A stretch of 64,000 nucleotides of DNA from Paraburkholderia sp. (GTDB lineage: Bacteria > Pseudomonadota > Gammaproteobacteria > Burkholderiales > Burkholderiaceae), in the NCBI GenBank assembly GCA_004322045.1, contig SCRN01000040.1, forward strand, positions 62,001 through 126,000, written 5' to 3'. Shown here one piece after another: positions 1 to 64,000 of the stretch. The stretch's first letter is position 1. Every line of letters starts with the position of its first letter. A program made the translations under genes and the position numbers. The notes under the pieces were generated by a model that saw only the letters and a program-made list of their open reading frames with translations, was not told where the DNA came from and did not search any database.

Positions 1-1
1 C

Positions 2-283
2 TATGAGCGGCCGCAGGCGGCCGACGCCGAGGCAGCTAGCCGCGCTCAGTTAGCAAGCCGCCTAAGCGGCCTATACGGGCAATCAGGCGCTCCCGTCGCG
101 CCGGCGAATCAGCCATATCAGGGTGATACCCAGGCGTCCCTGAGCCAGGGCGAATCGATCGTGAAAGTGGATATCCACTTGAAAGGCGCGCCGCACGGCA
201 CGCGCACGTCCGTGAGCTCGTCGCGCAACGTCGATACCAACGTGCGCACTGGTTCGACCATGGATCTCGGAGCAGCAACATGA
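2..283 (+). CDS. Phage tail tape measure protein, C-terminal part (5' end outside window)
   Basis: An open frame runs from the left edge to a TGA at 281-283 with no start codon of its own, so only the last 93 residues are visible. The segment is Ala/Gln-rich and then reads GESIVKVDIHLKGAPHGTR followed by VDTNVRTGSTM. That layout, with a hydrophilic linker, a VKVD beta-strand and an APxGTR turn, is usual at the end of tape measure proteins of Mu-like contractile-tailed phages. Tape measure proteins set tail length and line the tail lumen. Position supports this, because the gene lies directly before gpN and overlaps it by the four bases ATGA. The family call is inferred from a short tail and from context. 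Confidence 0.6.
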   Translation, partial: YERPQAADAEAASRAQLASRLSGLYGQSGAPVAPANQPYQGDTQASLSQGESIVKVDIHLKGAPHGTRTSVSSSRNVDTNVRTGSTMDLGAAT

Positions 284-1704
284 ATATTGGCGGCGGCGCG
301 GGCGCAGTGCTGGGCAGCATGTCTGGCATTTCCAATCTCGCCCAATCACTGTCGGCACGCCTGGGTGGTTCCATCGGCAGCTATTTCGAGCAGCTGCGGC
401 CGGCGTCGTTTCGCGGCATGCAATTTGTCTCACTCGGTGCGGACGGCACCTTTGGCCGGCGCAATGCGCTCCATGAATATCCGAAGCGAGACACGCCATG
501 GTCAGAGGACATGGGCCGCGCGGCTCGCCGGTTTCAGGTGACCGGTTACATCGTGGGGGATGACGTCATCCAGAAGCGCGACGTCATGATCAAGTTGTGC
601 GAGACGGAGGATACCGGCGAGCTCGTGCATCCGACATATGGGCGTCGCACTGTCAGCCTGATGGAATTCAGAGTGATCGAACGCTGGGACAAAGCGCGCT
701 ATTTCGAGCTCCAGTTCGATTTCGTCGAGAGCGGTGAAAGGGTTTTCCCGACTGCTGCGAATGCGACCACGAACCTCATCGCATCGGCGGTCAACGCGCT
801 TGGCTTGTCCGCAGCAGCCGATTTCGCCTCCCGCGTACTCAATACCCTGTCCTACGGTGCCGCAGTCGTTGGCATGGCGGTGAACACCGCGCTGTCGTGG
901 TACACGAATGCGAAAAACATCGTGGGCGATGCCCGGAACCTGGTTCGACTTGTCTTTAACCTGCCAGGCGCCTTCGGCCGATTTGCCGGGAGCGCGACGG
1001 TGCCTACCTTCAGCAAGTATCCCGGCGGCCCACGGGCGTCATCGCTCACTGTTGACGATCTCATCGAGCAGGCGACACAGGCGCGCACCGCAGTTTCGAC
1101 TGCGGCCAGCACACTCGCGACGGCAGCGGCCGCGCTCGGTACGAATTCGACGGCGGCTTTCGCCACGGCGGCGCAGGGCGTTGCAAGCGCCGTATTCGCG
1201 GCCGCGCCGGCGCCGGCGGATGCGATTCGGCTGTTGACCTCGCTGGCCACCTTCCAGCCGGCAACTCCTACCACTTCGTCGGTGATCGGCGTCGGAATGG
1301 CAACGATGCAATCTGCGTGTGGTGATTTGTTTCGGCGGGCCGCAATTGGATCTGCGGCGCTGGCAGCATCGCAATATCAGCCGACATCCGCGGACGATGC
1401 TGCGGCGATGCGCGACGCCTTGGCTGCGCTCATCGATAGCGAGATCGAGGTGGCAGGAAACCAAGGGGAAGACGGGACATACGGGGCGCTCCGATCGCTG
1501 CGCGCAGCTGTCGTCCAGGATTTGAACAAGCGGGGCGCCGGTCTGGCTTCGGTTAAGACGTTCAGCATGAAGGCGGGACTGCCGGCTTTAGTGCTCGCTC
1601 ATCGCCTATACCGGGATGCAGGACGCGCCGACGAGCTCGTCGCTCAGGTCGACCCGATCCACCCGGCTTTCATGCCCCTTAGCTTCCGCGCGCTTTCGTC
1701 CTGA
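280..1704 (+). CDS. DNA circularization protein, Mu gpN-like
   Basis: The product is a 474-residue virion protein of the phage Mu gpN family, a tail/baseplate component also named DNA circularisation protein. The N-terminal domain (about residues 40-150) has the family pattern RPASFRGMQF, then GRRNALHEYP and RFQVTGYIVGDD, ending near FDFVESGE. The rest is Ala-rich and probably helical. It starts inside the end of the tape measure gene (ATGA overlap) and stops two bases before the gpP gene, so it is translated with the baseplate cassette. In Mu-like phages this gene sits between the tape measure and gpP, as here. The family call is firm; the molecular role is known mainly by inference in the family. 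Confidence 0.85.
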   Translation: MNIGGGAGAVLGSMSGISNLAQSLSARLGGSIGSYFEQLRPASFRGMQFVSLGADGTFGRRNALHEYPKRDTPWSEDMGRAARRFQVTGYIVGDDVIQKRDVMIKLCETEDTGELVHPTYGRRTVSLMEFRVIERWDKARYFELQFDFVESGERVFPTAANATTNLIASAVNALGLSAAADFASRVLNTLSYGAAVVGMAVNTALSWYTNAKNIVGDARNLVRLVFNLPGAFGRFAGSATVPTFSKYPGGPRASSLTVDDLIEQATQARTAVSTAASTLATAAAALGTNSTAAFATAAQGVASAVFAAAPAPADAIRLLTSLATFQPATPTTSSVIGVGMATMQSACGDLFRRAAIGSAALAASQYQPTSADDAAAMRDALAALIDSEIEVAGNQGEDGTYGALRSLRAAVVQDLNKRGAGLASVKTFSMKAGLPALVLAHRLYRDAGRADELVAQVDPIHPAFMPLSFRALSS

Positions 1705-1706
1705 CC

Positions 1707-2780
1707 ATGGCAGACGACCTGACTCTGGTAATGGACGGCGTGAGCGTGTCCGGCTGGACAAAAATACGCGTCACTCGAGGTATCGAACGCCTTCCGAGCG
1801 ATTTCGATATCGAAATGACCGACCTGTACCCCGGCGACCTGAGCCAGGTGAGCGCTATTCCGGGGCAGGCCTGTCAGGTCGCGCTCGGCGGAGATGTGGC
1901 GATTACCGGATATGTCGACCGCGTCCACCCGGGTTTTGGTCGAGATTTCCATCGAATTCGCGTCGCGGGTCGTGGCAAATGTGAGGATCTGGTCGACTGC
2001 AGCGCGGAATGGGACGGTGGCCAGATCAGCGGTTCGAACGCGCTTCAGATCGCACAGAAGCTCGCTGCGCCCTACGGCATCAACGTGACCAGCGATGGAA
2101 ATAACGGGCCGAGCATCCCGCAATTCAATTTGATGATCGGCGAGACGCCGTTCGAGGTCATTGAGCGCATCGCGCGCTATGCAGGGTTGCTCGCATATGA
2201 CTTGCCGGACGGAAGCCTCAGGCTTGCCCGCGGCGGCGTCGATGCGCATGCCTCGGGCTTTACAGAAGGGCAAAACGTCGAGGAGGCCGATTTCGAATGG
2301 GGCGCTGATCTCAGATATTCCGAGATCGATTGCTACCTGTTGACCATGCAGACCATGGGCGACGCCGGCGTCAATCTCGTCCCGGTTGCCACTGCGCAAG
2401 ATGCGACGGTCGGGCGCCACCGCAAGCTATACATCGTTTCGGAGCAGGTGCAAGCCGGCCGGAACATTGCGCAAGAGCGGGCGAACTGGGAAGCGGCGCG
2501 GCGCGCGGGGCGATCTCAGGCAGTCCGAGTCGTGACTGATAGCTGGCGCGACGGCGATGGGCTGCTATGGACGCCGAACACGCTCGTGCCTGTAACGCTG
2601 CCGTTCCTAAAAATCCCCGACGAGACGTTCATGCTCATTTCCGAGGTGACCTATACGCTCGATGAGCACGGCACGCACGCTGATGTGCTGCTGATGCCGC
2701 CGGATGCGTTCAAACCGGAACCTACGATTCTGCAACCTCTTTCACCAGACGTCGTGCTCGGCGCCCCGAACGCTCCATGA
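1707..2780 (+). CDS. Baseplate hub protein, Mu gpP-like
   Basis: The product is a 357-residue protein of the Mu gpP (gp44) baseplate hub family, which forms the trimeric hub below the tail tube. It opens with the typical strand pattern LVMDGVSVSGWTKIRVTRG, then VERIARYAGLLAYDLPDGSL in the middle and a late TLDEHGTHADVLLMPPDAF. The start ATG follows the gpN stop by two bases, and the end overlaps the spike gene by ATGA at 2777-2780. This tight coupling fits co-translation of hub and spike, which bind each other in the virion. Length and order match Mu-like tails. Confidence 0.87.
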   Translation: MADDLTLVMDGVSVSGWTKIRVTRGIERLPSDFDIEMTDLYPGDLSQVSAIPGQACQVALGGDVAITGYVDRVHPGFGRDFHRIRVAGRGKCEDLVDCSAEWDGGQISGSNALQIAQKLAAPYGINVTSDGNNGPSIPQFNLMIGETPFEVIERIARYAGLLAYDLPDGSLRLARGGVDAHASGFTEGQNVEEADFEWGADLRYSEIDCYLLTMQTMGDAGVNLVPVATAQDATVGRHRKLYIVSEQVQAGRNIAQERANWEAARRAGRSQAVRVVTDSWRDGDGLLWTPNTLVPVTLPFLKIPDETFMLISEVTYTLDEHGTHADVLLMPPDAFKPEPTILQPLSPDVVLGAPNAP

Positions 2781-3337
2781 AGGCCTATCTCGATCGCACC
2801 GCGAGGCGAGTGATGAGCGCACTTGCGCAAGGCCTTGTAAAGCTTGTGAATGACAACGCCGGCATCCAGTTCATGCAGGTGAAGTTCAATCCGCTGCAGA
2901 CCATCGACAACCTGCCGCGCTGCGCGGAGTACGGGCTCACGTCGAACCCGCCCGAAGACTCCGACGCTGTGGTGGCATTCGCCGGCGGTGATCGTTCGAA
3001 TGGCGTCGTGATCGCGACGGGCAACGCCAAATACCGCATGAAGCAGCTGGCGACCGGTGAGGTGGCGATTCACGACAACATTGGGCAATCGATCTACCTG
3101 ACGGCAAGCGGGATCGTCATTAATGGCGGCGGCAACCCGATCCGGATGACGAATCTGACGAGACTTCGAGTCGAAGCGCCGATCGAAAGCACGGGGGACA
3201 TCACCGACAACTGCGATACGACCGGCCGAAGCATGGTCGGCGATCGAGAAATCTTTGACAGCCATCATCACGAGGTCAAGAACGTGCAGGGTGGAACGAG
3301 CACGGTCTCGTCCGAAGTTCCGACGCAACAGGAATAA
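2777..3337 (+). CDS. Baseplate central spike protein, Mu gp45-like (baseplate assembly protein V)
   Basis: The product is a 186-residue homologue of the membrane-piercing spike of Mu (gp45, also called baseplate assembly protein V). The N-terminal part is an OB-like domain with LPRCAEYGLTSNPPEDSDAV. The C-terminal half alternates short beta-strands, as expected for a triple-stranded beta-helix. Near the end is DSHHHEV, a His-rich motif like those that bind metal at the needle tip in this family. It overlaps the hub gene by four bases and is followed after three bases by the gp46 gene. Role and position both fit. The metal type cannot be read from sequence. Confidence 0.87.
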   Translation: MKAYLDRTARRVMSALAQGLVKLVNDNAGIQFMQVKFNPLQTIDNLPRCAEYGLTSNPPEDSDAVVAFAGGDRSNGVVIATGNAKYRMKQLATGEVAIHDNIGQSIYLTASGIVINGGGNPIRMTNLTRLRVEAPIESTGDITDNCDTTGRSMVGDREIFDSHHHEVKNVQGGTSTVSSEVPTQQE

Positions 3338-3340
3338 CCG

Positions 3341-3790
3341 ATGCCCGATATTTCGCTCATTTGGGACGTCGACAACAGCCGCGGCGACTGGCAACTGTCG
3401 GGCCCTGTGCTCGTCACCGGCAACGATCTTGCGAGCGCTACGCTCATCAGTCTGTTCACCGATCGCACCGCTAATCCCGACGACGTGATTCCGGACGGCA
3501 CCGACGACCCGCGAGGCTGGTGGGGCGACCTCGGCGAGGACCGGCCGATCGGTTCGCGCCTGTGGCTGCTCTCTCGAGCCAAGCAGACGCAGGAGACGCT
3601 AAACAACGCCGTCGACTATGCAAAGGAGGCGCTCGAGTGGTTCATCGACGACGGCGTGGCGGCGCGCATCGACGTATTTGCCCAATGGGTGCGTACATCT
3701 TTTCTCGGCCTGCAGGTCATCCTCTACAACCAAGACGGCACCACGATAGCGTCGCTCAGCTACGCATGGGCCTGGAAACAGATCGTCTGA
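3341..3790 (+). CDS. Baseplate wedge protein, Mu gp46-like
   Basis: The product is a 149-residue protein of the Mu gp46 family, which is related to the T4 gp25 wedge component. Family marks are the early WDVDNSRGDW, then LISLFTDR and the Asp/Trp-rich stretch DGTDDPRGWWGDLGEDRPIG. The long helix around ETLNNAVDYAKEALEWFIDDG follows. It lies between spike and gp47 genes with only a few bases on either side, the fixed order in Mu-like baseplate operons. It probably connects the tail sheath initiator and the wedge. No unusual residues are apparent. Confidence 0.85.
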   Translation: MPDISLIWDVDNSRGDWQLSGPVLVTGNDLASATLISLFTDRTANPDDVIPDGTDDPRGWWGDLGEDRPIGSRLWLLSRAKQTQETLNNAVDYAKEALEWFIDDGVAARIDVFAQWVRTSFLGLQVILYNQDGTTIASLSYAWAWKQIV

Positions 3791-3791
3791 C

Positions 3792-4952
3792 ATGCCATAC
3801 GCTCGAAAAACACTCGCGCAGATCCGCTCTGACGCGCTCGCCGACATTTCGGCGGCGCTGGAGGGATCGGATCCGTTGCTGCGCTATGCGGCGCTGAAGA
3901 TTATCGGCGTCGTGCTGTCCGGCATGACCAACGAGGAATATGGTTATCTCGACTGGATCTCGAAACAGACCAATCCCTTTACAGCCGAAGGTGAGTTTCT
4001 CGAAGCTTGGGGTGCGCTGAAGAAGGTCTATCGAAAGGATGCGAGTAAAGCCATCTTGACTGCGGCTTTCACTGGTGTGGCGGGAAAGACTCTCGACGAC
4101 GGCACGCCGGTTGATCGTAGTGACGGCGTGCCTTATATGAGTTCGGGCACGGCCATTGTTGTCGGCACGTCCGTTTCTGTGACGATCGTTGCTAACGTCG
4201 CGGGCGCAGCCGGCAACGCAGACGTTGGCACTGTGGTCTCGCTCGGCGTTGCCGTGGACGGAATTCAATCGACGGGCAGCGTGACGGGAATCGTCTCGTC
4301 AGGGGCGGACATTGAGGATCAGGAAGAGTACCGCGCACGCGTGCTTGATGCGTATCAAAATCCGCCTCAGGGAGGCAACCGGAGCGACTACGTTGAATGG
4401 GCGCTCAAAGTCTCGGGTGTGACCCGCGCGTGGTGCGCTCCGAATGGATTCGGGGCCGGCACGGTCGTTGTCTATGTGATGCTCGACGAGGCGCAAGTCA
4501 ATAACGGCGGCTTTCCACAGGGTACGAACGGCGTCTCGCAGTTTGACCAGGGGCCGGGCGGCCTGCCGCGGGATACACCCGCCACCGGCGATCAGTTGGT
4601 TGTGGCCGACGCATTAGTGACGCTTGAGCCCGTGACCGCGCTGGTATACGCATGTGCGCCTATCAGAAACACGCTCTCATTCGTGATCAGCGGCCTCGCC
4701 ACGGCTTCGACGACCACGCGCGCGGCAATAGCGAATGAGATCACGGATGTCTTTTTTCGCAATGGCGATCCTCGAGCGGGAACGATTAATCGATCCGATA
4801 TCAACACGGCAATCGCCACAGTGCCTGGCACGGCGGGATTTGTTATCGAGTCGATTACGGGCGTGATCAACGGCGTCACGACGCCATATCCCGACAACAT
4901 CACCGGCAGCTTCGGCGCGCTACCGGTGTTAGGCACCGTGACGTACAGCTGA
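3792..4952 (+). CDS. Baseplate J-like protein, Mu gp47-like
   Basis: The product is a 386-residue baseplate J protein (Mu gp47, P2 gpJ superfamily), a wedge component that links hub to fibres. The N-terminus has the helix ARKTLAQIRSDALADISAAL, followed by the WISKQTNPFTAEGEFLEAWGAL segment that is diagnostic for the family. The Gly/Val-rich middle domain leads to EEYRARVLDAYQNPPQGGN and a C-terminal domain with DINTAIATVPG. Length matches the Mu protein. It starts one base after the gp46 stop and ends three bases before the gp48 gene. Confidence 0.9.
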   Translation: MPYARKTLAQIRSDALADISAALEGSDPLLRYAALKIIGVVLSGMTNEEYGYLDWISKQTNPFTAEGEFLEAWGALKKVYRKDASKAILTAAFTGVAGKTLDDGTPVDRSDGVPYMSSGTAIVVGTSVSVTIVANVAGAAGNADVGTVVSLGVAVDGIQSTGSVTGIVSSGADIEDQEEYRARVLDAYQNPPQGGNRSDYVEWALKVSGVTRAWCAPNGFGAGTVVVYVMLDEAQVNNGGFPQGTNGVSQFDQGPGGLPRDTPATGDQLVVADALVTLEPVTALVYACAPIRNTLSFVISGLATASTTTRAAIANEITDVFFRNGDPRAGTINRSDINTAIATVPGTAGFVIESITGVINGVTTPYPDNITGSFGALPVLGTVTYS

Positions 4953-4955
4953 TCC

Positions 4956-5546
4956 ATGGCCGCTCCTCAACTAATCGACGCGGATTTTCTCGCCGCGCTC
5001 CAGGCATTGATGCCGCGTGGCCGGGTGTGGCCGCGTGACGCAGACGCGATTCAAAGCAGAACGCTCGCAGGCTGCGCTCCGACATATACGCGTCTGACCG
5101 CTCGAGCAAACAACGTCATCAGCGACGGCTTTCCGGGCTCGACATATGAACTGCTCCCCGAATGGGAGGCGTCTTTAGGGCTGCCAGATCCCTGCGCGGG
5201 TGCAGCGCCGACGACACAGCAGCGCCGCAATCAGGCCGTCTCGAGGCTCATCGCTACCGGTGGCCAGTCGATTTCATATTTCACTGCCGTCGCGGCCGCC
5301 CTCGGCTACACGATCACGATCACCCAGTTCGCACCGTCGAGATTCGGCCGGCCGTTTGGAAGGGCATTCGGCGGCGTCGCATGGGCGTTCGCGTGGCAAG
5401 TCAACGCCCCGACGTTCACCGTCAACAGCTTCCAGTTCGGAGGCTCGTTCGGTGCTCCCTTCGCCAACTGGGGCAACAACGTACTGCAGTGCGAGCTGAA
5501 AGCCTACGCACCAGCTCATACAACCGTGCTCTTTTCATACTCTTGA
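4956..5546 (+). CDS. Tail protein, Mu gp48-like (DUF2313/YmfQ family)
   Basis: The product is a 196-residue protein of the YmfQ/DUF2313 family, found between the J-like gene and fibre genes in Mu-like tails. The N-terminus reads FLAALQALMPRGRVWPRD, the family signature. It is followed by LLPEWEASLGLPDPC and a QQRRNQAVSRL helix. The C-terminus is rich in Phe and Gly and ends in a strand, AYAPAHTTVLFSYS. It probably bridges the baseplate wedge and the fibre network. The gene is seven bases from the fibre gene. Confidence 0.83.
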   Translation: MAAPQLIDADFLAALQALMPRGRVWPRDADAIQSRTLAGCAPTYTRLTARANNVISDGFPGSTYELLPEWEASLGLPDPCAGAAPTTQQRRNQAVSRLIATGGQSISYFTAVAAALGYTITITQFAPSRFGRPFGRAFGGVAWAFAWQVNAPTFTVNSFQFGGSFGAPFANWGNNVLQCELKAYAPAHTTVLFSYS

Positions 5547-5553
5547 GGGATTC

Positions 5554-6783
5554 ATGGACCGATTGATCGCGCCAAACAGCGTCGATGTGGCGCATGCGGA
5601 CACCGCGCCAGCGACAGGCACTCCCGGATACGCAACCGACGGTAACCCCGCCACAGGAGTGCCAGCGACGCTGTGGCCGGCATATGCCTTCAATACCATC
5701 CAGGATGAAATCTACAACGTCATCCTCGCCGCTGGATTGACGCCCGACCGCACGAAGTGGAATCAGTTGCTGACTGCGATTCAAACAATGCTCCAAGGGG
5801 GGACGACAAACGTTGGAGTCGATACTGGCGCTGCGAATGCATACGTCGTGGCGTTCACGCCGGCGCTCTCGGCTCCAGTCCCATGGGCGCCGTTTTGGGT
5901 GAAGATCAAGACCGCCAATACCGGCGCGTCGACGCTCAATGCGACCGGTACCGCTGAACCACTGGTCGGCGGCGCGCACCTTGCTCTGCAAGGCGGCGAA
6001 GTCGTCGCTAACGGCAATGCGTTGATTTATTGGAACCCGACGCTCGCCTCCGGCGCGGGCTCGTATGTGCTTCTGTTCTGTTCTGGCGCGCCTAAACAAG
6101 TCGCCCCCGCGACCGCATCACAGCATTCGATGCAACTGGGACAGGCTACGGGGCGTCTGCTCAACGTCCAGCATTTCGTAGCACCGGGCTCGACAACCTA
6201 CACGCCAGCGGTCGGGACGACAAGAATCATTGTCGAAGTAGTAGGAGGTGGTGGCCTCGGCGCTAGCACTGTGAGTACGAGCGGGACCCAAATTGCGGTT
6301 GGAGGCGGCGGGGGCGCAGGCGGATACGCTAAAAGCTATCTCACCTCTGGTTTCAGCGGCGTCACGATCACCATTGGAGCGGGTGGCACAACCGGCTCAC
6401 CGAATGGCGGCACGTCCTCTTTCGGTTCGCTGCTATCTGCAACTGGGGGCGCGGGAGGAACCAGTGCAAATACCGCGCAGGTACCTCCATTTGCGTCAAT
6501 CGGCACCCTTGGTGGAGTGGGGTCAAACGGGAACATCATCAACGCCATGGGTGGCCAAGGAACGGCCGGCATCGGCACAAATACGTCGAGCTTTGTCTCG
6601 GGTGCCGGAGGGGCATCCGCATTCGGCATGGGTGGCTATTCCCTTGCAACGCAATCAACCACTGGAACGGCTTCCGCGTCAGCGGGCGGTGGTGGTGGCG
6701 GAGCGCTTGCGGGGGGCAGCACTCCCGCACAAAACGGGGGCGCCGGTGGTCCGGGTGCAATCATCGTCCATGAATACGCATAA
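5554..6783 (+). CDS. Tail fibre protein with glycine-rich C-terminal domain
   Basis: The product is a 409-residue probable tail fibre. The first about 80 residues hold GTPGYATDGNPATGVPATLW and FNTIQDEIYNVILAAG, an attachment module common in Burkholderia phage fibres. The middle is a beta-rich repeat region. From about residue 215 the chain becomes extremely Gly-rich, with clusters such as GGGGGAGGY, GAGGTTGSPNGGTSS and GGGGGGALAGG. Such polyglycine-rich domains occur at tips of some phage adhesins and bind the host receptor. The receptor cannot be predicted. It directly follows the baseplate cassette and precedes a small fibre-associated gene. Confidence 0.72.
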   Translation: MDRLIAPNSVDVAHADTAPATGTPGYATDGNPATGVPATLWPAYAFNTIQDEIYNVILAAGLTPDRTKWNQLLTAIQTMLQGGTTNVGVDTGAANAYVVAFTPALSAPVPWAPFWVKIKTANTGASTLNATGTAEPLVGGAHLALQGGEVVANGNALIYWNPTLASGAGSYVLLFCSGAPKQVAPATASQHSMQLGQATGRLLNVQHFVAPGSTTYTPAVGTTRIIVEVVGGGGLGASTVSTSGTQIAVGGGGGAGGYAKSYLTSGFSGVTITIGAGGTTGSPNGGTSSFGSLLSATGGAGGTSANTAQVPPFASIGTLGGVGSNGNIINAMGGQGTAGIGTNTSSFVSGAGGASAFGMGGYSLATQSTTGTASASAGGGGGGALAGGSTPAQNGGAGGPGAIIVHEYA

Positions 6784-6793
6784 GGAACTCTAT

Positions 6794-7036
6794 ATGCACT
6801 CCTACGCACGCATCGTTGGCGGTTTTGTGGTCGAGCTTATCTCCCCAGCCATATATGACATCGACTCTCCCCCAGAATGCGAGTTCGAGTTTAAGTGCGG
6901 CGATGAGGTGCCGATTGAACGCCGCTTCACCGCCGATATCGTCGCGCAACTAGTCGATATAACGCCCCTCTCGCCGCAGCCATCGCCAGGTTGGACGTTC
7001 GATGGCAATAAATTTTTCCCTCCCAAGGAGGCATAA
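6794..7036 (+). CDS. Small phage tail-fibre-associated protein (80 residues)
   Basis: The chosen ATG at 6794 is preceded by AAGGA at 6782-6786, a better ribosome site than that of the in-frame ATG at 6770. The product starts MHSYARIVGGFVVELI and ends near PGWTFDGNKFFPPKEA. The pattern of a YARIV-type N-terminus, a short helix IVAQLVDI and a WTFDG motif is shared by many short phage proteins next to fibre genes. They are often labelled fibre assembly or hypothetical proteins. A role in fibre folding or attachment is inference from position between two receptor-binding proteins. The next gene begins two bases after the stop. Confidence 0.62.
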   Translation: MHSYARIVGGFVVELISPAIYDIDSPPECEFEFKCGDEVPIERRFTADIVAQLVDITPLSPQPSPGWTFDGNKFFPPKEA

Positions 7037-7038
7037 GC

Positions 7039-8604
7039 ATGCCACGTGAAGTCTATCTATCAGCCAGCGGTATTCCGACCGGCAGCGACCAATCGGCAAA
7101 CGTCGCGCAATGGGCATACACCAATCGCGGCATGATTCTCGTGCTCGATCCGCCGCCCGGGCAGATGTATGTGTTCGGAGGCATCCTTCTCGACTCGAGC
7201 TATAACGGCACGCGGCTGCGCTGGCAGGGCTATACGCAATTGCCATCAAATATCGCGTCCCCTGGTGTGACGACACCGAAGAACTTCGGGGGCTGCTGGA
7301 CTGGGATCGTCATCGGGCAGGCCGATGAGGTCACGCTCGAAAACATGATGATTCACGGCAACAGGCTCAATATGGCCGATAACGAGCACGTGATACCGAT
7401 CGGGGTAGCTGGTGCGACGAACCTGCGCATCGAAAATGGTTGGCGCGTCAAAGAGGTCCGCGGCGATGCGATTTACCTGGGTCAAGCCGATTGGCAGGCA
7501 AGCAGCTCGAACCCGCAAAATGTCACCATCGGCGATGGGGCCGTCGTGAACAGTGCAGACGATGGACGCAATGCGATCTCGGTCGTCGCCTGCACGACCG
7601 GCAGCATTGGGCGGCTCGTATCGATCGGCGTAGGTGGCGTCGTTGGTGGGGCTACGCAACCGGGCGGCTTAGACATTGAGCCCGATTACGGCTATCAGAG
7701 CGTGACAGATTTCAAGGTGCACGACCTGCAGGTGACGACGGCCGGGACGGCTGGCGTCGGTGTCATCGGCAAGTCGATTAGCGGCAATAACGCCTCCCGC
7801 GATTGGAACTGCTACGGAATCGAATTTGGCAGTATCCGCGTGTTGCGGACCGGTATAGCGGACCCGACGCTACCCGATCCTAGTCAAACGCCCGCGCTTG
7901 GCCCGGCCCCTTTCGTCAATTGCGCAGACGTCGACATCGCGATAGGTCATATGAAATATGCAGCTGGCACGCGCGGGCAAGGAGTCAGCCATGATTTTTG
8001 CCAGAATGTGCGCGCTAAGTGGAGGGTTTCCACCGTCTCCGTGGGCGTCGCAATCGGCATGGGCGATATGGTGCTAGATTCCGATTTCGAGGTGATCGGG
8101 AACGATTATTCGGTAGCCGTCGCGCGCACGAGCCAATTGGTGCGTACAGACGTGCGGACCAAAGCATATTATTCGGTTCCGGGGAGCACAGCGTTTCCCG
8201 TCCAGGCGCATTCGGGAAATCGGTCGAATATTTCTCAGGTCAACACGCACTACATTGTCGAGGCTCCATACGACGGAAACAACGCCCGGGCATTCCGTAA
8301 CGAGCCAAACGCCGCCGTGACATTTGGTGCGGGCACAGAGGTGAGGGGTGGCGATTGGACCGGCTATGCAAGCCCGCCGGTGACGATCGATGCGGCGATC
8401 CCGAAACGGCACATTACGGGGTTGATGCAGGGTCCGCAAAATCCGGGGCTTGGAATGTGGGCGGCCGGAGACAGGTTTGAGTGCGTGCCGCCTCAGTACT
8501 CTCAAACTACAGGAAAGGTTCTCTCGACGTGCATCAGATTGACCAGCGGCGGCGGAAATACGCCAGGCGTCGATTGGGTGAACGACTACGGAACGAACAG
8601 CTAA
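7039..8604 (+). CDS. Probable tailspike with right-handed beta-helix (pectate-lyase-like)
   Basis: The product is a 521-residue protein preceded by a strong AAGGAGG site at 7024-7030. It shows repeating short beta-strand rungs such as VTLENMMIHGNRL, NLRIENGWRVKEVRGDAIYLG and SIGRLVSIGVGGVVGG. Together with the early WAYTNRGMILVLDPPPG, this resembles a right-handed parallel beta-helix of pectate-lyase-like tailspikes. Such spikes often cut or de-acetylate surface polysaccharide. I cannot identify catalytic residues. It ends the structural cassette and is followed by an O-acyltransferase, suggesting that both act on the same surface glycan. The fold call is inferred from the strand periodicity. 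Confidence 0.62.
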   Translation: MPREVYLSASGIPTGSDQSANVAQWAYTNRGMILVLDPPPGQMYVFGGILLDSSYNGTRLRWQGYTQLPSNIASPGVTTPKNFGGCWTGIVIGQADEVTLENMMIHGNRLNMADNEHVIPIGVAGATNLRIENGWRVKEVRGDAIYLGQADWQASSSNPQNVTIGDGAVVNSADDGRNAISVVACTTGSIGRLVSIGVGGVVGGATQPGGLDIEPDYGYQSVTDFKVHDLQVTTAGTAGVGVIGKSISGNNASRDWNCYGIEFGSIRVLRTGIADPTLPDPSQTPALGPAPFVNCADVDIAIGHMKYAAGTRGQGVSHDFCQNVRAKWRVSTVSVGVAIGMGDMVLDSDFEVIGNDYSVAVARTSQLVRTDVRTKAYYSVPGSTAFPVQAHSGNRSNISQVNTHYIVEAPYDGNNARAFRNEPNAAVTFGAGTEVRGGDWTGYASPPVTIDAAIPKRHITGLMQGPQNPGLGMWAAGDRFECVPPQYSQTTGKVLSTCIRLTSGGGNTPGVDWVNDYGTNS

Positions 8605-8644
8605 CGCCTCTTCCATCAAATTCCAGTTCGGCTCCCCAAGGGAA

Positions 8645-8650
8645 TATAAT
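8645..8650 (+). promoter_or_regulatory. Candidate -10 element (TATAAT) for the prophage acyltransferase
   Basis: A perfect TATAAT lies in the gap after the tailspike gene, in an otherwise GC-rich region. The hexamer at the expected -35 position is poor. If the element is used, transcription would begin near 8657, downstream of the ATG at 8649, so translation would start at 8694. An autonomous promoter is common for prophage cargo genes expressed in the lysogen. This is a sequence match only. Confidence 0.4.
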
Positions 8651-8693
8651 GCTCGTCGTCTTGGGGTTCAGTCTCGGGGGCGAGGCTGCCGAC

Positions 8694-9821
8694 ATGGAAA
8701 TCAAAAAAATGATACTGGCTGAGGCGCTGCGGCGCGAAAACAACAATGCTGATCTGATGCGGCTGTTGGCCGCGTTCGCGGTGCTCTGGACGCATTCATA
8801 TGGGCTTGCGCCACACCTTGGGGTGCAGGAGCCAATCGGATCATTTTTGGGCTTTGATCAAGCAGGCCCGCTAGGCGTGAAGTTCTTCTTCTTTCTTAGT
8901 GGGATTTTGGTCACCAATAGCTGGCTGACAAGGCAGTCCCCGATCCGCTTCGCGTTGGCCCGATTTTTTCGGATTTTCCCCGCCCTTCTGCTGAGCGCGA
9001 CCTTTTGCATCTTTGTGATAGGACCAGTTTTTTCGAGCATCCCACTGGCGCAATACTTCTCAAATACTGAGACCTTCACGGCGGTGTTTTTGGCTCCGTA
9101 TCGTGAGTACTTGATCCCTGGGCTGTTTTCGAGCAACCCTATCAAATACACGAATGGTGCCATCTGGACCATTCGATATGAGTTGGCGATGTACATCCTT
9201 TTACTCGCGCTTGGGATGTTAGGCTTGTTCAAGCACAAGGTTGTCTCCACGGTTTTCCTTGTGGCTGTGATGGCGGAGTCATTTGTTTTTCCGAACAACA
9301 TTACTTTCATTAGTCTAAGCAACGTGAACGTCGCCGGCTATTTGCCGGGATTCTTCGCTTTCGGAGCGCTGTTCGCTGTTCATAAGAACAGTATCGCCAT
9401 CGATGCGAAATTGGTTATCGGCTGCGCCCTGATTGCCGCCATGTGCATCGATGGCCCTGGGTTTCGCTATGCCTTCTGGGCTGCGTTCCTGGTTGCTTGT
9501 CTTTGGGCGATGACGCTTCCGGCCCTTCGCAAGCTGCGATTGCCGGGCGATTTCTCCTACGGCGTCTATGTCTTCGCATGGCCGATTCAGCAATGTCTCG
9601 CCCAGGTGATGCCGCATTCGGTCTTATATGCTCACCAGACGTTCACGTTCCTGCTGTCACTGCTGTGTGCAATGCTCTCGTGGTACGCAGTCGAAAAGCC
9701 TTGCATGCAGTTCGGTCGTCTTCTTGCGGACTCGATCGACCTCATTATGAGACGCGGACCAAGAGAAAAAGCCGTGCCGATCGCCGAAGTGAATACAGCC
9801 GCTGCGTTGCGAACGGACTGA
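8694..9821 (+). CDS. Membrane O-acyltransferase, acyltransferase 3 family (lysogenic conversion candidate)
   Basis: The product is a 375-residue integral membrane enzyme of the acyltransferase 3 (OafA/YrhL) family, which transfers acetyl groups to surface glycans. Seen are the N-terminal RLLAAFAVLWTHSYGL with the family His, GVKFFFFLSGILVTNSW, and RFALARFFRIFPALLLS. About ten hydrophobic helices follow, then FSYGVYVFAWPIQQ and LSWYAVEKP near the end, all family hallmarks. I chose ATG 8694, with GAGG eight bases upstream, over ATG 8649. Bases and codons are visibly more AT-rich than in the tail genes, as is usual for phage cargo. O-antigen acetylation by a lysogen would block re-adsorption of related phages; that role is inferred. 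Confidence 0.85.
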   Translation: MEIKKMILAEALRRENNNADLMRLLAAFAVLWTHSYGLAPHLGVQEPIGSFLGFDQAGPLGVKFFFFLSGILVTNSWLTRQSPIRFALARFFRIFPALLLSATFCIFVIGPVFSSIPLAQYFSNTETFTAVFLAPYREYLIPGLFSSNPIKYTNGAIWTIRYELAMYILLLALGMLGLFKHKVVSTVFLVAVMAESFVFPNNITFISLSNVNVAGYLPGFFAFGALFAVHKNSIAIDAKLVIGCALIAAMCIDGPGFRYAFWAAFLVACLWAMTLPALRKLRLPGDFSYGVYVFAWPIQQCLAQVMPHSVLYAHQTFTFLLSLLCAMLSWYAVEKPCMQFGRLLADSIDLIMRRGPREKAVPIAEVNTAAALRTD

Positions 9822-9850
9822 CGACAAAGCGCTGAAGTTAGCAATGACCA

Positions 9851-9872
9851 AACCGCCTCCGGGCGGTTTTTT
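9851..9872 (+). terminator. Rho-independent terminator after the acyltransferase
   Basis: A seven-base-pair stem AACCGCC/GGCGGTT with a TCCG tetraloop is followed by a run of T (9867-9872). It closes the acyltransferase transcription unit and separates it from the lysis block. Confidence 0.85.
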
Positions 9873-9919
9873 CGTTTCGGAAGCCGCCTCGAGCAGCTTC
9901 TTCCTTTTCCGGGGTATGC

Positions 9920-10270
9920 ATGTCCGAGATGAAGGCTGCGCCGTCGCGCGCGAACACTGAGGAACGCTTCAAAGCGGGGGAGCGCCGGTTCTCGCGTTTG
10001 GAGCAACGAATGAATGGCCTCGATCAGCAGATGGATGCGAATAACCAGGCTGTCCTGGAGCATTTGCGGCAGCAGGATGCTCGCACGGAAGGCATCGCAT
10101 CGAGCATCGACGAGCTGCTGGCCATCCTGAAGATGGCGAAGTCGGGGATCGGTTTCTTCGCGGCGACTGGTCGCGTACTTCGACGAGTCGTAGTCTGGTT
10201 CGGCCCATTCATCGCGGCGGTCGCAGCGATCTGGGGGCTGGCGCACGGTAAGTGGCCGGGACAATCGTGA
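9920..10270 (+). CDS. Phage coiled-coil membrane protein upstream of the endolysin
   Basis: The product is a 116-residue protein. Residues about 10-70 form a charged heptad-like helix (RFSRLEQRMNGLDQQMD), a likely coiled coil. One hydrophobic segment, VVWFGPFIAAVAAIWGLA, lies near the C-terminus. The stop overlaps the endolysin start (GTGA), so both are translated together. Position suggests a lysis helper, either a single-span holin or an anchor protein, but no known family is recognised with confidence. The start at 9920 has no strong ribosome site; an in-frame ATG nine bases later is an alternative. Confidence 0.62.
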   Translation: MSEMKAAPSRANTEERFKAGERRFSRLEQRMNGLDQQMDANNQAVLEHLRQQDARTEGIASSIDELLAILKMAKSGIGFFAATGRVLRRVVVWFGPFIAAVAAIWGLAHGKWPGQS

Positions 10271-10818
10271 ATCTCACGCCTCAAATCATCAGCGCCGGGT
10301 GCGGCGCGTCGCCGTCGCGTGCCGCGCTCTTCACGCCATTCATTCAGGCCGCATGCGACCACTACAGCATCGCGGAGCCGCTCGATGTCGCCGCGTTCCT
10401 CGCGCAGATCGGCCACGAGTCCGAGCGCTTGGTATTCACGAAGGAACTGTGGGGCCCGACGATCGCGCAGCGTGCCTATGAGCCGCCATCCGAGAAGGCG
10501 AAGGAGCTGGGCAACACACAGCCGGGCGATGGCCGATTCTTCTGTGGCCGCGGGCTTATCCAGATCACCGGTCGAGCCAATTACGCGATCGCGGCTGTCG
10601 CGCTCGACCTCGACCTATTGAGCCATCCCGAGCTGCTCGAACAGCCGGGGCACGCCGCAATGTCGGCGGCTTGGTTCTGGTGGAACAAGAAGCTCACGCC
10701 GTTGGCGCTCGCCGGCGATTTCATCGAACTCACGAAGCGTATCAACGGCGGCACGAATGGGCTCGCCGATCGACAAGCACGGTATGCCGCGGCGAAGGTC
10801 GCGCTCGGCATCGCCTAA
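10267..10818 (+). CDS. Endolysin, glycoside hydrolase family 19
   Basis: The product is a 183-residue GH19 (chitinase-like) lysozyme that cuts peptidoglycan to free phage progeny. Seen are AFLAQIGHESERL, with His50-Glu51 as the likely acid site, and KELWGP. The family core RFFCGRGLIQITGRANY and the late TKRINGGTNGLADRQ follow. No signal peptide is present, so a holin is needed for export. I prefer GTG 10267, which overlaps the preceding stop by four bases; GTG 10252 is an in-frame alternative. Length is typical for phage GH19 enzymes. A hairpin terminator lies about 70 bases downstream. Confidence 0.9.
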   Translation: MNLTPQIISAGCGASPSRAALFTPFIQAACDHYSIAEPLDVAAFLAQIGHESERLVFTKELWGPTIAQRAYEPPSEKAKELGNTQPGDGRFFCGRGLIQITGRANYAIAAVALDLDLLSHPELLEQPGHAAMSAAWFWWNKKLTPLALAGDFIELTKRINGGTNGLADRQARYAAAKVALGIA

Positions 10819-10885
10819 CGGGGCTCGGTGCCCGCCGAGGATCCTTATCTGACGGCCGTTTCGCCCCTCCGTGCCTGCATTCCGC

Positions 10886-10908
10886 GCCCGCCGTTGAGCG
10901 GGCTTTTT
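10886..10908 (+). terminator. Rho-independent terminator after the endolysin
   Basis: Stem GCCCGC/GCGGGC with a six-base loop is followed by TTTTT at 10904-10908. It ends the 9920-10818 pair and isolates the KilA-N gene, which must have its own promoter in 10909-11002. Confidence 0.8.
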
Positions 10909-11002
10909 CGTTTCAAGACCGCGGCTAGGTCGGCCGGCCGAAAGCGCGCTTCCCGGGCGCGTTGCCGCGGTCCCTCATCACCGGGATCTGCGGGAGATTC
11001 CC

Positions 11003-11512
11003 ATGCAACACATTGTCCATGCAACCTTTCAAGGGCTCGAAGTCCGCTTCACCGATGACGGTTGGTTTGACGCCACCGCGGCTGCTGCGAAATTCGGCAA
11101 GCGCCCCGTCGACTGGCTGCGCCTGCTCGAGACAAAGCGTTACATCACGGCTCTTTCTGCTGCTCGCGGAATAAGTGAGAGAACTGCACTTATTCGAGCC
11201 AAGCGCAATAGCGGCACGTGGATGCACCCGAAACTAGCGGTTCGGTTCGCCCAATGGCTAGACATTGAGTTCGCCGTTTGGTGCGACGAGCAGATTGATG
11301 AACTGATCCGTGACGGCTACGCCCGCATCACTGATGCCGAGCGCGCCCACTGGCGGGCAATGCTTGAACTCGACAAGCGCGACGAGACCTCGCGCATCCG
11401 CGCTTCGTTCGGATCCCATTTGATGCTGATGCGAAAGCACGAGTTGCCCGACATCAGGGCCGAGCGAGAACGGCTCGCCACTCTACTGCAACCCTGCCTC
11501 CTCACTCACTGA
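11003..11512 (+). CDS. KilA-N domain protein
   Basis: The product is a 169-residue protein with a KilA-N DNA-binding domain. Seen are the opening strand VRFTDDGWFDATAAAAKFG, the helix KRPVDWLRLLETKRYI, and the core TWMHPKLAVRFAQWLDIEFAVW with CDEQID after it. All are KilA-N hallmarks. The C-terminal part is helical and charged, with no recognised domain. KilA-N proteins of phages are often antirepressors or regulators; the role here is unknown. A GGGAGA ribosome site precedes the ATG. The gene stands alone between two terminators, so it is expressed as a separate unit within the lysis region. Confidence 0.88.
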   Translation: MQHIVHATFQGLEVRFTDDGWFDATAAAAKFGKRPVDWLRLLETKRYITALSAARGISERTALIRAKRNSGTWMHPKLAVRFAQWLDIEFAVWCDEQIDELIRDGYARITDAERAHWRAMLELDKRDETSRIRASFGSHLMLMRKHELPDIRAERERLATLLQPCLLTH

Positions 11513-11534
11513 ACCCGGCTCCGGCCGGGTTTTT
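11512..11534 (+). terminator. Rho-independent terminator after the KilA-N gene
   Basis: Stem AACCCGGC/GCCGGGTT with a TCCG tetraloop and a T run to 11534. It begins at the last base of the KilA-N stop codon. The loop is the same as in the terminator at 9851. Confidence 0.85.
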
Positions 11535-11546
11535 CATTTCTGAGCC

Positions 11547-12044
11547 ATGACACAAGAACACGAACTGCGCGAGACGTTATCCGTCGACGTCGTCACGCCG
11601 GAGCACGCCGATCGCGTGACGACACCGCTTTTCAAGCATACGAAGAAAGCGCTCTTCGAGAAGGCCGAGCCGGCCATCATGATCCCGCGCGACGAGCCGG
11701 GCCGCTGCTGGATCTGCGGACAGACCGAGACCGAGCTCGGCACGCCGCTCGAGGCGCATCACTTCGGCGTCGAGCGCAGCTTCGCCGAAGGAAAGATTCG
11801 ATGGGATCGCGTGAAGGCTGACTACCCGCATTGGGATTGGTCGAAATTCGATCCGTCGAACCCGTATTCATTCGTCGACGACATGGAAGCGCAGGGCGTC
11901 CTGCTGTGCAAAGAGCACCACACAGGCAAAGACGCTGGCATCCACAGCATGCCATTCAGCCTGTGGATCATGCAGCGGTACCTCGAGGACGGTGAGCAGT
12001 TCTCGCCAACCGAAGTCATTCACCACGATCCGGAGCACCTATGA
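11547..12044 (+). CDS. HNH-like zinc-binding phage protein
   Basis: The product is a 165-residue protein. Two zinc-type Cys pairs frame a His-rich core: CWICG at residues 54-58, EAHHFGVE around His71-His72, and LLCKEHHTGKDAGIH from residue 119. This Cys2/Cys-His arrangement is that of HNH nucleases and related treble-clef folds. The catalytic Asn/His set is not clear, so it may be a structural zinc protein. HNH proteins near phage ends often aid DNA packaging. The last bases overlap the next small gene by ATGA at 12041-12044. Confidence 0.65.
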   Translation: MTQEHELRETLSVDVVTPEHADRVTTPLFKHTKKALFEKAEPAIMIPRDEPGRCWICGQTETELGTPLEAHHFGVERSFAEGKIRWDRVKADYPHWDWSKFDPSNPYSFVDDMEAQGVLLCKEHHTGKDAGIHSMPFSLWIMQRYLEDGEQFSPTEVIHHDPEHL

Positions 12045-12217
12045 ACGCAAACACGCAAAAGATGATCGCCGCTGGCGTCGTCATCGCAATCTGGGGCGCC
12101 TTCGCCTTCACCGGAAAAACGCCCGTCGACGGCTTCATTGCCGCACTCGGGTCGGTCCTGACCGGTCTCGGCGTGTGGCATGCCGCGACGTCGAACAATA
12201 AGCCGCCGCAGCAATGA
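12041..12217 (+). CDS. Small two-helix membrane protein, holin-like candidate (58 residues)
   Basis: This short gene is coupled by ATGA overlaps on both sides, to the HNH-like gene and to the lipoprotein gene. The product starts MNANTQKMIAAGVVIAIWG and has two hydrophobic stretches (about residues 8-24 and 32-48) separated by TGKTPVDG. The tail TSNNKPPQQ is short and hydrophilic. Size, two membrane helices and place in a lysis block fit a small holin. There is no family match I can name. Double translational coupling is strong support that it is a real gene. Confidence 0.6.
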   Translation: MNANTQKMIAAGVVIAIWGAFAFTGKTPVDGFIAALGSVLTGLGVWHAATSNNKPPQQ

Positions 12218-12531
12218 TCCGCGCCGCGCTCGCCTGCGCCGGCGTGATCGCGCTCGCTGGATGCGCCGGCACCGCGCACTACTCGGTCTCGCCGTTCTAC
12301 GAGCCCGCGCTCGGTCGGATGGTCTGCTGTCGCGCGGATGCGACTAACAGCAAGGACATCTCGTCCCTGCAATTCGACCTCGCCGAGCAACCTGGCGGCG
12401 CGGTCACGGTTCATTTCACGGAAACGGGCGTTGGCGCCACCGCCCCGATCAAAGCCGAAGGCGCCACAACCACGGCCGTTGCCGGCGCCGTATCGAACGC
12501 CGCGACGGCCGTCATCAAACTTTCCAAGTAG
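12214..12531 (+). CDS. Phage lipoprotein (105 residues)
   Basis: The product has a short signal ending in the lipobox LAGC (Cys at residue 17), then a beta-rich body with PFYEPALGRMVCCRADATNS and GGAVTVHFTETGVGA. It is probably exported and lipid-anchored. It overlaps the holin-like gene by four bases. An outer-membrane spanin subunit is possible because it sits in a lysis block, but spanins are usually Pro-rich and this is not, so I leave the function open. Confidence 0.65.
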   Translation: MIRAALACAGVIALAGCAGTAHYSVSPFYEPALGRMVCCRADATNSKDISSLQFDLAEQPGGAVTVHFTETGVGATAPIKAEGATTTAVAGAVSNAATAVIKLSK

Positions 12532-12541
12532 GGATTCCCAA

Positions 12542-13027
12542 ATGAAGAAGCTCATGCTGCTCGCGGCAGGAATTGTCGCGGTCGCTCTTTCCGCGTGCGG
12601 CGGCACCGCGCCGACGTTGACCTTCCAGCAACAGGTCGCGATTGCGTGCGGGGGCGCCAAAGGCGAAATCGCCATTCTGCAAGGTGACGGCGTATTCACC
12701 GGCGGCGCGGCCGATACGCTTACGAAGACGATCCAGCCGGCCATCGGAAAGGCATGTTCGGCGGGCGCGACCATCGGGAAGCCCGATCTCCAGACGCTCG
12801 TCAATGCGACGCTTCCGCTCGTCAAGTCGCTCGTCGATTCGTCATCGCTGTCGCCGGACAAGATCAAAACGGCTGATGCGGCGATTGATACCGGCATGCT
12901 CGCGTTCAACGTGGCGATCAGTTTGGCGCCGTCCGTCGCGGCAACCACCGCTCCGGCCTCGGGCGCTTCAGTTGCGTCTGCGCCCGCTGCCGCATCAACG
13001 CCGCTCGCCGGCGAACCGCTGAAATGA
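12542..13027 (+). CDS. Phage lipoprotein (161 residues)
   Basis: The start ATG at 12542 follows an AGGGA site. The product begins MKKLMLLAAGIVAVALSACG, a classic lipoprotein signal with lipobox LSAC. The mature part has ACGGAKGEIAILQGDG, and two hydrophobic to amphipathic helices around LPLVKSLVDSSSLSPDKIK. It ends in an Ala/Ser/Pro-rich tail. The final bases overlap the lipase gene by ATGA, so both are coupled. No family is recognised. It may act as a partner or anchor for the lipase. Confidence 0.65.
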   Translation: MKKLMLLAAGIVAVALSACGGTAPTLTFQQQVAIACGGAKGEIAILQGDGVFTGGAADTLTKTIQPAIGKACSAGATIGKPDLQTLVNATLPLVKSLVDSSSLSPDKIKTADAAIDTGMLAFNVAISLAPSVAATTAPASGASVASAPAAASTPLAGEPLK

Positions 13028-13626
13028 CGCCGCGCGACTATGCGCTGCTCGCGCAAGAGGCATATAACGCGGCGCCGGACATCGGCAAAGCAGATAGCGC
13101 CTCGCGCGCGATCGTCCGGCAGACGGCGGCCGGCCTCGTCATAGCCTTCCGCGGCTCCGATGACGAAGAAAGTTGGCTAACGGACTTCGATATCGAGCTA
13201 GTCGACGTCCCGGGCGCGGGAAAGGTGCACGGGGGCTTCTGGCGGGCCTGGAAGGCGATTGGGGTAGGCGTGCTCGCCGCGATCGACGGAAAGCCGGTTA
13301 CGCTCGTCGGGCATAGCCTCGGCGGTGCGTTGGCGCTGATGGCTGCGATCGAGATGACGATCTCAGGGAACCCTCCGGCCGCCGTATATGGCTTCGAAGC
13401 GCCCTGCGTGAGCCCCGAGACCAGCGTGGTCGAGCTGCTCGCGAATGTGCAGGTGAAGCTCTATCGGAAGGGTCTGGATATCGTGCCGATCCTACCGCCG
13501 GGCTGGCCGCCGGCCGCGCCGCTCATCGGTATCGGCAAGCCGGAGTTGCCGGTAATCAACACGCTTGATCATAAGCTAGCAGGGGTCATCGAGGCGCTGC
13601 CGGCGGTAGAGCCGATCGCCGTGTGA
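13024..13626 (+). CDS. Class 3 lipase-like alpha/beta hydrolase (prophage cargo)
   Basis: The product is a 200-residue serine hydrolase of the lipase class 3 (Lipase_3) group. Seen are LVIAFRGSDDEESWLTDF, the oxyanion region of this family, and VHGGFWRAW. The nucleophile elbow LVGHSLGGALAL has Ser98, and Asp152 (KGLDIVP) and His183 (LDHKL) complete a plausible triad. No signal peptide is present. It is coupled to the preceding lipoprotein gene by ATGA. Lipases are not standard lysis genes. It may aid envelope disruption or be lysogenic cargo. The catalytic family call is firm; the role is open. Confidence 0.85.
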   Translation: MTPRDYALLAQEAYNAAPDIGKADSASRAIVRQTAAGLVIAFRGSDDEESWLTDFDIELVDVPGAGKVHGGFWRAWKAIGVGVLAAIDGKPVTLVGHSLGGALALMAAIEMTISGNPPAAVYGFEAPCVSPETSVVELLANVQVKLYRKGLDIVPILPPGWPPAAPLIGIGKPELPVINTLDHKLAGVIEALPAVEPIAV

Positions 13627-13937
13627 TCGGTCGTCACCCAGGTCATCGTCCGCGCCGCTCGACCGTGCCTAGAAGCCACCTCAATGATGCTTGTTGTGCC
13701 AGGCGGATCTCCGCCCCGGCATTCACATGCGCGGCGACGGTGAGACGTTCCGTAAGGATTGTTGAGGTTTTGCAGCAAGGGTGCCCGATTCCTGTATGGA
13801 TACACAGCATATCGGCCACTCGCGGGGGCGGCAAAATTTTGGAAGATGGCAAAAACGGCTCATATACGCCAATGGTGTGGCGCAATGTCAAATTCCAAAG
13901 AAACGCGCTAACCTAATGATTTTGTTGATTTTATAGC
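13627..13937 (+). other. Prophage right-end non-coding region
   Basis: This stretch between the lipase gene and the attachment site has no gene I can support. The last about 130 bases are notably AT-rich. It holds a perfect LexA box (13792-13807). A 21-codon frame from 13846 to 13911 follows, but its ribosome site abuts the ATG, so I do not call it. Confidence 0.5.
13792..13807. promoter_or_regulatory. LexA (SOS) box at the prophage right end
   Basis: The 16 bases CTGTATGGATACACAG fit the CTGT-N8-ACAG SOS consensus exactly. They differ at one position from the first operator of this window's own lexA gene (20372-20387). The host LexA should therefore bind here. Which transcript it controls is not clear. 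Confidence 0.65.
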
Positions 13938-13987
13938 CAGGATTGTGATTCCTGTCGTCGTGGGTTCGAGTCCCATCAGCCACCCCA
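13938..13987 (+). other. attR: 3' fragment of a tRNA-His gene
   Basis: The segment reads as the 3' part of tRNA-His: anticodon stem CAGGA/TCCTG, anticodon GTG at 13945-13947, T-arm GTGGG-TTCGAGT-CCCAT, acceptor strand CAGCCAC, discriminator C and encoded CCA. The D-arm and 5' acceptor strand are absent; AT-rich phage sequence lies there instead. This is what a tyrosine-integrase prophage leaves at the far end after integrating into a tRNA 3' end. The intact tRNA-His should be at the left end, outside the window. Confidence 0.85.
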
Positions 13988-14003
13988 AAGAATTCAAGCA
14001 TTT

Positions 14004-14029
14004 AGCCCAGCCCTAGCCGCTGGGCTTTT
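14004..14029 (+). terminator. Terminator downstream of the tRNA-His fragment
   Basis: Stem AGCCCAGC/GCTGGGCT with a seven-base loop and a TTTT tail. It lies 17 bases after the CCA end and is likely the native terminator of the tRNA-His gene, displaced by the prophage. Confidence 0.75.
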
Positions 14030-14044
14030 CGCTTTCTGGAGTCC

Positions 14045-14063
14045 GTGTAACCAATGTGTAACC
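14045..14063 (+). repeat. Direct repeat GTGTAACC x2
   Basis: GTGTAACC occurs at 14045-14052 and again at 14056-14063, eleven bases apart. The phasing near one helical turn and the place just outside attR suggest integrase arm-type sites from this or an earlier element. This is a pattern match only. The rest of 14064-14271 shows no gene. Confidence 0.35.
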
Positions 14064-14271
14064 GGATTTCATCAATCGCGACTCTCAGCATCACTGCAAT
14101 GGTTTGCTCGAAAGGTCGGAGATCTCGCGCGCCCTACACGACTCATCTCTAACGTCGGAGAGGTCGCGGAGGCTACCATTGTGACGCCCTGGCACCCGAG
14201 TGCTTGTCGGGCCTGTCGCCACCGCAACGCCTACAATGCAAGTATGGTTGCAACCCAGCAAGGAGGCTGCC

Positions 14272-14427
14272 ATGACTCAGTCAATGATTAGCTTTGTAGT
14301 GGGCCTAGCGGTCCTGTTGGTTATAGCGTTCATGCTGGCGCAGCGCTACATGCGTGACCATAAGGGCGAGGGGATAACTCAGTGGCTCGATGCGCATCAC
14401 ATGCGCTGGATGCACCATAAGCATTAG
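14272..14427 (+). CDS. Small single-span membrane protein (51 residues)
   Basis: The ATG at 14272 follows a perfect AAGGAGG (14260-14266) with five-base spacing. The product is MTQSMISFVVGLAVLLVIAF, then a charged tail rich in His and Arg (QRYMRDHKGEG, and HHMRWMHHKH at the end). It has one membrane helix with a basic cytoplasmic tail. No family is recognised. It is next to the attachment site and a toxin-antitoxin pair. The ribosome site makes it a credible gene; the function is unknown. Confidence 0.6.
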   Translation: MTQSMISFVVGLAVLLVIAFMLAQRYMRDHKGEGITQWLDAHHMRWMHHKH

Positions 14428-14453
14428 GGCCATCACGGAAAGCGAATGCAAAG

Positions 14454-14735
14454 CTAGGTCGCCGATTCCAGGCGGATGACAGCGCGGCTTCCCGTCGCTT
14501 CGGCGTAGCGGGACAGCGTGCGCAACGACGGCATCGTGCGGCCACTCTCCATGCGCGCGATGGTCGACTGGGTCGTTTGCATCCTCTCGGCCACCTGTTC
14601 CTGAGTCAGTCCGGCACGCACGCGAGCGGCGATGAGTTCGCGCGCGACGGCAAATTCCGGCGCCTGCGCCTCGTACTCGGCCAGGGTAGCCGGGTCCGCC
14701 AGCAGGCGCCTCTTCAGGGTTGCAAGGTCAGTCAT
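14454..14735 (-). CDS. Antitoxin of HigBA type, XRE-family
   Basis: The product is a 93-residue protein with a C-terminal helix-turn-helix of XRE type. Seen are AARVRAGLTQEQVAERMQTTQ, the recognition helix STIARMESGRTMPSLRTL, and the end GSRAVIRLES. It should neutralise the toxin encoded immediately upstream (three-base gap) and repress their shared promoter. Toxin-first order is the HigBA rather than the RelBE arrangement. The pair sits close to the prophage attachment site, in an accessory patch. Confidence 0.85.
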   Translation of the reverse strand: MTDLATLKRRLLADPATLAEYEAQAPEFAVARELIAARVRAGLTQEQVAERMQTTQSTIARMESGRTMPSLRTLSRYAEATGSRAVIRLESAT

Positions 14736-14738
14736 CGT

Positions 14739-15056
14739 TCAATCCTCTTTCATCCGGGCGTAGGCCATTTCGATGGCACGGCGCGGGGTCTTCTGCGTCT
14801 TCTTCACGAACACGTGCAGCACAACCAGCCGCTGCCCGGTCCTCGTAACGTATATCGCCCGCGCGATGCCATCCCGGCCCGTCATGCGGATTTCCCATAG
14901 CTTCCCCTCCAGCGGGCGCACATGGGGCATCCCGACGCGCTGCGGCCCAAACTCCGCCAGCATTTCCGCAATGTGCAGGAATCGGGCTCGCATATCGGGC
15001 GGCAGCACCAGCAATTCGGCTTCGGCCTCGGGTATCAACTCAACATGCCACGTCAT
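14739..15056 (-). CDS. Toxin of HigBA type (phage-derived Gp49-like / DUF891)
   Basis: The product is a 105-residue RelE-fold toxin of the Gp49-like/HigB group, expected to cleave ribosome-bound mRNA. Typical features are WHVELIPEAEAELLVLP, the helix MRARFLHIAEML, and PHVRPLEGKLWEIRMTGRDG. The family end VFVKKTQKTPRRAIEMAYAR carries the basic and Thr residues that contact RNA. It is first in the operon and is followed by its antitoxin after three bases. Upstream, an AT-rich segment (15057-15085) holds the likely shared promoter. Confidence 0.85.
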   Translation of the reverse strand: MTWHVELIPEAEAELLVLPPDMRARFLHIAEMLAEFGPQRVGMPHVRPLEGKLWEIRMTGRDGIARAIYVTRTGQRLVVLHVFVKKTQKTPRRAIEMAYARMKED

Positions 15057-15346
15057 CAGTCTATCTCTTTTTTGCTATATTTGCACATCACTGACTGACC
15101 TACACCTCGGCGGCATGAACGAATGGCCGCAACCGGCTGGTCGCGGTTCGCTATTTGCGACGCGATTGCGCGCCGCCGCCCGAATCGCCCGTTTCGACGC
15201 GCCTCTGAAGCTGGCGCTCTCGTTGGGTGCAACGTCGCAGACATGCGGCACGGCGCAGCGCAGGTGGTACGATTCGTCAATTGGGCGGCGCGCCGACGGG
15301 GCGCCGGCGATGAACAACCAAGCATCGAGCAAATCACGACTTCATT

Positions 15347-15769
15347 ATGGGCAAACAGAAGACCCACCCGAAACTCGAACAGGCGCTGACACGCGGCGAT
15401 CTCGCGATCCGCCAAGCCAATTCCGTGCGCGCCACCACCGTTCTGCAAGCGCTAGGCAAGATGGTGGTAGATGCCTGCGCGACGATCAGGGTGGAGGCGT
15501 TCACGTCCATTCCCGACGGCGACCGCATCTATGATCCCGATGCGGGCATTTGGCCGCAGACGCTATTGATTTCGCTCGACGGCCCCGTCGAAGAGGCCGA
15601 TCCGGACGAGATCCGCAAGGTTTGGCTCCTGGCGGACACGCCCTCGGTCGTTTTCCGCGTCGAATGGCAGCGGGCCGACGGCAAGATCGGTCGCCACGAG
15701 GCGCGGCCGTTCGCCACCGTGGCCTTTCTGAGCGATGTCGAGATTCCCTGGAGCGACGACGAGGAGTGA
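15347..15769 (+). CDS. Hypothetical protein (140 residues)
   Basis: The product is soluble, acidic and without a signal or membrane helix. It starts MGKQKTHPKLEQALTRGDLA and contains YDPDAGIWPQTLLISLDGPVE and VWLLADTPSVVFRVEW, ending in EIPWSDDEE. The beta-alternation in the second half suggests a compact alpha/beta fold. I do not recognise a family. It lies alone between the toxin-antitoxin pair and the NodIJ-like genes, reading away from the former. The 290 bases upstream contain no other gene. The codon pattern is like that of the host backbone. Confidence 0.55.
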   Translation: MGKQKTHPKLEQALTRGDLAIRQANSVRATTVLQALGKMVVDACATIRVEAFTSIPDGDRIYDPDAGIWPQTLLISLDGPVEEADPDEIRKVWLLADTPSVVFRVEWQRADGKIGRHEARPFATVAFLSDVEIPWSDDEE

Positions 15770-15847
15770 AGCGACGCGGCGCGATGCCAAGTTTGGCGAA
15801 GCGCCGTTGCTGACGGGGCGCGCACGTCCTCGCGCGCGCCCGTGCTT

Positions 15848-16693
15848 TCAGCGCATGAGCCGGCGTCTGAACAACCAGGCGCAGACGAAGAACGGTGCGA
15901 TCGCATAGGCGATCAGCACGGCTACGTGCAATCCAACATCGACGATCGGGCGCCCCAACATGGCGGCGCGGATCAGTTCGACGGCATGGGCGAGCGGCAA
16001 CGCCATCGCAACGTGGCGCACGCCCGAGGGCAGTTGTGCCAGCGGAAAAAACACGCCTGAGAGCAGGAGCATCGGCGTGAGCACGAGCGTCTGATAGAAC
16101 ATGAAGAAGTCGTATGAAGACGCGAGCGCCGTCACGATCATCGCGAGGCTCGCAAACGCGAGACCGGCCAGTGCAACGACGGGCAGGGCGAGCAGCATCG
16201 AGGGGAACCTCGCGTAGCCGAGTAGGCCCGCGACGAGCATGATCGCTGCCCCCGACAACACCGCCTTGCTGGCCGCCCAAACGATTTCGCCTATGACGAT
16301 GTCGCCGAGCGTCAAGGGCGTATGCATGATCGCCTCCCAAGTCCGCTGCACATGCATGCGCGAGAAGGCCGAATACATCGACTCGAACGAAGCGGACATC
16401 ATCACGCTCGAGCCGACGGTGCCGGCCGCCAAGAACGCGATGTACGAGACACCGTCGACATGGCCCACCATCAGCCCGAGCCCGAAGCCGAGTCCGAACA
16501 GGTAAATCATCGGATCGGCTAGATTGCCTAGCATCGAAGCGGCCGCGAGTTTGCGCCAGACCAAGTAGTTGCGCCGCCAAACCGAGACCCAGTTGGTTGC
16601 ATTGGCCGGCAGCGCGAGCGTCCAGCGGCGGGTGCGATGGCTCGAAGCGGTGTGGCGTGTGGGCACCTGCGTATCGTAAGGGGGAGCATCCAT
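15848..16693 (-). CDS. ABC-2 type export permease, NodJ-like
   Basis: The product is a 281-residue inner-membrane permease of the ABC-2/NodJ family with six predicted helices. Seen are [19 protein letters not shown], then the [16 protein letters not shown] start of the first helix. The conserved [39 protein letters not shown] and [11 protein letters not shown] follow; all are NodJ hallmarks. The partner ATPase gene lies just upstream on the same strand. In rhizobia NodIJ exports lipochitin oligosaccharides. In other betaproteobacteria the ortholog is a general efflux system of unknown substrate, and no nod genes are seen here. Confidence 0.88.
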
Positions 16694-16833
16694 CTTGCGT
16701 TGCCTTCAAGTCTGAGTGAGGGCGCGGCCATCGGCGCGGCGCAGCTATCCTCGGTTTCGCTCTTGGTTTGGGTCTGGGCTTCGGTTTCGGCGGCGCTCCC
16801 GAATTCGCCACGGGCGGCTGCCGCAAAAGCGGT

Positions 16834-17748
16834 TCAATCCTGCATTTCTCGTCCGGTCAGCCGCAAGAAGACGTCTTCGAGATTAGCTGGCCGGTGCAGA
16901 TAGCGCAGGCCCGCGCGACCCGCCAGTCGCGCGTGGATGGGCTCCGGATCGCGCACATAGCAAAACAGCGTGTCGCCGCTGATCTCCGTGCGCATTGCAA
17001 GCGGCGCCAACTCGTCGCGCAATGCGACCGGCGCCGCGCCGTATACCTCGATCACATCGCAACCGATCTCGTTTGCCACGAGCTCGCTCGGCGCCCCTTC
17101 GGCGATCTTGCGCCCTTCTTCGATGATGCACAGCCTGTCGCAGAGGCGTTCGGCTTCTTCCATGAAATGCGTCGTCAGCAAAATCGTCTTGCCTCTTGCC
17201 AACAATGAGCGCAACCGGTCCCAGATCAGATGGCGCGCCTGCGGGTCCAGGCCCGTCGTCGGTTCGTCGAGGATCAGGACGTCAGGATCGTTGATCAACG
17301 AGCGCGCCAGCGTCAACCGGCGTTTCATCCCGCCTGAAAGCTCGCCGACACGCGCGTCCGCCTTATTCTCGAGCCGCGCGAATTCGAGGAGCTCAGGCAC
17401 CATGGCGCGCGTCTTGCTGGCAGATAGGCCGAAATAACGGCCGAACACGAGCAGGTTTTCGCGGACGCTGAAGTCCGGGTCGAGATTGTCGAATTGCGGT
17501 ACGACGCCAACGCGCTGGCGCGCAAAGCGCGCGCCCGAGGGCACGCGGTGGCCGCAGAGGGAGACGACACCCGAATCGGGTTCGGCCAGCCCGAGCAGCA
17601 TTTTGATCGTGGTGGTTTTACCCGCGCCATTGGGGCCGAGCAAGCCGAAGCACTCGCCCGCGCGGACATGGAACGACAAGCCGTCGACGACGTTTTTGTC
17701 ACCGTAACGCTTGAGCACTTCGCACAATTCGATGGTGTAGGTGGACAT
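16834..17748 (-). CDS. ABC transporter ATPase, NodI-like
   Basis: The product is a 304-residue ATPase subunit. It has Walker [21 protein letters not shown], signature [12 protein letters not shown], and Walker [16 protein letters not shown]. The H-loop follows ([17 protein letters not shown]), and a C-terminal extension typical of NodI/DrrA ends [14 protein letters not shown] 17748 is chosen; a GTG at 17772 is possible. The permease gene begins 140 bases downstream. The gap contains a low-complexity repeat of Pro/Lys-type codons with no supported gene. It probably energises the adjacent permease. Confidence 0.88.
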
Positions 17749-17996
17749 GAAAAGAAACGAGCGTAGCGACACATGTTCGAAGCGAACGGCGCCTCATTCT
17801 ATTGCATCGAGCACCGACGCCTCGCCTCGATGCGCAGCACGCCGTTGGTGCAATGCAGCGTCAACACGGGGCACTGCGGTTGCGGATCGATATCGAGAGG
17901 GGCGGCGCGTAGGCGTTTTCCTAGCCTTGCAAGACCCAGTGCGTCGCACCATGATGAAAAGGCGAACCGCGATCGGCGCGGATTGGGAGGCCAACG

Positions 17997-18491
17997 ATGG
18001 CAAGCTATAAAAAAATTCTGTTGTGCTACGACGGCACACGCGAGGGACGCAAAGCACTGCGTTGCGGCGCGGATCTCGCGCTCGATCTTAAGGCGGAGAC
18101 GCACCTGCTGTCCGTCGTCGATATGCGCACGAGCATTGCGCAAAGCGCGGGGCTGTTGACGGATGTCGCGTGCGGCCGCTTCGAGGACGCTGCCCGCGAG
18201 ATTCTGCAAGAAGGGGTGGATTGGCTAACCGAGCGCGGCGTACTAGCGCATGGTCACTTTGCGTTCGGTCATCCGATCGATGAAATCGCCAATCTTGCAG
18301 AGGAACTCGCCGTCGATCTCGTCGTCGTGGGCCATCGCTCACGTAGCGGGCTGTCGCGATGGTGGATGGGCTCGGGCACTACGCATTTACTCGATCGCGT
18401 CTCTTGCAGCATCCTGGTGGCCGTCTCAACGCGCAACGAGCTGGAGGAGCCTTCGACGGCGCCAGCCTCGCCAAGCGGAGCGGTAACGTGA
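17997..18491 (+). CDS. Universal stress protein, UspA family
   Basis: The product is a 164-residue single Usp domain. It opens with SYKKILLCYDGTREGRKAL, including the family Asp, and carries VDLVVVGHRSRSG followed by LSRWWMGSGTTHLLDRV. This is the G-x2-G-x9-G-S type nucleotide-binding motif of ATP-binding Usps, here with minor variation. The C-terminal tail after residue 145 is disordered and Pro/Ser-rich. GGGAGG about six bases before ATG is a good ribosome site. It is divergent from the NodIJ pair and probably stands alone. Role: stress survival by ATP-binding regulation. Confidence 0.88.
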   Translation: MASYKKILLCYDGTREGRKALRCGADLALDLKAETHLLSVVDMRTSIAQSAGLLTDVACGRFEDAAREILQEGVDWLTERGVLAHGHFAFGHPIDEIANLAEELAVDLVVVGHRSRSGLSRWWMGSGTTHLLDRVSCSILVAVSTRNELEEPSTAPASPSGAVT

Positions 18492-18629
18492 AATAACGTT
18501 GGGCGCCGCGTAGCTCCTCCGGAGCGAGCGGCGTTGTGAGCCAAAGTCGCTGCGCAAGGCTGTGCGGTGCATAGCGCACCGCTTGGGCGATGCCGCTGGA
18601 TCGCCATCACCGCGGTGACGCCATGCGGG

Positions 18630-19268
18630 CTACGAGGGCAATTCGACGGCGTCGATCTGCCAAGAGAACCACCCGCGGCGATGAAAGACGACGCTGTACG
18701 CGGGGCGGTCGCCGCCGCCCGCATAGCTGACGGCGAACGTGTCCATATCGCGATAACCCGCGCTGCCTTTTGCGCGCGGCGCCTGCGGCGTAGCGGAAGA
18801 CCCCGGCGAGGGCGGCGCCTCCGGCTGTTGCGACGCTGGCTCGGATTGCTGATCGATGACGGCCGGTGGCGCCTCGCCGGGCTCGCCGCGCGGCGGTAAG
18901 CCGGCGAGCAGGGCCGCTACGCCGTCCGGCGTAGCATAGGCGTCCACTAGCGGATCGACGAGCGCCATGCCGACGAGCGCGCCGAGCGCCGCGAACGGAT
19001 GCTGCAGTTTTTGCGTTTGGACTCGCCTGCTCAGCATTTGCGTGACTTGCTGCTTCAGACTTGCCCGGAGCGCCGGGTAATCGACATAACGATCGATCAT
19101 TTGAGCGTCGCGCTCTTGCACTGCGTCACGTACCCGACTGAGCACGAGATAGGGCGATGCGTAAATCAGGACGACGAGCACGAGCACGATGATCGCAACG
19201 CCTGTCACAACGGCGGCGATGGGTTTTCGTGCGGTCGGGCGGTTCGCTTGTGTCTTCTCTTGTGTCAT
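18630..19268 (-). CDS. DUF2939-family membrane-anchored protein
   Basis: The product is a 212-residue protein with one N-terminal membrane helix (about residues 18-40) and a periplasmic body. The segment SPYLVLSRVRDAVQERDAQM, then YVDYPALRASLKQQV, is typical of DUF2939. A Pro/Ser/Gln-rich linker (about 140-170) leads to a final beta domain with FSWQIDAVELPS. The family function is unknown. I prefer ATG 19268; a TTG at 19295 would add nine residues. It stands between unrelated genes and shows no operon partner. Confidence 0.78.
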   Translation of the reverse strand: MTQEKTQANRPTARKPIAAVVTGVAIIVLVLVVLIYASPYLVLSRVRDAVQERDAQMIDRYVDYPALRASLKQQVTQMLSRRVQTQKLQHPFAALGALVGMALVDPLVDAYATPDGVAALLAGLPPRGEPGEAPPAVIDQQSEPASQQPEAPPSPGSSATPQAPRAKGSAGYRDMDTFAVSYAGGGDRPAYSVVFHRRGWFSWQIDAVELPS

Positions 19269-19362
19269 AAGGAGTCGGTCTTTGTCGGTGTCCAAGCTTT
19301 AGAGACAACGACCGAGCCGAAACGATCCCTAATGAGGGTGGGGAAGCACACGATTACTTGCA

Positions 19363-19692
19363 TTATGTGGTTGCCGCAGCGCGTTCGTCGGCAATGCACC
19401 GATCGATCATCTTGCAAACGGCATCGATCGTGCCGACGAGAATGACGCGCGACGCGCCGTGGTAGACCCGCACGGGCGCTCGTCGCGCCGGCTCGGCATG
19501 CAATGCGTTGTTGAGCGATACGCGTGCGAATGCGGGTAGCGCGGAAGGTTGCATGTTGGCGCACGGATCCTCCTCGCGTTGATGCGCGGCACTTGGGCGA
19601 AGCGTGTCGAGCGGCGGGCAGGGAATCAGGCTGCGCAAGTGACGCAGGCGGCCAAAAGCGCGAAAAGGCATGAGGCGAGCAAGGCGATCCAT
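19363..19692 (-). CDS. Hypothetical protein co-transcribed with lexA (109 residues)
   Basis: The gene begins 24 bases after the lexA stop and has a good AGGAG ribosome site, so it belongs to the SOS-controlled lexA operon. The product has a basic N-terminus (MDRLARLMPFRAFGRL). The more conserved-looking end, VRVYHGASRVILVGTIDAVC, is followed by KMIDRCIADERAA. No known fold is recognised. In pseudomonads lexA is followed by sulA, but this protein does not look like SulA. A damage-related role is inferred only from linkage. Confidence 0.6.
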   Translation of the reverse strand: MDRLARLMPFRAFGRLRHLRSLIPCPPLDTLRPSAAHQREEDPCANMQPSALPAFARVSLNNALHAEPARRAPVRVYHGASRVILVGTIDAVCKMIDRCIADERAAATT

Positions 19693-19716
19693 GGCGGCTC
19701 CTAAGCGTGTTCAGAG

Positions 19717-20364
19717 TCAGAATTCAGTGGGACGGATGAGGCCCACCGCGATGCCTTCGAGCGCGAAATCGGCGCTGCCGGCTTGGACGAAGATATTCTC
19801 GTAATCGGGGTTCTCGGCGATTAGTTCGATGCCGTTCGACCGCCGTTTCAACCGCTTGACCGTCACATCGTCGCCCAGCCGCGCGACGATGATCTGACCG
19901 TCCTTCGCTTCGCTACGCTTTTGCACGGCGAGCAAATCGCCATCGAGGATGCCGGCGTCGCGCATCGATAGCCCGCGCACCTTGAGCAGGTAATCGGGCT
20001 TGCTCGAAAAGAGCGCCGGATCGCACGCGTAGTGTTGCGCAATATGTTCTTGCGCGAGGATGGGGCTGCCGGCCGCCACACGCCCAACGAGCGGCAATGA
20101 CAGTTGCATCAACGCCGGATGCGGCAACGATAATTGATGCGGCATGTCCTCGAACGCCAGCAGCCGAATGCCGCGCGATGCTCCCGCGGCCAATTCGATG
20201 ACGCCTTTGCGCGCGAGCGCCCTCAAATGCTCTTCGGCCGAATTCGCCGAAGAGAAACCGAGCGCGGCCGCGATTTCCGCCCGCGTGGGCGGAAATCCGC
20301 TGTGTTCGATCGATTGGCGGATCAGATCGTAAACCTGCTGTTGCCGTGCGGTAAGTTTGGTCAT
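19717..20364 (-). CDS. lexA: LexA repressor
   Basis: The product is the 215-residue SOS repressor. The N-terminal winged helix runs from [17 protein letters not shown] to [15 protein letters not shown]. The C-terminal self-cleavage domain has the scissile Ala98-Gly99 (GRVAAGSP), nucleophile Ser133 ([11 protein letters not shown]) and general base Lys170 ([10 protein letters not shown]). Start ATG 20364 gives the usual length. Two perfect LexA boxes lie 8 and 27 bases upstream, so the gene is autoregulated. The small gene downstream is likely in the same operon. Confidence 0.97.
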
Positions 20365-20371
20365 AGCGCCA

Positions 20372-20406
20372 CTGTATGGATAGACAGTCGCTGTATTTTT
20401 ATACAG
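20372..20406 (-). promoter_or_regulatory. Two tandem LexA boxes in the lexA promoter
   Basis: Box 1 at 20372-20387 is CTGTATGGATAGACAG and box 2 at 20391-20406 is CTGTATTTTTATACAG. Both fit CTGT-N8-ACAG exactly and are three bases apart. Box 1 differs at one base from the prophage box at 13792. The pair forms the autoregulatory operator of lexA. Confidence 0.93.
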
Positions 20407-20759
20407 TACTCGCAGGAACACAAGTGCTATGTTGCGACCCCGCAGCGGCGCTTAGCAGAAAAAGGAATTAAGGAATGATGATTTATTTGTTTTAGGAATA
20501 AGCGGGAGTGCATAGACTGGCCGCTCCGAGCCTGCCTGAGCCCGGGCCCCGGGGCGTGGCCGAAGGGTTGCCACTGAACGAGAGACTGAACGGGCGGCCC
20601 GGTGGTCCAAGGGCGGTTCTTGCAAGTTCCGCTACGACGACGTGCACGCCGGTGATTTGCAGCCTGTCGCGCCAGGCCTTGGAGCGAGCGGTGCGGGAGC
20701 GCGACCCGGCCGTTCGCATCGATCGATTACAACATTCGCGCTTTGTCGAAGAGGTCAGC
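20407..20759. other. Intergenic region between lexA and cysB
   Basis: These 353 bases hold the divergent promoters of lexA and cysB. The part next to lexA is AT-rich. From about 20520 the sequence is GC-rich, with an open frame in phase with cysB from 20508. I reject that extension because it lacks LysR-type sequence. GAGG before ATG 20760 is the ribosome site. Confidence 0.5.
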
Positions 20760-21686
20760 ATGAACTTCCAGCAACTACGCTTCGTGCGCGAAGCGGTACG
20801 CCGCAACTTGAACCTGACCGAGGTGGCCAACACCCTATTCACCTCCCAATCGGGCGTATCCAAGCAGATCAAGGATTTGGAGGACGAGTTGGGCATCGAT
20901 ATCTTCGTGCGCCGCGGTAAGCGGCTCACGGGCTTGACCGAGCCAGGCAAAGCCGTGCATCAGTTGATCGAGCGCATGTTGCTCGATGCGGAGAACATGC
21001 GCCGCGTCGCGCGGCAATTCGCCGACGAGGACACGGGGCACCTTGTCGTCGCGACGACGCACACTCAAGCACGCTATGCGTTGCCGAAGGTCGTGCGCGA
21101 ATTTACGCAGGAGTTTCCGAAGGTGCAGCTCGCGTTGCGTCAGGGCAACCCACGGCAAATCGCACAAATGCTCATCGATGGCGACGCGGACATCGCCATT
21201 TCCACCGAGGCGCTCGATCGCTTCGCCGACATCGTCACGTTTCCGTGCTATTCGTGGCATCACGTCGTCGTCGTGCCGAAACACCACCCGCTGGTCGGGC
21301 GCGCCAACGTCTCGTTAGAGGAGGTCGCAGAGTACCCCGTCATCACTTACGATCGGGATTTCACGGGCCGCTCGCATATCGACGAATCGTTCGCAAGGGC
21401 GGGCGTGCTACCCGACGTCGTGCTGACGGCGATCGACGCCGACGTCATCAAGACCTATGTCGAGCTGGGGATGGGTGTGGGGATCGTCGCGGCAATGGCG
21501 CACGATCCCAAGCGCGACACGGAACTCGTTGCGCTCGACTCGCAGCATCTGTTCGAAGGCAGCACGACACGGGTGGGCTTGCGCAAAGGGGCGTTCATGC
21601 GCGCTTTCGCCTATCGCTTCATCGAAATGTTCGCGCCGCACCTTTCCGAGAGCGACATCGCCGGGCAGTTGCGCGAGGCGGCATAA
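20760..21686 (+). CDS. cysB: LysR-type regulator CysB
   Basis: The product is a 308-residue LysR-type regulator of the CysB/Cbl group, controlling sulfur assimilation. The start MNFQQLRFVREAVRRNLNLT, then TSQSGVSKQIKDLEDELG, is the CysB-type helix-turn-helix. The effector domain contains VVATTHTQARYALP, the conserved sulfate/acetylserine-binding TTHTQARY motif. YPVITYDRDFTGRSHIDE and ELGMGVGIVAAMA follow. Length is slightly shorter than the enteric CysB. A Cbl/SsuR paralog cannot be excluded without comparison. Confidence 0.85.
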   Translation: MNFQQLRFVREAVRRNLNLTEVANTLFTSQSGVSKQIKDLEDELGIDIFVRRGKRLTGLTEPGKAVHQLIERMLLDAENMRRVARQFADEDTGHLVVATTHTQARYALPKVVREFTQEFPKVQLALRQGNPRQIAQMLIDGDADIAISTEALDRFADIVTFPCYSWHHVVVVPKHHPLVGRANVSLEEVAEYPVITYDRDFTGRSHIDESFARAGVLPDVVLTAIDADVIKTYVELGMGVGIVAAMAHDPKRDTELVALDSQHLFEGSTTRVGLRKGAFMRAFAYRFIEMFAPHLSESDIAGQLREAA

Positions 21687-21784
21687 GCCCGGGTGGCGCG
21701 GCGGCGCTTCGATGAGCCGCGTCGCCACCGTAAAGCGCATTGAACGCATTTATTCGCGCTAGCGGCACGGTTAGAATGGCGCCC

Positions 21785-22807
21785 ATGATTACCACCCACA
21801 CTTCCGCTTCCACTGCTGCACTGCCGCGCATCGCCGTACTCGCGACGGGCGGCACGATCGCCGGCTCGGCCGCCGATGCCGCTCAGACCTCGGGCTATCA
21901 AGCCGGCGTCGTCGGCGTCGATCGACTATTGGCCGCCGTGCCGGCGCTTTCTCAAGTGGCCCGCATCGAGGCCGAGCAAGTCGCGAGCATCGACAGCAAA
22001 GACTTGGACGTCGCGCTGTGGACCACGCTCGGTGCGCGCATTGCCGAACTTGCCGCACGCGAGGACATTGACGGCATCGTCATCACACACGGCACGGATA
22101 CGCTCGAAGAAACCGCGTACGCGCTGCATTTGACGGTCAAAACCGACAAGCCGGTCGTGCTGACGGCCGCTATGCGGCCCTCGTCGGCCCTTTCCGCAGA
22201 TGGCCCGTTGAACTTGCTCGGCGCTGTGACGGTCGCCGGTTCGCAGGCTGCGCGGGGGCTGGGCGTTCTCGTCGCCTTCAATAATCGAATTCACTGCGCG
22301 CGCGACGTCGTCAAGACGAGCACGTACGCCGTCGATGCCTTTCATTCACCCGAGATCGGCGTGCTCGGCTGGGTGCAAGACGGCCGCGTGGAGTTTCAGC
22401 GCGCCGCGCTGCGGCCCCATACGAGCGCGACGCCATTCGTGCTCGGCGCATCGTGGCCGAATGTCGAAGTCGTCGCGAGCTATGCGGGCGCGTCGCGCAC
22501 GGCCGTCGACGCGCTCGTCGCGGCCGGTGTGCGGGGCATCGTCGTCGCTGGGACCGGCAACGGTTCGATCCATGCAACCGTTCAAGCTGCGCTTGGCGAG
22601 GCGCGCGCAGGTGGTGTCGCGGTGGTGCGTGCATCGCGCGTCGGCTCGGGCCACGTCATGCGCAACGGCGCGGCGCCGGACGATGCGCTCGGATTCGTGA
22701 GCGCCGGCACGCTCAACCCTTATAAAGCGCGGGTGCTGCTGATGCTCGCGCTGGCGGTGGGCGAGAGCGAGCCGGCCGCGCTGCAGCAGGTCTTCGATAC
22801 GTATTGA
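21785..22807 (+). CDS. L-asparaginase
   Basis: The product is a 340-residue asparaginase of the bacterial type (AnsA/AnsB superfamily), converting Asn to Asp and ammonia. Seen are the first catalytic Thr in AVLATGGTIAGSA, the second triad in VITHGTDTLEETAY (Thr-Asp), and the Lys-containing loop LTAAMRPSSALSADGPLNLL. The end has SAGTLNPYKARVLLMLAL. The NPYKAR end and overall length favour the type II (AnsB) branch, but there is no clear signal peptide, so a cytoplasmic form is possible. ATG 21785 is preferred; 21776 and 21740 are alternatives. Confidence 0.9.
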   Translation: MITTHTSASTAALPRIAVLATGGTIAGSAADAAQTSGYQAGVVGVDRLLAAVPALSQVARIEAEQVASIDSKDLDVALWTTLGARIAELAAREDIDGIVITHGTDTLEETAYALHLTVKTDKPVVLTAAMRPSSALSADGPLNLLGAVTVAGSQAARGLGVLVAFNNRIHCARDVVKTSTYAVDAFHSPEIGVLGWVQDGRVEFQRAALRPHTSATPFVLGASWPNVEVVASYAGASRTAVDALVAAGVRGIVVAGTGNGSIHATVQAALGEARAGGVAVVRASRVGSGHVMRNGAAPDDALGFVSAGTLNPYKARVLLMLALAVGESEPAALQQVFDTY

Positions 22808-23210
22808 CTCCGCTCGGGGAAGGCGCTGCAAGCAGCCGCCCACACCGCATGGGCCGAGCCGAGCGGCGAAAGGCCGGCGCCGAAAGCGCACTGCGAGATC
22901 GAACGCTAGCGAAGCGATATTGCAATAGGTTGAATGGTTGGCAATCCGACAGACGGACACCCGACGACGACGTCTGACCGACCAAGGCTTCCCCGGCGCC
23001 GCCGGGTGCCGCTGCGGACCCCACTGCCGCTCTCAGCCCGAAAGCGGCTTTTGCTTCCCCTGCCGGTTGCAGTTCAGCTTGTCGGCCTGCGCCGCGCATC
23101 GACAATGCGCGTCAGAGCCTGACCTCACCGCTCACGAAAGGGGAAGCGCCCCACGTGCCGGCCGTTCTTGCGTGCCTCCCGAACGGCCGAATCCTGCTTG
23201 GCCTGTCACT
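22808..23210. other. Intergenic region, no gene seen
   Basis: These 403 bases lie between the convergent asparaginase and garR genes. They are GC-rich with frequent short inverted GC runs. I see no gene, tRNA or clear terminator with a T run here. Confidence 0.5.
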
Positions 23211-24128
23211 TCATCGCGCCAGTGCCGCGCCCTCGGTTTGCGCCGGCGCTTCGGCGATCTCGAACCCGGACATGATTTCGAGCGCGCGCAAAAGCGCCGA
23301 ATGATCCCAATTGCCGCCGTCATGGGCTGCGCAGACGCTGAACAGCTGCTGGGCGCTGGCCGTGTGCGGCAACGCAATGCCGAGTTTGCGCGCGCCGTCC
23401 AACGCGAGGTTCAGGTCCTTGCGATGCAAGTCGATGCGGAACCCCGGCTTGAACGCGCGCTTGGTCATCCGCTCGCCGTGGACTTCGAGAATGCGCGAGG
23501 AGGCAAAGCCACCCATCAGCGCGCGGCGCACGCGTTCGGGATCGGCGCCCGAGCGCGCCGCGAACAGGAGCGCCTCGGCCACGGCTTCGATGTTCAGCGC
23601 GACGATGATTTGATTGGCGACCTTGCAGGTCTGGCCCGCGCCGTTGTCGCCGACGAGCGTAATGTTCTTTCCCATGAGCTCGAACAGCGGCTTCGCGCGC
23701 TCGAACGCGTCTTCTGGGCCGCCCACCATGATCGAGAGCGTCGCCTCGCGCGCGCCGACCTCGCCGCCCGACACCGGCGCGTCGAGGTAGTCGCAGCCTA
23801 GCGCATTGATGCGTTCGGCGAACTCGCGCGTATCGAGCGGGGAGATGGAGCTCATATCGATGACGAGCTTGCCGCGCGAGAGGCCCCGGGCTACGCCGTC
23901 GTCTCCGAACAGCACCTTCGCGACATCGGGCGTGTCGGGCACCATCGAGATGACGATGTCCGCTTCGCGCGCGACGGCGGTCGAGTCGGCCGCGAGATGT
24001 GCGCGTTCGCGCAAGTCGTCCGGCACGGGATAGGCGCCGTTCACGTACAGCGTATGACCGCCTTTGAGTAGATTTCGCGCCATATGGGCGCCCATGATGC
24101 CGAGGCCGATGAAACCGATCTTTGCCAT
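23211..24128 (-). CDS. garR: 2-hydroxy-3-oxopropionate (tartronate semialdehyde) reductase
   Basis: The product is a 305-residue beta-hydroxyacid dehydrogenase that reduces tartronate semialdehyde to D-glycerate with NAD(P)H. Seen are the N-terminal Rossmann motif IGFIGLGIMGAHMARNLLKG and DAPVSGGEVGAREATLSIM. The catalytic-Lys segment GDNGAGQTCKVANQI follows, and then KDLNLALDGARKLG. It is the last gene of gcl-hyi-garR, the route from glyoxylate to glycerate. The symbols garR and glxR are both used for this enzyme. No glycerate kinase is seen in the window. Confidence 0.92.
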   Translation of the reverse strand: MAKIGFIGLGIMGAHMARNLLKGGHTLYVNGAYPVPDDLRERAHLAADSTAVAREADIVISMVPDTPDVAKVLFGDDGVARGLSRGKLVIDMSSISPLDTREFAERINALGCDYLDAPVSGGEVGAREATLSIMVGGPEDAFERAKPLFELMGKNITLVGDNGAGQTCKVANQIIVALNIEAVAEALLFAARSGADPERVRRALMGGFASSRILEVHGERMTKRAFKPGFRIDLHRKDLNLALDGARKLGIALPHTASAQQLFSVCAAHDGGNWDHSALLRALEIMSGFEIAEAPAQTEGAALAR

Positions 24129-24206
24129 GTCGATGTCTTCCGTTTAGCGATACGTCGTGTTCAGAAAAAGCGGGGAGTCGTTTCCGGGTATCCCGGCAGG
24201 CTCGCG

Positions 24207-25001
<795 letters not shown>

Positions 25002-25134
25002 GATGCGCTCGCGCGTCGGTCGGTCAGTTAGTCGGTCAGTTGGTCAGTCGGTTATCGAGGAGGGGGACGATCGCCGCTTGCTCGGCGATCGTCGGCTCGT
25101 TCGATGATTCGGTAGGCGGCGCGGCGGGCGCGCC

Positions 25135-26910
25135 TCAATCGAGCAGGGAAATGGCCGTCGGCGCGTCTTGTCTCGAATCGGCGAGTGGCTCGAATTCGTT
25201 GACGGCATCGATCTCCGTGCCCATCGCAATGTTCGTCACGCGCTCGAGAATCACCTCCACGACGACGGGCACCTGGAACTCGGCTGCCATCGCTTGCGCC
25301 TTTTGCAGGGCGGGGGCGATTTCATCGGGTTCGAACACGCGCAGGGCTTTGCAACCGAGACCCTCGGCCACCGCGACGTGGTCGACGCCATAGCCGTTCA
25401 GTTCGGGTGCGTTGACGTTATCGAACGACAGTTGCACGCAGTAGTCCATGTCGAAGCCGCGCTGCGCTTGCCGGATGAGGCCCAAGTACGCGTTGTTGAC
25501 CACGACGTGGACGTAGGGCAGCTTGAACTGCGCGCCGGCGGCCAACTCTTCGATCATGAATTGGAAGTCGTAATCGCCCGAGAGCGCGACGATCGGACGG
25601 CTCGGGTCCGCCGCCCGCACACCGAGTGCGGCGGGAATGGTCCAACCGAGCGGGCCCGCTTGCCCGCAGTTGATCCAGTTGCGCGCCGCGTACACATGCA
25701 GAAACTGCGCCGCGGCGATTTGCGACAGCCCGATCGTGCTCACGTAGCACGTGTCCCGGCCGAACGCTTTGTTCATCTCTTCATACACGCGTTGCGGCTT
25801 GATCGGCACTTCATCGAAGTGCGTTTTGCGTTGCATGGTGCGCTTGCGTTCGCGGCAGGCTTGGCTCCAAGCGCTGCGATCCTTGAGCTTGCCCGCCGCT
25901 TTCCACTCGCGCGCGACCTCCACGAACAGCTCCAACGCGGCTTTCGCATCCGAGACGATCCCGAGATCGGGCCCGAACACGCGGCCGATTTGCGTCGGCT
26001 CGATGTCGACGTGCACGAATTTGCGGCCCTTGGTGTAGACCTCGATGCTGCCCGTATGTCGATTGGCCCAGCGGTTGCCGATGCCGAGGACGAAGTCGGA
26101 AGCGAGCATCGTCGCGTTGCCGTAGCGGTGCGACGTCTGCAGGCCCACCATGCCGGCCATGAGCGGATGATCGTCGGCGATCGCGCCCCACGACATGAGC
26201 GTCGGCACGACCGGCACGCCCGTCGTCTCGGCGAATTGGACGAGCAGCGCTTCGGCGTTGGCGTTGATCACGCCGCCACCCGACACGATGAGCGGACGCT
26301 CGGCGGCATCGAGCAAGGCAAGAGCCGCTTCGATTTGCTTGCGCGAGGCCTTGGGCTTGTAGACGGGCAGCGGCTCGTACGTGTCGATGTCGAACTCGAT
26401 TTCGGCCAGTTGCACGTCGATCGGCAAATCGATCAGCACGGGGCCGGGGCGGCCAGAACGCATCAGATGGAACGCTTGCTGGAACACGCGCGGCACGAGC
26501 GCGCTCTCGCGCACCGTGACCGCCCATTTGGTCACGGGCTTGGCGATCGATTCGATGTCGACCGCCTGGAAGTCTTCCTTATAGAGCCGCGCGCGAGGCG
26601 CTTGGCCTGTAATAGCGAGAATAGGAATCGAGTCGGCCCAAGCCGAATAAAGTCCGGTGATCATGTCGGTGCCGGCGGGGCCGGACGTGCCGATGCATAC
26701 GCCGATGTTGCCCGGTGCGGCGCGAGTGTAGCCCTCGGCCATATGCGAAGCGCCTTCGACATGGCGCGCGAGGACATGGCTGATGCCGCCTGCGCGGCGC
26801 AACGCGGAGTAAAGCGGGTTGATCGCGGCGCCGGGGACGCCGAACGCCGTATCGACACCTTCTTTCTCCAGCACCAGTACAGCGGCGTCGATGGCTCTCA
26901 TCTTCGGCAT
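25135..26910 (-). CDS. gcl: Glyoxylate carboligase
   Basis: The product is a 591-residue ThDP enzyme that joins two glyoxylates to tartronate semialdehyde and CO2. GAGGAGAT upstream of ATG 26910 sets the start, giving the standard length. Seen are [19 protein letters not shown] and the segment [14 protein letters not shown], where Val takes the place of the usual ThDP-enzyme Glu, a known trait of Gcl. The ThDP motif is [18 protein letters not shown] with VVVNNAYLG. The gene leads gcl-hyi-garR and diverges from a LysR regulator gene that probably controls it. Confidence 0.96.
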
Positions 26911-27160
26911 GGGTATCTCCTCATCCTGTTCGTCAATGCGTACGGTCACGGGTTAGGAGCACTGTAGGGCTACGAAAAAGGTTTGATAAGATCGCTCTAA
27001 GTTCTTTAATACGATACAAAATGTATTGAATGGAGGCGTCGAACGCGGCAATGGGCAGAGGCATGCTCGGATCGCGGCGGGTCGCTGCCGTCACGGGGCG
27101 CCGAACCGAGCCGAGCCGATCCGCTCGGGCGTGGCGAATGGGGCAGGGAGGGGATTGACG

Positions 27161-28072
27161 ATGGATCGCTTCAAACAGATCGAAACGTTCGTGCGCGTGG
27201 CCGAAGCCGGCAGCTTGGCGGCGGCGGCGCTCGAAGAAGGCGTCTCCCCGGTCATTCTCGGGCGGCGCATCGATGCGCTCGAAAAACGGCTCGGCGTGAA
27301 GCTGATGTATCGCTCCACCCGCAGGCTCGTGGTCAGTGAGGCGGGGGCCGCGTTTCTCGAACGTTGCAAAGGGCTGCTGACGGACTGGGAGCAGGCGGAG
27401 AACGAATTGGCCGTGGGGCGGCAGGCCGTGAGCGGGCATCTGATCGTCTCGGCGCCGGCCGCTTTTGGCCGCAAGCATGTCGCGCCGCTCGCCCCCGCCT
27501 TCTTGGCCGACAAGCCGGGGTTGCAGATGTCGTTCAATCTGACCGATCGCGTCGTCGATCTCGTCCGCGAGGGCTACGATTTGTCGATCCGCATCGGCGG
27601 CGTCGTGGATCCGAACTTCGTCGCCGTCAAGCTTGCGACGAACCGGCGCGTCGTCTGCGGCACGCCGGGGTACTTCGCGCGGCACGGGCGCCCGCGCGCG
27701 TTGGAGGATTTGCTCGCCCACAATTGCTTGGCTTTCAACCTGCAAGGCGGTCAAAACCGCGGCTGGTACTTCTTGCGCGGCGGCAAGCGCGTGACGATGC
27801 GCGTGACCGGCACGCTCGATTGCAACGACGGCGAACTGCTGCACCGATGGGTGTCGGAAGGCCTCGGCCTAGGTTGGCGCTCCACGTGGGAGATCGCCGA
27901 ACAACTCGCGCGCGGCGAACTCGAGACGGTGCTCGACGAGTTCGCGCTGCCCGAGTACGACATCCTGGCCGTGTACCCGCAACAGCGTTACGTGCCGGCC
28001 AAAGTGCGGTTCTTCATCGATTATTTGAAAGAGGTGTACACGCGGCCGGGGTATTGGGGCGGCGCAGTGTAG
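27161..28072 (+). CDS. LysR-family regulator, divergent from gcl
   Basis: The product is a 303-residue LysR-type regulator. Its N-terminus is MDRFKQIETFVRVAEAGSLA, with VSPVILGRRIDALEKRLG as the recognition region. The effector domain shows GREGYDLSIRIG-type sequence (VREGYDLSIRIGGV), typical of the AaeR/DsdC-like branch. The divergent promoter region 26911-27160, which is AT-rich near 26965-27025, separates it from gcl. It likely regulates glyoxylate use, an inference from position. Confidence 0.85.
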   Translation: MDRFKQIETFVRVAEAGSLAAAALEEGVSPVILGRRIDALEKRLGVKLMYRSTRRLVVSEAGAAFLERCKGLLTDWEQAENELAVGRQAVSGHLIVSAPAAFGRKHVAPLAPAFLADKPGLQMSFNLTDRVVDLVREGYDLSIRIGGVVDPNFVAVKLATNRRVVCGTPGYFARHGRPRALEDLLAHNCLAFNLQGGQNRGWYFLRGGKRVTMRVTGTLDCNDGELLHRWVSEGLGLGWRSTWEIAEQLARGELETVLDEFALPEYDILAVYPQQRYVPAKVRFFIDYLKEVYTRPGYWGGAV

Positions 28073-28101
28073 CCCGCAGTGTGGCCGCTTGTAGGCGCAA
28101 A

Positions 28102-28130
28102 TTGCATCCTTTGACCGGTTGGGTTACAAT
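28102..28130 (+). promoter_or_regulatory. Sigma-70-type promoter of the rpsF operon
   Basis: TTGCAT at 28102-28107 and TACAAT at 28125-28130 are separated by 17 bases, the optimal spacing. About 100 bases of leader follow to rpsF, enough for autoregulation by ribosomal proteins. Confidence 0.7.
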
Positions 28131-28229
28131 CTCCGGCTTCTCACTTGCCACACCGGTTGGTCCGATCAACGAATCGTCAACGAATCGGGCCATTGACGCC
28201 CGGGTGGCTTCAATCCACAAGGAGTGTGT

Positions 28230-28607
28230 ATGCGTCATTACGAAATCGTCTTTGTCGTGCACCCCGATCAAAGCGAGCAAGTGCCCGCGATGATCGAGCG
28301 GTACAAGTCCACGATTAGCGCGCGCGGCGGCAACATCCACCGCATCGAAGACTGGGGCCGTCGCCAGCTGGCCTACATGATCGAGAAACTCGCCAAGGCT
28401 CACTACGTCTGCATGAACATCGAATGCGACCAAGTCACGCTCGAAGAACTCGAGCACGCGTTCAAGTTCAACGACGCCGTGCTGCGTCACCTCATCGTCA
28501 AGATGAAGAAGGCCGAAACGGGCCCCTCGCCGATGATGAAGGAAGTGCAGCGCGAAGAAGCCAAGAAGGCGGCCGCCTCGTCGCAGCCGTCCGAAGCGCA
28601 GGCTTAA
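28230..28607 (+). CDS. rpsF: 30S ribosomal protein S6
   Basis: The product is the 125-residue bS6. It starts [18 protein letters not shown] at ATG 28230, preceded by AAGGAG, rather than at the upstream GTG. Seen are the family segments [19 protein letters not shown] and YVCMNIECD. Lys/Ala-rich acidic and basic residues form the tail after about residue 95. bS6 binds bS18 on the 30S platform, and the bS18 gene follows after priB. First gene of the rpsF-priB-rpsR-rplI operon. Confidence 0.97.
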
Positions 28608-28654
28608 CGGTATTCACGGTTTAAGCCACCAAGGATTCAGCTTTTTTCGCCCCC

Positions 28655-28954
28655 GTGAACCGGCTGCAACTCACGGCCAGCGTCATCGAGCGCGAGCCGC
28701 TGCGCTATACGCCGGCAGGTGTGCCGATCGCAAGCTGCACGCTGCAGCATCGCGGGGAAGTCGTCGAAGCCGGCGTCGTGCGGCAAATCGAATTGACGAT
28801 GTCCGCGCTGGCTGCGGGCGCCGCGAGCGGGAAGCTCGAAACGTGTGAGATGGGCGTCGAAACGCTCTTCACCGGCTTCCTGGCGAAGAAAAGCCGCAAC
28901 GCGAGAACCTTGGTGTTTCACATCACAGAATTGCAGGACATTGGAAAGGACTAA
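28655..28954 (+). CDS. priB: Primosomal replication protein N
   Basis: The product is the 99-residue PriB, a dimeric OB-fold single-strand-DNA binding protein of the PriA-dependent replication restart complex. It starts with GTG ([18 protein letters not shown]) and contains [41 protein letters not shown] is near the end. The gene lies between rpsF and rpsR, the standard betaproteobacterial position. The rpsR start is two bases after the stop. Confidence 0.95.
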
Positions 28955-28956
28955 AC

Positions 28957-29232
28957 ATGGCCCGCCCCACTGGTAAGAAATTCGACAAGCGCCGTCAGCA
29001 ACAAAACCCGCTGTTCAAGCGCAAGAAGTTTTGCCGCTTCACGGCTGCTAGCGTCGAGTACATCGACTACAAAGACCTCGACACGCTGAAGGACTTCATC
29101 GGCGAAAACGGCAAGATCACGCCGGCTCGTCTGACGGGTACGAAGGCCCATTATCAACGCCAGCTCGATACGGCCATCAAGCGCGCTCGCTTCCTCGCGC
29201 TGCTGCCGTACACCGACCTGCACAAGGCCTAA
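28957..29232 (+). CDS. rpsR: 30S ribosomal protein S18
   Basis: The product is the 91-residue bS18. Family hallmarks are [20 protein letters not shown], the turn [20 protein letters not shown], and the basic end. Cys in FCRF is the common single zinc-site remnant. The N-terminus is basic, as in other bS18 proteins. The gene is coupled to priB by a two-base gap. It pairs with bS6, whose gene opens the operon. Confidence 0.97.
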
Positions 29233-29259
29233 TCAGACGACGCGATAAGGAGAATCCGA

Positions 29260-29712
29260 ATGCAAATCATTCTTTTGGAAAAAGTCGTCAACGTGGGCAA
29301 CCTCGGCGACGTGGTGAAGGTCAAGGACGGCTACGCCCGTAACTTCCTGATCCCGCAAAAGCTGGCACGCCGCGCCACGAAGGAAGCGGTCGCCGAATTC
29401 GAAGTGCGCCGCGCCGATCTCGAAAAGGCTGCTGCCGAGAAGCTCGCCACCGCGCAAGCGCAAGGCGAGAAGATGGCCGGCCTCACGGTCCAGATCGGTC
29501 AGAAGGCCGGCGTCGACGGCCGTCTGTTCGGCTCGGTCACGAATGCCGATATCGCCGAAGCGCTGACCAAGCAAGGCTTCAAGGCGGAAAAGGCGCAAGT
29601 GCGCATGCCGACGGGTCCGCTCAAGATGGTGGGCGATCACCCCGTGCAAGTGTCGTTGCACACCGATGTCGTCGTCGACATCACGGTGTCGGTGCTCGGC
29701 GAGCACGCGTAA
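29260..29712 (+). CDS. rplI: 50S ribosomal protein L9
   Basis: The product is the 150-residue bL9. The N-terminal domain [19 protein letters not shown] and [20 protein letters not shown] is diagnostic. The central helix connects to the C-terminal domain with [15 protein letters not shown] and [19 protein letters not shown]. It is the last gene of the operon, with an AAGGAG-type site upstream. A strong terminator follows at 29776. Confidence 0.97.
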
Positions 29713-29775
29713 GCATCGCGACGCAATACCGGCCGTTCCGGGTGCTGTTTCCGGTTCGGCTCAGAATGTCGAAGA

Positions 29776-29810
29776 GGGCAGGAGCCGGAACACCGGTCCC
29801 TGCCTTTTTT
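29776..29810 (+). terminator. Terminator of the rpsF-rplI operon
   Basis: The outer stem GGCAGG/CCTGCC encloses an inner GCCGG/CCGGT stem and is followed by TTTTTT at 29805-29810. It isolates dnaB from the ribosomal operon. Confidence 0.88.
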
Positions 29811-29869
29811 GTTTTGGCCTCGTTTTGCCTGCTGGCTAAGCCGCGGCCATTTCGCGATAATGCCTCCCC

Positions 29870-32305
29870 ATGAACGCACCGTCGAACGATCCGCAACTCG
29901 AATCGCTGAAAGTCCCGCCGCATTCGATCGAGGCCGAGCAATCGGTGCTCGGCGGCTTGCTGCTCGACAACGCAGCGTGGGACCGCATTGCCGATTTCTT
30001 GTCCCAGGGCGATTTTTACCGTTACGACCACCGGATCATTTACGAGCACATCGGGCGGCTCATCGCCGCGACGCGGCCTGCCGACGTGGTCACGGTGTAC
30101 GAAGCGCTGACGACATCGGGCAAAGCAGAGGATGTCGGCGGGCTGTCGTATTTGAACGCGCTGGCCCAGAACACACCGAGTGCGGCGAACATTCGGCGCT
30201 ACGCCGAAATCGTCCGCGATCGGGCGGTATTGCGCCGCCTCGTCTCCGTTGCCGATGAAATTTCCGCCGACGCGTTCAATCCGCAGGGCAAGGAAGTCCG
30301 GCAACTGTTGGACGAGGCCGAATCGAAAGTGTTTTCGATTGCGGAGGAAGGTTCGCGCGGCACACAAGGCTTCCTCGAGATCGGCCCGCTGCTCACGCAG
30401 GTGGTCGAGCGCATCGATACGCTTTATCACACGGCCAATCCCAGCGACGTCACGGGCACGCCCACGGGCTTCGCCGATCTCGACCGGATGACCTCCGGCA
30501 TGCACGGGGGCGAACTCATCATCGTGGCGGGACGCCCGTCGATGGGTAAGGCCCAGCCGCTCGATGCGCGGATCAAAACGCTATCGGGCTGGAAACGCAT
30601 GGGCGAGCTGCGGCTCGGCGATGCATTGGCGTCGGTGGACGGGGCGCCGTCCAGGGTGACGGGCATTTTTCCGCAAGGCGATCGGCAGGTTTATCGCGTT
30701 CGATTTTCGGATGGCCGCTCGGCCGAATGCTGCGACGAACACCTTTGGCGCGTGCATTGCCGTGACTGGCGAGCGCCGCGCGTTGTCGACACCGCTCACT
30801 TGCGTACACTGCTGAGTCGCAAGCGATATCGAAACCGTTTGTCGATCGATGTGCCGAGCGGTGATTTCGGCCACGGGCAAGCGCTACCGATCGATCCTTG
30901 GGTGCTCGGCGCGTTGCTCGGGGACAGCGCGATCGGTACAAGCTCGATACGGTTCGGCTCCAAGACGCAAGAAGCCTTCGCGCGTATGCGGGCGAGCGCG
31001 CACGCCACCGCCGCGGTGCAGTGCGGCGATTGGCGTGCGCGTGATCCGGGAATCTCGGGCCGCGATCACAGTGAGCCGGGTGCAGGTCTCAGAGTCGACC
31101 CGCTCGAGCAGGCGCTCGAGCGCCTCAGGCTCTGGGGCTGCACGAGCCATGACACATTCGTTCCGCGCGCGTACTTGGATGCCGCGAAGCCCGAGCGCCA
31201 GGACTTGCTCAGTGGGCTGCTGGACACGTGCGGTCGTATCGACGCCTCGGGCGCGGTACGCTATTGCACGGCAAGCGCGCGGCTCGCGGGCGATGTTTGC
31301 GAACTCGTGCGCTCGCTTGGAGGCTGGTGCTCGGTGTCGGAAGAACCGGCGAGCTCGATCGGCAACGGTCAGGCCGATCCAGGCGCGAGGACCTACCATT
31401 GCACGATCCGCCACCCGGAACCGCAAGGCCTGTTTCTTTTCGATGGCGATTGCGAGCGCCCTGGCCGCGACTCACGCCCGAGCAACATGCCGATCCTCGT
31501 GTCGATCGAGCCGACGCGGCGCGCGCCGACGCAATGCATCTCGGTGTCTCATCCGTCGCGTCTGTATGTGACCGACGACTACGTCGTGACGCACAACACG
31601 GCTTTTTCGATGAACATCGGCGAATACGTCGCCGTCGAATATGGGCTGCCTGTCGCCGTGTTCTCGATGGAAATGCCTGGCACGCAACTCGTCATGCGGA
31701 TGCTCGGCTCGGTCGGCCGGCTCGACCAACATCGAATGCGCACGGGGCGCTTGACCGACGAAGATTGGCCCAAGCTCACTCACGCCGTGCAAAAAATGAG
31801 CGAGGCCCAGTTGTTCATCGACGAGACGGGCGGCTTGAATCCGATGGAGTTGCGCTCGCGCGCGCGACGCTTGGCGCGTCAATGCGGCAAGCTCGGGCTC
31901 ATCATCGTCGATTACTTGCAGCTGATGTCGGGTTCGTCGTCCGGAGAGAACCGCGCAACGGAAATCTCCGAAATCTCGCGCTCGCTCAAGAGCCTCGCCA
32001 AGGAACTCGACGTGCCGGTCATCGCGCTGTCGCAGTTGAACCGCGGCTTGGAGCAGCGCCCGAACAAGCGCCCAGTCATGTCGGACTTGCGCGAGTCCGG
32101 TGCAATCGAACAGGACGCGGACGTCATTCTTTTTATTTACCGCGACGAAGTGTACAACCCCGACAGCCCCGACAAGGGCACGGCCGAAATCATCATCGGC
32201 AAGCAGCGTAACGGTCCCATCGGGCCTATACGGCTCACGTTCATGGGGCAATACACGAAGTTCGACAATTTTGCCGGCCCGCAGTCGTTCTACGGGGCCG
32301 AGTAG
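29870..32305 (+). CDS. dnaB: Replicative DNA helicase DnaB, split by an in-frame intein
   Basis: The frame is 811 codons, against about 460 for a usual DnaB. Residues 1-227 and 577-811 form a normal helicase of 462 residues; residues 228-576 are an intein. The N-terminal extein shows HSIEAEQSVLGGLLLDN and TGFADLDRMTSG. The Walker A motif GRPSMGK is cut off from its T by the intein and resumes TAFSMNIGEY. Later motifs are GLIIVDYLQLMSG, LSQLNRGLEQRPNKRP, SGAIEQDADVILFIYR and IIIGKQRNGP. DnaB unwinds DNA at the fork as a hexamer. Without splicing the P-loop is broken, so the unspliced chain should be inactive. The only dnaB in the window; replication would depend on splicing. Confidence 0.97.
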   Translation: MNAPSNDPQLESLKVPPHSIEAEQSVLGGLLLDNAAWDRIADFLSQGDFYRYDHRIIYEHIGRLIAATRPADVVTVYEALTTSGKAEDVGGLSYLNALAQNTPSAANIRRYAEIVRDRAVLRRLVSVADEISADAFNPQGKEVRQLLDEAESKVFSIAEEGSRGTQGFLEIGPLLTQVVERIDTLYHTANPSDVTGTPTGFADLDRMTSGMHGGELIIVAGRPSMGKAQPLDARIKTLSGWKRMGELRLGDALASVDGAPSRVTGIFPQGDRQVYRVRFSDGRSAECCDEHLWRVHCRDWRAPRVVDTAHLRTLLSRKRYRNRLSIDVPSGDFGHGQALPIDPWVLGALLGDSAIGTSSIRFGSKTQEAFARMRASAHATAAVQCGDWRARDPGISGRDHSEPGAGLRVDPLEQALERLRLWGCTSHDTFVPRAYLDAAKPERQDLLSGLLDTCGRIDASGAVRYCTASARLAGDVCELVRSLGGWCSVSEEPASSIGNGQADPGARTYHCTIRHPEPQGLFLFDGDCERPGRDSRPSNMPILVSIEPTRRAPTQCISVSHPSRLYVTDDYVVTHNTAFSMNIGEYVAVEYGLPVAVFSMEMPGTQLVMRMLGSVGRLDQHRMRTGRLTDEDWPKLTHAVQKMSEAQLFIDETGGLNPMELRSRARRLARQCGKLGLIIVDYLQLMSGSSSGENRATEISEISRSLKSLAKELDVPVIALSQLNRGLEQRPNKRPVMSDLRESGAIEQDADVILFIYRDEVYNPDSPDKGTAEIIIGKQRNGPIGPIRLTFMGQYTKFDNFAGPQSFYGAE
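30551..31597 (+). mobile_element. Class 3-type intein with LAGLIDADG endonuclease region in DnaB
   Basis: The intein is 349 residues long and is inserted after Lys227 of the Walker A motif. Its first residue is Ala228, not Cys or Ser, so the usual first nucleophile is missing. Block B is SAECCDEHLWRV with His291 and Trp293; block F starts at Cys556 (TQCISVSHPS); block G is VVTHN with Thr574, His575 and Asn576. The +1 extein residue is Thr577. Trp, Cys and Thr at these places form the WCT signature of class 3 inteins, in which the block F Cys starts splicing. The middle holds two LAGLIDADG-type motifs, VLGALLGDS (Asp352) and LSGLLDTCG, the latter with Cys454 where the catalytic acid should be. 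Base composition resembles the host gene, suggesting old acquisition. Confidence 0.93.
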
Positions 32306-32528
32306 GCGTAGCGCCCCGGCGTGGGGGGCGGCTGTTGCATTCTCGTGCGAAGGTGCAACCAGGCGTTGGGCGCACCCGCATGACCCGGTACAATGTTGCA
32401 GTTTCATGTCAGCCCCGAGAATCGCTGTGCGCTAGCGCGGATCGCTTCGCAGCGGATTCGTTTTCGGCCCAGCGGTTTCTACCGCCGCGGCGTTGGGGCG
32501 CCCAATATGACCACCTATCGGGATCTCA

Positions 32529-33155
32529 ATGTTCGGTCGCTTCATGCCCACCGAGGGCAAGTTCTTTAAAATCTTCAACGAGCACGCGAAGTGCATCGTC
32601 TCCGCGAGCGAGGAGCTCGAACGGCTCGTCGATAACCTCGGCGAAGCCGAAGTGCATAAGCAGCGCGTGCAGGCCAATGAAAAGGCCGCAGATAAGCTCA
32701 CGCACGAGACGATCGACCTCTTGCACAAGACGTTCATCACGCCGCTCGATCGCGACGAAATCCATAAGCTGATCACGACGATGGACGACATCCTCGATTT
32801 GATGGAGGACGTCGCCACGGCCGTCTCGCTCTACGACGTGCGAGTCATGCCGTCGGAGGCGAGCCAGCTCGCGCACATCTGTACGCAAACGGCGAAGTAC
32901 GTGCAACAAGCGGTCAACATGCTGTCGGACATGCGGCAGGCGCGCCAGATTCTCTCGGCGTGCGAGGAGATCGACCGCTTGGAGTCGGAAGCCGATCGCG
33001 TGCTGCGCTCGGCCATGTCGAAGCTGTTCCGTGAGGAAGACAATGTCAAGACGTTGATCAAGCTGAAGGCGGTCTACGAACTGCTCGAATCGATTACCGA
33101 CAAGTGCGAGGATGTCGCGAACATCATCGAAGGCATCGTGTTGGAAAACGCATAA
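32529..33155 (+). CDS. DUF47/PhoU-like phosphate transport regulator
   Basis: The product is a 208-residue helical-bundle protein of the DUF47 (PhoU-related) family. Seen are FGRFMPTEGKFFKIFNEHAK at the start, then ANEKAADKLTHETIDLLHKT and FITPLDRDEIHKLI. The acidic TTMDDILDLMEDVA, a metal-type site shared with PhoU helices, follows. It lies 19 bases before the Pit gene. DUF47-Pit pairs are widespread, and the DUF47 protein is thought to gate or regulate the transporter. Confidence 0.92.
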   Translation: MFGRFMPTEGKFFKIFNEHAKCIVSASEELERLVDNLGEAEVHKQRVQANEKAADKLTHETIDLLHKTFITPLDRDEIHKLITTMDDILDLMEDVATAVSLYDVRVMPSEASQLAHICTQTAKYVQQAVNMLSDMRQARQILSACEEIDRLESEADRVLRSAMSKLFREEDNVKTLIKLKAVYELLESITDKCEDVANIIEGIVLENA

Positions 33156-33174
33156 GAGCGAGCGGACAAAACCG

Positions 33175-34185
33175 ATGCAATCGATCCAAGTCGCCCTATG
33201 GGTGCTCGCGACGTTAATCGCCGTCGCGTTCGTCTTCGACTTCATGAACGGCTTCCATGACGCAGCGAATTCGATCGCTACCGTCGTCTCCACCGGCGTG
33301 CTCAAGCCTCAGCAGGCCGTCGCTTTCGCAGCCGCTTGCAATGTCATCGCCTATTTCATCTTCCACCTGAAGGTCGCCACGACCGTCGGCAAAGGCACGA
33401 TCGATCCAAAAATCGTCGATCACTACGTGGTGTTCGGCGCGCTGTTCGGTGCGATCATTTGGAACATTCTGACCTGGCGCTTCGGCATCCCGTCAAGTTC
33501 CTCGCATGCGTTGATCGGTGGCCTCGTGGGCGCGGCGCTCGCCAAATCGGGATGGTGGGCGCTCAACATCGACGGCATCATGAAGACCGTCGCCTTCATC
33601 TTCATTTCGCCACTGCTCGGCTTCGTGTTGGGCTCGTTCTTCATGACGGCAGTGTCGTGGATCTACTTTCGCACGCCACCCAGCAAGGTCGACCGGCGCT
33701 TTCGGCGCCTGCAGTTGATCTCAGCCGGCCTTTATAGCCTCGGGCACGGCGGCAATGATGCGCAAAAGACGATCGGCATCATCTGGATGCTGCTGATCGC
33801 GACCGGCCTCGCCTCTGCCACGGCCGATGCACCGCCAGTTTGGGTCATCGGAGCGTGTTACATGTCGATGGGCCTGGGCACGCTCTTCGGCGGCTGGCGC
33901 ATCGTCCGCACGATGGGGCAAAAGATCACAAAGCTCAAACCGGTCGGTGGTTTCTGCGCGGAAGCGGGCGGTGCGATCACGCTGTTCACTGCGTCCGCCA
34001 TGGGCGTGCCCGTTTCCACGACGCATACGATCACCGGGGCCATTGTCGGAGTGGGCGCCACGCAGAAGCTGTCCGCCGTGCGTTGGGGCGTGGCTGGCAG
34101 CATCATTTGGGCCTGGGTGTTGACCATTCCCGCGTCGGCGGTGCTGGCGGCAGCCGGCTGGTGGCTGGGGCATCGATTCTTATAG
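33175..34185 (+). CDS. pit: Inorganic phosphate transporter, PiT family
   Basis: The product is a 336-residue membrane transporter of the PiT family, moving metal-phosphate with protons. The two duplicated signature motifs are present, as FVFDFMNGFHDAANSIATVV near the start and GVPVSTTHTITGAIVGVGA near the end. SSSHALIGGLVGAALA and SLGHGGNDAQKTIGIIW also match. About ten membrane helices are predicted. ATG 33175 is chosen. It forms an operon with the DUF47 gene. The form is shorter than E. coli PitA and lacks a long central loop. Confidence 0.92.
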   Translation: MQSIQVALWVLATLIAVAFVFDFMNGFHDAANSIATVVSTGVLKPQQAVAFAAACNVIAYFIFHLKVATTVGKGTIDPKIVDHYVVFGALFGAIIWNILTWRFGIPSSSSHALIGGLVGAALAKSGWWALNIDGIMKTVAFIFISPLLGFVLGSFFMTAVSWIYFRTPPSKVDRRFRRLQLISAGLYSLGHGGNDAQKTIGIIWMLLIATGLASATADAPPVWVIGACYMSMGLGTLFGGWRIVRTMGQKITKLKPVGGFCAEAGGAITLFTASAMGVPVSTTHTITGAIVGVGATQKLSAVRWGVAGSIIWAWVLTIPASAVLAAAGWWLGHRFL

Positions 34186-34296
34186 CCGCGAAGGAAGCCG
34201 CGAAGCGGCCTGGCGAACGCGCAGTTGCCTAACGACGATGCGCGGCCGCTCGGCGTTTGATCCGTCGATTGCTGCTCGCCCCTCCGTCGTATTGCG

Positions 34297-35346
34297 TCAC
34301 TCGCGGCTGTTCGCGAATTGGGCGATCGGATCGTCGCTGGTCGAACTCGGCGCGTTTTGCGTGCGCGGCATCGCTGAAGCCCGCATGATTTGAACGGTCG
34401 ATTCGTGGGGCCCGGGCTGAATCGACAATGCGCCGGCGCGCCTTGCCTGTCGCGCGGCTTGCGCCGCGGCAGGGGGCGGCTCGAACGCGTCTGCTACCGC
34501 ATCGATAGGATCTTCGGCGGCTGGTGCTGGGGTTGGCGCGGCGGCTTGGTGTGTGGCGGCGTTCCCGGCGATCGGCGACGGCGTTGTCGAGCCGATCGAA
34601 GCGGCCTGTGCGGGCGCATCGGATGCTTCAACCGAGGCTGCTCCCGACGCGCCGGCGAGCGTTGGCGGCCGGGCGGCGGTGGCCTGCGTAGCGACACCCG
34701 GCGTAGCGATGGACGCTGTCCCCGTCGCGGCCTCTACCGGGGGCTTCGCTGCCGGCGGCGCTTGCCGCGCCGCCAACCGGGTGGGTGCATCGAATGGCGA
34801 TGGTGGCTCAAGCGGGGCAGCCACGCGCCGAATGCCGTCGAAGCGTTTCGCCCAGTACGGGTTCGTCAAATAATCGAGCCGCACGGTGCCACCCGTCGAC
34901 GGCGCGTTCACGAAGCGCAACTTGCCGACATAGATTCCGACGTGCGAATGCGGCCGGCCCGTCGTATTGAAGAAAATGAGATCGCCCGGCGCAACCTCGT
35001 CGGGCTCGATCGATTCGCCGCGGTGGCTCATGTCGGCCGTCGTCCGCGGTAATTCGACATCGGCTGCGCGCGCAACGACGTAGCGCACGAGCCCGCTGCA
35101 ATCGAAGCCGCTATCGGGCGTGTTGCCGCCCCAGTGATACGGAATGCCGACGAGACTCATCGCTTGAATCGAGATTTCTTCGCGGCCAATGCTGTGATCC
35201 ACGAAGCGGGGCGAGCCCGGCGGCATCGTGCGCAGGGCATTCTCGCCGCGCGACGGCGAGCCGACAGCGCGTGCGGCCTTCGGCGGCGCGCTCGAGCACG
35301 CGGCCAATGACAGCACGACGAGAAGAATTAGCCAGAATCGCAGCAT
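34297..35346 (-). CDS. NlpC/P60 cysteine peptidase lipoprotein with long Ala/Pro tail
   Basis: The product is a 349-residue outer-envelope protein. A signal with lipobox LAAC (Cys17) precedes an NlpC/P60 domain (about residues 53-176) with IPYHWGGNTPDSGFDCSGLV, catalytic Cys83, and HSHVGIYVG, His135. Such enzymes cut peptide stems of peptidoglycan. From about residue 177 to the end the chain is Ala/Pro/Thr-rich and low in complexity, far longer than in compact family members. The tail may cross the periplasm or wall. ATG 35346 is preferred over GTG 35358. Confidence 0.88.
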   Translation of the reverse strand: MLRFWLILLVVLSLAACSSAPPKAARAVGSPSRGENALRTMPPGSPRFVDHSIGREEISIQAMSLVGIPYHWGGNTPDSGFDCSGLVRYVVARAADVELPRTTADMSHRGESIEPDEVAPGDLIFFNTTGRPHSHVGIYVGKLRFVNAPSTGGTVRLDYLTNPYWAKRFDGIRRVAAPLEPPSPFDAPTRLAARQAPPAAKPPVEAATGTASIATPGVATQATAARPPTLAGASGAASVEASDAPAQAASIGSTTPSPIAGNAATHQAAAPTPAPAAEDPIDAVADAFEPPPAAAQAARQARRAGALSIQPGPHESTVQIMRASAMPRTQNAPSSTSDDPIAQFANSRE

Positions 35347-35579
35347 GAGCTCGGACACCGGTGCGGCCGGTGCCAGCTAAGTCCGGTGAGAAGTCAGGTA
35401 AAACGGCGCCACATTAAAGGCACGCCACATTGCACGGCGCGTCGCTTGCGTCACGCTCGCGGGGGCCATTGCGGCCGATAGTAGCCCTGCCGGCGGGCCT
35501 TCGGCAACAACTCTTCATGAATTACTTGAGGTTTTGCGCGCATCCGTTGCCCGACCGATACGCCCGCCGATACCCCGAG

Positions 35580-35606
35580 ACATGCCGGACATGCCGGACA
35601 TGCCGA
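35580..35606. repeat. Three tandem 9-bp repeats (ACATGCCGG)
   Basis: ACATGCCGG occurs at 35580-35588 and 35589-35597, and ACATGCCGA at 35598-35606. The array directly abuts the PhoH terminator and might vary in copy number by slippage. No function is apparent. Confidence 0.7.
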
Positions 35607-35633
35607 AAGAAAACGCCCGGCGAACCGGGCGTT
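35605..35633 (-). terminator. Terminator of the PIN-PhoH gene
   Basis: Stem AACGCCCGG/CCGGGCGTT with a CGAA loop; on the minus strand it is followed by a U-rich run (TTTTCTTT). It lies about 65 bases past the gene end. Confidence 0.8.
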
Positions 35634-35698
35634 AGTGCTACGCAGTGAGAGCAGAACCGCGAGGGGCGATCGTCCAGCGCATCGCGCCCATCACACGA

Positions 35699-37504
35699 TC
35701 ACAGGATGTCGGACGCGTAATCGGCCAGCCGCGAGCGCTCGCCGCGCGCCAGCGTGACATGGCCGCTGTGCGCCCATCCTTTGAAGCGGTCGACCACGTA
35801 GGTGAGCCCCGAACTGCCTTCGGTCAAATACGGCGTATCGATCTGTGCGATGTTGCCGAGGCAGACGATTTTCGTACCGGGGCCCGCGCGCGTGACCAGC
35901 GTCTTCATTTGCTTGGGCGTTAAATTCTGCGCTTCGTCGATGATCAGATATTTGTCGACGAACGTACGCCCACGCATGAAGTTCATGCTCTTGACCTTAA
36001 GACGCGAGCGAATCAGTTCTTGCGTAGCGGCTCGCCCCCACTCGCCTGCGCTGTCGTCGGTCCGTTGCAGCACTTCGAGGTTATCGTCGAACGCACCCAT
36101 CCACGGCTGCATCTTCTCTTCTTCGGTGCCGGGCAGAAAACCGATGTCTTCGCCCACCGGCACCGTCGCGCGCGTGACGATGATCTCGTTGTACCGCTTC
36201 TCGTCGAGCACTTGCGCCAGACCGGCCGCCAGCGCCACGAGCGTCTTGCCGGTGCCCGCTTGCCCAAGCAGCGTCACGAAGTCGATTTCCGGGTTCATGA
36301 GCAGGTTCAACGCGAAGTTCTGCTCGCGGTTGCGCGCCGTAATGCCCCAGACGTTGTTCTTGTTGTGGCTGTAGTCGCGCAGCGTCTGCAGGACGGCCGT
36401 CTTGCCATTCAGTTCGCGCACGATGGCTTGGAACGCAGGCTCGCCCGTCTGCGGTTCCAGATAAAGGAATTCGTTGACGAGCAGCGACGGGCACAGCGGC
36501 CCCGTCACGCGGTAGTAGGTCGTGCCGGTCTTGTTGTCCTGCCAACTTTCCATGCCCTTGGCATGCTTGGTCCAAAAGTCTTGCGGCAGCGGGCGTACGC
36601 CCGAGAACAGCAGATCCTTGTCCTCGAGCACTTGATCGTTGAAGTAGTCCTCGGCCGGCAGACCCAGCGCGTGCGCCTTGATCCGCATGTTGATGTCTTT
36701 CGACACCAGCACGACCTGCCGATCTTCGCGTTCGCGCTGCAGCGCGCGCACGACCCCGAGTATCTGGTTGTCGGCCTTGCCCTGAGGCAGTCCCTCCACG
36801 GGCTCGATGTCGGCGAGCGTCGTTTGAAAATAGAGACGGCCCAGCGCCTCGCGGCTGCCTAGGCGGGCGAGGGGGAGCCCCTCGGTGATGGGGCCCGCGT
36901 TGGCGACGAGCGCATCGAGCGTGCGGCTGACTTGCCGCGCATTGCGCGCGACTTCGGACATGCCTTTCTTGTGGTTATCGAGTTCCTCGAGCGTCATCAT
37001 CGGCAGATAGACGTCGTGTTCCTCGAAACGGAACAGGCTGGTCGGATCATGCATGAGCACGTTCGTGTCGAGCACGAACAGCTTGCGCACTTCGACCTCG
37101 TCCGCGGCGGCTTTACGGCTGCGCGGCTTGGCGGCGGGCGCAGCCTGGGCTTGGGCGGCGGGCGTTGCGGCAGCGGGTGTGGGTGTGCGTGCTTGCACGG
37201 GAGCAGGCGTTGCCGGTTGCAGCAGGGCAGCCGTTTGCTTCGGCTTGCGGCCGCGGCCACCGGGCGCTTGCTCGGCGATTGCGGCGGAGGGTGGCAGCGA
37301 ACGCACCGCGGCGCCCGCATTGGCAGCGGGCCCCATCGGGGCGGCGACCGCAGCGGTGCCGCTCACCGCGTCATATTCGGTCGCTTCTGCTTGCTCCCCA
37401 ATCGTCCCCTGTTTTTTGGCGGTGCGCGCCGGCCTGGCTTTGGCCTTGAATTCGTCGGGCGGCAAAAGACTGCCGAGTTTGCTGGGCGGGGTAGGCAAAG
37501 GCAT
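35699..37504 (-). CDS. PIN domain-PhoH family ATPase
   Basis: The product is a 601-residue fusion. Residues 1-135 are an Ala/Pro-rich low-complexity region. A PIN RNase-like domain follows (about 140-270) with LFVLDTNVLMHDPTSL, MTLEELDNHK and the acidic set of VapC-type nucleases. The PhoH ATPase domain (about 380-600) has Walker A LGQAGTGKTLVALAAGLAQ, TVPVGEDIGFLPG and KYLIIDEAQNLTPKQMKTL. It resembles YlaK/PhoH2-type proteins, proposed RNA helicase-nuclease machines. The N-terminal region is longer than usual. A single-gene unit. Confidence 0.92.
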   Translation of the reverse strand: MPLPTPPSKLGSLLPPDEFKAKARPARTAKKQGTIGEQAEATEYDAVSGTAAVAAPMGPAANAGAAVRSLPPSAAIAEQAPGGRGRKPKQTAALLQPATPAPVQARTPTPAAATPAAQAQAAPAAKPRSRKAAADEVEVRKLFVLDTNVLMHDPTSLFRFEEHDVYLPMMTLEELDNHKKGMSEVARNARQVSRTLDALVANAGPITEGLPLARLGSREALGRLYFQTTLADIEPVEGLPQGKADNQILGVVRALQREREDRQVVLVSKDINMRIKAHALGLPAEDYFNDQVLEDKDLLFSGVRPLPQDFWTKHAKGMESWQDNKTGTTYYRVTGPLCPSLLVNEFLYLEPQTGEPAFQAIVRELNGKTAVLQTLRDYSHNKNNVWGITARNREQNFALNLLMNPEIDFVTLLGQAGTGKTLVALAAGLAQVLDEKRYNEIIVTRATVPVGEDIGFLPGTEEEKMQPWMGAFDDNLEVLQRTDDSAGEWGRAATQELIRSRLKVKSMNFMRGRTFVDKYLIIDEAQNLTPKQMKTLVTRAGPGTKIVCLGNIAQIDTPYLTEGSSGLTYVVDRFKGWAHSGHVTLARGERSRLADYASDIL

Positions 37505-37673
37505 GGTTTCCCTCTAAGAATCGGGTCGCATCTCGTGCGCCGCCAGGTGAAAGGCTGCCCGCGGTCCCGGGCCGGCCTGCTAGCGGCGCGTTTCAGGTTT
37601 CGGTTCGCCGGTTCGCCTAGATTTCGATCAGCTCCTTAGCAAAAGCCGGCGGCCGAACAACCTCTGGCTGCCG

Positions 37674-37718
37674 AAAAACAAAAAAGCCGCCGCTCCTGTT
37701 GCGATGGAGCAAGCGGCT
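37674..37718 (-). terminator. Terminator of the bcp gene
   Basis: On the minus strand the stem AGCCGC/GCGGCT (37685-37690 and 37713-37718), with an inner CTCC/GGAG stem, is followed by a T-rich run with TTTTTT. It ends bcp transcription. The rest of 37505-37836 is the promoter side of the PIN-PhoH gene with no gene seen. Confidence 0.72.
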
Positions 37719-37836
37719 CGATTGCGAGCGTCGCGCGGCGCCTGGCGCATAAAACGTCCGCCATGGCGAGAACGCCGGCGCGGCTGCGGACAAGACGAAG
37801 TGAACGGGAACTCATTGCAATGCAATATAACGCGCG

Positions 37837-38298
37837 TCAAAGTGCTTGTACAGCCTCGAGCGTTTCCTCGACGTGCCCGGGCACCTTCACCCCGCGCCAT
37901 TCGCGCCTGAGCACGCCCTGAGCATCGATCAGGAAGGTGGAACGCTCGATGCCGCGCACTTCCTTGCCATACATCTTTTTCATCTTGATGACGCCGAAGA
38001 GCGAACACAAAGTTTCGTCGGTGTCCGCGATCAGCGGGAACGGCAGTTCGAGTTTAGCCTTGAAATTTTCGTGCGAGCGCAGGCTATCGCGCGACACTCC
38101 GACGATCTCTGCGCCCGCCTTCTGAAATTGCGGGTAGAGGTCGCGAAACTGCAGGCCCTCGGTGGTGCACCCGGGCGTGTTGTCCTTCGGGTAAAAATAC
38201 AGCACCAGCTTTTTGCCACGCAGGCCGGACAGGGTAATCTCGCCGCCGGTCGCGGGAGCCGAGAAATCGGGGATGGGTTGGTCGACTGCAATAGGCAC
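37837..38298 (-). CDS. bcp: Thiol peroxidase Bcp (peroxiredoxin Q)
   Basis: The product is a 153-residue peroxiredoxin that reduces peroxides. The active site is YPKDNTPGCTTEGLQFRD, with the peroxidatic Cys in PGCTTE. The resolving Cys five residues later, as in E. coli Bcp, is absent; a second Cys is in DETLCSLFGV, the alternative position seen in other PrxQ proteins. KKLVLYFYP and STFLIDAQGVLRREW support the fold. It stands upstream of a terminator and is adjacent to, but transcribed separately from, the arn operon by position. Confidence 0.94.
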   Translation of the reverse strand: MPIAVDQPIPDFSAPATGGEITLSGLRGKKLVLYFYPKDNTPGCTTEGLQFRDLYPQFQKAGAEIVGVSRDSLRSHENFKAKLELPFPLIADTDETLCSLFGVIKMKKMYGKEVRGIERSTFLIDAQGVLRREWRGVKVPGHVEETLEAVQAL

Positions 38299-38394
38299 GT
38301 GGTTCTCCTGTTTTTATCGCGCAAATCGTCGAGCGGTTCTACACGGGCCGCACGGCCGGGCAAGCCGCCTATGCGGCGCCAAGCGGCCGGGCGA

Positions 38395-39291
38395 TCAGTC
38401 CGGCTGGACGATCAGCTCGCCCGAACGGCCCGGAATCGCGCCCCAGGTGACAGGGTACGATGGCAGCAGGCTAGGGTCCAGCGCAGCATGGTAATCGCCC
38501 ATCGTCGCGAAGGTGTGACCTTGAGCTTGCCAGCCGGCAAGCAATCGCTCGAAGACGGGGGCGAGCTTTTGTCCTTCGAGCTCGGCATGCAGCGTGAACA
38601 CTTGATCGTGAGCGCTGCGGGCCGTGGCCGCGAGCAGGCGCTCGGCCACGTTCGTTTCATCGCATCCGTCGATGCCCAGCAGTTCGTCCAGCGTGGGTAG
38701 CGTGGTGGGCAGTTGCACGTGCCGAAGCGTTTTGCCATGGACGACGGGACGGTACGGCGAGTGGCCCCGCCCATCGGACGAGTACGCCATGCCCCAAGCG
38801 TCGATCTGTTCGAAAGCGTGCTCGTTCATTTGCCAGCCGGCCGATCCGTGCGTAGCCGGCGGCGCGCCGAAAATATCGGCGAACCGAGCGAAGCTTTTTT
38901 GCATCTGGCCGACGGTCCAGTCGCGCCCGCGCGAGCGGACGTTATCCTGCCAGTAGACGTGGTCCCACGTGTGAATCCCGCATTCGAAGCCCGCTTCGTG
39001 GATCGCGCGCATATCGGCCACGGCGCGACGGCCGATGTCGGGGCCGGGCAGCAGCACGCCGTACATGAGCTGCTTCACGCCGTAATGCTCGAGCACGGAC
39101 GTGCGCGAGACCTTCTTCAGGAACCCGGGCCGCAGCACTCTGCGCAGCGCCCAGCCCGTGTGGTCGGGGCCGAGGCTGAACAGAAAAGTCGCGCGCGCCT
39201 TGAAACGGTCGAGCATGCGCGCGAGATTGGGCACGCCTTCGCGCGTGCCGCGCAGCGTGTCGACGTCGATTTTCAGAACGATGCGGGGCAA
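38395..39291 (-). CDS. arnD: 4-deoxy-4-formamido-L-Ara-phosphoundecaprenol deformylase
   Basis: The product is a 298-residue polysaccharide-deacetylase-fold enzyme that removes the formyl group from the lipid-linked sugar in L-Ara4N synthesis. Seen are the N-terminal metal motif IVLKIDVDTLRGTREGVPNL, with Asp, and the metal ligands CGIHTWDHVYWQDN. THGSAGWQMNEHAFEQ and FTLHAELEGQ follow. It is the last gene of the arn operon (transcribed leftwards), 42 bases after the decarboxylase gene. Its product stays on the cytoplasmic face of the inner membrane. Confidence 0.93.
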   Translation of the reverse strand: MPRIVLKIDVDTLRGTREGVPNLARMLDRFKARATFLFSLGPDHTGWALRRVLRPGFLKKVSRTSVLEHYGVKQLMYGVLLPGPDIGRRAVADMRAIHEAGFECGIHTWDHVYWQDNVRSRGRDWTVGQMQKSFARFADIFGAPPATHGSAGWQMNEHAFEQIDAWGMAYSSDGRGHSPYRPVVHGKTLRHVQLPTTLPTLDELLGIDGCDETNVAERLLAATARSAHDQVFTLHAELEGQKLAPVFERLLAGWQAQGHTFATMGDYHAALDPSLLPSYPVTWGAIPGRSGELIVQPD

Positions 39292-39333
39292 AGACGGGCC
39301 TCGAAATGTTGCGTCGGCGTAGCCGAAGCGAGC

Positions 39334-40410
39334 TTACTGCTGCTCGACGAGCGCGCGGGCATCGGCAACGTGGCCGCGGTACGCTTCGAAGATTTTGCGC
39401 AGGGCGTCGTCGAAGGTGGCCGTGGGCGCCCAGCCGAGTTCCGCCATCGTATTGTCGATCTTCGGCACGCGATTCTGGACGTCCTGATAACCCTTGCCGT
39501 AGTAAGCGCCCGACGACGTTTCGACGAGTTGCACGGCCTTGGCTGAATCTGCGTACTCGGTATATTCGGCTGCGAGCGCCAACATCTTGTGGGCGAGTTC
39601 GCGCACCGAGAAGTTGTTCTTGGGATTGCCGATGTTATAGATCTTCCCCGAGGCGATGCCGTCCTTGTTCTCGATGATCTTCATCAGCGCGCTGATGCCG
39701 TCGTCGATATCCGTGAACGCGCGCTTTTGCGAGCCGCCATCGACGAGACTGATGTTTTCTCCGCGCACGATATGCCCGAGGAACTGCGTCACCACCCGCG
39801 AGCTGCCTTCCTTCGGCGTGTAGATCGAATCGAGGCCCGGCCCGATCCAGTTGAACGGGCGGAACAGCGTGAAATTGAGGCCCTCTTGCATGCCATAGCC
39901 CCAGATCACGCGGTCCATCAACTGCTTCGAGCAGGCGTAGATCCAACGCGGCTTGTTGATCGGGCCATAAGTGAGCGCCGATGCCTCGGGATCGAACTCC
40001 TCGTCGGCGCACATGCCATAGACTTCGGACGTCGACGGAAACACGAGGTGCTTGCGGTACTTGACCGCCGAGCGCACGATCGGCAGGTTCGCTTCGAAAT
40101 CGAGCTCGAACACGCGCAGAGGCTGTTGCACGTAGGTAGCCGGCGTTGCGATTGCGACGAGCGGCAGGATCACGTCGCACTTCTTCACGTGATACTCGAC
40201 CCACTCCTTGTTGATCGTGATGTCGCCTTCGAAGAAGTGCATCCGCTCGTGCTTCGTCAGGTCGCCCAACCGGTCCGTCTGCATATCCATGCCGAACACT
40301 TCCCAGTCGGTCGTCTCGAGGATGCGCTTGGACAAATGGTGGCCGATGAAGCCATTGACGCCGAGAATCAGGACTTTCTTAGCGGAACGTTCGGTTTTGG
40401 CGGAATTCAT
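39334..40410 (-). CDS. UDP-glucuronate decarboxylase/dehydrogenase (ArnA C-terminal domain as a separate protein)
   Basis: The product is a 358-residue short-chain reductase that oxidises and decarboxylates UDP-glucuronic acid to UDP-Ara4O. In E. coli this is the C-terminal half of ArnA. Seen are KVLILGVNGFIGHHLSKRIL for NAD binding, VFPSTSEVYGM and the Tyr-x3-Lys pair in WIYACSKQLMDRV. FRPFNWIGPGLDSI is typical of this branch. It overlaps the formyltransferase gene by ATGA (40407-40410), so the two halves remain translationally coupled. Confidence 0.93.
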   Translation of the reverse strand: MNSAKTERSAKKVLILGVNGFIGHHLSKRILETTDWEVFGMDMQTDRLGDLTKHERMHFFEGDITINKEWVEYHVKKCDVILPLVAIATPATYVQQPLRVFELDFEANLPIVRSAVKYRKHLVFPSTSEVYGMCADEEFDPEASALTYGPINKPRWIYACSKQLMDRVIWGYGMQEGLNFTLFRPFNWIGPGLDSIYTPKEGSSRVVTQFLGHIVRGENISLVDGGSQKRAFTDIDDGISALMKIIENKDGIASGKIYNIGNPKNNFSVRELAHKMLALAAEYTEYADSAKAVQLVETSSGAYYGKGYQDVQNRVPKIDNTMAELGWAPTATFDDALRKIFEAYRGHVADARALVEQQ

Positions 40411-41354
40411 GAATGACGGGAACTGTGAGTGAGCTGGGCGAACTGGGCGGGGGTGACGACGGTTTCTTGCCCGTCGCGCTGATGCCGCAGTTCGAAAATG
40501 GCGATCGCGCGCGCATCGCCGCATACGCCGAAACACGCATTATCGCCTACGTGCAGACCCGGGGGCAAATCGGCCAAATGGGCTTGGGCGATCGTCTCGA
40601 GACTGGCCAGGCGCGCGCGCGCGATGACGAAGCGCTCGCCGGCAATTTCGGTGAACGCACCGGGGTACGGCGGGGCAACCGCGCGCACGAGGTTGTAGAC
40701 CTGCTGCGCGGGCTTGGACCAATCGATACGGCCGTCTTCGGGCTTGCGCCCGCCGAAATAACTGCCGCGCGCGAGATCGTTCGGCAGATGCGGGGCTTCG
40801 CCCGCGAGCAGCGCCGGCAGCACGCGCCAGAGCGTTTGTTCGGCCGCGACCGTGACTTTATCGAACACTTCCTGCGCCGTATCGTCGGGCAGGATCGGCA
40901 CGCTCGTCTGTCCGACGATCGCTCCGGCATCGGGCTTGGGCGCCATTTCATGCAACGTGGCGCCCGTTTCGGTTTCGCCGTTGAGCACGGCCCAGTTCGT
41001 CGGCACACGGCCTCGGTACTTGGGCAGGAGCGAGCCGTGCATGTTGTAGGCGCCCCGCGGCGCGAGCGCCAGCAGCTCCGCCGGCAGCATGTGGCGGTAG
41101 TAGAACGAGAAGATGAAATCGGGCCGGGCGCGGGTGAGCGCCTCGCGCAACGTCGCGCTCGTGGGATCGGCGGGCGTGATCGTCTCGATGCCGTGCTCGG
41201 CGGCAACTTGCGCAACGCTGCCGAACCAGATGCGCTCAGCCGGATTGTCCTCGTGGGTGACGACGAGCGCGACGTCCACCCCGCGCGCAAGCAGCACGCG
41301 CAGACAGCGCACGCCAACGTTGTGGTAGGCGAAGACAACGGCGCGCGCCTTCAT
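40407..41354 (-). CDS. arnA: UDP-Ara4N formyltransferase (ArnA N-terminal domain as a separate protein)
   Basis: The product is a 315-residue formyltransferase using 10-formyl-tetrahydrofolate to formylate UDP-L-Ara4N. The catalytic set is Asn and His in GAYNMHGSLLPKYRGRVPT and Asp in PKPDAGAIVGQT. The C-terminal subdomain has QVYNLVRAVAPPYPGAFTEI. The start MKARAVVFAYHNVG is at 41354, overlapping arnC by ATGA. It stops inside the start of the decarboxylase gene. The two together equal the bifunctional ArnA of enterobacteria in the same order. Confidence 0.93.
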   Translation of the reverse strand: MKARAVVFAYHNVGVRCLRVLLARGVDVALVVTHEDNPAERIWFGSVAQVAAEHGIETITPADPTSATLREALTRARPDFIFSFYYRHMLPAELLALAPRGAYNMHGSLLPKYRGRVPTNWAVLNGETETGATLHEMAPKPDAGAIVGQTSVPILPDDTAQEVFDKVTVAAEQTLWRVLPALLAGEAPHLPNDLARGSYFGGRKPEDGRIDWSKPAQQVYNLVRAVAPPYPGAFTEIAGERFVIARARLASLETIAQAHLADLPPGLHVGDNACFGVCGDARAIAIFELRHQRDGQETVVTPAQFAQLTHSSRHS

Positions 41355-42400
41355 CGGTCTCGCTCCTCGCTCGGCGCGGGCCGCGCCGCCTCTACGTCTC
41401 GCGCCGCCTCTACGTTTCTCGCGGGGACGGGGGGGGCATCGCCGGGACGCGCTTCGAGCACCGTTTGCACGAGATAGCGAGGCCGTGCGCGCACTTGCTG
41501 ATAGATGCGGCCGATGTACTCGCCTAGCAGCCCCAGCGCGAAGATGATGACGCCGAGCATGAAGAACGTGATGGCGAACAGCGTGAACACACCTTGAACC
41601 TCCGCGCCGATGACGAAGCGCCGAATGACGAGCAGCAGAAACAAACCGGCCGATCCCATCGACAAGATTACGCCGATGAACGAAAGCCATTGCAGCGGCA
41701 CGACCGAGAAGCCCGTCACTAGATCGAAGTTCAGCCGGATCAAGCTGTAGAGCGAGTACTTCGATTCGCCTGCGAAGCGCTCTTCGTGCGCGACTTCGAC
41801 TTCGATCGGGTTTTGCGCGAAGGTATAGGCGAGGGCGGGAATGAACGTGTTGACCTCGCCGCATCGATTGATCGTATCGATGATTTGCCGGTTGTAGGCG
41901 CGCAGCATGCAACCCTGGTCCGTCATCTTGATATGCGTGATGCGCTCGCGCAGGCGGTTCATCGCGCGCGACGCTTTGCGCCGCCAGAGCGTGTCCTGGC
42001 GTTGGATGCGGATCGAGCCGACATAGTCGTACCCTTCGCGCATCTTGGCGACCAGCTTGCCGATTTCTTCGGGCGGGTTTTGCAAATCGGCGTCGAGCGT
42101 GAGGACGATATCGCCGCGCGACTCCTCGAAGCCGGCGAGGATCGCCATATGCTGCCCGTAGTTGCCGTTGAGCAGCACGACGCGCGTCGTGTCGGGGCGT
42201 GCCCGGAATTGCTCGGCGAGCATTGCGGCCGATTTGTCGCGGCTGCCGTCGTTGATGAAGATGATCTCGTAGGTCGTGCCGAGCGCATCGAGCGCCGGAT
42301 ACAAACGCGCAAACAGCGCGCGCAGCCCGGCCTCCTCGTTGTAGACGGGGATGACGATCGAGACTTCGGGGTGTGCCGAACGGTGTTCCGGATAGCTCAT
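41351..42400 (-). CDS. arnC: Undecaprenyl-phosphate Ara4FN transferase
   Basis: The product is a 349-residue GT2 enzyme that moves formylated Ara4N to undecaprenyl phosphate. It starts MSYPEHRSAHPEVSIVIPVY and has the DXD region LTLDADLQNPPEEIGKL. HIKMTDQGCMLRAYNRQII is present, with two membrane helices near residues 235-300 (FVIGAEVQGVFTLFAITFF and others). The C-terminus adds about 40 residues with a short duplicated VEAARDVEAAR-like segment, not expected in the family. It overlaps the arnA gene by four bases. Confidence 0.94.
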   Translation of the reverse strand: MSYPEHRSAHPEVSIVIPVYNEEAGLRALFARLYPALDALGTTYEIIFINDGSRDKSAAMLAEQFRARPDTTRVVLLNGNYGQHMAILAGFEESRGDIVLTLDADLQNPPEEIGKLVAKMREGYDYVGSIRIQRQDTLWRRKASRAMNRLRERITHIKMTDQGCMLRAYNRQIIDTINRCGEVNTFIPALAYTFAQNPIEVEVAHEERFAGESKYSLYSLIRLNFDLVTGFSVVPLQWLSFIGVILSMGSAGLFLLLVIRRFVIGAEVQGVFTLFAITFFMLGVIIFALGLLGEYIGRIYQQVRARPRYLVQTVLEARPGDAPPVPARNVEAARDVEAARPAPSEERDR

Positions 42401-42406
42401 GTCCGC

Positions 42407-43561
42407 TTATTTCCCAAATTGTTCGCAGATCTCGTTGACGGCGCCGCACACGCGCGCCACGTCACGCTCGGTCATCAGCGTGAACATCGGCAGGGTGACC
42501 GTCGTCGCGCCGAAGCGCTCCGCCTGCGGAAACATGCCGGGCGCGAAACCGCGCGCGCGGTACAGCGTGAACAGGTGAATCGCCGGGTAATGCACGCCGG
42601 AGCCGATCCGGTACTCGTCATGCAGCTTTTGCATGAACGCGGCGCGATCGATCGTCAGGCGTTCGAGCGGCAGCGTGACTTGGAACATGTGCCAGTTGCC
42701 GTTTTCGAAGTCGGCCGGGGGCAAGCCCATCCCGATCTTCGCTGCCGCGCCGCCCTCGAACCCCGCGAAATACGCGCGCGCCAGCTTCTTGCGTTGAGCC
42801 GTGAACCGTTCGATCTGCGCGAGTTGGCCAAGGCCCACACGCGCTGCCACATCGGTCAGATTGTACTTGCCCCCGAGCACGTCGCAGTCCATGCCGTCGT
42901 ATCCCGTGCGGGTAATGCCCTGCAGCCGGTATTTGCGTGCGAGTTCGGCTTCGTGCTCGTCGTTGAGCACGAGTGCGCCGCCCTCGATCGAGGTCAGATT
43001 CTTGTTCGCATGAAAACTGAAGGAGACGATGTCGCCCAGCTTGCCGATTCGCTCGCCGCGCCAGGTTGCGCCAAATGCTTGAGCCGCGTCCTCGATCACG
43101 CGCAGCCGGTAGGCGCGCGCAATTTCGTAGAGCCGGTCCATATCGACGGGCAGCCCGCCGAGAAAGACGGGAATGATCGCCTTCGTGCGCGGCGTGATCG
43201 CCTTTTCGAGCAAATTCAGATCGATGTTGCGCGTGATGGGGTCGATGTCGACGAAGACGGGCGTCGCCCCTACTTCCAGAATCACGTTCGCCGTCGACAC
43301 CCACGACGCCGGGGTCGTGATGACCTCGTCGCCTGCGCCCACGCCCGCGATGCGCAGCCCGATTTCGAGCGTCGCCGTGCCCGAGTTGAACGTGCGCACC
43401 GGGCGGCCGCCGCAATACGCCGACAGCGCCTGCTCGAACGCTTGGTTCTGCGGCCCGGTCGTGATCCAGCCGGAGCGCAGCACGTCGACGACGCCCGCGA
43501 TCGTCTCCTCGTCTATTTCGGGGCGCACGAAAGGCAGGAAGGCAAGAGAGTCTTGAGTCAT
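42407..43561 (-). CDS. arnB: UDP-L-Ara4O aminotransferase
   Basis: The product is a 384-residue PLP-dependent sugar aminotransferase (DegT family) that makes UDP-L-Ara4N. The PLP Lys is in VSFSFHANKNLTSIEGGAL. LPFVRPEIDEETIAGVVDVL, TPASWVSTANVILEVGATP and GVHYPAIHLFTLYR are conserved. Six bases separate it from arnC. It is the third gene of the operon after arnT and the SMR gene. ATG 43561 gives the expected length. Confidence 0.95.
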   Translation of the reverse strand: MTQDSLAFLPFVRPEIDEETIAGVVDVLRSGWITTGPQNQAFEQALSAYCGGRPVRTFNSGTATLEIGLRIAGVGAGDEVITTPASWVSTANVILEVGATPVFVDIDPITRNIDLNLLEKAITPRTKAIIPVFLGGLPVDMDRLYEIARAYRLRVIEDAAQAFGATWRGERIGKLGDIVSFSFHANKNLTSIEGGALVLNDEHEAELARKYRLQGITRTGYDGMDCDVLGGKYNLTDVAARVGLGQLAQIERFTAQRKKLARAYFAGFEGGAAAKIGMGLPPADFENGNWHMFQVTLPLERLTIDRAAFMQKLHDEYRIGSGVHYPAIHLFTLYRARGFAPGMFPQAERFGATTVTLPMFTLMTERDVARVCGAVNEICEQFGK

Positions 43562-43682
43562 GGGCTTCGCTCGAGTACGAAAGTGTTGAGTTCGTGGCGG
43601 CGCTCGGGGCGCCGCCTTTTTTTATCGTCGATGTGCAACCGAAGCGCGCCAGTCGCGACCGGGCGTTCGACCATGCGGCAGT

Positions 43683-44054
43683 TCAACTGCGCGCAAGCAC
43701 GAGCACGCCGATCAGAATGATGCCGATGCCGATCAGCCGTTGCAGGCTCAACGCTTCGCCGAACAAGTACCACGCCGCCACTGCGTTGACCACGTAGCCG
43801 AGCGAGAGCATCGGATAGGCGATCGACACGTCGACGCGCGAGAGGCCGACGATCCAGACGACGACGCTGACCACATAGCAGGCGAGGCCTCCGATGATCG
43901 GCCATTGCATGGCGAGCTTCAGCCCGATCGGCAGAATGTTCGCACGGGTGAAATCGAAGTGTCCAACGGCATTGACGCCGGCCTTGAGCAGCAATTGTGC
44001 GCAGGCGTTCAGTGCGACGCCCAACAGGATGCAAAAAAGCGAAATCGGATTCAT
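43683..44054 (-). CDS. SMR/EamA-type small membrane transporter in the arn operon
   Basis: The product is a 123-residue four-helix small multidrug resistance-type protein. It starts MNPISLFCILLGVALNACAQ and contains LLLKAGVNAVGHFDF, VVVWIVGLSRVDVSIAYPML, and ends LIGIGIILIGVLVLARS. The Gln/Leu-rich QLLLKAG motif is typical of EamA/ArnE-like proteins. Position between arnT and arnB fits the role of the ArnE/ArnF flippase of Ara4N-phosphoundecaprenol. Only one such gene is present here, so it may act as a homodimer; that is inference. Confidence 0.82.
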   Translation of the reverse strand: MNPISLFCILLGVALNACAQLLLKAGVNAVGHFDFTRANILPIGLKLAMQWPIIGGLACYVVSVVVWIVGLSRVDVSIAYPMLSLGYVVNAVAAWYLFGEALSLQRLIGIGIILIGVLVLARS

Positions 44055-44104
44055 CGATGCTCGGACGGTTGGACTCGGTGGGCGTAAGGGAGCGTTAGCG
44101 GTTT

Positions 44105-45841
44105 TCACGGTTTTTCCACGACGACGCGCCGCGCGTCGCGCGCGATCACGCGCATCGGCACGTGCTGGGCTGCGAACTGGTCGTAGAGCTCCGGCCGCAT
44201 GACCGCCAGCGCATAGGGGTCGCCCGTCCAGCGGGCGATCCATGCGTTCACGGTCGGCACCCATTTGGACGGCTCTTGGGTCACACCGAAGCGCAGTTCG
44301 TCGGGGTTGGCGACCATGATCGTCGTGTGGCCGACGTAAAACGGCAGCGTGTGGTCCAGATAGCCGACCGAATAGAAAGGCGTGCCGGCCGGCACGCGTG
44401 CGAGGGCGGCTTTGACGGCCGGGGCGAGCAGGGCTCCGGAGCTTTGCCGGCCGAACACGTCGTGGCCCGTGCCGCCGATCGTGCAGAGCATGATCCAGCC
44501 CGCGGCGAAGACGACGGCCGACGCCAGCACGCCGCGCTCGGCGCGCCGCAGCACGGCGAAGGCCACTAACGTGAGGATCAGCGCAACGCCGATCGCCGCG
44601 AACACCCATACGCGAAACTCGCGGTAGAGGGCATTCGGGGTGCGCGCGTCGCCGAAGCGGGCGAGGAAGATGGCGCCCACGGCCGCGGCGACGAGCAATG
44701 CCAGATAACCGAGCAAGTGCCGGCGCCACGCTTGGCGCGAGAGGCGCGGCAGATAGGCGCCGATGACGAGGGCGAGCGCCGGGGCGATAGGCAGCACGTA
44801 CGAGACCAGTTTCGAGTGCGACGCGCTGAAGAACAGGAAGATGAACCCGGACCAGACGATGAGCAACTTGCCAGGCGCAAATCCGTTCGCCTGGCGCGGC
44901 TGCGCGAGCGCATGGCGCACGCTTTGCCAGCCCAGCGAAAGCCACGGCAGAAAACCGATCAGCAAGACCGCAACGAAGTAATAAACCGGACCGGGGCGGT
45001 TCTGCGCTGGCGTCAGGTACCGATCGAACTGCTGGACGATAAAGAAGAAATTCAGGAATTCGGGGTTGCGATGCGCAACGAGCACGAACCAAGGCGTTGC
45101 GATCGCGAAGAAGACGACGAGCCCGCTCGGTAGATAGAGCCGTTTCCAGAGCGCCCAATCGCGCGTGATCAGCGAGTAGAGCACGAGTACCGCGCCCGGC
45201 AAGATAATGCCCACGAGCCCCTTGGATAGCACCGCTAGGGCCATCGAGGCCCAGCATACCCACATCCAGCGCCTCGCCGCGCTCGGCGCCACGTTGGGGC
45301 GCTGCGCGAGCAGCATCGCGCACAGCGCGAGTTCCATCCACAAGGACAGGCCCATGTCGAGGGTGTTGAAGTGCCCCATCAACGCCCAATAAGGCGCGCC
45401 CGCGAGCACGACAGCGGCGGCGAAGCCGGCCGCCGCGTTGAACACGCGGGCGCCCGTGTAACCGGCCAGCAGGACGCCGGCGAAGCCGGTCAACGCCGTA
45501 TAGAGCCGGGCTTGCCAAGCGCCGATGCCGAACCAGGCGAACGTCAGCGCGTTCATCCAAGTTTGGAGCGGTGGCTTCTCGAAGTATTTGTAGCCGTTGT
45601 AGCGCGGCGTGATCCAATCGCCCGTGACGAACATTTCACGCGCCATTTCCGCGTAGCGGCCTTCGTCGCTCGGTACGAGATGCCGCCATCCCAGCGGGAC
45701 GAACCAGACGAGCGCGAGCGCAAGGACGAGCATGGCGATCGCGATGCCGCTGACGGGCCAAGGTGTCGCGGCGCCGTCAGCCTGCGGCGCGCCGGCGCTT
45801 CGAGCGGCGCCGACGGCGCGAGGGTAGCGTTGAAACGACAT
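44105..45841 (-). CDS. arnT: L-Ara4N lipid A transferase
   Basis: The product is a 578-residue GT83 membrane enzyme that moves Ara4N from undecaprenyl phosphate to lipid A on the periplasmic face, giving polymyxin resistance. Seen are LVPSDEGRYAEMAREMFVTG, with the acidic pair of the catalytic loop, and YNGYKYFEKPPLQTWMNALTF-type sequence (here YFEKPPLQTWM). It has about twelve membrane helices and a periplasmic C-terminal domain ending VVVEKP. First gene of the seven-gene operon. In Burkholderia this modification is often essential; here that is known-family background. Confidence 0.93.
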   Translation of the reverse strand: MSFQRYPRAVGAARSAGAPQADGAATPWPVSGIAIAMLVLALALVWFVPLGWRHLVPSDEGRYAEMAREMFVTGDWITPRYNGYKYFEKPPLQTWMNALTFAWFGIGAWQARLYTALTGFAGVLLAGYTGARVFNAAAGFAAAVVLAGAPYWALMGHFNTLDMGLSLWMELALCAMLLAQRPNVAPSAARRWMWVCWASMALAVLSKGLVGIILPGAVLVLYSLITRDWALWKRLYLPSGLVVFFAIATPWFVLVAHRNPEFLNFFFIVQQFDRYLTPAQNRPGPVYYFVAVLLIGFLPWLSLGWQSVRHALAQPRQANGFAPGKLLIVWSGFIFLFFSASHSKLVSYVLPIAPALALVIGAYLPRLSRQAWRRHLLGYLALLVAAAVGAIFLARFGDARTPNALYREFRVWVFAAIGVALILTLVAFAVLRRAERGVLASAVVFAAGWIMLCTIGGTGHDVFGRQSSGALLAPAVKAALARVPAGTPFYSVGYLDHTLPFYVGHTTIMVANPDELRFGVTQEPSKWVPTVNAWIARWTGDPYALAVMRPELYDQFAAQHVPMRVIARDARRVVVEKP

Positions 45842-45979
45842 AGAATCGGTATCAGTGTCTATCTAGGTAGGTAGATCGAACGGCGTGTGCAGCGAGCGCG
45901 ATGCTCAAACGGTACCCCGCCGCATGGACAGCGTTTGCTCGTGCAGGGCACGGTGAGACAAGGCGGCGCGGCCGTGCAC

Positions 45980-46354
45980 TCATCGTTCGATGAGCAATGC
46001 CGCGGCGACGCGCCGGCCTTCGGCCATCAGAATGTTGTACGTACGGCAAGCGGCCATGAAGTCCATCGTCTCGACGCCGATGCGGCGGGTGCTGAGCGAT
46101 GCCGTGAGCCGCGGATGCGGAAAGCGCAGCCGCGCGCCGCTGCCGAACACGACGACCTCGGGCGCTTGGCCGAGCAGCAGTTCGAAATGCGCCGGGTCGA
46201 GCGCGTCGAACGACGACACGGGCCAATCGATGACGGGCGTATCGGGCAGCAGCAAGATGCTGCTTTCGTGACGAACGAGGTTGACGTCAACGTAATGGGC
46301 ACCGTAACCGGTCACGGTGTTGAGCGCGCCGCTGGAGTCTTGGTGTAATTTCAA
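45980..46354 (-). CDS. Mth938-domain (DUF498) protein
   Basis: The product is a 124-residue small alpha/beta protein. The usual start LKLHQDSSGALNTVTGYG is taken as TTG 46354. An ATG at 46453 would add 33 residues with no family match. Seen are VDVNLVRHESSILLLPDTPV and APEVVVFGSGARLRFPHPRL. The end is GVETMDFMAACRTYNILMAE. The family is widespread and of unknown biochemical function, related to NDUFAF3-type proteins. It diverges from alaC. Confidence 0.85.
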   Translation of the reverse strand: MKLHQDSSGALNTVTGYGAHYVDVNLVRHESSILLLPDTPVIDWPVSSFDALDPAHFELLLGQAPEVVVFGSGARLRFPHPRLTASLSTRRIGVETMDFMAACRTYNILMAEGRRVAAALLIER

Positions 46355-46710
46355 ATCGGTTTCCGTAGTTCCGTCGGGCACGGCATGGCCGGCCGCAACC
46401 GCATCTTGGCTCGGCCGCGCGCCCCAAAGGGGCCTCTCGCGACGATTGTGCATTGCGAAAGTCGGCCGAAATCCGCTAAATTATAACTTTTTAGCCGCCC
46501 TGCTGCGGCCGGCATCGTGCATCCGCGCGAGCGAACTCCACTCACCGCCCTTGCGCGCGCCAAAAGCGCCGCCGTTGAGGACGGTCTGCTGCGCACGTTC
46601 GACCGGCACACTCAACGCTGCCCGGGTGCGACGCGCTTGATCGCACCGAGCGCCGTTTGCTTGGCCACCGCTCCCCGTGCTTCGGCTCTCCCCAGGAAAT
46701 AGTGCCCGCC
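46355..46710. other. Divergent promoter region of the Mth938 gene and alaC
   Basis: These 356 bases have an AT-rich core at 46475-46492. On the minus strand it holds a perfect TATAAT (46480-46485). On the plus strand TTGCGA and TAAATT are 18 bases apart. The first may serve the Mth938 gene and the second alaC. No other gene is supported in the gap. Confidence 0.45.
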
Positions 46711-47949
46711 GTGAAACCGATTCTGAAATCGAACAAGCTGCTCAACGTCTGTTACGACATTCGCGGCCCCGTGCTCGAGCACGCCAAGCGCCTCGAGGAC
46801 GACGGGCATCGCATCATCAAGCTGAACATCGGCAATCTGGCGCCGTTCGGCTTCGATGCGCCCGACGAGATCATTCAAGACGTGATCCGCAATCTGCCGG
46901 CTTCCGCGGGGTACTCCGATTCAAAAGGCGTATTCGCCGCGCGCAAGGCGATCATGCATTACTCGCAGCAAAAGGGTGTGCTGGGTGTCGACTTGGACGA
47001 CATCTACATCGGCAACGGCGCCTCCGAGCTCATCGTGATGGCCATGCAGGCGCTGCTCAACGATGGCGATGAAGTCCTGCTGCCGGCGCCCGACTACCCG
47101 CTCTGGACGGCGGCGGTCAGCTTGTCGGGCGGCACGCCGGTGCACTATTTGTGCGATGAATCGAACGGCTGGATGCCCGATCTGGACGACTTGCGCTCGA
47201 AGATCACGCCGCGCACGCGCGCGCTCGTCGTCATCAATCCGAACAACCCCACGGGCGCGCTGTATTCCGACGAGCTTTTGCTCGACCTGCTTGAGATCGC
47301 CCGCCAACACGGCTTGGTCGTCTTTGCGGACGAGGTCTACGACAAGATCGTCTACGACGGCAAGAAGCATACGTCGCTTGCCGCGCTGTCCGACGACGTG
47401 CTGACCGTGACGTTCAACAGCCTGTCCAAGAGCTACCGCTCGTGCGGCTACCGCGCCGGCTGGATGTACGTCTCGGGCTTGACCGGCGAGAACCGCCGCC
47501 TCGGCAAGGATTACTTCGAGGGGCTGGGCATTCTGTCCTCCATGCGGCTGTGCCCGAACGTGCCGGGGCAATACGCCATTCAAACGGCGCTCGGCGGCTA
47601 TCAAAGCATCAACGATCTGATCGCCCCGGGCGGGCGGCTCTACAAACAGAGGCAGGTCGCTTACGAGATGCTCAACGCCATTCCCGGCGTGAGCTGCGTC
47701 AAGCCCGAAGCGGCGCTGTATATGTTTCCGCGGCTCGACCCCGAGGTCTACCCGATCAAGGACGATCAGCAGTTCATCCTCGATCTGCTGCTCGAAGAAC
47801 GCGTATTGCTCGTGCAAGGCACAGGCTTCAATTGGCCGCGGCCCGATCATTTCCGGGTCGTGTTCCTGCCGAACGTGGATGATTTGACCGACTCGATCAA
47901 TCGGATCGGACGCTTCCTCGAAGGTTATCGTAAGCGCCACGGCGGCTGA
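46711..47949 (+). CDS. alaC: Alanine transaminase AlaC-type aminotransferase
   Basis: The product is a 412-residue class I PLP aminotransferase of the AlaA/AlaC branch, making alanine or acting on glutamate/pyruvate. The GTG at 46711 gives the family length and start (MKPILKSNKLLNVCYDIRGP after initiation). The PLP Lys is in FNSLSKSYRSCGYRAGWMY. VVINPNNPTGALYS, VVFADEVYDKIVYDG and FLPNVDDLTDSINR match the family. It is upstream of hom and thrC on the same strand but with an 80-base gap. AlaA cannot be fully excluded. Confidence 0.9.
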   Translation: MKPILKSNKLLNVCYDIRGPVLEHAKRLEDDGHRIIKLNIGNLAPFGFDAPDEIIQDVIRNLPASAGYSDSKGVFAARKAIMHYSQQKGVLGVDLDDIYIGNGASELIVMAMQALLNDGDEVLLPAPDYPLWTAAVSLSGGTPVHYLCDESNGWMPDLDDLRSKITPRTRALVVINPNNPTGALYSDELLLDLLEIARQHGLVVFADEVYDKIVYDGKKHTSLAALSDDVLTVTFNSLSKSYRSCGYRAGWMYVSGLTGENRRLGKDYFEGLGILSSMRLCPNVPGQYAIQTALGGYQSINDLIAPGGRLYKQRQVAYEMLNAIPGVSCVKPEAALYMFPRLDPEVYPIKDDQQFILDLLLEERVLLVQGTGFNWPRPDHFRVVFLPNVDDLTDSINRIGRFLEGYRKRHGG

Positions 47950-48030
47950 TCGCGGCACGGGCCGGGCCGCATGCGGCTCCCGGCGCGCCGCGCTTGCCTT
48001 TCAACGATTTATCTAACTAGAACACGCTGC

Positions 48031-49356
48031 ATGGAATCGATCAAAGTTGGCTTGTTGGGCTTCGGCACGGTGGGCAGCGGCACCTTCACGGTGCTGCGCC
48101 GCAACCAGGAAGAGATCAAACGCCGCGCGGGCCGCGGAATCGAGGTGTCCCGCATTGCCGTGCGCGATCCGGCGAAGGCGCTGGCCGCGCTCGGCGATCG
48201 CGCGAGCGGCGTCGAGGTGGGCAGCGACTTCGAGGCCGTGGTCGACGACCCGTCCATCGCGATCATCGCCGAAATGATCGGCGGCACCGGCGTCGCGCGT
48301 GAGCTCGTGCTGCGCGCCATTGCGCGGGGCAAGCACGTCGTGACGGCGAACAAGGCGCTGCTCGCCGTGCACGGCACCGAAATTTTCGAGGCGGCGCGAG
48401 CCAAGGGCGTGATGGTGGCGTTCGAGGCGGCGGTGGCGGGCGGCATTCCGATCATCAAGGCGCTGCGCGAAGGCTTGACGGCCAACCGCATCCAATCGAT
48501 CACGGGCATCATCAACGGCACGACCAACTACATCTTGTCGGAGATGCGTGAGCGCGGGCTCGATTTCGCGACGGCGCTCAAGGGCGCGCAGGCGCTCGGC
48601 TATGCCGAAGCCGATCCGACCTTCGACGTCGAAGGCATCGACGCCGCGCACAAGCTCACGATCATGAGCGCGATCGCTTTCGGCATCCCGATGCAATTCG
48701 ACCGCGCTCATATCGAGGGCATCAGCAAGCTCGCATCGATCGACATCAAATACGCCGAGGACCTCGGCTACCGCATCAAGCTGCTCGGCATCACGCGCCG
48801 CACCGATCGGGGCATCGAGTTGCGCGTACATCCCACGCTGATCTCGGCCAAGCGCTTGCTCGCCAATGTCGAGGGCGCGATGAACGCCGTCGAGGTGCAT
48901 GGCGACGCCGTGGGCGCCACGCTCTACTACGGCAAGGGCGCGGGCGCGGAGCCGACGGCTTCGGCCGTGGTCGCCGATCTGGTCGACGTGACGCGCCTCG
49001 ATACGGCCGATCCGGGCCATCGCGTGCCGCATCTCGCGTTCCAGCCGCAGAGTGTGTCCGATACCACCGTGCTGCCGATCGACGAAGTGACGAGCGGCTA
49101 CTATCTGCGCCTGCGCGTGGCCGACGTCACGGGCGTGCTGGCCGATATCACGCGCATTTTGGCCGACGCGGGCATTTCTATCGACGCGCTGCTGCAAAAG
49201 GAATCGGAGCAGATCGCCGACAACGGCGAGACCGACGTCGTCATCATCACGCACACCACACTCGAGAAGAACGTCGACGCGGCGATCGCGCGCATCGAAG
49301 CGCTTTCGACCGTCGTGTCGAGCGTGACGAAGCTGCGAATGGAAGCGGAAAGCTGA
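48031..49356 (+). CDS. hom: Homoserine dehydrogenase
   Basis: The product is a 441-residue homoserine dehydrogenase that reduces aspartate semialdehyde for threonine and methionine synthesis. The NAD(P) site is KVGLLGFGTVGSGTF. VVTANKALLAVHG, FEAAVAGGIPIIKALREGL and GIINGTTNYILSEM are hallmarks, with the catalytic segment around GYAEADPTFDVEGIDAAHKL. A C-terminal ACT domain (ADVTGVLADITRILADAGIS) suggests feedback control. It is 34 bases before thrC and likely co-transcribed. Confidence 0.96.
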   Translation: MESIKVGLLGFGTVGSGTFTVLRRNQEEIKRRAGRGIEVSRIAVRDPAKALAALGDRASGVEVGSDFEAVVDDPSIAIIAEMIGGTGVARELVLRAIARGKHVVTANKALLAVHGTEIFEAARAKGVMVAFEAAVAGGIPIIKALREGLTANRIQSITGIINGTTNYILSEMRERGLDFATALKGAQALGYAEADPTFDVEGIDAAHKLTIMSAIAFGIPMQFDRAHIEGISKLASIDIKYAEDLGYRIKLLGITRRTDRGIELRVHPTLISAKRLLANVEGAMNAVEVHGDAVGATLYYGKGAGAEPTASAVVADLVDVTRLDTADPGHRVPHLAFQPQSVSDTTVLPIDEVTSGYYLRLRVADVTGVLADITRILADAGISIDALLQKESEQIADNGETDVVIITHTTLEKNVDAAIARIEALSTVVSSVTKLRMEAES

Positions 49357-49390
49357 GCCACTCACCGAAATCGAAGTCACGAAGCCGACT

Positions 49391-50842
49391 ATGAACTACA
49401 TCTCGACGCGGGGCGCCGGCATCGGCGAGCGCCATACGTTCTCCGATATTTTGCTCACGGGGCTCGCCAAAGACGGCGGGCTCTATTTGCCGGCCGCGTA
49501 TCCGCGCGTGACGGCCGACGAGCTTGCGCGCTGGCGCACGCTTGCGTACGCCGATCTGGCCTTCGAGGTGCTAGGCAAGTTTTGCGACGATATTCCCGCC
49601 GCCGACCTGCACGAGCTCACGCGCCGCACGTATCGCGCCGATGTCTACAGCAACGTGCGCGCGGGCGAAAACGCGAGCGACATTACGCCGCTCACGCCGC
49701 TTGGCGTCGAAGGCGGCGCGCCGCTGTCGTTGCTCGCGTTGTCGAACGGGCCGACGCTCGCATTCAAGGATATGGCGATGCAGTTGCTCGGCAACTTGTT
49801 CGAGTACGCGCTCGCCAAGCATGGGCAGACGCTCAATATCCTCGGTGCGACTTCGGGCGACACGGGCAGCGCGGCGGAGTATGCGATGCGCGGCAAGGCA
49901 GGCATTCGCGTCTTCATGCTGTCGCCTCACCGCAAGATGAGCGCTTTTCAAACGGCGCAGATGTACAGCTTGCAAGAGCCGAACATCTTCAACTTGGCGG
50001 TCGAAGGCGTGTTCGACGATTGCCAAGACATCGTCAAGGCCGTTTCGAACGATCATGCCTTCAAGGCGCAGCATCGGATCGGCACGGTCAACTCGATCAA
50101 CTGGGCGCGCGTCGTCGCGCAGGTCGTGTACTACTTCAAGGGCTACTTCGCCGCGACGCGCTCGAACGACGAGCGCGTGTCGTTCACGGTGCCCTCGGGC
50201 AACTTCGGCAATGTCTGCGCGGGGCACATCGCGCGCATGATGGGGCTGCCGATCGAAAAGCTCGTCGTCGCCACCAACGAGAACGACGTGCTCGACGAAT
50301 TCTTCCGCACGGGCGCTTATCGCGTGCGCGCCGCGGCGCAGACCTACCACACGAGCAGTCCTAGCATGGACATCTCGAAAGCGTCCAATTTCGAGCGCTT
50401 CGTGTTCGATTTGCTCGGCCGCGATCCGGCGCGCGTGCTGCAGCTCTTTCGCGACGTCGAAGAAAAAGGCGGGTTCGATCTGGCCGCCAGCGGCGATTTC
50501 GCCCGCGTGCGCGAGTTCGGTTTCGTGTCGGGACGCAGCACGCACGACGATCGCATTGCGACGATCCGCGACGTGTTCGCGCGGTACGGGCAAGTCATCG
50601 ACACGCACACGGCCGACGGCCTGAAGGTCGCACGCGAGCATTTGGACGAGGGCGTACCCATGGTCGTGCTCGAAACGGCGCAGCCGATCAAGTTCGGCGA
50701 GTCGATCCGGGAAGCGCTGGGGCGCGATCCTCAGCGGCCGCCGGCGTTCGACGGGCTCGAAGCGCTGCCGCAACGCTTCGAGGTGCTGCCGGCCAAGGCG
50801 GAGCAGGTCAAGGCTTTCATCGCCGAGCACGCGCTCGACTGA
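49391..50842 (+). CDS. thrC: Threonine synthase
   Basis: The product is a 483-residue PLP enzyme converting phosphohomoserine to threonine. It begins with STRGAGIGERHTFSDILLTG-like sequence, typical of the long (proteobacterial) class. The PLP Lys is in PTLAFKDMAMQLLGNLFEY. Phosphate- and PLP-binding segments include GATSGDTGSAAEYAM and FTVPSGNFGNVCAGHIARMM. The gene follows hom, giving a hom-thrC unit. No thrB is in between, as in many beta-proteobacteria. Confidence 0.96.
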   Translation: MNYISTRGAGIGERHTFSDILLTGLAKDGGLYLPAAYPRVTADELARWRTLAYADLAFEVLGKFCDDIPAADLHELTRRTYRADVYSNVRAGENASDITPLTPLGVEGGAPLSLLALSNGPTLAFKDMAMQLLGNLFEYALAKHGQTLNILGATSGDTGSAAEYAMRGKAGIRVFMLSPHRKMSAFQTAQMYSLQEPNIFNLAVEGVFDDCQDIVKAVSNDHAFKAQHRIGTVNSINWARVVAQVVYYFKGYFAATRSNDERVSFTVPSGNFGNVCAGHIARMMGLPIEKLVVATNENDVLDEFFRTGAYRVRAAAQTYHTSSPSMDISKASNFERFVFDLLGRDPARVLQLFRDVEEKGGFDLAASGDFARVREFGFVSGRSTHDDRIATIRDVFARYGQVIDTHTADGLKVAREHLDEGVPMVVLETAQPIKFGESIREALGRDPQRPPAFDGLEALPQRFEVLPAKAEQVKAFIAEHALD

Positions 50843-50932
50843 ACGCGGGCGGCGATAAAGCCGCTCGCTGCGCATGCCGTCTCGGCGCCGCCTCGCTACA
50901 ATGAGGGTTTTCGCAGCGGGAATCGCTTGCCG

Positions 50933-52198
50933 ATGTCGACGCCCACACAATCCGCTTATCGCGCCCCCCTGTTATCCACCGCTGAAGCGCTGTCTGCGCT
51001 ATTGGCGGCTGCCGCTCCCGTTGCCGAAACCGAATCGGTCGCGACGCGCGATGCGCTCGGGCGCGTCCTTGCTGCGGATATCGTATCGACGCTCGACGTC
51101 CCGCCGGTGCACACGAGCGCGATGGACGGGTACGCGGTGCGCGCGGCAGACCTGACACACGGCGACCGGCGCTTACCCATTTCTCAACGCGTGGCTGCGG
51201 GCCAATCGCCGCAGCCGCTGGCCGAGGGAACGGCTGCCCGCATATTTACGGGCGCGCCGGTGCCGCCCGGCGCCGACGCCGTCGTCATGCAAGAGCAGGC
51301 GGAAGCGGACGGCGTCGCCGTCTCGATCCTCCATACCCCGAAAGCGGGCGAGTGGATCACGGCGCAAGGCGCGGACATTCGCCGCGGCGCTGTGATCCTG
51401 CCGGCCGGCACGCGGCTTTCCCCGCAGGCGTTGGGGCTTGCGGCATCGGTCGGTTGCGCGAGGCTCGAAGTGACGCGGCGCTTGAAAGTCGCGGTGTGCT
51501 TCACCGGGGACGAGCTGACGATGCCGGGCGAGCCGCTCGCGGCCGGTGGTATCTACAACTCGAACCGGTTTACGCTCGTCGCTCTGCTCGCACGCTTAAA
51601 TTGCGATGTGACCGATTTGGGCATCGTCCCCGATCGACTGGATGCGACGCGCGAGGCCTTGACCGCTGCAGCGCGCGATCACGATTTGATCCTGACCTCA
51701 GGCGGCGTCTCGGTCGGGGAAGAGGACCACGTGAAGCCGGCCGTCGAATCCTTGGGCCGTCTCGCGCTTTGGCAGATTGCGATGAAGCCCGGCAAGCCGC
51801 TTGCGTTCGGTGCGGTGCGCAAGCCGCCGCACGGTGCACCGGTCGAAGGTGTCGCCGAAACGCATTTCATCGGCCTGCCCGGCAATCCCGTATCGAGTTT
51901 CGTGACGTTCCTGTTGTTCGTTCGGCCGTTTCTGCTGCGCCTATCGGGTATGCGCGAAGTCGCGCCGCGTGCATTATCGTTGCGAGCCGATTTCACGCAG
52001 GCAAGGGGCGATCGACGCAACGAATTTTTGCGGGCACGCATCAATGCGGCAGGCGGGCTCGATCTCTTTGCGAACCAGAGTTCGGCTGTGCTGACCTCGA
52101 CGGTCTGGGGCGACGGGCTTATCGACAATCCCCCCAATCACGCGATCAGCGCCGGCGAGACGGTTCGGTTCCTTCCTTTTTCCGAATTGCTCGGCTAA
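50933..52198 (+). CDS. moeA: Molybdopterin molybdotransferase MoeA
   Basis: The product is a 421-residue enzyme that inserts molybdate into adenylylated molybdopterin. Seen are the active-site loop PPVHTSAMDGYAVRAADL and ARIFTGAPVPPGADAVVMQE. The MPT-binding motif LTSGGVSVGEEDHVKPAVE and the end segment IGLPGNPVSSFVTFLLFVRP complete the set. ATG 50933 is chosen over the TTG at 50927. First gene of moeA-moaD-moaE. Confidence 0.95.
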   Translation: MSTPTQSAYRAPLLSTAEALSALLAAAAPVAETESVATRDALGRVLAADIVSTLDVPPVHTSAMDGYAVRAADLTHGDRRLPISQRVAAGQSPQPLAEGTAARIFTGAPVPPGADAVVMQEQAEADGVAVSILHTPKAGEWITAQGADIRRGAVILPAGTRLSPQALGLAASVGCARLEVTRRLKVAVCFTGDELTMPGEPLAAGGIYNSNRFTLVALLARLNCDVTDLGIVPDRLDATREALTAAARDHDLILTSGGVSVGEEDHVKPAVESLGRLALWQIAMKPGKPLAFGAVRKPPHGAPVEGVAETHFIGLPGNPVSSFVTFLLFVRPFLLRLSGMREVAPRALSLRADFTQARGDRRNEFLRARINAAGGLDLFANQSSAVLTSTVWGDGLIDNPPNHAISAGETVRFLPFSELLG

Positions 52199-52236
52199 AC
52201 GCCGAATCGATCGCCCCAATCAAGCGGTAAGCGGAC

Positions 52237-52494
52237 ATGAAACTAGAGTTGAGGTACTTTGCGAGCGTGCGCGAGGCGCTCGGCACGTCGCAGGAAACGG
52301 TGGAGGTGCCTGACGGCATCGCCACCGTCGGGGATGTACGGGCCTGGTTGCGTGCGCGCGGCGGGGCGTGGGCGGAGACGCTCGCCGAGGGGCGGGCGCT
52401 GCGCATGGCTTGCAACCACACCATGACCGACGCCGGGACGCGCCTCACCGATGGCTGCGAAGTTGCCTTTTTCCCGCCTGTTACCGGCGGCTGA
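52237..52494 (+). CDS. moaD: Molybdopterin synthase sulfur carrier subunit MoaD
   Basis: The product is an 85-residue ubiquitin-fold sulfur carrier. It begins MKLELRYFASVREALGTSQE and ends CEVAFFPPVTGG, with the obligatory C-terminal Gly-Gly that becomes thiocarboxylated. It pairs with MoaE, encoded 41 bases downstream, to add sulfur to precursor Z. The RXGXXX-type extensions are absent. Second gene of the operon. Confidence 0.95.
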   Translation: MKLELRYFASVREALGTSQETVEVPDGIATVGDVRAWLRARGGAWAETLAEGRALRMACNHTMTDAGTRLTDGCEVAFFPPVTGG

Positions 52495-52535
52495 GCGCGG
52501 GTTCATTGCCTGAATCGACTGGAGCCGAGGCCATC

Positions 52536-53018
52536 ATGACCGTTCGCGTACAAACCGAGGATTTCGACCTGTCGGCCGAAATCGCAGCCCTGCGGGCCGA
52601 AAATGCGCAAGTCGGCGCCGTTGTCGCGTTCGTCGGGACGGTGCGCGATTTGAACGACGGCGAAGACGTCTGCGCGATGGAACTCGAGCATTACCCGGGT
52701 ATGACCGAAAAAGCGCTCGAAGCGATCGTCGAAGAAGCCAAGCGCCGCTGGCCGGGGGCTCGCGTGCTGATCGTGCATCGGGTGGGTAAGCTGTACCCGC
52801 GCGATCAGATCGTCCTGGCCGCGGCCACATCGGCGCATCGGCACGATGCGTTCGATGTCTGCTCGTTCGTGATGGATTATCTGAAGACGCAAGCGCCGTT
52901 CTGGAAGAAGGAGACGACGCCAAGCGGCGAGCGTTGGGTCGATGCCCGTGTCTCGGACGATGCCGCGCTAGCCCGATGGGGGCTGACGTCGACGAACGTT
53001 ACGCCGAGCGACGAGTAA
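52536..53018 (+). CDS. moaE: Molybdopterin synthase catalytic subunit MoaE
   Basis: The product is a 160-residue MoaE, converting precursor Z (cPMP) to molybdopterin with MoaD thiocarboxylate. ATG 52536 gives MTVRVQTEDFDLSAEIAAL. GAVVAFVGTVRDLNDGEDVC, ELEHYPGMTEKALEAIVEEA and IVHRVGKLYPRDQIVLAAA are hallmarks. The Lys-rich active loop FWKKETTPSGERWVDAR is intact. Third gene of moeA-moaD-moaE. The next gene is on the opposite strand. Confidence 0.95.
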   Translation: MTVRVQTEDFDLSAEIAALRAENAQVGAVVAFVGTVRDLNDGEDVCAMELEHYPGMTEKALEAIVEEAKRRWPGARVLIVHRVGKLYPRDQIVLAAATSAHRHDAFDVCSFVMDYLKTQAPFWKKETTPSGERWVDARVSDDAALARWGLTSTNVTPSDE

Positions 53019-53064
53019 GTAACGGCGGTGAGCGACGAGCAATGGGCGGCGGACGGCCCACGGG

Positions 53065-53646
53065 TCAGGCTCTGCTGTCGGCGTCCGAGCCCGGCGTGGT
53101 ACGGCCGACGCTCTTCGCCGGGAACGGCTCTGCGCGGCGGCCCGGCTCGCTGGGCGCATCAGCGCTAGGCGGAGCGTCGGCAGGATGCCGACTCGGTGCG
53201 ATCCGCTCGAGCAGTGCCTGTTGCTCGGCCGGAATCACATAGTCCCAGCCGAAGCGGCTTAGCTGTAGGCTTTGTGCGATCCGCAGCGCCGGCGCCATGA
53301 AGCGAACGGCCGCGGCCGGCTCGTAACGCTCGCAGACGGTGTCGAGGAACAGATGCAGCCAGCGGCTGAAGTGGCGGGGCTCGACGCCTTCGAGCGGTTG
53401 ATGCGCCTGTTGGACGTTGCCGCGGTAGCGCTTGTCGCCGAGCACGAGGCTGCCCCAGAACGCGCACATTTTCGGCAAGTGCGTGTCCCAGCGGCCTTCG
53501 AGCACGGCGTCGAAGACGGGACCGAGCAGCGGATCGGCGCGCACGCGATCGTAGAACGCGTAAACGAGCTCGCGAATATTCGCCTCGGTGGGCTCTCGAT
53601 AGCGCGCCGGGGGCATCCCCGAACCGGTTTGAGTTGAAATGGACAT
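53065..53646 (-). CDS. Group III truncated hemoglobin-like protein
   Basis: The product is a 193-residue globin. The core (about residues 15-150) has IRELVYAFYDRVRADPLLGP, HLPKMCAFWGSLVLGDKRYR, then QQAHQPL and PRHFSRWLHLFLDTV. The pattern fits the group III truncated hemoglobins. A heme-ligand His is likely in this region. The C-terminal 45 residues are Pro/Ala/Ser-rich and not part of the fold. The divergent NsrR gene suggests nitric-oxide control and a role in NO handling, which is inference. Confidence 0.82.
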   Translation of the reverse strand: MSISTQTGSGMPPARYREPTEANIRELVYAFYDRVRADPLLGPVFDAVLEGRWDTHLPKMCAFWGSLVLGDKRYRGNVQQAHQPLEGVEPRHFSRWLHLFLDTVCERYEPAAAVRFMAPALRIAQSLQLSRFGWDYVIPAEQQALLERIAPSRHPADAPPSADAPSEPGRRAEPFPAKSVGRTTPGSDADSRA

Positions 53647-53880
53647 CGAAATGCAGGGCCGAGTGCTGGATTTGGGACGGGATCTGTCCAAAACTGCGCG
53701 CAAAGCAGACTAAATTACAGGAATACGCTTGGGTATCGCAGCAGGCGGCATACTTGCGCGCCCGATGCATGTTATGGTCAAGCCGCCTTCTATACAACCC
53801 TTCGCGCGGTGCGGTCTTGCGGGCGGTTCACAGCCGTCGCGCACGAGTGCGCCGCGCCACGTTCGATCTGTTGCCCGCCG

Positions 53881-54375
53881 ATGAGACTGACCGACTACAC
53901 CGACTATGCCCTGCGCGTACTGCTGTTCCTGGCCTTGCGCGAAGAGGGGCTGACCACGATTCAAGACATCTCCGACGCGTACGGGATTTCGAAGAACCAC
54001 CTGATGAAGGTGGTGCAACGGCTCGGCGAACTCGGTTGGATCGACACTGTGCGCGGACGCAACGGCGGGCTGCGGCTGAACCAGCGCTCGCTCGCGCTGA
54101 CGATCGGCCAGGTCGTGCGTGCCACGGAAGGCGATTTTGCGATCGTCGGGTGCTTTCCACGTGAGGGCGCCGAGCCGCGCAGTTGCGTCATCGAGCCGCA
54201 GTGCCGCCTCAAGCACGTATTCGAATCCGCCCGCGGCGCATTCCTTGCGGAACTCGACCGGCACACGCTGGGCGAGCTTGCGAGCCCTGCGGCGCCGCTG
54301 GCCGATCTGCTTGGTCTGCGCGCCGTGTCCGCTAGCGGCAGGGCACGGCCGGTGGTGCCGATCTCGGCCCGCTAG
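53881..54375 (+). CDS. nsrR: Nitric-oxide-sensing Rrf2 repressor NsrR
   Basis: The product is a 164-residue Rrf2 protein with an N-terminal winged helix (MRLTDYTDYALRVLLFLALR, and QDISDAYGISKNHLMKVV). RGRNGGLRLNQRS is also typical. Three Cys ligands are present at residues 91, 102 and 108 (GCFP, SCVIEPQC), consistent with an NO-reactive iron-sulfur cluster. It is divergent from a globin gene. A part-palindromic ATGCAT sequence near 53764 could be a half-site but is not convincing. An IscR-type role is less likely because of the Cys spacing. Confidence 0.9.
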   Translation: MRLTDYTDYALRVLLFLALREEGLTTIQDISDAYGISKNHLMKVVQRLGELGWIDTVRGRNGGLRLNQRSLALTIGQVVRATEGDFAIVGCFPREGAEPRSCVIEPQCRLKHVFESARGAFLAELDRHTLGELASPAAPLADLLGLRAVSASGRARPVVPISAR

Positions 54376-54464
54376 CGCAGGCCCCGAGGCGACAGCGCGC
54401 CCCGTCCGAGCGCCGCGCTGCGGTGCGGTGCGGCATTTTTGTGCGTCGGCGCGCAAAAAATCCG

Positions 54465-54492
54465 CTTGAAACGCGCCGAGCGCACCTCATTT
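54465..54492 (+). promoter_or_regulatory. Sigma-32-type (heat-shock) promoter of clpB
   Basis: CTTGAAA at 54465-54471 and CCTCATTT at 54485-54492, 13 bases apart, match the RpoH consensus CTTGAAA and CCCCATNT with one mismatch in the second. Transcription would start near 54500, about 23 bases before the ATG. A GGAGGT site (54511-54516) follows. Confidence 0.75.
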
Positions 54493-54522
54493 TGGTGATA
54501 GTTAAAAATTGGAGGTCTCTTC

Positions 54523-57120
54523 ATGAGAATCGACAAGCTCACCACCAAATTCCAAGAAGCGCTCGCCGATGCCCAGAGCCTCGCCGTCGGGCGTGGTAAC
54601 CAGTACATCGAGCCGCAGCATGTGCTCGCGGCGCTCGTTGCACAACAGGACGGGTCGGCCCGCTCGCTGCTTTCGCGCGCGGGCGTGCATGTGCAAGCGC
54701 TGCAAACGGCGCTGAACGAGGCGGTTTCACGCTTGCCGCAAGTGCAGGGCACCGACGGCAACGTGCAGATCAGCCGGGAGCTCAACGGCTTGCTGAACCA
54801 AGCCGACAAAGAGGCTCAGCAGCTGAACGACACCTATATCGCGAGCGAAATGTTCCTGCTCGCGGTTGCCGACGACAAGGGCGAAGCGGGACGGCTCGCT
54901 CGCCAGTACGGCCTGACGCGCAAGTCGCTCGAAGCGGCGATCGCCGCCGTGCGCGGCGGAGCGCAGGTGCATAGCGCCGATGCCGAAAGCCAGCGCGAGG
55001 CGCTCAAGAAGTACACGATCGATTTGACCGAGCGTGCGCGCGCCGGCAAGCTCGATCCGGTGATCGGCCGCGACGACGAGATCCGCCGCTCGATTCAAAT
55101 CTTGCAGCGGCGCACGAAGAACAACCCCGTGCTGATCGGCGAGCCGGGCGTGGGTAAGACGGCGATCGTCGAAGGCCTAGCGCAACGGATCGTCAACGGC
55201 GAAGTGCCCGAATCGCTCAAGAGCAAACGCGTCCTGTCGCTCGACATGGCGGGCTTGCTCGCGGGCGCGAAGTATCGCGGCGAATTCGAAGAGCGGCTCA
55301 AGGCGGTGCTGCAAGACATCGCGCGCGACGAAGGCCAGACGATCGTCTTCATCGACGAAATCCACACCATGGTCGGCGCAGGTAAGGCCGAAGGCGCGAT
55401 GGACGCAGGCAACATGCTCAAGCCAGCGCTCGCGCGCGGCGAGCTGCATTGCATTGGCGCGACGACGCTCGACGAATACCGCAAGTACATCGAAAAGGAC
55501 GCAGCGCTCGAGCGGCGGTTCCAGAAGGTGCTGGTCGACGAGCCGTCGGTCGAAGCGACGATCGCTATCTTGCGCGGATTGCAGGAGAAATACGAACTGC
55601 ACCATGGCGTCGAAATTACGGACCCGGCAATCGTAGCCGCGGCCGAGCTGTCGCATCGCTACATCACCGATCGTTTCCTGCCGGACAAGGCGATCGACTT
55701 GATCGACGAGGCCGCCTCGAAGATCAAGATGGAAATCGACTCCAAGCCGGAAGAAATGGACCGGCTCGACCGGCGCTTGATCCAACTGAAGATCGAGCGC
55801 GAGGCCGTGAAGAAAGAAAAGGACGAGGCGTCGCAAAAGAGGTTGCAGTTGATCGAGGAGGAAATCGAACGTCTGAACCGCGAGTACTCCGACCTCGAAG
55901 AGATTTGGACGGCCGAGAAAGCGGCCGTGCAGGGCAGCGCCCAACTGAAAGAGGAAATCGAGAAAACGCGTGCCGAGATTGCCCGTCAACAACGCGAAGG
56001 CAAGCTCGAGAAGGTGGCGGAACTGCAATACGGCAAGCTGCCCGAGCTCGAGTCGCGTCTGAAGCAAGTGACGCAGGCCGAGGCGAAGGAGCAGCACGAC
56101 CCCACGCATCGTCGCCTGTTGCGCACGCAAGTCGGCGCAGAAGAGATCGCGGAAGTCGTCTCGCGCGCCACGGGCATTCCGGTCTCGCGCATGATGCAGG
56201 GCGAGCGCGAGAAGCTCTTGCAGATCGAGGGCAAGCTGCACGAGCGCGTGGTCGGGCAGGACGAAGCGATCAGTGCCGTGGCCGATGCCATCCGGCGCTC
56301 GCGTGCGGGGCTGGCCGATCCGAACCGCCCCTACGGCTCGTTCCTGTTCCTCGGCCCGACGGGCGTGGGTAAGACCGAGTTGTGCAAGGCGCTGGCCGCG
56401 TTCTTGTTCGATTCCGAAGAGCACCTGATTCGGATCGATATGAGCGAGTTCATGGAAAAGCACAGCGTCGCACGGTTGATCGGCGCGCCGCCGGGCTACA
56501 TCGGCTACGAGGAGGGCGGCTACTTGACCGAAGCCGTGCGCCGCAAGCCCTATAGCGTGATCTTGCTCGACGAGGTGGAGAAGGCGCACCCGGACGTCTT
56601 CAATGTGCTGTTGCAGGTGCTCGACGACGGACGCATGACCGATGGGCAAGGCCGCACGGTCGACTTCAAGAACACGGTGATCGTCATGACATCGAACCTG
56701 GGCTCGCAAATGATCCAGTCGATGTCGGGCGAGCCGCAGGAAGCAGTGCGTGAGGCCGTTTGGGTCGAGGTCAAGCAGCATTTCCGCCCCGAGTTCCTGA
56801 ACCGGATCGACGAAGTCGTCGTGTTCCACGCGCTCGATCGCAGCAATATCGAATCGATTGCGAAGATTCAGTTGCAGCATCTGCGGGACCGGCTGACCAA
56901 GCTCGATATGGAACTGGTCGTCTCCGACGGCGCGCTCGAGCAAATCGCGAAGGTCGGCTTCGATCCGCTGTTTGGGGCGCGGCCGCTCAAGCGAGCGATC
57001 CAGCAGGAGATCGAGAACCCGGTCGCCAAGCTGATTCTTGCGGGGCGCTTCGGGCCGAAGGACGTGATTCCTGTCGATGTCGAAGGCGGCCAGTTCGTCT
57101 TCGAGCGCGTCGTGCATTGA
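54523..57120 (+). CDS. clpB: ClpB protein disaggregase
   Basis: The product is an 865-residue Hsp100 that works with DnaK to dissolve protein aggregates. The N domain is followed by NBD1 with Walker [19 protein letters not shown] and Walker [20 protein letters not shown] long coiled-coil M domain follows (about residues 405-530, rich in Glu/Lys). NBD2 has [18 protein letters not shown] and [20 protein letters not shown]. The C-terminal domain includes [21 protein letters not shown] sigma-32 promoter lies upstream and a terminator downstream, so it is a single-gene heat-shock unit. Confidence 0.97.
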
Positions 57121-57160
57121 CGCGCTTGGCCGGGAGAGCGGCCCGGTGTTAGCCTCATGG

Positions 57161-57190
57161 GGCCGAGCGGTCACACGCTCGGCCTTTTTT
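57161..57190 (+). terminator. Terminator of clpB
   Basis: Nine-base-pair stem GGCCGAGCG/CGCTCGGCC with a six-base loop, followed by TTTTTT at 57185-57190. It is a strong rho-independent terminator. Confidence 0.92.
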
Positions 57191-57213
57191 GTTGGCCAGC
57201 TGCGCAAACGCGC

Positions 57214-57242
57214 TTGACTTCGAGTGCGCTCGAAGTCTTAAC
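57214..57242 (+). promoter_or_regulatory. MerR-type promoter/operator dyad
   Basis: TTGACT at 57214-57219 begins a promoter whose spacer holds a perfect eight-base inverted repeat, ACTTCGAG/CTCGAAGT, with a four-base centre (57217-57236). The -10 is CTTAAC (57237-57242; 17-base spacer) or TAACGT (19 bases). A dyad between -35 and -10 is the typical MerR-family operator. It lies directly before the MerR gene. Confidence 0.72.
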
Positions 57243-57254
57243 GTTGGGGGTGTC

Positions 57255-57767
57255 ATGTCGGAAGCACTGACCATTGGCCGGATGGCCGAAGCGCTCGGCG
57301 TCACGACGCATACGTTGCGATATTACGAGCAAGCCGGGCTGATTCGGCCGGTGTCGCGCTCGCAAGCAGGGCATCGCCTCCACTCGCCGGCAGATATCGA
57401 ATGGCTGCGATTCGTGATGCGTCTGAAGGCGACGGGTATGCCGATCGCGCAGATGCAAGCATTCGCCGCGCTGCGAGCCAAGGGAAACCGGACGGCGGCC
57501 GAAAGGCGCGCGCTCTTGATCGAACATCGCCAAGCGGTGGTCGAGGCGTTGCAGCAGTGGCAGGCGAACCTTGCGGCGATCGAGGAGAAAATCCTTGCCT
57601 ACGATGCGATGGTGCGGACCTCCGACATGACGGATGACAAAGCGAACCCTCAACCGTCAAAGGATCGGCCATGGCCAACCACACCGCCCACCACGCAAAC
57701 AACGACCGCTACACACGGGGATGGGACAAACTCAAAGAAATCGACGGCGAGGCCGGCGAGCGCGTGA
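57255..57767 (+). CDS. MerR-family regulator
   Basis: The product is a 170-residue MerR-type regulator. Its winged helix is [20 protein letters not shown], then [21 protein letters not shown] long dimerisation helix follows ([20 protein letters not shown]). No metal-binding Cys is seen, so the ligand is organic or stress-derived. The last about 32 codons lie inside the next gene in another frame and read as low-complexity Thr/Pro-rich sequence. It should act on the dyad at 57217 and probably on the downstream gene. Confidence 0.87.
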
Positions 57768-58099
57768 TCGAAGCGCTCGCGCCGATTGCGCCCGATTTCG
57801 CGCGTTACCTGATCGAATTTCCGTTCGGCGACATCTACAGCCGGCCCGCGCTCGACCTGAAGGCCCGCGAGATTGCGACGATAGCCGCGCTGGCTGCACT
57901 CGGCAATGCGCAGCCGCAACTGAAAGTCCACATCGAAGGCGCGCTCAACGTCGGCTGCACGCGTGAGGAGATCGTCGAAGTATTTATCCAGATGGCCGTG
58001 TATGCAGGTTTTCCGGCAGCCCTGAATGCGCTCTTCGCCGCACGTGAGGTGTTCGCGGCGCACGATGCCGATGCGCTCGCACACACCGAGTCGGCTTGA
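57671..58099 (+). CDS. Carboxymuconolactone decarboxylase-like (AhpD-superfamily) protein
   Basis: The product is a 142-residue protein of the carboxymuconolactone decarboxylase family. Seen are the helical core [35 protein letters not shown] and [40 protein letters not shown] is at the end. The single Cys and lack of a CXXC mean it is not an AhpD peroxidase. The start overlaps the MerR frame by 97 bases, so both are strongly coupled. The substrate is unknown; control by the MerR protein is likely. Confidence 0.87.
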
Positions 58100-58123
58100 G
58101 TGCGCGATCTCGCGCGGCTTCGG

Positions 58124-59500
58124 TCAAACGACGTCGATGTGCGCGCCTTGGGCCGCGCGCGCCTGGCGTTCGCTGACGATGCGCCAATGCGCGAACAAGC
58201 CGCCGCCGGCCACGGCTAGGCTCGCGGCGCTGGCGGCCCAAAAGCCGCGCGCGCCCGTGAACCAGGGCGGCACGAGCCCGCCCACGTCGAAACCGAGCCA
58301 GTAACCGCCGCCAAGCCCCACGCCCCAAAGCGCGACTGCATAGATGACGGTCGGCCCGACGGCGACCTTATAGGCGCGCAAGACGAAGGCTGTCACGGTC
58401 TGGAACGTATCGAAGATGTGATAGACGAGCATGATCGGCAACAACGGCATCGCCGCTGCAATCACCGCGGCGTTGGTCGTATAGCCGGCGAGGATAGCCG
58501 GCCGCAGCGTGAAGCCGATCACGGCATATCCGAGGCCGATCGTGCAAGCCATCGCGATGCCGTGCAGCGCCAGCGTTCGCGCGGCTTCGTGGCGCTGGCC
58601 GCCGAGCGCTTGCGCGACGAGCGTCGAGGTCGCGATGCCGATCGACATCGGCGTCATATAAAGGACGGCCCCGAAATTGCCGGTGATCTGGTGGCCGGCC
58701 AATGTTGTGGTGCCGAAGCGGGCAATGAACAAGGCCATGAACGTGTAGGACGTGACCTCGATCAGATACGACAAGCCCATCGGTACGCCGAGTTTGAGCA
58801 GCGCAATTTGCTTTCGGCGCTCAGGCCAGCAAAAGTGCTTGAAGATTTCGAAGGGTGCAAACAAGTCGAGCCGGGCGAGCAGCGTGAGGCCCAGCGCGGC
58901 GAACGCCCAATTGATGACGGTGCTGGCGAGGGCGCAGCCGGGGCCGCCGAGCGCGGGCAGGCCGAGCCCGCCGAAAATGAACCACAGATTGAGTGGGATT
59001 TTGACGAGCAGTGCGGCCACTTGCAGGATCATGACGAGGCGCGGTTTGCCGATGCCGTTCGCGAGCGAGGTATAGACGCGAAAGGCGAGGCTCGCGGGCA
59101 ACCCGAGCGCCGCGATGCGCAAATAGCTTTCGGTGCGCTCGTATAGCGCCGGCGGCACGTGAGAGATCGCGAGCAACGGTCCCGGGAAGAACATGACGAC
59201 AAAGCCGACGAGCGCCAAGCCCGCTGCCAGCCAAAAGCCCTGGCGCACTTCTGCGCCGATCTGCGTGTAGCGCCGCGCGCCGTAGAGTTGCCCGCAAATC
59301 GGCTGGAGCGCGAGCACGACGCCCGTCAAGCCGACGAACACCGAGATGTACACCGACGAGCCGAGGCCGAGCGCGGCCAAGTCGACCGCCGAATATCGGC
59401 CGACCATCACCGTGTCCATCACCCCGAACGCGATGATGGCGAGTTGTCCGATCAGCACCGGCCACGCAAGGCCGGCGATTTTCCGCATATCAGCGAACAT
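58124..59500 (-). CDS. MATE-family multidrug efflux protein
   Basis: The product is a 458-residue MATE transporter with twelve helices, of the NorM type, which exports cationic compounds with Na+ or H+. Seen are ALIGQLAIIAFGVMDTVMVG-like sequence near the start (here PVLIGQLAIIAFGVMDTVM), GVVLALQPICGQLYGARRYT, and the matching second half STLVAQALGGQRHEAART. It is 18 bases upstream of the glycosyltransferase gene on the same strand when read leftwards. The substrate is not predictable. Confidence 0.93.
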   Translation of the reverse strand: MFADMRKIAGLAWPVLIGQLAIIAFGVMDTVMVGRYSAVDLAALGLGSSVYISVFVGLTGVVLALQPICGQLYGARRYTQIGAEVRQGFWLAAGLALVGFVVMFFPGPLLAISHVPPALYERTESYLRIAALGLPASLAFRVYTSLANGIGKPRLVMILQVAALLVKIPLNLWFIFGGLGLPALGGPGCALASTVINWAFAALGLTLLARLDLFAPFEIFKHFCWPERRKQIALLKLGVPMGLSYLIEVTSYTFMALFIARFGTTTLAGHQITGNFGAVLYMTPMSIGIATSTLVAQALGGQRHEAARTLALHGIAMACTIGLGYAVIGFTLRPAILAGYTTNAAVIAAAMPLLPIMLVYHIFDTFQTVTAFVLRAYKVAVGPTVIYAVALWGVGLGGGYWLGFDVGGLVPPWFTGARGFWAASAASLAVAGGGLFAHWRIVSERQARAAQGAHIDVV

Positions 59501-59518
59501 GGCGCGCAGGCGTTGATG

Positions 59519-61273
59519 TCAGCGTTTGCGAGTGGGGTGTCGATGTCGTTCGATCTTCGGCGCGGGGCGATCGACGCGCACGTACAGCCGGAAGCGTTCG
59601 TCGCGGTCCGCTGCGCGCCGGCCTTCCCAGACGAGCTTCCACGCATAGTTCAGCATGGGGCTGGGGGCGCTGAAATCGGCGCTGTCTTGCCGCAGCAGCA
59701 CGTCGCAGTCCTCGTTGAACGAAAACTGCATATCGGCGAAATAGGAAAAGGAAGCAAGCTGCGCATCGCCAAGCCGGACAGGGGAAATACAGACGTAATC
59801 GTCGGGCAGGTGCTCGGCGATTTGCAATGCCACGTCGCGATAAGTCCTGCTGTAGTTGACCATCGGCAGCCATAGCGTCATCAGCAACACCCACATCAGC
59901 GTGGTGCCCGCGCTCGAGAGGATGACGCTGCGCCAAAGCACCTTCGGATGACGGGCGATGCGCCAACGAACGAGCGCCAGCCATGAAACGGTCGCGACGA
60001 TAGCGCACAGGAACGATAGAACGCTGAACTGCGGTTCGAACCCGGGCACTAGGCGGGAAAGATTACGGGCAAGCGGGTGCGGGAAGCCGGTTAGCGCGGC
60101 GAGCCAGACCAGCCAGACGAAGATGCTGAGGATAGAGAAGCTCAGGACGGCGAACCAATCGAACGCGTTGATCGCGCCACGCTTGAGCGTGGGCAGTGCG
60201 AACGCGGCCAGCGTCGCGAGCGGCGGCAGTAGCAGGATGTACAACCGGTTCGTTTGGTGGCTTTGCAAGACCGAGAGGATGAGCAGCGGAAGGGCGACGA
60301 ACACGGGAATCGCGACGTGCGGCTTGCGGCGCACCCCGCCCCAACTGACCCAGGCCCACAACGCCAGCGGCCACGCGGGCCAGGTGAACAGCGGTAAGTT
60401 CTTTAACGCGTACAGCCAGACGTGCCCCGAGGGCGCGGTGAATCGATTGATGCTGCCGTTGCCCCATTGCTGGAGGAACCAGCGTGCATCGTCCGGGTAG
60501 GCGTGCAAGATCGTGAGCGGCCAAGCCAGGGACAGCGCCACGGCGAGCGGCAACCCCACGAGCGGCAACCACGGCGAGCGCATCTCGGACACGACGCAGA
60601 ACATGACGATGGTGCTCGCAACGAGCGCGAGCACGAGCAAAGGGTTGCCCGACAGAGCCAGTATGCCGATCGCGCAGGCCCACCACAGCGCCCCCTGCAG
60701 CGGCTTGTCGATACCGCGCACGAACCCGTAGACGAGCATGGCGGCGCCCACGAACTGCGACAGTTGCGGCGTCGTCTCGTGCCCGCGCTCGGCCAGCCCG
60801 AAGCAGGCGACGAGAATCAAGAGCGCGCCGTCGGCGAGCGTGCGTCCGTAGTCGCGCGGCTCGGGTTCGCCGCCGAAGGCGTACTTGAAGGGTTGAACCT
60901 CGGCGCGGCGGCCGAGGAGATAGGCGGCGTACCAGACGAATGCGCAGGCCGCGCAAAACAGCACGCCCGTCGCAAGCCGCGAGGCATCGGCCGCGTCTAT
61001 CCACGGCGCGAGCGCGCGGATGCAGGCCGCGCCGAGCCAATAGCCAAGCGGGCCGTCATCGGTGATGAATTTGCCGACGAGATTCGGTAGCAGCCAGTCA
61101 TGCGTGTTGCCGCCAGCCATCGTCCACATGACGCCGAAACCGGCAGCGTCCTCGTTCTTCCACGGATCTCGGCCGAACAGGCCAAAGGCCGCATAGACGA
61201 TGCAAAGCGTGAGCAACAGCCAGCGCGGCAGGGCGCGCGTGGCGGAGGCGGTGAGGCGGACGACAGGTCTCAT
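59519..61273 (-). CDS. Polytopic glycosyltransferase, GT39/ArnT-like
   Basis: The product is a 584-residue membrane protein with about twelve helices and a C-terminal periplasmic part. The N-terminus shows RDPWKNEDAAGFGVMWTM, an acidic Asp-containing first loop, and FITDDGPLGYWLGAACI, as in PMT/ArnT-type transferases. SHQTNRLYILLLPPLATLA is also typical. It should move a sugar from a polyprenyl phosphate to an acceptor outside the membrane; sugar and acceptor are unknown. It is distinct from the arnT gene in this window. It is upstream of the MATE gene on the same strand. Confidence 0.83.
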   Translation of the reverse strand: MRPVVRLTASATRALPRWLLLTLCIVYAAFGLFGRDPWKNEDAAGFGVMWTMAGGNTHDWLLPNLVGKFITDDGPLGYWLGAACIRALAPWIDAADASRLATGVLFCAACAFVWYAAYLLGRRAEVQPFKYAFGGEPEPRDYGRTLADGALLILVACFGLAERGHETTPQLSQFVGAAMLVYGFVRGIDKPLQGALWWACAIGILALSGNPLLVLALVASTIVMFCVVSEMRSPWLPLVGLPLAVALSLAWPLTILHAYPDDARWFLQQWGNGSINRFTAPSGHVWLYALKNLPLFTWPAWPLALWAWVSWGGVRRKPHVAIPVFVALPLLILSVLQSHQTNRLYILLLPPLATLAAFALPTLKRGAINAFDWFAVLSFSILSIFVWLVWLAALTGFPHPLARNLSRLVPGFEPQFSVLSFLCAIVATVSWLALVRWRIARHPKVLWRSVILSSAGTTLMWVLLMTLWLPMVNYSRTYRDVALQIAEHLPDDYVCISPVRLGDAQLASFSYFADMQFSFNEDCDVLLRQDSADFSAPSPMLNYAWKLVWEGRRAADRDERFRLYVRVDRPAPKIERHRHPTRKR

Positions 61274-61405
61274 GCAGGCGGAGCGGATCTCAAACGGCGG
61301 TTGTCATGCTGATGGGGCGCTTGCCGCGGCGCGCGCGATCCGGCATTGTAGTCGCGCCGTGCCTCGCCTGCCATGCGGTGCGCGTGCGCGACCGCTGCCG
61401 TAATG

Positions 61406-61431
61406 AAAAAGGGCAGCCATCGCTGCCCTTT
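61406..61431 (-). terminator. Terminator of rpmE2
   Basis: Stem GGGCAGC/GCTGCCC with a four-base loop and, on the minus strand, a TTTTTC run after it. It closes the rpmE2 transcript. Confidence 0.88.
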
Positions 61432-61474
61432 GGGTCGATCCGGCCTAAAGCCGGATGCATATTTCGGCGGGTGC

Positions 61475-61738
61475 TTACTTTGCGGCCTTGCCGGCTGCGC
61501 GAGCACCGAACTTCTTGTTGAACTTTTCGACGCGGCCAGCCGTGTCCATGATCTTTTGCTGACCCGTGTAGAACGGATGCGATTCCGACGAGACTTCGAT
61601 CTTGGCGAGCGGGTAGGTCTTGCCGTTATGCTCGACCGTTTCGCGCGTTTGAATCGTCGAGCGCGTCACGAACATGAAGCCGTTCGACAGATCGTGAAAA
61701 ACGACTTCGCGGTAATTGGGGTGAATGCCTTCTTTCAT
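61475..61738 (-). CDS. rpmE2: 50S ribosomal protein L31, type B
   Basis: The product is the 87-residue bL31 of the zinc-free (type B) class: it has no Cys. Seen are [40 protein letters not shown] and the end [19 protein letters not shown] hairpin terminator lies about 45 bases downstream. The gene sits beside mtfA and rho, the usual rho-rpmE order. Zinc-free paralogs are favoured under zinc limitation. Confidence 0.96.
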
Positions 61739-62023
61739 GGTGTTTCCTTTGGTCGGGCGGTAGCCAACCCACGCTGCGGCGCCGGCAGTCTAGGGCTCCC
61801 CACGGAGCCGACATGCGGCACGCCCAAGGCGCAAGCCACTTGCCTAAGGTCGAAAAACGGCGATTATGCCAGAAAATCAGCTGGTTGACGAATTTTCACG
61901 TTCATCGTGTTGTGCCGTCAGCGTCCAACACAAAGACGATGGGCGTCGCGCTCCACGCGTTGTCTCGGCGACAGGACGAGCTCGAGCTGTCCAGAGAACC
62001 GAGCCCCGGGCGGGCTCGGGCAT

Positions 62024-62854
62024 TCAGGCCGAGGCGAGAACGCCCGTGCCCGCGGGATCCTGGCGGTAGTAACGCGCGAGCAAGCGGTAAAGCTCGGGGT
62101 ATTGCGTTTCGAACGCCTGCGGCTGGACGAACAGCGCTTCGCTGCACACTGCGAAGAACTCGGAGGGGTGGTCGGCCGCGTAGGGATCGATCAGCGATTC
62201 GCGCTCGAAGCGTGCCCAGCGGCGGCGCGGGACGGCATCGACGTCTGCGCAAAAGCGGTCGTACGCATGATCGAACACGTCCGCCCAGCGTTGTGCGTCG
62301 AGCGGAGCATGCCAGCGCCTAAAGAGCGGGGGATGGCCGTCCGTTGCGCCGCTTAGCATGTCGATCTTGTGGGCGAACTCGTGGATGACGACGTTGTACG
62401 CATCGCGTCCGTCCGTCAGTTGCGCGTCCTCCCACGAAAGGACGACAGGCCCGCCTTCCCATGCCTCGCCGCTCGCGTCGTGCTCGACCTCGTGGACAAC
62501 GCCATCTTCGTCTTCCACGGTTTTGCGAATCACGAACTCGCCGGGATAGACGATCACGCCTACCCAGCCCCGATACAGGTCAAGGCTCAGGTTCAACACG
62601 GGCAGGCACGCCTGGGCGGCAATGCCGACGACCATTTCGTCGGTCAGCTCGAGACCGTGGGCCGTCGAGAATTCTTTCTGCGCAATGAAAAGGCTTGTCG
62701 TTTCACGCAGCCGCGAGCAATCGGCGGGGCTCAGGTAACTGAGAAAAGGCAAGCCCTTCAGTGTGGCTTCCCAGAGCGCGTCGTCGATGGCGTGCTCGCG
62801 CAGTGCGCGCTCGCGACGGCGCGTATCAAGCCAGTGCGTAAGCTTGGTGAACAT
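62024..62854 (-). CDS. mtfA: Zinc peptidase MtfA (M90)
   Basis: The product is a 276-residue M90 peptidase. The catalytic HExxH is NVVIHEFAHKIDMLSGATDG, and ERESLIDPYAADHPSEFFAV holds the third ligand Glu. PFLSYLSPADCSRLRE and WVGVIVYPGEFVIRKTVEDE are family marks. In E. coli MtfA binds Mlc and affects glucose uptake; here only the fold is supported. It is between rpmE2 and rho on the same strand. Confidence 0.92.
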   Translation of the reverse strand: MFTKLTHWLDTRRRERALREHAIDDALWEATLKGLPFLSYLSPADCSRLRETTSLFIAQKEFSTAHGLELTDEMVVGIAAQACLPVLNLSLDLYRGWVGVIVYPGEFVIRKTVEDEDGVVHEVEHDASGEAWEGGPVVLSWEDAQLTDGRDAYNVVIHEFAHKIDMLSGATDGHPPLFRRWHAPLDAQRWADVFDHAYDRFCADVDAVPRRRWARFERESLIDPYAADHPSEFFAVCSEALFVQPQAFETQYPELYRLLARYYRQDPAGTGVLASA

Positions 62855-62915
62855 CGAGAGACAGGCAAGAGCCGATGGACGCCGCCCTCACGGCAACAGT
62901 GGGCGGCGGTTGCCG

Positions 62916-64000
62916 TTATCCGCCGCGGCGCATCATATCGAAGAACTCGGAGTTGCTCTTCGTCTGGCGAACCTTCTCGAGCAAGAACTCCATCGCTTCG
63001 ACTTCATCCATGTCGTGGATGAATTTGCGCAGCACCCAGACCTTTTGAAGAATCTCGGGTTTGATCAAAAGTTCTTCGCGGCGCGTGCCCGATTTGTTCA
63101 AGTTGATCGACGGGTACACACGCTTTTCCGCGAGGCGCCGTTCGAGATGCACTTCCATGTTGCCCGTGCCCTTGAACTCTTCGTAGATGACGTCGTCCAT
63201 GCGGCTGCCGGTTTCGATGAGCGCCGTGCCGATGATGGTCAGCGAGCCGCCTTCCTCGATATTGCGGGCCGCACCGAAGAAGCGCTTCGGACGTTGCAGG
63301 GCATTGGCATCGACACCGCCGGTGAGCACTTTGCCCGATGCGGGGATGACCGTGTTGTAGGCGCGCGCGAGACGCGTGATCGAATCGAGCAGAATGACGA
63401 CGTCGTGCTTCATTTCGACGAGACGCTTGGCCTTCTCGATGACCATTTCGGCCACTTGAACGTGGCGCGTGGCCGGTTCGTCGAAGGTCGAGGCGATAAC
63501 TTCGCCGGCCACCGAGCGCTGCATTTCCGTCACTTCCTCGGGGCGCTCGTCGATGAGCAGCACGAACAGAACGACGTCGGGGTGGTTCTGCTTGATCGCA
63601 TGCGCGATGTGCTGAAGCATGACCGTCTTACCGGACTTCGGCGACGCCACGAGCAGGCCCCGCTGGCCCTTGCCGATGGGGGCGATCATATCGATGATGC
63701 GGCCCGTGACGTTTTCCTCGCCGCGCATTTCGCGCTCGAGCAGAAGCGGCTTGTTCGGGTGGAGCGGCGTGAGGTTCTCGAACATGATCTTATGTTTCGA
63801 GGCCTCGGGCGGCTGGCCATTGACCTTGTCGACCTTGACCAGCGCGAAATAGCGTTCGCCGTCCTTCGGCGTGCGCACTTCGCCTTCGATCGTGTCGCCG
63901 GTGTGCAAATTGAAGCGCCGGATTTGCGAGGGGCTGATGTAGATGTCGTCCGTGCTTGCGAGGTAGGACATTTCTGGCGAACGCAGAAAGCCGAAGCCAT
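62916..64000 (-). CDS. rho: Transcription termination factor Rho (5' end outside window)
   Basis: The frame is open through the right edge of the window. The part seen is 360 codons plus the stop, from [20 protein letters not shown] to the end [12 protein letters not shown]. It lacks about 60 N-terminal residues of a usual 420-residue Rho. The RNA-binding OB domain starts at the edge. Walker A is [20 protein letters not shown]. The Walker B and Q-loop regions include [19 protein letters not shown], and the R-loop is near [16 protein letters not shown]. Rho unwinds RNA to end transcription. An internal Met at 63971 is not the start. Confidence 0.97.

Follow-up and report, generated by a model that had tools for sequence, protein, structure and literature searches.

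Class 3 inteins at the DnaB-b site (PMC5222942, PMC6195587, PMC5050341) and degenerate intein endonucleases have each been described in print. A class 3 intein has no nucleophile at its first position and is marked by Trp at B:12, Cys at F:4 and Thr at G:5, and its +1 residue is Ser or Thr in all but one case, Bvi IcmO, which has Cys (PMC5222942). The chemistry given for the class proceeds through attack by the block F Cys, transfer to the +1 residue, Asn cyclisation and an acyl shift (PMC5222942). P-loop site b is the insertion site of Mycobacterium smegmatis DnaBi1 (PMC6195587), and insertion between Lys and Thr is the classic P-loop insertion (PMC5050341). No literature on the beta-proteobacterial DnaB intein family, including that of Burkholderia and Polynucleobacter, was found in a survey with partial literature coverage, the main classification paper lying outside it.

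The window analyzed here, meaning the whole stretch of 64,000 nucleotides, comes from a bacterium whose genus we take by inference to be Trinickia (beta-proteobacterial Burkholderiaceae). Its dnaB gene, which encodes the chromosomal DnaB, appears to be interrupted at the ATP-binding loop by a full-length class 3 intein, an element that probably still splices and no longer homes; we put the probability of this combined reading at roughly 0.9. The evidence in hand consists of the sequence, its junctions and residues, a fold match, a selection pattern and a patchy distribution. The features are as follows, with the basis of each in brackets.

29870..32305, + strand: dnaB, intein-containing replicative helicase, 811 aa (translation, Pfam and NCBIfam matches)
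29870..30550, + strand: N-extein, 227 codons, C-terminal end ...GRPSMGK (comparison with intein-free DnaBs)
30551..31597, + strand: intein assigned to class 3, 349 aa, A1 to N349, at the Walker A (DnaB-b) site (junctions, residues, homologues, fold match)
30740..30748, + strand: block B His64 and Trp66, HLW (95-row alignment; phage and plasmid loci)
30827..31411, + strand: LAGLIDADG endonuclease domain, degenerate, intein residues 93-287 (profile A1 alignment to PI-SceI; model match)
30902..30928, + strand: block C, VLGALLGDS, with Asp125 kept and the usual Gly126 replaced by Ser (Gly in 93/95 rows, Ser in 2/95)
31154..31156, + strand: block D Thr202, Lys in 93/95 rows, aligned with PI-SceI Lys301 (alignment, profile A1)
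31229..31231, + strand: block E Cys227, Asp in 90/95 rows, aligned with PI-SceI Asp326 (alignment, profile A1)
31535..31537, + strand: block F Cys329 (Cys556 of the protein), presumed first nucleophile (95-row alignment; phage and plasmid loci)
31589..31600, + strand: block G Thr347-His348-Asn349 and Thr+1 (95-row alignment; phage and plasmid loci)
31598..32302, + strand: C-extein, 235 codons, first residue Thr+1 (comparison with intein-free DnaBs)

The 5' neighbours of dnaB on the + strand are ORFs whose translations read as rpsF-, priB-, rpsR- and rplI-like. In the dnaB product Pfam identifies the DnaB N-terminal domain and a C-terminal domain (DnaB_C) match that is split in two around the insert; the NCBIfam model NF005424 (replicative DNA helicase) is matched at 988.6 bits, above its cut-off of 834. 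Three PF03796 matches occur in the genome, two of them the halves of this dnaB; the third is weak and, by eye, reads as RadA, and with that naming the search found no second dnaB in the genome. The function of DnaB is essential. Among the intein-free genomes of the host genus that were compared, the nearest (G009) shares 96.9% identity with the exteins.

The insert (30551-31597) is a stop-free run of 349 codons lying at GRPSMGK^T in the DnaB P-loop, ahead of the conserved Ser/Thr. Its exact ends follow from 19 intein-free DnaBs (the DNA of 14 of them was also inspected), in which RPSMGK is followed directly by T; at the same place the window reads RPSMGK, then AQPLDA...VVTHN, then TAFSMN. Judged from these sequences, the junctions K227^A228 and N576^T577 are unambiguous. 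The insert is not a chance feature, because the DnaB_C match is split around it, solved class 3 inteins match it (6bs8, E 1.8e-8), and relatives carry homologous inserts at the same codon boundary. The first-pass annotation had described a DnaB helicase interrupted by a 349-residue intein, and this is borne out; the residues it singled out (Ala228, Trp293, Cys556 and Thr574) are indeed as it gave them, at intein positions 1, 66, 329 and 347, and the spliced product is predicted to have the 462 residues it named (811 - 349).

No Pfam family scored above its cut-off within the insert. A weak match to DUF7241, a domain of unknown function, covers 30611-30775 of the window (intein residues 21-75; 17.4 bits, cut-off 27), and this domain may be part of a HINT fold. 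NCBIfam returned for the insert only NF005852 (replicative DNA helicase, PRK07773), at 33.4 bits against a cut-off of 780. Six PHROGs families match, with phrog_510 (DNA primase) the best at 2.8e-34; we take these matches to be phage proteins that carry such inteins.

The intein has Ala at position 1, where class 1 requires Cys, Ser or Thr. The WCT triplet is complete (W66 at B:12, C329 at F:4, T347 at G:5), His B:10, His G:6 and Asn G:7 are present as H64, H348 and N349, and the +1 residue, Thr577, fits the Ser/Thr requirement of class 3. Conservation was assessed in an alignment of 95 distinct inteins, with identical inteins counted once and two loci left out (L073, partial; L134, broken frame); 34 rows came from a whole-genome search and 61 only from a scan whose seeds were six peptide patterns, ECCDEHLW among them. 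Ala1, His64, Trp66, Cys329, Thr347, His348, Asn349 and Thr+1 are each the same in 95/95 rows (34/34 and 61/61); the conservation of HN and T+1 is partly built in, both being in the extraction pattern for many rows, and Ala1, Trp66, Cys329 and Thr347 lie outside that pattern. All 12 phage and plasmid loci located by tblastn keep HxW in block B, the block F Cys and THN.

The HINT fold, common to all intein classes, is found here, and the modelled splicing domain (AlphaFold) matches the solved class 3 M. smegmatis DnaB intein. Class 1 inteins match nearly as well: Prp8 inteins (18.9 and 18.8) are tied with 6bs8 and gp41-1 is lower by 1.2. Profile A1 gives native class 1 gp41-1 (6qaz) 49.0 bits and its engineered F65W/D107C form (6riz) 60.4 bits, next to 48.3 bits for 6rix and 47.8 bits for 6bs8. 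Overall similarity was therefore rejected as evidence of class, since native gp41-1 scores like the class 3 DnaB inteins and class 1 folds are nearly as close, and it is the residue signature that carries the assignment. The class 3 reading of the first-pass annotation, made from the WCT signature, is supported, as every sequence-level feature of the class listed in PMC5222942 is present. Nor has the N-terminus been misread, because the intein-free alleles fix that end and put Ala at position 1.

The chemistry of splicing, like the loss of cleavage considered below, is what we infer. After translation Cys329 in block F would attack the Lys227-Ala228 peptide bond and take the N-extein, with His64 assisting the attack and Trp66 sitting in the core. 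The N-extein would then pass to Thr+1, Asn349 would cyclise and release the intein, and an acyl shift would complete the joining of the exteins. Joined as GRPSMGKT, they would restore the Walker A motif and the 462-residue helicase. Walker A is divided by the insert between its Lys and Thr, so the precursor is expected to have no ATPase activity before splicing; such inactivity is described as a reasonable assumption for DnaBi1 (PMC6195587). The ability to splice would be kept because DnaB is needed.

The LAGLIDADG endonuclease domain of the insert, and its degeneration, were absent from the first-pass annotation. Intein residues 93-287 align with PI-SceI 184-386 (profile A1, E 8.6e-14), two LAGLIDADG motifs lie in this homologous domain, and the AlphaFold model matches the whole of PI-SceI. 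Asp125 and positions 202 and 227 align with Asp218, Lys301 and Asp326 of PI-SceI, which we take to be its catalytic residues. Of the residues expected in an active enzyme, the acidic ones at both motif ends and the block D Lys, only Asp125 is kept, and two of the three aligned positions are changed (Lys to Thr202, Asp to Cys227). The window intein also has charge changes at conserved positions (R167G, N183D, K265E and K300D), with G126S and I204V as further changes. Taking as conserved any position that is the same in 90% or more of the other rows, the window departs from the common residue at 8 of the 48 such positions in the endonuclease and at none of the 59 in the splicing region, the median over the 95 rows being 1 in each; eleven of the 95 rows, each at most 48% identical to the window, show as many endonuclease departures or more.

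At positions 202/227 Trinickia sp. Y13 has Lys/Gly and T. soli Lys/Asn, while T. dinghuensis, T. diaoshuihuensis and T. mobilis all have Lys/Asp. Ser126 in place of Gly is common to the window and Y13, and N183D to the window, Y13 and T. soli; codon 300, which is AAG in eight further rows inspected, is AAT in T. soli and GAT in the window and Y13. The pattern reads as a stepwise decay of the endonuclease that began before these three lineages separated, although some of the changes may have arisen in parallel.

Substitution rates were estimated from NG86 counts, with region boundaries set by us (splicing, 1-100 and 312-349; endonuclease, 101-311). Between the window and Y13, dN/dS comes to 0.431 in the endonuclease (bootstrap 0.25-0.70), compared with 0.048 in the splicing region and 0.036 in the extein; non-synonymous to synonymous changes number 3:19 in the splicing region versus 48:34 in the endonuclease (Fisher p 2e-4). 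Endonuclease values in seven other bootstrapped pairs lie at 0.093-0.172 in six and at 0.302 (0.133-0.646) in one, G416-G145 (L042, L043), in which the motifs are intact. The window-Y13 endonuclease counts were compared with those of four of the seven pairs and differ from each (Fisher p 0.003, 0.024, 0.007 and 6e-5), G416-G145 being outside these four. Among further pairs, those that set the window, Y13 or T. soli against another row give 0.186-0.342, and G003-G258, G007-G258 and G043-G268 give 0.110-0.168. Since 0.43 is below 1, some constraint on the endonuclease may remain. The window endonuclease is degenerate, and the intein most likely no longer homes. The insert comes from a family spread by means of a LAGLIDADG endonuclease; with this domain decayed in the lineage of the window, the insert most likely now passes on together with dnaB by descent.

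Homologues of the intein are more widespread than the first-pass annotation implied. Counting matches at E up to 0.001 and including the window's own genome, 5 of 11 genomes of the host genus and 50 of 398 of the family have a match, 45 of the latter as full-length inserts in frames of 807-837 aa (a hand count). Matches occur in 76 of 186 genomes of a genus read as Polynucleobacter (g13; 70 over the whole query), in 11 of 65 of one read as Burkholderia (g12), and in 18 of 300 genomes at the level of the order and 4 of 369 at that of the class. The closest named intein is that of Trinickia sp. Y13 (87% identical); other carriers in the host genus include T. soli, T. dinghuensis and T. diaoshuihuensis. 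Several variant loci were also seen. Four genomes of g13 (G451, G464, G526 and G540) have frames of 966-971 aa in which the intein is matched only in part, which may point to a longer version of the insert. In the Burkholderiaceae MAG Prado198 (L134, 4001-4965) the best segment is 77% identical to the window's intein and the frame is broken by three stops, which reflects either an assembly error or a decayed copy. The T. dinghuensis genome contains a second, distant class 3-like intein (L136, G003 C45:119500-124500, ORF from 1738; DADHLW and ...VPTHN^T) within an apparent large subunit of a phage terminase, which brings this genome to two such inteins.

A DNA tree built from 33 selected DnaB exteins has 10 changes of intein presence, 7 of them forced by the starred branches; shuffling the labels on this tree gave a mean of 11.2 changes, with 147 of 500 shuffles as low as 10. 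One genome, G006, was left out of the trees, its locus having been missed by the extraction pattern. The Trinickia intein clade (six rows, 100/98) includes the intein of Paraburkholderia phosphatilytica (G258), and an extein clade matching this intein clade is rejected (p-AU 6e-64). Constraining the exteins of the window, Y13 and T. soli to a clade is compatible with the data (p-AU 0.193); the constraint is rejected once the two other host-genus carriers join it (1.9e-5). Because the three-member clade is not rejected, we do not claim transfer of an already degraded form. Relative to the window, 16 family carriers other than Y13 have inteins 62.2-69.6% and exteins 94.7-97.3% identical. In Dyella flagellata (Gammaproteobacteria; L061, 4001-5038) the intein is 62.4% identical to that of the window and the DnaB extein only 57.9%; by these sequences this is an intein transfer between beta- and gamma-proteobacteria. 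The intein family moves horizontally; the window copy looks to have lost this ability.

Other accounts of this locus have to be weighed against a class 3 intein that splices and has ceased to home. A class 1 or class 2 intein, with a misread N-terminus hiding a Cys or Ser, or with Thr+1 attacking the N-terminal junction directly, is highly improbable: native gp41-1 does stand about level with the class 3 DnaB inteins against profile A1 and close to them in fold, and Thr+1 is present, but the K^T junction fixed by intein-free alleles leaves Ala as residue 1, and Cys F:4 with Trp B:12 is the class 3 signature (PMC5222942). Cys329 is present in 95/95 rows and a block F Cys in 12/12 phage and plasmid loci, and conservation of Cys F:4 would argue against direct attack by the +1 residue. 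We give almost no credence to an insert that has ceased to splice, leaving DnaB broken or working unspliced. Such a dead intein of class 3 lineage is known, the pseudogene intein of Arthrobacter FB24, in which Cys F:4 is missing, His B:10 is replaced by Asn and the exteins total only 66 residues (PMC3196547). Here, however, the intein has both of those residues and an open frame, the exteins retain their 96.9% identity to those of G009, the splicing domain has a dN/dS of 0.048, and the search for a second dnaB found none.

It is very unlikely that the insert remains mobile by means of a functional endonuclease. Its frame is intact, Asp125 of block C is kept and relatives with intact motifs have moved between hosts; against this stand Thr202 and Cys227 where the profile aligns Lys301 and Asp326 of PI-SceI, the four charge changes together with G126S and I204V, the raised endonuclease dN/dS, and the finding of no second copy of the same intein family in the genome at E up to 1. 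It is unlikely, though less so, that the intein is kept as a regulator, with DnaB splicing dependent on redox state or metal and coupling replication to stress. DnaBi1, which shares its site and class, has its splicing inhibited by peroxide (PMC6195587), and the splicing domain is conserved while the endonuclease decays; yet such constraint is expected without any regulation, Val47 aligns with the DnaBi1 redox partner Cys48, and the patchy presence of the intein shows it to be dispensable to the genus. The block B pair C60-C61 is kept in 34/34 rows from the whole-genome search (the seeds of the scan that gave the other 61 included ECCDEHLW) but in only 1 of 12 phage and plasmid loci, and is not in L152, L164 or L165, and for that reason we did not use it as a redox switch. 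The richness of the window intein in Cys (12 counted) was likewise set aside as not meaningful, one being the decayed Cys227 and others lying in the endonuclease. The narrower proposal, that a homing-dead class 3 intein is retained because conditional DnaB splicing pauses replication under oxidative or metal stress, we hold to be somewhat more doubtful again; if true, it would make a dead selfish element into a post-translational switch in a beta-proteobacterium.

The intein that we read as spliced and no longer homing leaves the known splicing chemistry unchanged. What it does is place a full-length class 3 intein with an endonuclease remnant in a chromosomal beta-proteobacterial dnaB, in one genus that offers both relatives with intact motifs and intein-free sister genomes. 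The window, Trinickia sp. Y13, T. soli, T. dinghuensis and T. diaoshuihuensis, along with the intein-free genomes, form a series for the degeneration step of the homing cycle, and the same series is suited to asking whether class 3 splicing needs the endonuclease scaffold.

Phage class 3 inteins in P-loop ATPases, such as jumbo-phage helicases and mycobacteriophage terminases, form a related set. Among 50,697 phage records, 503 match the insert, 453 with coverage of 80% of the query or more, and all 503 are less than 60% identical to the window intein, the best among the matches listed being 36.5%. All ten phage loci that were read keep HxW, the block F Cys and THN, and eight have GK just before the insert. 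The host proteins are annotated as SNF2-type helicase, terminase and primase-helicase, and in LucasX as DnaB. The match in Mycobacterium phage Phrappuccino (L180, 601-1659) has Ala1, HxW, the block F Cys and THN, with Cys at +1. Another comparable element is the PhoVMA intein of Pyrococcus horikoshii (7qst), in an archaeal V-ATPase, where block E is truncated too; we take it to be class 1. PI-SceI, the yeast VMA intein, is class 1 with a eukaryotic host gene and an active endonuclease.

The solved class 3 DnaB inteins, M. smegmatis DnaBi1 (6bs8) and M. chimaera DnaB1 (6rix, 6riy), have chains of 139-146 aa. DnaBi1 is a mini-intein without endonuclease and with Ser+1 (PMC6195587), whereas the window intein has Thr+1 and retains a decayed LAGLIDADG domain. 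A 1239-aa DnaB from the same order (L189, G1156 C2:354400-358900, ORF 185-3904) contains two inteins, one of class 3 at GK^T and a second that starts with Cys (CVAGDT), ends in HN^S and lies at DLRE^SGAIEQDAD; the same may hold for a 1261-aa DnaB frame in G993, and M. smegmatis DnaB likewise carries two (PMC6195587). Close counterparts are the DnaB-b inteins of Burkholderia, Paraburkholderia, Polynucleobacter, Rhizobacter and others, which share the site and the blocks, measure 342-370 aa and have a homologous endonuclease. These other beta-proteobacterial inteins are mostly of the GDG / K / DTDG type, whereas the window intein reads GDS / T / DTCG.
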